Shown piece by piece: positions 1 through 22,910 of a stretch of 22,910 nt of DNA. This DNA comes from a virus: IMG/VR virus record IMGVR_UViG_3300045996_001307, positions 1 to 22,910 of that record; one strand, 5' to 3'. A program made the translations under genes and the position numbers. How positions within the stretch are numbered: position 1 is the stretch's first letter; each line of letters begins with the position of its first letter. Below the pieces are notes generated by a model that ran no database searches, was not told where the DNA came from, and saw nothing but the letters and a program-made list of their open reading frames with translations.

Positions 1-1310
1 TTATGTTCACGCCAGCGGTAACAAGTCCCACCCCGGGCAGCGCATTCTTGATCGCGTTGAACGCAGCCGAGCCGATGCCTTTCCAGTTACGATTCTTGGA
101 GGAGGAGCTCGACTTCGTAAACCAGTTCCCGATCGCCTTCACCCCAGCAGCGATCAGGCCAACTCCGGGTATCGCGTTCTTGATGGCGTTGAAGGCGGCT
201 GAACCGATACCCTTCCAGTTGCGCTGCTTCGACGAGTTATTCGACCGCGTGAACCAGTCGCCGATCTGCTTCACGGCCGCTGCGATAAGACCTACAGCCG
301 GCAAGGCCCGCTTGATGGCATTCCAGGCAAAGGAGCCGATGCCCTTCCAGTTGCGATTCTTCGAGGAGTTGTTCGATCGAGTGAACCAGTCACCGATCTG
401 CTTCACGGCCGCGGCGATGAGGCCCACGGCCGGCAGCGCCCGCTTGATAGCGTTCCACGCGAACGATCCGATCCCCTTCCAGTTGCGATTCTTTGAAGAG
501 GTGTTGGAGCGGTTGAACCAGTCGCCGATCTGCTTCACGGCCGCTGCGATAAGACCTACGGCCGGCAGCGCCCGCTTGATGGCGTTCCAGGCAAAGGAGC
601 CGATGCCCTTCCAGTTGCGATTCTTCGAGGAAGTGTTCGACCGTGTGAACCAGTTCCCGATCTGCTCTACCGCGAACGCTATCAGGCCAGCTCCGGGTAG
701 AGCTCTCTTGATAGCGTTCCAGGCAAAGGAGCCGATCCCCTTCCAGTTGCGATTCTTGGAGGAGCTATTCGACCGTGTGAACCAGTTCCCGATCTGCTCT
801 ACCGCCGCAGCGATAAGACCCACAGCGGGCAGCGCCCTCTTTATGGCGTTCCAGGCGAACGATCCGATGCCTTTCCAGTTACGCCCCTTCGATGAATTGT
901 TGGAGCGGGTGAACCAGTTCCCGATTTGCTCGACGGCGAAGGCTATCAGCCCTGCTCCAGGTAGCGCCCGCTTGATCGCATTCCAGGCAAAGGAGCCGAT
1001 GCCCTTCCAGTTGCGTCCCTTCGAGGAGTTGTTGGAACGGGTGAACCAATCACCGATCGACTTCACCGCGGCCCCGATAAGACCCGCTCCGGGTATCCCG
1101 GCCTTGATCGCGTTCCAGGCAGCAGAGCCTATGTTCTTCCAGCTCAAGCCCTTGGACTTATCCCGAGACTTCGTGAACCACGACTCGATGAATTGTATGA
1201 CCGGACCGATAAAGGGAGTGTTCCTTAGACCCGAGAGGATGGCTTCGATAGCAGCGGAGCCGATGCCCTTCCAGTTCAAGCCCTTGCTCTTGTCCCGGCC
1301 CTGACCGAAC
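1..1310 (-). repeat. 132-bp tandem repeats inside the tape measure gene
   Basis: The anchor TTCCAG (plus-strand reading) recurs at exactly 132-bp spacing at 81, 213, 345, 477, 609, 741, 873, 1005, 1137 and 1269, giving nine full periods, and probably continues past the window edge. Each unit encodes 44 residues with a core like NWKGIGSFAWNAIKRALP followed by a hydrophobic stretch and DWF. The 44 residues equal four 11-residue steps, the spacing known for Trp/Phe repeats in some tape measure proteins. The spacing is exact with no indels; substitutions are scattered. Confidence 0.95.
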
Positions 1311-4300
1311 GCCTGCTCTATGAGCTGGATCAAGGGACCGATAAGCGGCATCTGCCTCATGCCGGCTATTATCATTTCCATGAGACCCTGCCCGAACGGC
1401 CCGAGACCCTTGGGCGGTCCCTTGCCGAGGAGCTCCTGCACCCAGTAGTCGATCGGATCCCACTTGCCGAGAGCCTCATCACCGGGCTGGATGATGTTCT
1501 TGTTAAGCCACTCGAGGAACGGACCGAGAAGCGGCACGTCTGAGAGGCCGGCGATGATGGCGTTGGCCAGCGAGTCGGTATAGTTGTCCCCTGCTTCCTT
1601 GCCCGCCTTCTTCCCTTCCTCCATCGACTTCTTGAACTCGGCCGCGGCCTTCTGGTGGTCGTACTTCCAGACGATGTAGACGAGGAGGCCGATGGCCAGA
1701 GCGCTAAGGGCGATCAGTCCACCCACGCCGGCCATAAGGGCGATCGCACTTGCGATGACCTTCTTGAAGCCGTCGGCGAGCTTGCGCGCCGTGCTCCTTG
1801 AGGTATCCGGCCTGGGCGATACCATCGGACCGCCCGGCCCCGTGGTCGGCCACGCCGTAGGCGTCGGGATCGGGTTGGGCGGAGTGCGGTTTATCAGACG
1901 AAGCCTCGTCAGCCAGGTGAGTAGACGCGGCAGTACGTGGGTTGCGATCGCCGTACCGACTGAGGTGATCGCGCTTATGACGAGACGGCCGCCAAGGAAA
2001 CGGTAGGCACCGTAGATGAGCCCGAGCTTGATGAGCATGTCCGAGAGCTCTTCGTCCGTGAGTTTCTCGATCTTCTTCATAATCGGATCGAGCCAGGCCG
2101 GCGTCCACTTCTGCCACGCATCAGCCGCGTTGTTGATCTTCTCGCGCACCTTGTCGAGCTTCTGGATCACCCAGCCGATCGCACCAGCGATATCGTTCAT
2201 AACCTCGAACCACTCGCCGAGCACAGGCAGGTTATCCCCAACTTCACCCACAAAATCTAGCACCCGGTTGATGAACTCTTTTGAGCCGGGATGGTTGCTT
2301 AGTTTCCCGAGACCTTTGAGCACACGGCCGATGGTGTCCAGCACCTTCTCCGCGAACTCCTCGCCCGCCTTGAAAAAGTCTCTGAGTGAGTTCTGCCCCT
2401 TTTCTGAAGAAGACCAATTCCTGAGATCATTCAGCTTCGGGTTGACGTACTGGAAAAAATCCTTGGCCGCTGGCAGGGATGCCGCGAAGATGTTTATGCC
2501 GGTAAGAACGATATCCGATGCGGCGTTCGCAGCCTGACGAGTCAGGCCCGGGAGCCTGTCCAGGATCTCCTGAAGCAGCTCGAGCTGCTTAGGCTTTGTG
2601 ATGTTCTCCTTGAACCTCTGCCAGGATTCCTCCAGGGCCAGAGCGCTCTCCTCGGCCGCCTCTCCGAGGGCCGGGAACGCCTTGGTCGTAAGATCCATGA
2701 CGTCGATCGCAATGCGAGCGAGGACCTTACGGGCCGGGCGAGAATAGAACTCCCAGTCTTCCCACAGCTTCTTCCACCTCTTGATGAGGTCTTTCTCGAA
2801 TTGGTGTAGCTTCACACCCTCGTCATTGAGGGCATCAGTCAGATCCTTTATGGCCTGCTTCAGATCCTTCTGTGCGTCCTCAACTGCCTGGTGGGCGTCG
2901 CGCATCTGGTTTGCCCGGTCAATCTGCGCCTGGTGCAGGGCGCGGAGTTTGTTTGCGGCGTCCTCTTCGGCGGCAGCGATCAGCTCCGCGCCCTTTTTCC
3001 TTGCCTCCCCTATGCCCTCGTAGCTCTCGGCGACCTTGATGTTTGCTTCTTTAATTGCATTGGCCCTATCCACGCGGGCGCGGTGCCAGTTGCGTTCGGC
3101 TTCGTTGAGCGCCCGCTCCATTTCCTGTACACGTTGGATGCCCTCCCGACGGACCTGGGCGACGTTCTCGTGCTCCTCCTTGACACGCCGCTCGCCCTCG
3201 GCGATTTGCTCATTCCCTTCAGTGATGGTATCGAGGTAATTCTCAAACTCCTCGAGAGAGCGCTCTCGGGCCTCCCGAACATCCTTGACGCCTTCGTTCT
3301 CGGCATTGACGAGGTTTCTTTGAGACTGTATAAGGTTGGCATACATCGCCTGGATCTCGCGAGCGCCCTCTCTGCGAGCTATCCTTACTTCTTGCTCGCG
3401 CTTGCGGACTTCCTCTTGAGCCTCCGCCATGCGCTCGTTTCCTTCTCTGACGGTCTCGACGTAGTTCCTGAATTGCTCCATCGCTTGTCTGTGCGCCTCG
3501 GCGATCGACTTCTCGCCCTCCCTGCGAACCCGCACAACTTCGCGCGCCAATTCAAGCGCTCTTTCCTGGGCCTCTCTAATGGCCTGCGCGCCCTCTCTCT
3601 GGGCCCGGATGACGGCTCTGGTTGCCTCGGCCAGATTTCGCTCGGCTTCTCTTATCCTCTGGGCACCCTCGATCCGAACACGGGTGACGTTGCGAGTCGC
3701 TTCCAGTAGCGCCTTTTCCGCCTCGCGTATCTGACGCGCACCCTCGATCCGAACACGGGTGATGTTGCGCGTCGCTTCCAGTAGCGCCCTCTCTGCCTCA
3801 CGTATCTGCTGGGCGCCTTCAATGCGAGTGCGGGCGAGGTTGCGCTCGGCCTCCAGGATCGCCCTCTGTGCCTCACGTATCCGCCGCGCCCCCTCGATTT
3901 GCGCTTCGAGGTAGGCGCTATATGCCTCGCGAGCCGATTCCTGGGCCTCGAGGACTGCCTCTGCTCCTTCGCGCTGGGCAACGATAATTTCTTGGGCCGT
4001 CTCCGCGACCCGCTCCTGAGCTTCTGCTACGGCCCGGGCTGCGTCCCTTTGGGCTTCCGCGACGGTGCGGACGGATTCGGCGAATCGCCTCTGGGCGTCC
4101 TCAATGCGCCTGGCACCCTCGACCCGCGCCTCAACAATAGCCTCCTCGGCCTCATGCAGCTTCCTCTCGGCATCGAGGATCCTGCGCTGCTGCTCGAGAA
4201 TCGTTTCGTTGTATTCGATACGGGCTTCTGCCGCGGCCTGGGTCGCCTCGGTCCGCGCCTCCTCGGCATCGGCGATAGCCTCGATAGCCTCGCGTTGTTT

Positions 4301-7045
4301 GTCTAAGGCTTCCTGGTAGCGCTCCTGGGCGCTCTGCAAATTCTCGGAACCATTGGCCCTCGCTTCGGCGAGGGCTTGTTCGGCCTTCCTCTGATCGAGT
4401 GCGTTCTGTGCCTGCTCGAGCTGGAGCCTAGCAATATCCTGCTCTGTAACCGCCATGCCCGGCGCGTAGTCGTACTCGCGTGCTATCGCGAGTATCCGCT
4501 GCTGCTCGGCGATTTGCGCTGCGATTTCCGCGCCCTTGAGCCTGGCGTCCTGGAGATTCAGCTCTAGCTGCTCGACCTCGAAAGGCTCCTCGCGCATCGC
4601 CGCATTCAGCTCGCGCTGGGCTTCGGCAACGGAGAGCGTGATGTCTATGAGATTTTCACGCGCTTCAGCCACCTTCTCGGCAGCCTCTATGGCCGCCTCA
4701 TCAGCATCGGCTATGGCGTCCCTGGCGTCGATTATCCGCTTGGCCGCATCGCGCTCAACGTCCGCAAGGTCACGCCTCGCCTCGGCCTCAGACTCGATCG
4801 CATCACGGATCTGCTTGGCTGTATCCTCTCTCGCGTCTGCGAGATCGCGAGCCGCATCAGCCTGCGACTCAAGTGCATCGCGCACCCTCTCGGCTGCTTC
4901 CCGCTGGGTATCCGCAAGGTCTATTACGGCTTCGCGGTGCGCCTCTATCGCATTCTGTACGTTCTCGTGAGCCTCTTGCTGGGCTTCACCGACGGCCTCC
5001 ACGGCCTCCTGATACGACTGCCAGGCGTCCTTGATCTGCTCGGCTGTATCGCGCTGAGCCTCTGCCAGGTCGCGCTCGGCTTCTGCTACATCGCGGATGG
5101 CATCCCGGATATCCTGGGCTACATCGCGGCGCGTCTGGGCTAGGTCGCGTGCCGCCTCGGCTTCGGCTCGGATGGCCTCTTTGATATCCCGGGCCACTTC
5201 ACGCACCGTCTGGGCTAGGTCGCGCTCGGCCTCCCGCTGCGCCTGAATAGCTTCTTGGATATCTTGCGCTACTTCACGCCTCGTCTGGGCCAGATTTCGC
5301 TCGGCTTCGGCCTCAGCTCGTATAGCCTCCTTGACCTGCTGGGCAGCCTCTCGTCTCGCATCGGCGACAGCCTTTATTGCTTCCTTGTATTCCTGCATCG
5401 CTTCACGGTTGTTGCGTGCAGCTTCCGCTTCTGCTTCCTGAACGCCTTTTAGGGCCTCCTGGTAGGACCGCCACGCCTCGGCGTTCTGCTCGGCTACGTC
5501 GCGAGCTGTCTCGCGAAGATTTTCATGTGCCTCAGCAAGCGCCTCTGTAGCTTCTGCGATTCTTTGGCGTACGGCGGCTTGGGTTTCGGCCAATTCACGC
5601 TCGGCAGCCTGCACTTCTTTGGTTGCTTCTGCGACCTGCTCACGCGCTGCCACTTCAGCCTCGGCGATAGCTTCAACAGAATCCTTGTAGGAGGCGTAGG
5701 CTTCCTGAATCTGCTCGGCTACATCGCGCCGGGTTTGCGCAAGTTCTCGCTCGGTTTCGGCAAGCGATTCAAGCGCATCCTGCTCGGCTTGCCGAGCTTC
5801 TATCTTGGCCTGGGCGAGATTCCGCTCGGCCTCCGCTGCGGCGCGGGCGGCATCGGCGACCTGGCGGTTAGCCTGCAAAGTCGTCTCTGCGAGGTCACGT
5901 AGGGACTGCTGGTAGGACTCAATCGCATCTTCGACCCCCGCCCTCGCCTCTTCTCGTGCCTGGTCTATGGCCTCGAGGGACTCCCGGTAGGCTCTCGCAG
6001 CCTCGGCAACAGCCTGATTGGTCGAGCGCTGCGTCTCTTCGACCTGCTCGAGGGCATCACGGTAGCTCCGCTGCGCCGATTCTAGAGAGTTGGTCTCGGA
6101 TGCGACTCTGTTCTGTGCTTCCTCGTGTTCGCTCATGGCGACGATCGAAGGTGCGGCGGCGGCGGCCAGAAGTCCGAATCCTGCGACAGCTCCACCGAGG
6201 GCGCCGACGAGGGTGCCGAACGCTCCGGCGAGCGGCAGAGCACCGGCGGCAGCGGCGACGATCATGGCACGGGTGACGAGCTGAATGCCGGCGGAGACAA
6301 CATTCATCTCGCGCACGAGGCCCGAGCCCGCCGTCTTTGAGGTAGTAAGCCCCTTGGTAAATGATGCGAGTGAGGCGAGGGAGCTGCCGAGATTGACCTT
6401 TGCCTCTACCTCGATATCACCGATCGACGAGCGCAGCTTGGCGGCTTCATTGACTCCCGACTCGCCGCGGACCCGGAGGATGGCGGTGGCGGTCTCTCCA
6501 TCGAAATCTCGGAGCGAAGCTAAAGCGCGGTCGATAGCCGCTTCCACCTGTTCGGATCCGTCGGAATCGAGCCGCGCCTGGAATACAGCGCCCTCTATCT
6601 TGTTCGCTTCCCGGAGAAGTTTGGCAACTTCCCGGTCGAATTGGTCGCCGTCTAGGTCGGCCTCCGCTGATATGCGCATGGCCCCGAGGCGCTGAAGGCG
6701 CCGCCCCAGATCATCGACTTCATCGCGGGCCTCATCGCTCTTGACCTTGGCCTCGATCTCCATGCGCTTGTCGGTAAACTCCTTGCGCAGGTCCTCCAAA
6801 GCATCAAGGTCACCCTTACGTACAGCGAAGCGTATCTCGTTGGCTTTCCCCTTGAAGGCTTTCCGAACCATGTCCTGTGCCGCCGCGATACCGCGCTTAA
6901 GCTCTTCTTCCCTGAAGCGGGCTTCGATCTCAAGGTCCGTACCGTCGACCGCCTCGGCCGCGCGCTTGGTATCACGTAGCTCGCGCTGGAGCTTGTCGAG
7001 TTCGGAGCGAACCCGGAGGATTACCTCTATGTCGCGATCGTTAAT
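1..7045 (-). CDS. Tail tape measure protein, C-terminus beyond the window
   Basis: Sets tail length and is threaded through the tail tube during assembly. The frame is open from 7045 to the left edge, giving at least 2348 residues. Regions seen: charged helical N-terminus (residues 1-250), an Ala/Gly-rich hydrophobic stretch (about 252-306), an Ala/Glu/Arg-rich coiled coil of roughly 1,100 residues (about 319-1430) with 25-residue repeats, a mixed segment with hydrophobic helices (about 1680-1800), and 44-residue Trp-rich repeats from about residue 1915 onward. An in-frame TAA lies at 7057-7055 and no ATG, GTG, TTG or CTG follows until the ATG at 6871. The residues between look fully coding, so I place the start at ATT 7045, with AAGG seven bases upstream. 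Its position after the chaperone pair is the usual one. No lysozyme or peptidase domain is seen in the visible part. Family identity is secure; the start is not. Confidence 0.93.
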   Translation of the reverse strand, partial: MNDRDIEVILRVRSELDKLQRELRDTKRAAEAVDGTDLEIEARFREEELKRGIAAAQDMVRKAFKGKANEIRFAVRKGDLDALEDLRKEFTDKRMEIEAKVKSDEARDEVDDLGRRLQRLGAMRISAEADLDGDQFDREVAKLLREANKIEGAVFQARLDSDGSEQVEAAIDRALASLRDFDGETATAILRVRGESGVNEAAKLRSSIGDIEVEAKVNLGSSLASLASFTKGLTTSKTAGSGLVREMNVVSAGIQLVTRAMIVAAAAGALPLAGAFGTLVGALGGAVAGFGLLAAAAAPSIVAMSEHEEAQNRVASETNSLESAQRSYRDALEQVEETQRSTNQAVAEAARAYRESLEAIDQAREEARAGVEDAIESYQQSLRDLAETTLQANRQVADAARAAAEAERNLAQAKIEARQAEQDALESLAETERELAQTRRDVAEQIQEAYASYKDSVEAIAEAEVAAREQVAEATKEVQAAERELAETQAAVRQRIAEATEALAEAHENLRETARDVAEQNAEAWRSYQEALKGVQEAEAEAARNNREAMQEYKEAIKAVADARREAAQQVKEAIRAEAEAERNLAQTRREVAQDIQEAIQAQREAERDLAQTVREVARDIKEAIRAEAEAARDLAQTRRDVAQDIRDAIRDVAEAERDLAEAQRDTAEQIKDAWQSYQEAVEAVGEAQQEAHENVQNAIEAHREAVIDLADTQREAAERVRDALESQADAARDLADAREDTAKQIRDAIESEAEARRDLADVERDAAKRIIDARDAIADADEAAIEAAEKVAEARENLIDITLSVAEAQRELNAAMREEPFEVEQLELNLQDARLKGAEIAAQIAEQQRILAIAREYDYAPGMAVTEQDIARLQLEQAQNALDQRKAEQALAEARANGSENLQSAQERYQEALDKQREAIEAIADAEEARTEATQAAAEARIEYNETILEQQRRILDAERKLHEAEEAIVEARVEGARRIEDAQRRFAESVRTVAEAQRDAARAVAEAQERVAETAQEIIVAQREGAEAVLEAQESAREAYSAYLEAQIEGARRIREAQRAILEAERNLARTRIEGAQQIREAERALLEATRNITRVRIEGARQIREAEKALLEATRNVTRVRIEGAQRIREAERNLAEATRAVIRAQREGAQAIREAQERALELAREVVRVRREGEKSIAEAHRQAMEQFRNYVETVREGNERMAEAQEEVRKREQEVRIARREGAREIQAMYANLIQSQRNLVNAENEGVKDVREARERSLEEFENYLDTITEGNEQIAEGERRVKEEHENVAQVRREGIQRVQEMERALNEAERNWHRARVDRANAIKEANIKVAESYEGIGEARKKGAELIAAAEEDAANKLRALHQAQIDRANQMRDAHQAVEDAQKDLKQAIKDLTDALNDEGVKLHQFEKDLIKRWKKLWEDWEFYSRPARKVLARIAIDVMDLTTKAFPALGEAAEESALALEESWQRFKENITKPKQLELLQEILDRLPGLTRQAANAASDIVLTGINIFAASLPAAKDFFQYVNPKLNDLRNWSSSEKGQNSLRDFFKAGEEFAEKVLDTIGRVLKGLGKLSNHPGSKEFINRVLDFVGEVGDNLPVLGEWFEVMNDIAGAIGWVIQKLDKVREKINNAADAWQKWTPAWLDPIMKKIEKLTDEELSDMLIKLGLIYGAYRFLGGRLVISAITSVGTAIATHVLPRLLTWLTRLRLINRTPPNPIPTPTAWPTTGPGGPMVSPRPDTSRSTARKLADGFKKVIASAIALMAGVGGLIALSALAIGLLVYIVWKYDHQKAAAEFKKSMEEGKKAGKEAGDNYTDSLANAIIAGLSDVPLLGPFLEWLNKNIIQPGDEALGKWDPIDYWVQELLGKGPPKGLGPFGQGLMEMIIAGMRQMPLIGPLIQLIEQAFGQGRDKSKGLNWKGIGSAAIEAILSGLRNTPFIGPVIQFIESWFTKSRDKSKGLSWKNIGSAAWNAIKAGIPGAGLIGAAVKSIGDWFTRSNNSSKGRNWKGIGSFAWNAIKRALPGAGLIAFAVEQIGNWFTRSNNSSKGRNWKGIGSFAWNAIKRALPAVGLIAAAVEQIGNWFTRSNSSSKNRNWKGIGSFAWNAIKRALPGAGLIAFAVEQIGNWFTRSNTSSKNRNWKGIGSFAWNAIKRALPAVGLIAAAVKQIGDWFNRSNTSSKNRNWKGIGSFAWNAIKRALPAVGLIAAAVKQIGDWFTRSNNSSKNRNWKGIGSFAWNAIKRALPAVGLIAAAVKQIGDWFTRSNNSSKQRNWKGIGSAAFNAIKNAIPGVGLIAAGVKAIGNWFTKSSSSSKNRNWKGIGSAAFNAIKNALPGVGLVTAGVNI
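3550..5900 (-). repeat. 75-bp coiled-coil repeats in the tape measure gene
   Basis: Degenerate tandem units of 75 bp (25 residues) encode Ala/Glu/Arg-rich helix with cores like ARDLAQTRRDVAQDIRDAI and ATRNVTRVRIEGA. Exact spacing can be read at 5133, 5208 and 5283 (GTCTGGGC on the plus strand) and at 3666 and 3741 (CCCTCGATCCGAACACGGGT). The outer limits given are approximate because units decay gradually. Confidence 0.8.
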
Positions 7046-7138
7046 GGGGTAGCCTTAGCTGCGTAGCACAGAGCGGGCCGTGATGCGGCCCGGGGCTTCT
7101 ACAGTAGCCGCAAGGAAACTCTCCGGTTAACCGGGAAG
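7046..7138 (-). other. Leader between chaperone and tape measure genes, with two dyads
   Basis: This 93-base gap holds a 12-bp palindrome CCGGTTAACCGG at 7123-7134 and a 7-bp stem CGGGCCG/CGGCCCG (7074-7080 and 7086-7092) with a 5-base loop. It ends with AAGG seven bases before the proposed ATT start of the tape measure gene. Structure plus a rare start codon would keep tape measure translation low, as expected for a protein needed in few copies per virion. No U-tract follows either dyad. Confidence 0.6.
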
Positions 7139-7576
7139 TTATCCGAAGGGCTTCGAGAGGGTCGGAAATTTCCCGCCCTTGGAGAGGAGTTCCTTCTCCA
7201 GGTCCGCCCCCTTCTTGCCGCCGCCGGTTGCTCCTTCGGGGATCTCCGATGCCTCGCCGGACGTGTCCGAGGCTTCCTCCGGGTCCTCCTCGGCCTTGTC
7301 GTACTTCTCCTTCTCCCACTCGCTTCTCATGGCGTGGATGTGGTTGAAGTAGTAGTGATAGATGTGACTCTTCTTCCGAGAGGGCAGATGCTCGGGGTGC
7401 TCGCCCCACCTCCACCAGTAAAGGTAGTCGCTCAGCTCTTCGGGAGGAAACTCCCCCTCCTCTGCTTTCTCCTCGAAGAACCTCTCTGCCCACTCTTCTC
7501 CATCCGCTTGCGCAAGTTTAGCTTGCGTCCATTCCCTGACGTACTCTAGATAGGGTCCCCTACTAGCGCTTCCTCC
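7139..7576 (-). CDS. Tail assembly chaperone, -1 frameshift extension (T-like)
   Basis: Second half of the predicted chaperone fusion, about 137 residues beyond the slip. The frame opens after TGA 7579-7577 and closes at 7139. It has no ATG, GTG or TTG until 7330, yet the residues between 7549 and 7330 are clearly protein-like: a charged helix, then SDYLYWWRWGEHPEH, then YHYYFNHIHAM. The rest is acidic and ends KFPTLSKPFG. Absence of a start, overlap with the preceding gene's end in the -1 frame, and location just before the tape measure gene match the lambda G/GT type chaperone, in which the fusion is made at low frequency and loads the tail tube protein onto the tape measure. The ATG at 7330 could only give a truncated 63-residue product. 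Confidence 0.8.
   Translation of the reverse strand, partial: GGSASRGPYLEYVREWTQAKLAQADGEEWAERFFEEKAEEGEFPPEELSDYLYWWRWGEHPEHLPSRKKSHIYHYYFNHIHAMRSEWEKEKYDKAEEDPEEASDTSGEASEIPEGATGGGKKGADLEKELLSKGGKFPTLSKPFG
7546..7576 (-). promoter_or_regulatory. Window in which the -1 ribosomal frameshift must occur
   Basis: The -1 frame is open only downstream of TGA 7579-7577 and the zero frame stops at TAG 7548-7546, so slippage is confined to about 30 bases. No canonical X-XXY-YYZ heptamer is present. The best candidate is proline codon CCT at 7554-7552, preceded by C, where the P-site tRNA can re-pair with CCC; a weaker one is the GGGG run at 7560-7557. A Shine-Dalgarno-like GAGGAGG lies at about 7578-7572, eleven bases before GGGG and sixteen before CCCT, and could stimulate slippage. 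Confidence 0.55.
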
Positions 7577-8211
7577 TCACCGGAGGACTCTCTCAGGGCC
7601 TCCTCGTAGGCTCGCTGTGACCCTATTGACTCACCACCGGGGTCGATGTCCTTCTTGGCCTTCTTCTCGTCATCCTCGTCAGGATCGGGGATGTCGTTGA
7701 TGTCCTGGATCTCCTGGTTGATCTGGTCTCCCTGATACTGCGGGAGGGTCCTGATCCCCTCGGGGTTGAGTGGCCGCATCTCCCTGACCGCCTCGACCTT
7801 ATCCAGGTTCTTGATGAGCGGGATGCCAGACTTGGAAGACTTCTTGATGGAGCCATCCGGGTTGAGGTGAAACTCTGGCGGGACCGCCCATATGATGTTG
7901 CCCATCTCATCGCGCTTCTCGCGCGTGAGCTCCCAATGCTCGATCGAACGGGAGAAGTCGAAGATCCTGATGCGCTCGGCGTGGAACTCGACGTCCTGCT
8001 GCCGGCCCTTCTTCCTCGCGATCTTCTGCTCGGTCAGGATGCGGGTACGAGCCCGGACGTCATCCTCCGTCATCTCGCGAAGCCACACGCTCTCCTCACG
8101 GTCGGCCTCGCCAGCGAAATTCTTACACTTGATCTTCCTCTCGTAGAGGACTTCCCCTACGTCGACCTGCTCTGCGACGGCCCTCTCCGCGTCAATGTAC
8201 TCCTGCGTCAC
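7546..8211 (-). CDS. Tail assembly chaperone, N-terminal product (G-like)
   Basis: A 221-residue acidic, soluble protein between the major tail protein and tape measure genes, the normal place for the chaperone that keeps tape measure protein soluble and recruits tail tube subunits. There is no diagnostic motif; the call rests on gene order and on the overlapping -1 frame. The C-terminal 60 residues are Asp/Glu/Lys rich (DPDEDDEKKAKKDIDPGGES), a likely linker in the fusion product. The frame stays open to a GTG at 8229, but the GTG at 8211 is preceded by GGAGG with a five-base spacer and is preferred. A strong hairpin at 8237-8272 separates it from the major tail gene. Confidence 0.8.
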   Translation of the reverse strand: MTQEYIDAERAVAEQVDVGEVLYERKIKCKNFAGEADREESVWLREMTEDDVRARTRILTEQKIARKKGRQQDVEFHAERIRIFDFSRSIEHWELTREKRDEMGNIIWAVPPEFHLNPDGSIKKSSKSGIPLIKNLDKVEAVREMRPLNPEGIRTLPQYQGDQINQEIQDINDIPDPDEDDEKKAKKDIDPGGESIGSQRAYEEALRESSGEEEALVGDPI

Positions 8212-8236
8212 GCTTTCCTCCCTACACACTCGACGG

Positions 8237-8272
8237 ACGTAACTTCTGGCGGAAGTATGCCAGAAGTTACGT
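8237..8272 (-). terminator. 14-bp perfect hairpin after the major tail protein gene
   Basis: Arms ACGTAACTTCTGGC (8237-8250) and GCCAGAAGTTACGT (8259-8272) match perfectly around an 8-base loop in the 89-base gap between the major tail protein and chaperone genes. No U-tract follows on the minus strand, so it may be a leaky U-less terminator, an RNA-processing site or a 3'-end stabilising stem that raises major tail protein mRNA over downstream mRNA. Confidence 0.55.
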
Positions 8273-8300
8273 GCCTGTCAAGAATGCTATGCGCCAGCCG

Positions 8301-9503
8301 TTAGGCGGGCTTGACGTAGGTGAGTCCGTTGTTCGTGTTCACGACGTAGATGTCCAGGAACGCTCCCGCCGGAGTGAGCACACCGTTGGAGGAGATGGCC
8401 ACCTGGGTCAGCACGTTGGCCGCGTCGATATTCAGCGGTGCCTCAGTGTACTGGAGGCGCTTGAAGTCGAGGCCAAACTCCTCGTAGGCAGTCGTGGCGT
8501 TGATGGTCGACTGGAGCGCCTTGCCCTTGCCGACCAGCGTAAGCTGCACGGAGTCGGGGTTATTCTGAAGCGCCCTGCGGTAGTGCGCCTCGAGGGACTG
8601 GGCCGCCGAGAAGCCAACACCGAGACCCACGTTACCCGGACGGATGGCCGAGGTCTCCAGAGAGCCTAGCTGGAAGTTGTCGGTGTTGAAGTTGTTCGAG
8701 TAGGTCATGTTGAAGTTGGTCAGGATGTGATCGGCCACGGCCGCACCGTTCACCCCGAGCTTCGCCGAGACCTCCGAGAACGACCAGAGCTCGCTCGCGT
8801 CTCTGGTTATCGCCGGAGCGACACCGGCAAGGTCTGTCAGGCGTTTGGCTACAAGACCTGCGGAGCCCAGCAAGTAGTTGTTCGGCTCGATGCTAAGACC
8901 GAGTTCGTTGAGATAGCCCCAACCGTAGCGGTCTACCAGATCAGCCGTACCGAGGCCCGGCTGGTTGACGTCCTTGATGATCTTCCACAGCGTCGCCGGC
9001 GTCGGCAGAAGTCCTGACGTTGCGGGCGAGTAGGTGTGCTTGTAGATCGCATCGCGGATGGTGAAGACCGCGGTGCCCGAGGTTGCGGCGATGGTCGAGC
9101 CAACAGCGCCGGCGTCCGAAGGTACAGTGGTGCCGCCGGTGCCGGCGGTCGTGACCTCGAAGACCTTGGTCGTCGGCGAGGTGTGGATGATAAGCTGCCC
9201 GAGAGTGTATGTCTGGCCCGAAGACCAGACAGTTCCTACCCTCGTAGTGACGGGGTTGCCCATGGCCATCGAGAGGAAGTACGGCAGAGAGCCTGGCCGC
9301 GCGCCGAAGTTGGCCGGGCCGGCGTAGGTCCTGGCGCCACGCTTCAGGGCCTCTGGGAAACGTCCGCCGAGCGTAGCCTCGTGCGTCATCTCCGCGATCT
9401 GTGCCGCCATCTCCATCGAGGTGACGGGTGGGAAGGAGGTCGGCGAAGCCGCCTCCACCGTGTCGTTCATCAGGGCCATACCGAAGCCGTCGATTTTGCC
9501 CAT
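8301..9503 (-). CDS. Major tail (tail tube) protein with an inserted beta domain
   Basis: A 400-residue protein between the neck genes and the chaperone pair, which is the slot of the subunit that polymerises into the tail tube. The N-terminus (1-87) and C-terminus (153-400) look like one interrupted domain. Residues about 88-152 form a separate module, VWSSGQTYTLGQL, then FEVTTAGTGGTTVP, then FTIRD. This resembles the small carbohydrate-binding-like (CBM5/12-type) repeats often attached to phage virion proteins. ATG 9503 overlaps the stop of the preceding gene (TAATG), with GGAGG nine bases upstream. A hairpin follows the gene. Position gives the tail tube call; the insert's function is inferred from pattern only. 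Confidence 0.85.
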   Translation of the reverse strand: MGKIDGFGMALMNDTVEAASPTSFPPVTSMEMAAQIAEMTHEATLGGRFPEALKRGARTYAGPANFGARPGSLPYFLSMAMGNPVTTRVGTVWSSGQTYTLGQLIIHTSPTTKVFEVTTAGTGGTTVPSDAGAVGSTIAATSGTAVFTIRDAIYKHTYSPATSGLLPTPATLWKIIKDVNQPGLGTADLVDRYGWGYLNELGLSIEPNNYLLGSAGLVAKRLTDLAGVAPAITRDASELWSFSEVSAKLGVNGAAVADHILTNFNMTYSNNFNTDNFQLGSLETSAIRPGNVGLGVGFSAAQSLEAHYRRALQNNPDSVQLTLVGKGKALQSTINATTAYEEFGLDFKRLQYTEAPLNIDAANVLTQVAISSNGVLTPAGAFLDIYVVNTNNGLTYVKPA

Positions 9504-10084
9504 TAGGCTTCACCTCCCTCATCGTTATCGGTAGGTCGCTCATCCTCTACGGGAGTTTCGGGGAGGCGTGGGAGTCCCGTACCCGGATCACTCGCCGGCC
9601 GCTGGTCGGGATCTTCTATCCCGTTCGCCTCGACGAACGCCTCGACGTCGCTCTTGGTGATGCGGCCCTCGGAACCCGAGCCCTCGATCTCGACCTCGGT
9701 GAGGTCGATGCCGAAGTGCGTGGCCTCGGCGACTGCCCCATCGGTTGCGTCGAGCTCAACCGGGGCATCTTCGGCCCCCTCAGCGCGGGCGATCTCCCTG
9801 GTCCGCGTGGGATCCACCACGATGCCACGCCTCACGAGGTTGTCGTAGGCATCCTGGGCCTCGGCGTCCTGCGGGAAGAAGTAGGCGCTCGCGACAAACG
9901 AGCGGAGCCGGGCGGCGTGATCGGCGGAGGCACCCATGCGCTCTACCATCTCATCGCTCCAGGGCTCGCTGATGTCGTAGACCTCGCCGTTTACCGGAAC
10001 CGCCGGTGCTTCGGCGCCCTGGTTGTAGAGCTCCAGGTCGTCGCAGACGAGGTTCTCGGGACCTTCGTACTTGACCTTAGCCAT
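9503..10084 (-). CDS. Neck/tail-associated protein with E3-binding-like motif
   Basis: A 193-residue acidic protein just before the major tail gene. Residues 112-152 (core FGIDLTEVEIEGSGSEGRIT, then KSDVEAF) fit the peripheral subunit-binding (E3-binding) domain of 2-oxoacid dehydrogenase E2 chains, whose consensus has a helix, GIDL-x-x-V-x-GTGPxGRIT and KxDVEAF. In a virion gene it probably serves as a small protein-docking module, not in metabolism. The last 40 residues are Pro/Asp/Glu rich and likely disordered. ATG 10084 follows GGAGGG and overlaps the preceding gene by 8 bases. Overall function is unknown. Confidence 0.75.
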   Translation of the reverse strand: MAKVKYEGPENLVCDDLELYNQGAEAPAVPVNGEVYDISEPWSDEMVERMGASADHAARLRSFVASAYFFPQDAEAQDAYDNLVRRGIVVDPTRTREIARAEGAEDAPVELDATDGAVAEATHFGIDLTEVEIEGSGSEGRITKSDVEAFVEANGIEDPDQRPASDPGTGLPRLPETPVEDERPTDNDEGGEA

Positions 10085-10388
10085 GAGTCTTTTCCCTCCT
10101 GTGGTTGCTGTCGGGTCTCTCTTCGTCCAGACGAATCACGAGTATCGTCCTGTGATAGTCGGGTCTGAGCCTGTCGCCGAGGTGCTCTACCTCGAGAACT
10201 TCTCCCTCATCCATGATGCCGTCGTCTATGAAACGCAGACGCACCCTGTCGCCCTCCCGAACCATCGGTGTATGCTCACCCGCGATCGAGACGTAACGCC
10301 GGAATCCAGGTAGCCGGCCGCACACCACGGCGCCGTCGGCCGCCTCGAAGGCATAGACGTTTACACGCTCGATCACTTTAGGCACCAC
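10077..10388 (-). CDS. Head-tail joining region protein, unknown
   Basis: A 103-residue protein starting at tandem GTG codons (10388 and 10385) and overlapping the preceding gene by 11 bases. It looks beta-rich: RYVSIAGEHTPMVREGDRVRL, residues about 31-51, reads like a small barrel, followed by a basic C-terminus. Its place between the tail-completion-like gene and the E3-binding-like gene suggests a stopper or head-completion role by position. No family is recognised with confidence. Confidence 0.65.
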   Translation of the reverse strand: MVPKVIERVNVYAFEAADGAVVCGRLPGFRRYVSIAGEHTPMVREGDRVRLRFIDDGIMDEGEVLEVEHLGDRLRPDYHRTILVIRLDEERPDSNHRREKTHG

Positions 10389-10791
10389 GCACCTCCATTA
10401 CGGCAGCGACAAGTAGAAAGTCTTTTCTAAGGAGCGCACGGTCCGCCCCCACATCGAACGGTGGTCCCTGATTCATCAGGCGCCACCCTACGCCGGAGCC
10501 GTCTATGAGGCGCGTGCTCGCGTCGAAAGCTGCCGCGACCCCCTCCAGTATCGCGGCCAGCTCTTCGTCCCCATCCTTCTCATCGTCAAGGGCGACGAAG
10601 ACAGAGCAGGCCCACTGGTATTCCACACTCGATTGAGCGGTGTCGAACGGATTGCGCTCCGGCCAGTCAAAGACCATCCTCACGCGGCCAGGGCCCATCC
10701 TCTCCACGGCCCCGCGCTCGACTCCTTCGATCCCCGCAACATCAAGGAAGATTCCCTCTGCCGTTTCCTGTGCCACCACTCGCTTACTCAT
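10378..10791 (-). CDS. Probable tail terminator / tail completion protein
   Basis: A 137-residue protein directly after the HK97 gp10-like gene and overlapping it by ATGA. In lambda- and HK97-like gene orders this slot holds the tail terminator (U-like) protein that caps the tail tube. The sequence suits an alpha/beta fold: predicted strand VRMVFDWP, a helix around EELAAILEGVAAAFDAST and a C-terminal strand FLLVAAVMEVRGA. There is no unmistakable motif, so the call is positional. Confidence 0.65.
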   Translation of the reverse strand: MSKRVVAQETAEGIFLDVAGIEGVERGAVERMGPGRVRMVFDWPERNPFDTAQSSVEYQWACSVFVALDDEKDGDEELAAILEGVAAAFDASTRLIDGSGVGWRLMNQGPPFDVGADRALLRKDFLLVAAVMEVRGA

Positions 10792-11306
10792 CTGATGCTC
10801 CGGTCGACGGCGCGGCGGATGTTGTCGATGAAGCTCGGCATCTTATCCTCCATCGCCTCGAGCATGACCGGCCTGGCCGGCTGGCCAGGATGGCGAACCT
10901 TCCTGCGAAACGCGACACCACCGGGAGAGCCTGCATGTGGAAAGCGGAGCATCCGCGCACCGCGAATGAAGCGCCCACGCGAGCCACGGCGCGAGCCGGG
11001 CTTCGCTTCGATAGGATGCGGGTTCGTCCCGAACTCTTTCCATTTCGCCTGCTCGGTCGGGTTGGTGCCGTGCAGATTCCCCTGTGCATCGACCCGGCCG
11101 TAATAGCGCTGGGCCATACGGGAGTGTCGAGTTCTGCCTGGGTTGGTCTTCGAGGCCGCCATGTCCAGCTCGGCACGCCGCCTAACCTCACGCTCCCACT
11201 CCCTGGCGTTCTCTTCCTGAGCACGCCGGAGCTCACGCTCGAAGCCGGAGAAATCCGGGAGCGATCCTTCAGCGCTGATCGTCACCTTGGCGCGGTACGA
11301 GCTCAA
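10788..11306 (-). CDS. HK97 gp10-like neck/tail component
   Basis: A 172-residue protein with features of the HK97 gp10 family: helical N-terminus (ELRRAQEENAREWEREV, residues 25-41), the motif KWKEFGTNPHPIEAK near residues 88-102, and HPGQPARPVMLEAM in the C-terminal third. The family acts at the head-tail interface. It begins at TTG 11306, whose TTGA overlaps the upstream stop, with AAGGTGG about ten bases ahead. The central part is very basic (KPGSRRGSRGRFIRGARM). Confidence 0.82.
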   Translation of the reverse strand: MSSYRAKVTISAEGSLPDFSGFERELRRAQEENAREWEREVRRRAELDMAASKTNPGRTRHSRMAQRYYGRVDAQGNLHGTNPTEQAKWKEFGTNPHPIEAKPGSRRGSRGRFIRGARMLRFPHAGSPGGVAFRRKVRHPGQPARPVMLEAMEDKMPSFIDNIRRAVDRSIR

Positions 11307-11995
11307 TGGAGTACCGCCACCTTCTTTATCTTCCAGCTCTTGAGAGCTGCGAGAATAGGCGAGGGCAGCGGGCCGGAAGGCTCGCCAAATTCCTCAACAG
11401 CCTGAGTTTCGGCGAAGAGGTCGAGCTGCTTATACCAAGTCCTCACGATACGCTCGGCCTGAAAGGCGATGTGAGCGGGGATCTGTGCATATCCCCAGTC
11501 GGCCATCACCGCAACGCGGTCGCCGTAGATCGAGCCTGGAGGCCGCCCCTCCTCGAAATTCCTGACGAACCAGTCGAGGTGCTCCGGTGGATAAGACCCG
11601 CCCGAGTAGCCCGGAAACCCGGCGACGTGAAGATGGAGGTAGCATCCCTTCAGCTTCTCGGCCACCGGCTGCCGAATCTCGTAGCCGTAGCCAGTCGACT
11701 GATAGCTCGTGTAGTCAAGCTGTGGCAGCTCGGCACCACTCGCGTCCCTCACCCACTGAATGCTTGCGGTGTCCAGAAGCTCGGGCAGGTAGATCGAGTT
11801 GGCGCCGTAGAGGTGAAATGTCCTGGCCTCGGTCACGACCTCATCGAACTCTCGCCCGGTCTCCTCGCGGATCATGCTCGATGCGGCCTCTACCCAGCGG
11901 GCTATCGCCACCCGGTCTTCCTCAGAGGTCGAGTCGGGCTTGAGCTTGAGGACGCGGATGACCCGCTCGGGCGTGATGAGGTCGCGGCCGGCCAA
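11303..11995 (-). CDS. Head-tail connector (gp6-like) protein
   Basis: A 230-residue protein after the capsid gene and Rho-N-like gene, in the position of head-tail adaptors that bind under the portal. The N-terminal helices LITPERVIRVLKL and VAIARWVEAASSMIREETGR resemble the helical start of gp6/gp15-type connectors, followed by a beta-rich middle (TFHLYGANSIYLPEL) and HIAFQAERIVRTWYKQ near the C-terminus. The start is TTG 11995 with AGGAG nine bases upstream, overlapping the previous gene's stop. Adaptor function is inferred from position and general fold pattern. Confidence 0.75.
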   Translation of the reverse strand: MAGRDLITPERVIRVLKLKPDSTSEEDRVAIARWVEAASSMIREETGREFDEVVTEARTFHLYGANSIYLPELLDTASIQWVRDASGAELPQLDYTSYQSTGYGYEIRQPVAEKLKGCYLHLHVAGFPGYSGGSYPPEHLDWFVRNFEEGRPPGSIYGDRVAVMADWGYAQIPAHIAFQAERIVRTWYKQLDLFAETQAVEEFGEPSGPLPSPILAALKSWKIKKVAVLH

Positions 11996-12001
11996 GAGGA
12001 C

Positions 12002-12490
12002 TTACTCCTGGTTCTCCCCGGAGTTCTCGGCGCTCTCCTCATCGTTGTCTGAAGACGACAGCGCCTCGATCAGCTCGGAACGATTCTTCCTCGCCCCGTC
12101 CTTGATGCCGCGTTCCTTGGCGAGCCGCTTGAGCTGCGTGACCGTCTGGTCAAAGTAGGGCTGTGAAGCAGGGTTGGCCAGTACCGGCTGAGGCTCGAGC
12201 GGCGTAACGGACTCGGCGGCATTTCGCCGGCCGTGGATGCCCTGCTCGCCTGACTCCAGGCTCAAGGCGGCCTCCTGGGCGAGAAGATCACCCTGGCCCT
12301 CGGCACCCTCCGGGCTACCAACACCGCTACGCAGATGGATCTCGGCGATGTTGTTGCCTACGGTGTAGGTGTCGCCACGCTGGAGCATCTTCTCGGTGCC
12401 GTCGAACTCGACCACCGGGAAGTCGTTGACGTTGGAGACGAGAGTCTCGGGATAGACCTCGGGCCTCGTGATTGGTGTGTGCTTAGACAT
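12002..12490 (-). CDS. Small head/neck protein with Rho-N/SAP-like motif
   Basis: A 162-residue protein immediately after the capsid gene. Residues about 114-145 (TVTQLKRLAKERGIKDGARK, then NRSELIEAL) match the small Rho N-terminal / HeH-SAP helix-extended-helix pattern often fused to phage head-tail proteins. The N-terminal 55 residues look beta-rich (VEFDGTEKMLQRGDTYTV) and the tail is Ser/Glu/Asn rich. ATG 12490 has AGGAGGT eleven bases upstream. A role in DNA or RNA contact at the head vertex is possible but unproven. Confidence 0.75.
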   Translation of the reverse strand: MSKHTPITRPEVYPETLVSNVNDFPVVEFDGTEKMLQRGDTYTVGNNIAEIHLRSGVGSPEGAEGQGDLLAQEAALSLESGEQGIHGRRNAAESVTPLEPQPVLANPASQPYFDQTVTQLKRLAKERGIKDGARKNRSELIEALSSSDNDEESAENSGENQE

Positions 12491-12516
12491 CTGGGTTCTG
12501 CACCTCCTGGGTAAGG

Positions 12517-12542
12517 GGGGTGAGAGTTTCGGCTCTCACCCC
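12517..12542 (-). terminator. 10-bp perfect hairpin after the major capsid gene
   Basis: GGGGTGAGAG (12517-12526) and CTCTCACCCC (12533-12542) pair perfectly around a 6-base loop in the 67-base gap between capsid and the next gene. No U-tract follows on the minus strand. It probably trims or protects the capsid mRNA 3' end, or acts as a partial terminator. It parallels the hairpin after the major tail gene. Confidence 0.55.
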
Positions 12543-12557
12543 TCGCATCATCAACTC

Positions 12558-14006
12558 TTAGGCAAACCGGCCCTTGACGAAGGACAGGGGTCGCTTGACC
12601 CCGAGGCCGATCCGCTCCTCGGCCAGGACCAGCACGGCGTTACGGACCACGTAGTCTTCGTGCTGCTCGGCGAAGCGTATGGTGGTCGTCTCCCGGTCGT
12701 AGAGGTCCGCGCCGAGGGCGAAGGCTCCGAGCAGGAAGTTGTTGACCGGCATGGAGTTGGAGACGACGGCCGGGATCTTCCAGATGTTCGGCTCGCGTCC
12801 GGGGTTGATGTCGAGGTAGAGGTAGCGGCCCTGCGAGTCCTTCAGAAGCTCGATGGCCTCCCAGTCGATCGGGTTGACTACGATGCCGTTGGGCGGGTAG
12901 TCGGCGATCAGGCTCTTGGTGAGCGCCTTACGAACCCAGTCGAGCTGCTGGATACCAGCACCCGTCATGGTCCCCTGGTTCTGGATCAGGGTGTTGTTCA
13001 TAAAGCCGAGCAAGTTACCGCCGGTGCCCGGGCCCTGGAGGATCTGCCACTCCTCGGTAAGAGCTAGGCCGTAGACCAGCTCCGTGTCGATGAGGTTCCT
13101 CATCACGGGAACATCGTCGAGCGTCTGCCTATGGGCCGGCGTCCAGTGAGCCAGCGTGATGCAGTTGACGATATCCTCGGTGAAGGCGAGGTTCATCTGC
13201 GGCTTGCGCGCACCGTGCGCGGTCGCCCCGAACTCGCCGGCCGTGAGGAAGTCACCCACAGCGAAACCAGCCGAGAGGTTGGTTGACATGGTGATGACGT
13301 TGGTGGTGTTGTTGATCGTGAGGATCGTCTTGGACTCGGTAGCCGCACCCGTCGCCTGACGAAGCGTGACGACCTGGCCAACCATGAACCCGGCCGTGGA
13401 CTCGACCGTCACGGCGGCCTGGGCTGACGCGGCCGTGGCTGTGAGCTTCGTCGAGAGGTTATAGAAACCAGCGAGACGCATGATCTCGATTTGCGGACTC
13501 TCGACGGGGACGACGTTTAGCAGGTCGCGCATGATGAATGTGCGCTGCGGGTCCATCGTGATTCCCGGGAGCTTCTGCGGCTCGATCAGTCCGCCGGCGG
13601 CGCCGATGCCCGTGGGCTCTGATGTCACCCAGCGCTGAGAGAAGAACGGCTCGACGTCCACGGGGTCGGTGTTGAAGGCGTTACGGGAACGCTTCTCCTT
13701 GTACTCATCGGAGCTGAGGAACTGGTTGCCCCTGCTCGCGCGGTGCATCCGCTGGCGCGGGTCGCCGCCGGCCGGCGCCGAACGCAGGCCCTCCTCGGAG
13801 TTGAGCTTCTCCTGGATCTCGCTCATGGCCTCGCCCATCGAAGCCATCCGCTCTTCGATCGACTCGATCTTATTCGAGGTCTGGGTGGTCGTGCCGCCGA
13901 GACGCTGGATATCTTCGCGCTGCTGCTCCAGCGTCCTGCCGAACTCTGCGTTCAGCTTCTTGAACTCCTCATTGATGGACGCAACCTGCTCTGCTACTGG
14001 GGTCAT
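12558..14006 (-). CDS. Major capsid protein, HK97 fold, with E-loop-region insertion
   Basis: A 482-residue HK97-type capsid subunit. Residues 1-75 are coiled coil (VASINEEFKKLNAEFGRTLE, heptads continuing), equivalent to the HK97 delta scaffold removed by the protease. The core matches HK97 gp5 closely in places: KPQMNLAFTEDIVNCITLAH; DDVPVMRNLIDTELVYGLAL then EE; GTGGNLLGF; a C-terminus with AEERIGLGVKRPLSFVKGRF. Between residues about 188 and 264 lies a beta-rich insert (AAVTVESTAGFMVGQVVTL, then TNVITMSTNLSAGFAVGDFL) where HK97 has its short E-loop. The start shares one base with the protease stop (TAATG). Confidence 0.96.
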   Translation of the reverse strand: MTPVAEQVASINEEFKKLNAEFGRTLEQQREDIQRLGGTTTQTSNKIESIEERMASMGEAMSEIQEKLNSEEGLRSAPAGGDPRQRMHRASRGNQFLSSDEYKEKRSRNAFNTDPVDVEPFFSQRWVTSEPTGIGAAGGLIEPQKLPGITMDPQRTFIMRDLLNVVPVESPQIEIMRLAGFYNLSTKLTATAASAQAAVTVESTAGFMVGQVVTLRQATGAATESKTILTINNTTNVITMSTNLSAGFAVGDFLTAGEFGATAHGARKPQMNLAFTEDIVNCITLAHWTPAHRQTLDDVPVMRNLIDTELVYGLALTEEWQILQGPGTGGNLLGFMNNTLIQNQGTMTGAGIQQLDWVRKALTKSLIADYPPNGIVVNPIDWEAIELLKDSQGRYLYLDINPGREPNIWKIPAVVSNSMPVNNFLLGAFALGADLYDRETTTIRFAEQHEDYVVRNAVLVLAEERIGLGVKRPLSFVKGRFA

Positions 14007-15004
14007 TAGCTTCGTTCCCTCCTCATACGGGTTTCCAACGTCATCAGTGACAAACCTGTGTGCACTTCTTCGAGCTGGGCCGCCAGCTCCTCCTCATCTA
14101 ACTCATCCTCTTCGTCCTCTTCCTCCGACTCGGGAGTTTCCTCTGGCTCGGTAGTGTCTTCCTCCTCGGCCGGGGTCTCCGTCTCTTCCTCTTCTTCCGC
14201 CGCGATCGCCTGATCCAGCTCGTCGAGGACCTCCCTGGCCTTCGTGACGAGCTCGCGAGGAATGGAGGTGATCCGAGAGATGTAGGCATCGCGCTTGTTC
14301 TCGGTCATCGAGCGGAGTGCGAGTGCGGCCTGGTGAGCCTCAGAAGCCCTATCGACCAGCGCATTTTCCTCAGCCGGGAACGTGACTAGTGAGCCCTCGA
14401 AGAGGGTCATCTTGACGACCTTGCGAATCGCATCACCAAAGAACCAGTCGATCATGTCCGGTGGCTCGGCGGTGTCGCGCTCCCTACCCTCGACCCACTC
14501 GTACTCGATCTCATCAGCGATAAAGCCGATCGAGAATGAGTCGACCTCGCCGGCCTCGACCTGATCGAGGTAGTCAACGCGCTTCTGATTCCAGTTGCCG
14601 TTGCGGTCCTTGAGCCTGACTGGAGTCGAACCCCAGATCCCGTAATCGTCGGGCTTGAGCTGCTCAGGGAGACCGAGGACCTCCTCGGAGAGATGCTGCC
14701 AGAGCATCTTGATCTTGGATGAGCGCTTGTCGGAACCCTCAAGAGTCCGCGGCCCACGCTCCTCGATGGTCTCATCAGCCGAGCCGGCCACGAGGATCTC
14801 GTCATACCAGTTGGTCGTGCCGAAGACAGCCCAATAGCCATCGACGTATGCAAGAGATCCGTCGGAGGCGCCCTTATCGGCGTCCCGAACTGTGCGGACC
14901 TCCAGGTTCTCGGCTAGAGGAACAGTCCGGCGGTGGATAATGTCCCCACCTCGTTGCTCGAGGGAGTCAGCTTCTTTTACGCTACGCTTCGCAAGAGTGT
15001 CCAT
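14006..15004 (-). CDS. Prohead maturation protease, HK97/U35 family
   Basis: A 332-residue serine protease that cleaves the capsid scaffold domain inside the procapsid. Expected catalytic features are present in order: LWQHLSEEVLG with His104, DSFSIGF with Ser158, and LFEGSLVTFPAEENALV with Glu204. Residues about 253-310 form a very acidic low-complexity stretch, followed by a short C-terminal helix (LEEVHTGLSLMTLETRMRRE). It starts at ATG 15004, with only AAGG one base upstream, so initiation is weak or uses other signals. It is the first late gene after the divergent HTH gene, so it needs its own promoter or read-through. Confidence 0.94.
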   Translation of the reverse strand: MDTLAKRSVKEADSLEQRGGDIIHRRTVPLAENLEVRTVRDADKGASDGSLAYVDGYWAVFGTTNWYDEILVAGSADETIEERGPRTLEGSDKRSSKIKMLWQHLSEEVLGLPEQLKPDDYGIWGSTPVRLKDRNGNWNQKRVDYLDQVEAGEVDSFSIGFIADEIEYEWVEGRERDTAEPPDMIDWFFGDAIRKVVKMTLFEGSLVTFPAEENALVDRASEAHQAALALRSMTENKRDAYISRITSIPRELVTKAREVLDELDQAIAAEEEEETETPAEEEDTTEPEETPESEEEDEEDELDEEELAAQLEEVHTGLSLMTLETRMRRERS

Positions 15005-15088
15005 GCCTTATCAGAATGCCCATATGAAAATAAAACTTCTAGCATTTTGGCAGCATTTGTTTTTTTCTTGGGGTAGAATGCTTCTTCG
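15005..15088. promoter_or_regulatory. AT-rich divergent intergenic region
   Basis: Distinctly AT-rich next to its GC-rich surroundings, and the only divergent gene junction in the window. On the plus strand TAGAAT (15074-15079) ends nine bases before the HTH start. On the minus strand TATTTT (15032-15027) is a possible -10 element for the protease/capsid block. No good -35 is seen for either at standard spacing. Confidence 0.5.
15074..15088 (+). promoter_or_regulatory. Putative -10 box for the HTH gene
   Basis: TAGAAT at 15074-15079 is followed by nine bases and then the ATG, with no ribosome site between. Transcription starting about seven bases after the box would give an almost leaderless mRNA. 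The -35 is unclear; TTGGCA (15047-15052) is 21 bases away, too far for a standard spacer. Confidence 0.5.
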
Positions 15089-15256
15089 ATGGGAGAAAAC
15101 AGAGGCAAAGGGCGGATGCCGGAGGATATTTTCGAGAAGATCCTCGCAGAGTACCGGCAGCAAGAGATCCCCCTGAAGGCAATTTCTCAGAAGTACGGCT
15201 ACTCAGTAGGCTGCATCAGCCGCAAGGCGCGCGAGCGGGGATTGAAGAGACGCTAG
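15089..15256 (+). CDS. Small HTH DNA-binding protein
   Basis: The only convincing plus-strand gene, 55 residues: helix EDIFEKILAEYRQQ, then IPLKAISQKYGYSVGCISRK and ARERGLKRR, a typical helix-turn-helix (A-I-S-Q-K-Y-G-Y-S-V-G-C-I-S) with a basic end. It resembles HTH domains of resolvase-type or small phage regulators. It lies antisense within the late region, behind an AT-rich promoter, with no Shine-Dalgarno. Its TAG stop (15254-15256) overlaps the stop of the convergent gene through a shared CTAG. It may be a moron-type insertion that regulates or interferes with late transcription; the target is unknown. Confidence 0.82.
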   Translation: MGENRGKGRMPEDIFEKILAEYRQQEIPLKAISQKYGYSVGCISRKARERGLKRR

Positions 15257-15558
15257 ACCCTTGGCCGCGGAGCGTGAGCGGCCGGTATCTCCTCTATTCC
15301 CAGAAGTTCCGGCAGTATCCTATCCCGCGCGCAAGCCCAGTGGACGTGATGATGGTCGTAGCCGCCCTTGGAGGGGTGGAGGTATCTGACGAGGACGTGC
15401 TCGGCGCCCTGTGCGAGCACGCTATGACACTCGCGGCATCTGTAGTCGCGGCGTGCCTTCTTTCGCAGGAGGTAGACGCGCCTGACACCGTGGATCGCGC
15501 GGATCGCGCTCCGGTGCGTGGGCATATTCTCCTCCAGAGAGCGTGACGGGACGCTCAT
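15253..15558 (-). CDS. Small zinc-finger-like protein
   Basis: A 101-residue basic protein with a probable zinc site: Cys41-x2-Cys44 (YRCRECH) and His73-x2-Cys76 (HHVHWACAR), spaced like treble-clef or HNH-related fingers, but no HNH catalytic set is evident. Starts at ATG 15558 with AAAGG upstream, overlapping the preceding gene by ATGA. It is the last gene of the accessory block and converges with the plus-strand HTH gene at a shared CTAG. Likely a nucleic-acid-binding accessory; exact role unknown. Confidence 0.75.
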   Translation of the reverse strand: MSVPSRSLEENMPTHRSAIRAIHGVRRVYLLRKKARRDYRCRECHSVLAQGAEHVLVRYLHPSKGGYDHHHVHWACARDRILPELLGIEEIPAAHAPRPRV

Positions 15559-15923
15559 TTGGGATCCTTTCTAGTCTCGCCAAAGGCGGGACGTGGCGCG
15601 CTCGCCCGGGTTGCACCGCCGTTGCCGGCGACAACGAAAGTGCCCTGGGAGAGGCTTAGTGACTGGTAGACCTCCATGTCATAGAGGATATACAGATCCG
15701 ACGGGAATCCATCATGGGCTTCCGGGCCCATGTACTCGGAGAAGAAGTACATCTCCAGATAGTAGGCGTCGATGCCGTTTATGGTGATCCGCAAGGGCCG
15801 GCCGTAGGCTTCTATGTGACGCTCTCGCGCTGCGTAGACCGCCTCTAGGAAGGCGTGCTCACGCTTTTTGTCGATCTCCCGGCGGGGTGATTCACGTTCA
15901 CGGGGGGTCTCGCTAGAGGCCAT
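15555..15923 (-). CDS. Accessory protein, unknown
   Basis: A 122-residue protein with a charged N-terminus (PRERESPRREIDKKREHAFL), a central aromatic-rich segment (GIDAYYLEMYFFSEYMGPEA) and a basic end. No family is recognised. The frame extends to a GTG at 15950, but ATG 15923 is preferred because it overlaps the preceding small gene by 11 bases, the arrangement used elsewhere in this cluster. Member of a five-gene block of small proteins between portal and protease. Confidence 0.7.
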   Translation of the reverse strand: MASSETPRERESPRREIDKKREHAFLEAVYAARERHIEAYGRPLRITINGIDAYYLEMYFFSEYMGPEAHDGFPSDLYILYDMEVYQSLSLSQGTFVVAGNGGATRASAPRPAFGETRKDPK

Positions 15924-16089
15924 CCCCCGGGTCCCTCCATGGCTTCTCACGCTGCCGGCGCAAACGCCGGCGCCGCTCCTCTTCGCGTGCTCTGCGGTCC
16001 TTGCTGCTCTCGCCGCGGGCTCCGCCTCTGGTAAAGCCCCCCTCGCGGCCGGTCCTGATCGACGTATCTTCCATGTCCTTACGCTTCAT
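15913..16089 (-). CDS. Small highly basic/charged peptide, unknown
   Basis: A 58-residue open frame from ATG 16089 to TAG 15913, rich in Arg, Lys and Glu (EDTSIRTGREGG; EEERRRRLRRQREKPWRDPG). It overlaps the upstream gene by 11 bases (ATG inside GATGAAGCGTAA) and the downstream gene by 11 bases. The symmetrical overlaps favour a real gene, while composition alone would be weak evidence. The Arg-rich segment could bind nucleic acid. Confidence 0.55.
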   Translation of the reverse strand: MKRKDMEDTSIRTGREGGFTRGGARGESSKDRRAREEERRRRLRRQREKPWRDPGDGL

Positions 16090-16282
16090 CAGTCTCCTTC
16101 TCTAGTTCTTTCCTGTACGCAACATAGGCATCTTCGTCCATCATCAGCAGAAATGCACAGCTAGAACAGTAGCGGGCCGGGAACCGCGAGCCCTCGTAGT
16201 AGACGTAGATCCCGACCTCGCAGTTGACGCGGGCACACGAAGGGCAGTCGTAATTACCTGAGCGGTCAAGCTCTATTATCAT
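16079..16282 (-). CDS. Small zinc-ribbon-like protein
   Basis: A 67-residue protein with two CxxC pairs, Cys13/Cys16 (DCPSCARVNC) and Cys39/Cys42 (RYCSSCAF), the spacing of a zinc ribbon, plus an extra Cys21, and an acidic C-terminal helix (AYVAYRKELEKETDEA). The frame is open further upstream to 16378, but ATG 16282 sits after GGAGGAAG and forms an ATGA overlap with the upstream gene's stop, so it is preferred. Function unknown, probably structural zinc. Confidence 0.75.
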   Translation of the reverse strand: MIIELDRSGNYDCPSCARVNCEVGIYVYYEGSRFPARYCSSCAFLLMMDEDAYVAYRKELEKETDEA

Positions 16283-16443
16283 ACGAAGACTTCCTCCTGT
16301 GGTGAACACAGGGCATCGAAATACTCTTCTGGATCGAAATACTCGAGGACTTGGCCACCGATACTCCACTCGCCCCACGGCATCAGTGAAACGCTGTCCA
16401 TGTTTATTCTCTCGATCACTACGGGCTGTTCCTTACCATACAT
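16279..16443 (-). CDS. Small acidic protein, unknown
   Basis: A 54-residue open frame (starts MYGKEQPVVIERINMDSVSL; aromatic/acidic end EYFDPEEYFDAL) that fills the gap between the portal and zinc-ribbon genes. AGGTGG lies six bases before ATG 16443, over the portal's stop, and its TGA overlaps the next ATG (ATGA). Tight coupling on both sides supports coding. No family recognised. Confidence 0.7.
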   Translation of the reverse strand: MYGKEQPVVIERINMDSVSLMPWGEWSIGGQVLEYFDPEEYFDALCSPQEEVFV

Positions 16444-16446
16444 CAA

Positions 16447-18273
16447 TTACCACCTCTCGGCCCTCGCAATCGCCAGCTCGTAGCGCTCCTGGTTTCTCTC
16501 GCCGTGGTAGAAGGCGGCGTAGGCCCCGTCGGATTCCTCCACGATCGTTACCGCCTCGCCGAAGTGGCCCTCGGGGTCGGCCGTGAGCTTGAACCAGTAA
16601 TCATTCTCGGTTTTGCCGATGTACTCCCCGAGGCCATCCATCTCCCGCTCGGCATCCTCTAAGCTGAAGCGGTAGCGATCATCGTGGGCGTAGTGACTAG
16701 CGTGGCCGTTGCCTACGTAGCTTAGTTCATCCTCGGGATCGGGTTCATTGATGTCTTGGGGGTCCCCTTCATCCACCACCTCTCCGCCCTCGGCCGGAGT
16801 GTTGGGGTTATCCGGGGTGTTCGGGCCGTTCGGGTCGGTGTTCCCCTCGATGGCACGCTCGGCCGGGACCATGCCGGCGGAGAACCAGCCGATGTCAGCA
16901 CCAACCACACCCTCCAGGTCGAGCCCGAGATCGTGGCGGCGGTTGATCTCTTCGAGCGGCGTGCCCATCGTGTGAAGGATCTTCGCCGAACGGACGCGCT
17001 CGTGTACGGACTCGGCCAGGTCCTCCACATTGGAGAGGTCGTACCAGAGGACGTGCTCGCCGCCGAACTCGGAGGCAAGATTGAGTGCATACCCCGACTC
17101 GATGCGATCGAGTAGCGGAATGTTGGTCCGCATCCAGAAGCCGCGGGCCGCGGCATCCATGTTGGCGAGCGTCGCGTTCTCCTTCATGCCGATGATCGAC
17201 TCATCGACGCCAAGGACGGCACAGATGGACTTGCGGTTCATCCCACGCGAGGCGCCCCAGTCCATCTCCACAGGGGTCCTCGACAGGTCGAACCACTTCA
17301 CGGCGTTGCCGATCACCCACGGCAAGCGAGCACCCTCAACGCCGGTCCACTGTTCCCGTACCCGGCGCGTCGCCTCCTCGTACTGCTCATCGTCGATCTC
17401 TTCAGCGAGTGCGATGATCCCATCGGGGATGCCGCGATTGTCCATGCTGATCTTCTGCCAGTCCTGCTGCGCCCGGTCGGTCTGCACGGCTCTTGAAGCG
17501 GCGCGAAGTGGGCTCATCCCCCAGTAAGGGTTGCCGGGGTCAGGGTATTTCCAGTGGAGCACATCTTGGGGTGGGTAGTCGACGTCATCACGCCGGCGCG
17601 TGGTCGGTTTGTAGACGTAGTTGCCGATCCATGTGTCCGAGTCAGGCTCTACCGTCACCTTATCCGGCATGAGCGGCCAGAGTGCCACGGGTACGTTGCG
17701 CTGCTCACCCACCACACCGCGGACCTTCACCCAGATCACGTTGCCGCCGAGGTCGAGGTTATAGACCCAGAGCTCCAGCATCTCCTGACGCGAGATGAAC
17801 GGATTCGGGTTTTCCACGAGATGCTCGAGCGGATGGTTCGGGTGCGGCGTGAGGTGCGCCCGCTTCTCGGTGAAGACCGCCTTGCCCTTGGTGCGAGTGT
17901 GGCGCCTGGGCGTATGTGCATCCCGCATAAAGTCCTTACGCTGGGACGGCGGGAGACCCTTCTTCTCCCACTCGAAGCGGCGCTTCGAGTGGCCATCGAC
18001 GAACATCGAGACCCTCCAGGGGACCCCACTGATCGCGCGTGCCTTGGCCGCGATGCAGGCGTAGACCCACTCGGATTGCTCCAGGCCCTCGCGTGTGGCC
18101 TTCTCCGTTGTCCACCGCCCCCAGTTTGGCGAGCGCTGGATGTCCGGGCCCTTGATCCCGGGCTTGAGACGCTTCGGAGTGGTCCGCCGCGTCTCTATCG
18201 AAGTGGGAACCAGCCCGCCGGAGCCGCGGGTAGCCGGCACCAGTGAGCCGAATATGCCAGGATCTTTAGCCAC
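16447..18273 (-). CDS. Portal protein, HK97-type
   Basis: A 608-residue portal that forms the twelve-fold DNA gate at one capsid vertex and docks the terminase. Family features: HLVENPNPFISRQEMLELWV, GNVIWVKVRG, VALWPLMPDKVTVEPD, DVLHWKYPDPGNPYWGMSPL, then DRAQQDWQKISMDNRGIPDG, and NRKSICAVLGVDESIIG before the C-terminal crown. The Asn/Pro-rich and Asp/Glu-rich stretch after residue about 490 is probably a flexible or internal extension. The long upstream frame to 18429 is non-coding in character; GTG 18273 with GGAGG six bases upstream and an 8-base overlap with the preceding gene is the likely start. Confidence 0.93.
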   Translation of the reverse strand: MAKDPGIFGSLVPATRGSGGLVPTSIETRRTTPKRLKPGIKGPDIQRSPNWGRWTTEKATREGLEQSEWVYACIAAKARAISGVPWRVSMFVDGHSKRRFEWEKKGLPPSQRKDFMRDAHTPRRHTRTKGKAVFTEKRAHLTPHPNHPLEHLVENPNPFISRQEMLELWVYNLDLGGNVIWVKVRGVVGEQRNVPVALWPLMPDKVTVEPDSDTWIGNYVYKPTTRRRDDVDYPPQDVLHWKYPDPGNPYWGMSPLRAASRAVQTDRAQQDWQKISMDNRGIPDGIIALAEEIDDEQYEEATRRVREQWTGVEGARLPWVIGNAVKWFDLSRTPVEMDWGASRGMNRKSICAVLGVDESIIGMKENATLANMDAAARGFWMRTNIPLLDRIESGYALNLASEFGGEHVLWYDLSNVEDLAESVHERVRSAKILHTMGTPLEEINRRHDLGLDLEGVVGADIGWFSAGMVPAERAIEGNTDPNGPNTPDNPNTPAEGGEVVDEGDPQDINEPDPEDELSYVGNGHASHYAHDDRYRFSLEDAEREMDGLGEYIGKTENDYWFKLTADPEGHFGEAVTIVEESDGAYAAFYHGERNQERYELAIARAERW

Positions 18274-18568
18274 CGAAGTCCTCCTTGTGGTCGACCCGCG
18301 CCTCGATGCGGCCGAAGGTCCAGTATAGGCGTTCGTTGGAGATGATGACCTCAGCACCCACCGGGAACTCCGCCTCGGCCTGACGCTTGGCCTCCTCGGC
18401 CGCCGCCCTGATGTCGAGGTCGGGGGCATTTAGCTCCGGGAGCCAGGCATCCTTGAAACGAACGCGCTGGTAGGTGTCCATCGGGTAGACGGACGGGTCG
18501 ACGATGGCCGTGTCACCATCAATGATCCGAACGATCCTCGCGGGGTAGAAGAAACGCAGCGGGCTCAC
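18266..18568 (-). CDS. Staphylococcal-nuclease-like (TNase-fold) protein
   Basis: A 100-residue protein with an SNase-type pattern: ARIVRIIDGDTAIVD (Asp17, Asp19), RVRFKDAWLPELNAP (Arg37, Asp40, Glu45), AEEAKRQAEAEFPVGAEVII and FGRIEARV (Arg87). The Asp/Arg/Asp/Glu/Arg set lies in the order of staphylococcal nuclease, but it is shorter than classical SNases and may only be a binding fold. It begins at GTG 18568 (GTGA overlap) between the terminase-linked unknown gene and portal, so a role near DNA packaging is plausible. Nuclease activity is not proven by sequence. Confidence 0.72.
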   Translation of the reverse strand: MSPLRFFYPARIVRIIDGDTAIVDPSVYPMDTYQRVRFKDAWLPELNAPDLDIRAAAEEAKRQAEAEFPVGAEVIISNERLYWTFGRIEARVDHKEDFGG

Positions 18569-18921
18569 GCGACCACCCCCGCAAGAGAGCTCGTAGTGAG
18601 CGGCCAGAGAAACACCGAAGCGCCATCGTAGGGGATGCCATTCTCATCGACCAGCTCGTGCTCAAAATCCAGGGCATAGAACCTGCAAAGCGGACCGTAG
18701 TACATGAAGGCAAACCCCTCGATGTCGTAGAGCCCGATGGCACGGATATCGAGCGCCTCCTCGCGCGCGGCCACGGTCTCCTCGGCCTTCTCGCGCGAGG
18801 AGTACAGGAGCAGGGCGACCTGCGGGCTCTCCTCGAGGTTATAGACGATCGCGAGCGGATCACCCCTATCGCTGAGAATCCAGTAGTAAATCTGCGTGCT
18901 CATGTCCCGGGCGTCCATCAT
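18565..18921 (-). CDS. Conserved-looking protein between terminase and portal, unknown
   Basis: A 118-residue protein, ATG 18921 overlapping the large terminase stop (ATGA) behind GGGGAG. It looks alpha/beta (YYWILSDRGDPLAIVYNL; SSREKAEETVAAREEAL helix; FAFMYYGPLCRFYALDFEHE). No family is recognised. Its place in the packaging cluster suggests an accessory virion or packaging role. Confidence 0.75.
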   Translation of the reverse strand: MMDARDMSTQIYYWILSDRGDPLAIVYNLEESPQVALLLYSSREKAEETVAAREEALDIRAIGLYDIEGFAFMYYGPLCRFYALDFEHELVDENGIPYDGASVFLWPLTTSSLAGVVA

Positions 18922-20336
18922 GCTCTCCCCATCTGCAAGCCCTTCTTGCGGCGCTTGCGAGCTCTCTTGGCCTTCTTGGTCAGCGAGTAGGCCAGGGCGC
19001 CGGCGACGAACTCATCCGGCGGATGGCCGCCGTAGTAGACCTGATCGTTCGTGAGCCTGGACATCACCCGGTACAGCCTCGGGATCATCGGCAAGGTGAT
19101 CTCATCCCCAGCCTGACATGCACCTACGTACCCGGAGAACATAGAGGCAATCAGCATACGCTGGGAGAACTGTATGCCTTCGGAATCTAGTGACGGGTCG
19201 ATAAAGGACCCGATCACATCGCCTATGCCGGTTTCATCGTGGCGCGCCTTCCCGCCGTAGTTACGGACCCGCTCGTTATAGCGGCCGATCACGAACGGCC
19301 AGTCGATCCGGCGCATGTAGGCCCACGCGGCGAGCTGGTCGGGCCCGGTATCGGACTCTCTGAAGGTGTGTAGACAGGTGTTATGGAGCTTCTTGCCCCA
19401 GTCAGCGCCATGCACGTAGCTCCCCGGAGCCTCCGGTGGGATGACCTCGTACTCGAAGCCCATCTCATCCAGGAACTCGCCCCAGTCGGGGTCAAACAGA
19501 ATCTCGAGGTGCTCGGCGTTGAAGATCCGCCCTTCTGGGTTGGGCTCCTGGAGCTCCACTTCGACGCGCCAGGTCTCCGGTGTCATGGTCTGCCTCTTCA
19601 GCGCGATCATCTCATCGGTCAGCCAGCCGCCGTTGTCGACGTGGTTGCACTTGTAGCAGACCTCATGGACTGGCCAGCCCATCGTATCGGCCATGTCGAT
19701 CGCATCGGTCATGGTCCCGGTCTCGTGCTGGTGCGTGGAGCCGGCGATCGCGCCAGCCTCCTCACCCTGCGGCTGGCCGAGGATCGACTCGAAGAGATCG
19801 AAGTTCATCTCGTCGATCTCGTCACAGATCACCTTGTTGGGGTGCCCGCCTCTTGCGTGAGTCTGCGAGGCGTTGAGCGCCCGGGCCACACCGCCGCCCT
19901 TGAAGCGCGCCTCGGTCGTGGTCCCCTGTCGAATCAGGTGCTTGGGCGCCCGGTGGTGATCCCACATGAGCCCCTTCATCTTGGGGTGCGTGCCGGTCAG
20001 ATACTTCTGTACGTTCTTGGACTGCTCACCGGAGCCGCCGAATATGTTGATCTCATAGCCTTTGAGCGCCGCAAGTAGTGAGCCGGTGACCCCGAAGGAG
20101 AGAGACTTGCCGGCCAGTCCCCGCGAGCCCTTGACGATGAAGACCGGGTGGCGGCCGAAGTAGCCATCGGCGACGATCTTGAACGGTGCGGTGTGCTCGG
20201 GGGAGCATGGACGCAGGGCGAAATTCAGCCCGAAAAAATATTGGATCCACCAATGCAGCCAGTGGTCGTCCTCTGGTGGCGTCTCAGAGAGGGTCCGAAT
20301 GATTTTCGTCTTCTGTGCGCCTTTGAGCTTCTTCAA
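18918..20336 (-). CDS. terL: Terminase large subunit
   Basis: Packaging motor ATPase and headful or cos nuclease, about 472 residues from the chosen start. The P-loop KGSRGLAGKS (residues 69-78) is a variant Walker A; Walker B with catalytic Glu is VICDEID (around 169-175); the nuclease domain shows GADWGKK (Asp312), HDETGIGDVIGSF (Asp367, Asp373) and DEFVAGALAYS near the end. The frame extends to 20651, but that part overlaps the small terminase in a different frame and reads as Arg/Ser noise. TTG 20336 is the first plausible start, with GAGGGAG eleven bases upstream and a 53-base overlap with terS. The start is uncertain. Confidence 0.93.
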   Translation of the reverse strand: MKKLKGAQKTKIIRTLSETPPEDDHWLHWWIQYFFGLNFALRPCSPEHTAPFKIVADGYFGRHPVFIVKGSRGLAGKSLSFGVTGSLLAALKGYEINIFGGSGEQSKNVQKYLTGTHPKMKGLMWDHHRAPKHLIRQGTTTEARFKGGGVARALNASQTHARGGHPNKVICDEIDEMNFDLFESILGQPQGEEAGAIAGSTHQHETGTMTDAIDMADTMGWPVHEVCYKCNHVDNGGWLTDEMIALKRQTMTPETWRVEVELQEPNPEGRIFNAEHLEILFDPDWGEFLDEMGFEYEVIPPEAPGSYVHGADWGKKLHNTCLHTFRESDTGPDQLAAWAYMRRIDWPFVIGRYNERVRNYGGKARHDETGIGDVIGSFIDPSLDSEGIQFSQRMLIASMFSGYVGACQAGDEITLPMIPRLYRVMSRLTNDQVYYGGHPPDEFVAGALAYSLTKKAKRARKRRKKGLQMGRA

Positions 20337-20913
20337 AAAATTCGATCGCTCCCTCGGGCGAGAGTTCCTCCAGCGCGTCAGCCACGGCGTCTTCGTCGGC
20401 ATCGGTCCACCTCCCCTCATTGTGCGCCTGAGAAAGCCTCTCCTGCTCCAGAAGCATCTTGTAGACCTCGAGCGAGAACTTGGACATCTGTACGGCATGA
20501 GCCATCGAATAATTCTCGGCCGAGAGCTCCCTGTTGAAAATATCCTGAGCCTTCTGGTAGGCCGCCTCACCCAGATCGAGGATCCTCTTGAACTGCTTCT
20601 CCTTCTCAGCGGCAATAGTCGTCCACCTGGAGGTAATTCCCCGGAGCTCACCCTCTACCCTGGCCCTGGCCTTCGCATCATCCTTCGCCAGAGCCCGCTC
20701 GCGCCAGTCATAGCGCTCCGTCCACCCTCTGAAGTAGGGTTGGACATTCACATCCTGGCAAGTGCCCTCCGGCTGCCCCGTTGCCTCATCCTTATAGAGC
20801 CGAAACGCCGCTATGTAGGTCCGCTCGAGCGGTGGAATGTCCGAATAGATCACGAATGCCCGGAATGCCTTCTCCGGCTCCTCGTTTAACCTGTCCCATG
20901 GGTTCTTTGCCAT
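20284..20913 (-). CDS. terS: Probable terminase small subunit
   Basis: A 209-residue protein directly before the large terminase. Features suit a small terminase: N-terminal region with YTWRERALAKDD-like helix (actual WTERYDWRERALAKDDAKAR at residues 64-83), long central helices (AEKEKQFKRILDLGEAAYQK; MSKFSLEVYKMLLEQERLS) for oligomerisation, and an acidic C-terminus that could contact TerL. Small terminases vary strongly, so the call rests mainly on position. ATG 20913 has no Shine-Dalgarno but has a promoter immediately upstream. Confidence 0.82.
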   Translation of the reverse strand: MAKNPWDRLNEEPEKAFRAFVIYSDIPPLERTYIAAFRLYKDEATGQPEGTCQDVNVQPYFRGWTERYDWRERALAKDDAKARARVEGELRGITSRWTTIAAEKEKQFKRILDLGEAAYQKAQDIFNRELSAENYSMAHAVQMSKFSLEVYKMLLEQERLSQAHNEGRWTDADEDAVADALEELSPEGAIEFFEEAQRRTEDENHSDPL

Positions 20914-20948
20914 GGATCTATCTTACCTACGGCTTGCGAAAACAGCAA
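20914..20948 (-). promoter_or_regulatory. Putative leaderless promoter of terS
   Basis: TTGCTG (20948-20943), a 17-base spacer, TAAGAT (20925-20920) and six bases before ATG 20913. Transcription would start at or next to the A of the ATG. No Shine-Dalgarno is present, in contrast with the operon's internal genes. This is the best-spaced sigma70-type candidate in the window. Confidence 0.6.
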
Positions 20949-21223
20949 CAGAGGTGTAGAGTGGCCTCCAGTACACGCGCCCGGTCCATCCTCCTTTCCC
21001 TTTCCCCACCTATCACCCCGTTGGACCGGGCTTCGCTACGTTTAGAGGGGTCTTCAGGGCTACTGGCGGGCAACTCCGGGGTCAGTGGCGCCACGCAAGG
21101 GGGCAGCCCGGGGGGTTTCAGGCGGTTAGCGGGACCCTCGCGGGCGAATATGTAGGGTTAGTGGAATAAAACCGCGGGATCCCGCCCACTAATGTAGGGT
21201 TACAGGAACGATCAGGGCTCGAG
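20949..21223. other. Noncoding region upstream of terS, cos/operator candidate
   Basis: About 275 bases with no supported gene but much symmetry. A 10-bp inverted repeat GCCCGGTCCA/TGGACCGGGC (20979-20988 and 21022-21031) encloses a pyrimidine-rich loop on the plus strand. GTGGCGCCAC (21085-21094) is a perfect palindrome. A composite element sits at 21150-21202. Cohesive-end sites commonly lie just upstream of terS, and CAGGCGGTTA (21119-21128) resembles the overhangs of some actinophages, but this is speculative. Confidence 0.4.
21150..21202. repeat. Direct repeats flanking nested dyads
   Basis: ATGTAGGGTTA occurs at 21150-21160 and 21192-21202. Between them TTAGTGG (21158-21164) pairs with CCACTAA (21186-21192), enclosing the perfect palindrome GCGGGATCCCGC (21174-21185). 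On the minus strand the palindrome is followed by GGTTTTATT, so it could act as the terminator of the upstream peptidase gene; the repeats suggest a protein-binding site instead or as well. Confidence 0.6.
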
Positions 21224-22090
21224 TTAGATGCCCGGAAGCGCTACGAGTGCATCGAGACTGAGGGCGAAAGGCGCGCGGGGATACCACAGGGCCGCGGTCT
21301 TCTTATCGCGGATGGAGCGGGAATCGTTGAAGCCCACGGCGTCGGCCGGGTCGAGCACGAACTGGACGGGGATCGGGTAGTGCATGATCGAGTTCTTATC
21401 GTAGACCGAAAAGTTCGTCAGAAGCGCGGAATACTTCCTGAAGACCTGGCGCTCCACATCCTGAGCCGTCCAGAAGTTGGGCGCCCCCATGTAGTAATCC
21501 AGCACCCGCTCCCGGTTCCAGCTTATCTCCGCCTCGGGGTGGGCCTGCTCGTGGCCGAAGTCGAGCATGTGCCCGAACTCATGGACCACGGTGCGGCGCC
21601 ACTCATCCAGATCATCTACGACGTCCGCATCCAGCAGCCAGCCTAGCTGCATGGTCGGCTCGTCGTCAGGGATGGCCAGATTGTCGGTGCCGAGGTAGGA
21701 CCAGGACCCGCCGGGCTCGAACGTGATGCGGATGTCTGCCATGCTCCTGTCAGTCGTGACGTTGAAGACGAGGTTGGCCTGCTTCAGCCAGTTGTTGCCG
21801 AGGTCTATCACCCGATCGCGGGCCCACTGTGGACCATCCATAAAGTAGAAGTTGATCGTCCGCCCAACCTGCCACTTCTTCGAGGTGAACATCACGAGAC
21901 CTTCAGCGTGGATCTCTTCGGCCGAGAAGGACGGAATGAAATCCCGGAGTCGCTCCATCGCGTCGCCCATGAGCGAAGCATCAGGGGCATTGCCGGGCCG
22001 CTCGAGGCGAGCGCGCTCTGAAGCCTCCGGCTGCCGGGGTGAAGGAACGATCCTGTCTGCACATGCGCGGATTATCTGTTCTTTAGCCAT
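21224..22090 (-). CDS. Astacin-like zinc metallopeptidase (metzincin)
   Basis: A 288-residue protein with the metzincin zinc site HEFGHMLDFGHEQ (His170, Glu171, His174, His180) and the Met-turn SIMHYP (Met236), the combination typical of astacin/matrixin families; GSWSYLGTD at 129-137 and TMQLGWL before the helix fit related peptidases. No signal peptide or membrane segment, so release would be by lysis or virion incorporation. The N-terminal 60 residues may be a propeptide or targeting region. It lies between another metallopeptidase and terS. Substrate is unknown; host surface or exopolymer proteins and structural-protein processing are options. Confidence 0.9.
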   Translation of the reverse strand: MAKEQIIRACADRIVPSPRQPEASERARLERPGNAPDASLMGDAMERLRDFIPSFSAEEIHAEGLVMFTSKKWQVGRTINFYFMDGPQWARDRVIDLGNNWLKQANLVFNVTTDRSMADIRITFEPGGSWSYLGTDNLAIPDDEPTMQLGWLLDADVVDDLDEWRRTVVHEFGHMLDFGHEQAHPEAEISWNRERVLDYYMGAPNFWTAQDVERQVFRKYSALLTNFSVYDKNSIMHYPIPVQFVLDPADAVGFNDSRSIRDKKTAALWYPRAPFALSLDALVALPGI

Positions 22091-22127
22091 GCCGGGAAGT
22101 CTAACAGAGGTCGGATCACAGCCGCAA
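22091..22127 (-). promoter_or_regulatory. Putative leaderless promoter of the astacin-like gene
   Basis: TTGCGG (22127-22122), an 18-base spacer, TAGACT (22103-22098), then seven bases to ATG 22090 with no Shine-Dalgarno. The -35 overlaps the end of the upstream peptidase gene. Same architecture as the terS promoter. Confidence 0.5.
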
Positions 22128-22625
22128 CGAATCGAACAGCGCCGCCGTGTCGGGCTCCTTGCGCATCAGCAGGTCGTAAGCGGCGGGCAACTGGCGCCCA
22201 AAGACCCAGGTACGGAACGCCTCGGCGAAGCGCTCGTAAGGATCGGTGCCGGCGTAGCCCGTGACGTCGATGTAAGGGATCCACATTCCAGGTGCCGGGC
22301 TGGTTGGGTGGGTGAACATCCATTCGTGCAGAACATGGCCGAGCTCGTGGACAATTACCCAGGGCTCCTCCGGGATAGGCAGGACCACGGTCGGCCGGCG
22401 CTTGTCGCGAGGTAGATGCTCCTGGTGCATGAGCTCGGCGACATGGGCGAGCTGATCGTAGCCGATGCCGTGGACACTCATCTCGTGGTGATGCAGGTTG
22501 ACGAAGAGCGGGGAGACCTCAAGCAGATAGTCAGGGCGCCGCGCCAGTCCAGAAAGGTTCGGGGGAAGAAGAGACGCAGCGTGACGGATCGCCGGGTGCT
22601 GGCGCCTCGAAGGAGATCGGTTCAT
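22116..22625 (-). CDS. Gluzincin-like zinc metallopeptidase
   Basis: A 169-residue protein with HELGHVLHE (His93, Glu94, His97) and a downstream YERFAEAFRTW segment (Glu131/Glu135) that can supply the third zinc ligand, as in HExxH...E gluzincin-type peptidases. No Met-turn, so it is unrelated to the neighbouring astacin-like enzyme. No signal peptide. The frame stays open to 22901 but the upstream part is Arg/Ser/Gly-rich noise; ATG 22625 is preferred, with a TACACT box six bases upstream and only AGGA abutting the ATG. Substrate unknown. Confidence 0.8.
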   Translation of the reverse strand: MNRSPSRRQHPAIRHAASLLPPNLSGLARRPDYLLEVSPLFVNLHHHEMSVHGIGYDQLAHVAELMHQEHLPRDKRRPTVVLPIPEEPWVIVHELGHVLHEWMFTHPTSPAPGMWIPYIDVTGYAGTDPYERFAEAFRTWVFGRQLPAAYDLLMRKEPDTAALFDSLRL

Positions 22626-22637
22626 TCCTGAAGTGTA
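22626..22637 (-). promoter_or_regulatory. Putative -10 box of the gluzincin-like gene
   Basis: TACACT (22637-22632) lies six bases before ATG 22625, inside GCTACACT. The same octamer occurs again at 22740-22733. No convincing -35 is seen at standard spacing. Fits the leaderless pattern of the neighbouring genes. Confidence 0.4.
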
Positions 22638-22910
22638 GCGGAAGAGAAGCCCGGGGACCGAACGGGATATTCGCCGCAACCCCCACCCCCGGGAATGAGG
22701 ACGGCTCCGGTGCACCACCGTTCCGTGAGGGTAGTGTAGCAGATGGAGCCGTGACGAAAATCTGGAGCGAAAATACGTCGCGTTTTTTGAGACGGGGGGC
22801 AGGCCCTCTGCACACTCCCGGCGCCTCGCTCCGCCCCACTCCCCCGGCCAGGTACTAGCACCAGGCTTAGCACCAAGGCTAGGCTTCGAGCAGTACCTCA
22901 AACCTAGTAC
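22638..22910. other. Noncoding right edge with short repeats
   Basis: About 270 bases without a supported gene. GTACTAG (22852-22858) and CTAGTAC (22904-22910) form a 7-bp inverted repeat, and AGCACCAGGCT (22857-22867) is echoed by AGCACCAAGGCT (22869-22880). A second GCTACACT -10-like box lies at 22740-22733. The repeat cluster continues to the window edge and cannot be delimited. Confidence 0.4.

Follow-up and report, generated by a model that had tools for sequence, protein, structure and literature searches.

Candidate leaderless promoters with TANNNT boxes close to the start codons of an uncultured tailed phage

In the phage sequence IMGVR_UViG_3300045996_001307, the terminase small subunit gene (terS), two peptidase-like genes (pept1 and pept2) and a small helix-turn-helix (HTH)-like open reading frame (ORF) begin a few bases behind a TANNNT hexamer, which raises the question of whether their mRNAs start on the start codon itself. 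A TANNNT box some 12 bp ahead of the start is an established hallmark of leaderless genes in bacteria (PMC3160421, PMC3898074, PMC12340547). Weighing the spacing of these boxes and the Shine-Dalgarno (SD) pairing at the starts behind them, we consider leaderless initiation at these genes likely, with a probability of roughly 0.7.

A partial phage genome and its extension

The full record is the window analyzed here, a stretch of 22,910 bases with 61% GC. It holds a partial tailed-phage genome whose structural genes all lie on the minus strand, the minus-strand set comprising the two peptidase-like ORFs, terS, a presumed terL, portal, prohead protease, HK97-type capsid and tail genes and a very long tape-measure ORF. 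The terL assignment is based on the position of the gene between terS and portal; the Pfam TerL profile gave no match. Contig L001 matches window positions 22572-17078 at 99.8%, and contig G001 (28,826 bases, read in two parts, L020 and L021) matches positions 13080-1 at 99.93% and runs 15.7 kb past the first base of the window, adding further genes. Near-identical as they are (99.8-99.9%), these contigs carry no independent conservation signal. The G001 extension played no part in the original prediction and offers the strongest independent test at hand. A search for a closer relative found none, the portal and an 835-amino-acid protein of the extension revealed no relative or prophage in bacterial genomes, and Rfam gave no match.

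Some further features of the window can be recorded here. The tape-measure-like protein (2,644 amino acids, window 2-6871(-), continuing in L020:6210-14144) is rich in EAERDLAQ-type repeats, arranged in long runs, and carries a tandem NWKGIGSFAWNAIKRALP repeat. A perfect 13-bp inverted repeat (CGTAACTTCTGGC / GCCAGAAGTTACG) at 8238-8271(-) lies between two genes, the first of which ends at 8301, and immediately precedes the start of the second, near 8211. Two small SD-led ORFs of 54 and 58 amino acids, at 16443-16279(-) and 16089-15913(-), overlap their neighbors and occupy what look like gaps after portal.

TANNNT boxes precede starts that lack a usable Shine-Dalgarno sequence

The original prediction had placed TAAGAT, TAGACT, TACACT and TAGAAT 6, 7, 6 and 9 bases before the ATGs of terS, pept1, pept2 and the HTH ORF, and TTGC-type -35 elements at 17 to 18 bases for two of them. 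All these positions proved exact (Table 1), the TTGC elements belonging to terS and pept1 and TAGAAT lying outside the interval 20914-22637 that holds the other three boxes; no -35-like box was seen at the pept2 and HTH promoters. Counted from its first T, the box stands 12 nt upstream of the start codon in terS and pept2, 13 nt in pept1 and 15 nt in the HTH ORF, whose gap of 9 is at the long end of the spacing.

Table 1. Positions of genes, candidate promoter boxes and upstream motif copies (window coordinates unless a contig is named)
Feature	Position	Strand	Remarks
terS, terminase small subunit	20284..20913	-	phrog_6299, E 2.8e-6
terS -10 box TAAGAT	20920..20925	-	6 nt before ATG 20913
terS -35-like TTGCTG	20943..20948	-	spacer 17
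pept1, astacin-like metallopeptidase	21224..22090	-	Pfam Astacin 7.5e-4, below curated cut-off
pept1 -10 box TAGACT	22098..22103	-	7 nt before ATG 22090
pept1 -35-like TTGCGG	22122..22127	-	spacer 18; inside end of pept2 ORF
pept2 ORF, second peptidase-like	22116..22625	-	HELGH zinc-site-like motif
pept2 -10 box TACACT	22632..22637	-	6 nt before ATG 22625
HTH-like ORF, 55 aa	15089..15256	+	opposite strand, within structural operon
HTH ORF -10 box TAGAAT	15074..15079	+	9 nt before ATG 15089
Prohead protease (Peptidase_S78)	14006..15004	-	first gene after opposite-strand HTH ORF
Protease candidate -10 CATTCT	15013..15018	-	spacer 17; 8 nt before ATG 15004
Protease -35-like TAGAAG (in TAGAAGTTTTAT)	15036..15041	-	37 nt before ATG 15004
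TAGAARTTTTAT copy	15041-15030	-	upstream of prohead protease
TAGAARTTTTAT copy	L021:5453-5464		G001 19953
TAGAARTTTTAT copy	L021:8049-8060		G001 22549
Looser TAGAARTTTTAT copy TGGAAGTTTTTC	before L021:12841

It had also been claimed that all four starts lack a usable SD sequence, whereas coupled genes have strong ones. Pairing energies with the 16S rRNA 3' end bear this out for terS (-4.1 kcal/mol), pept1 (-1.7 kcal/mol) and pept2 (-3.4 kcal/mol, where an AGGA abuts the ATG and is unusable), which rank among the weakest starts of the phage, but the HTH start is borderline, with a weak pairing of -6.8 that comes from a distant GGGG. HTH apart, the leaderless-candidate starts range from -1.7 to -5.0, against mostly -9 to -20 kcal/mol at the coupled genes. 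The terS start codon is firm: TAAGAT begins with an in-frame stop (TAA), 12 nt ahead of the ATG, which rules out an earlier terS start, and already the first block of codons gives a positive coding signal. The gap that precedes terS, 310 bp long, also holds a 17-nt direct repeat, ATGTAGGGTTA(GT/CA)GGAA, at 21150-21166 and 21192-21208 (42 bp apart), which could be a terminase or regulator site.

The motif search over the rest of the genome, likewise proposed at the outset, was productive. An independent case outside the window is found at L021:8085, where a 107-amino-acid ORF (MAIDVGETAE...), the first gene after a 50-bp gap, has TACACT 7 nt before its ATG (first T at 13 nt) and no usable SD; the extension further adds -35-like boxes 35 to 37 nt before ATGs.

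For statistics, we used 34 curated starts from the window and the extension and called a start SD poor when its pairing energy was weaker than -6 (n = 6). TANNNT at 6 to 7 nt precedes four of the six SD-poor starts and none of the 28 others (Fisher P = 3e-4, to be read, like the P values that follow, as a guide and not as a strict probability, because both the start set and the SD cut-off were our choice). In the window alone, the box is present at three of five SD-poor starts (P = 7e-6 at the genome rate of TANNNT, 2e-4 at the intergenic rate). With the extension included (4/6), P ranges from 1e-7 to 1e-5, the latter at the intergenic rate, and across all 34 starts without an SD criterion it is 2e-4 (genome rate) or 0.016 (intergenic rate). 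The combination of TTGC, TANNNT and ATG, seen twice with 0.165 expected, is only mildly unusual. Compared with TTGACA, TTGCTG (spacer 17) and TTGCGG (spacer 18) keep TTG only and TAGAAG keeps three of six bases, and a sigma-70 scan requiring 9 of 12 matching bases recovered none of these promoters in the window and one in the extension. As a control, we counted TANNNT at 6 to 7 nt in nine reference phages: five were seen versus 1.4 expected in three actinophages, three versus 1.8 in P23-45 and one versus 1.8 in five proteobacterial phages, which points in the same direction but is suggestive only, the codon-model gene calls being imperfect (they recovered two of four such starts in the phage studied here).

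Since a -10 box lies 6 to 7 bases upstream and there is no ribosome-binding site, the mRNAs probably begin at the start codon. We propose that host-type promoters, presumably read by the primary sigma factor, end their -10 box 6 to 7 nt before the ATG (9 at the HTH ORF, 8 at the protease), so that transcription would start on the A of the ATG or no more than about two bases from it. Ribosomes would then begin on the 5'-terminal AUG without an SD sequence, and translation of the distal genes of each operon would rely on strong SD sequences and on stop codons that overlap the next start.

Alternative readings of the start regions

One alternative keeps terS, the protease and L021:8085 leaderless but has the peptidases start downstream, at ATG 21970 or 21958 for pept1 and ATG 22481 for pept2, their TANNNT boxes being -10 boxes of short-leader transcripts or chance matches. 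In pept1 the codon signal needs about 50 codons to become clearly positive, in pept2 about 30; because it is weak at both N termini, the peptidase start codons are uncertain, and ATG 22090 and ATG 22625 may not be the true starts. However, the alternative ATGs are also without an evident SD, the annotated N termini read as plausible protein, and two chance matches at 6 to 7 nt are improbable. We regard this restriction of the leaderless set as unlikely. In its upstream region, pept2 has GCTACACT twice, at 22632-22642 and 22733-22743 (101 bp apart), and the distal copy may be another candidate -10 box. The two genes themselves, HExxH-type and metallopeptidase-like (the pept1 motif, HEFGHMLDFGH, is Astacin-like), adjoin terS and are unusual cargo there.

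Less probable still is that transcripts start well upstream (within the 310-nt gap for terS, further right for the peptidases) and are translated by the SD-independent initiation on leadered transcripts that exists in bacteria, the boxes being fortuitous AT-rich hexamers: the gap before terS is long and holds the direct repeat, and TANNNT is about three times denser in intergenic DNA than in the genome (0.0144 versus 0.0041-0.0057 per position), yet the position-specific excess survives the intergenic rate (P = 1e-5 for the 4/6), the -35-like boxes are located where a start at the ATG predicts, and strong SDs are present at other phage genes.

An upstream box common to the candidate protease promoter and three candidate promoters of the extension

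The HTH ORF and the prohead protease are separated by an 84-bp divergent intergenic stretch. In sequence (MGENRGKGRMPEDIFEKILAEYRQQEIPLKAISQKYGYSVGCISRKARERGLKRR), the product of the HTH ORF looks like a short helix-turn-helix protein, with no clear relative in phages, viral contigs or solved structures. The ORF is on the plus strand, flanked on either side by a minus-strand gene. Being on the opposite strand, it needs a promoter of its own, as does the protease unless the upstream transcript extends into it; candidate boxes for both are present in this common stretch. The protease start has no usable SD (-3.4), and its candidate -10 box CATTCT keeps only A2 and T6 and is not TANNNT.

When the promoters are aligned on the -10 box, a repeated upstream box emerges (TAGAAG, TAGAAA, TAGAAG and TGGAAG), each copy followed by TTTT and located exactly 17 nt before the -10. 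As judged by this alignment, the TAGAAR group consists of one protease promoter in the window and three candidate promoters beyond it (one with TGGAAG). Besides L021:8085, these are found at L021:5488-5493, where TACAAT lies 6 nt before an ATG-TAG start-stop that is followed by a good SD for the 835-amino-acid gene at 5527, and at L021:12841-12864, where TAGAAT lies 7 nt before the ATG of a 7-codon ORF (MSTRGIC*) whose stop overlaps the ORF start at 12858. These two promoters drive leadered genes despite an ATG at the predicted start site; as neither ATG is a gene start, the geometry predicts an RNA start and is no proof of a leaderless gene. Possibly, the ATG-TAG and MSTRGIC* are leaderless leader ORFs coupled to the SD-led genes.

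With up to two mismatches allowed, TAGAARTTTTAT has only three copies in ∼38.6 kb on both strands, all of them intergenic, on the coding strand and 35 to 37 nt before an ATG, which is the position required of a -35 box if transcription starts at the ATG. The pattern T[AG]GAA[AG]-N16-18-TANNNT-N5-8-ATG was seen three times versus 0.03 expected, a ratio that overstates the evidence because the pattern was shaped on the same sites. Of the single consistent promoter class envisaged in the original prediction, the common geometry of -10 box and ATG stands; upstream, the class divides into at least two kinds, TTGC-type (terS and pept1) and TAGAAR/TGGAAG (the protease and the three promoters beyond the window).

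The TAGAAR/TGGAAG box may be a late-promoter element. A more far-reaching and tentative proposal, which we rate well short of even odds, is a private late-promoter class, defined by TAGAARTTTTAT 35 to 37 nt before the ATG and a 17-nt spacer to TANNNT and recognized either by host polymerase that the phage has modified or by a sigma factor of the phage, that would systematically start RNA on an AUG, either of a leaderless gene or of a start-stop or 7-codon leader ORF before an SD-led gene.

The exact motif TAAGATAGATCCATG occurs in 17 viral contigs, among which DNA similarity was found only in L001, near-identical to the window; of the other contigs, only L007 gave a faint portal match (25%), and none gave a terS or terL match. 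Scanning for TAGAAR-type promoters returned the same phage (L130) and mostly AT-rich chance matches, with no repeats in any GC-rich contig examined, and 25 distant protease relatives had no TAGAAR-type promoter. Another phage contig (L022, 46% GC, 35% portal match) was set aside for promoter comparison as too distant.

For an uncultured phage, these results provide a testable transcription map that covers terS, the protease-capsid operon, the opposite-strand HTH gene and three transcripts beyond the tail genes. Gene callers that rely on SD sequences may misplace such starts. If confirmed, the TAGAAR group would be a late-promoter signature able to link contigs of this phage lineage.

Relation to known leaderless systems

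Leaderless genes of this design are familiar from actinobacteria and their phages. In Actinobacteria, ∼19% of all genes are TA-led and leaderless, and in Deinococcus-Thermus the figure is 39% (Zheng 2011, PMC3160421), with lower shares in Acidobacteria, delta-Proteobacteria, Aquificae and others (PMC3160421). TANNNT precedes 73% of the mapped primary starts of M. tuberculosis, with no -35 consensus (Cortes 2013, PMC3898074), and in Deinococcus an ORF-adjacent box was experimentally shown to drive leaderless mRNAs (Life Sci Alliance 2025, PMC12340547). The phage starts resemble the leaderless genes of Actinobacteria and Deinococcus-Thermus in the first T of TANNNT ∼12 nt upstream, the lack of an SD, the degenerate middle bases, the high GC content and the admixture of genes with strong SDs. 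They differ from those genes, which are chromosomal and have many mapped 5' ends, in belonging to a phage and in being predicted from its sequence.

The original prediction also took the promoters to narrow the host, which is weakly supported: TA-led genes occur in other phyla as well, and protein similarity suggests no single host. The best matches of MCP and portal are to marine gammaproteobacterial phages (30-36%), with many actinophages at lower identity, and one tail protein matches Microbacterium phages only (∼24%). An Actinobacteriota host is compatible with these sequences and plausible. A guess at Thermoleophilia from Ig-like repeats in the 835-amino-acid protein gained no support from any search and was dropped.

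Cluster O mycobacteriophages (Corndog and relatives) have predicted leaderless SigA-type promoters, and Corndog 53, a predicted DNA-binding protein, is encoded by an opposite-strand gene in the structural operon, with the promoter +1 predicted at the start codon (PMC4351075). The HTH ORF has the same organization, an opposite-strand gene within a structural operon and a -10 box at the start codon, and the likeness is one of organization only. Unlike in Cluster O, the protease and putative late promoters here carry TAGAAR and not a TTGACA-like -35. As for kinship, HTH and terL were unmatched in the phage collection, and the MCP and portal matches were all below 60% identity, with no Cluster O phage among the matches listed.

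Thermus phage P23-45 makes leaderless transcripts. Its middle and late promoters depend strongly on the -10 region (PMC7403470), a likeness to the phage promoters proposed here. They are extended -10 (TGN) promoters, whereas no TGN directly precedes the terS, HTH, protease or L021:8085 boxes, and in our phage an upstream box at 17 nt is common to promoters. Set beside these systems, the leaderless promoters predicted here are a fresh and mildly informative instance of the published TANNNT kind and call for no new mechanism.
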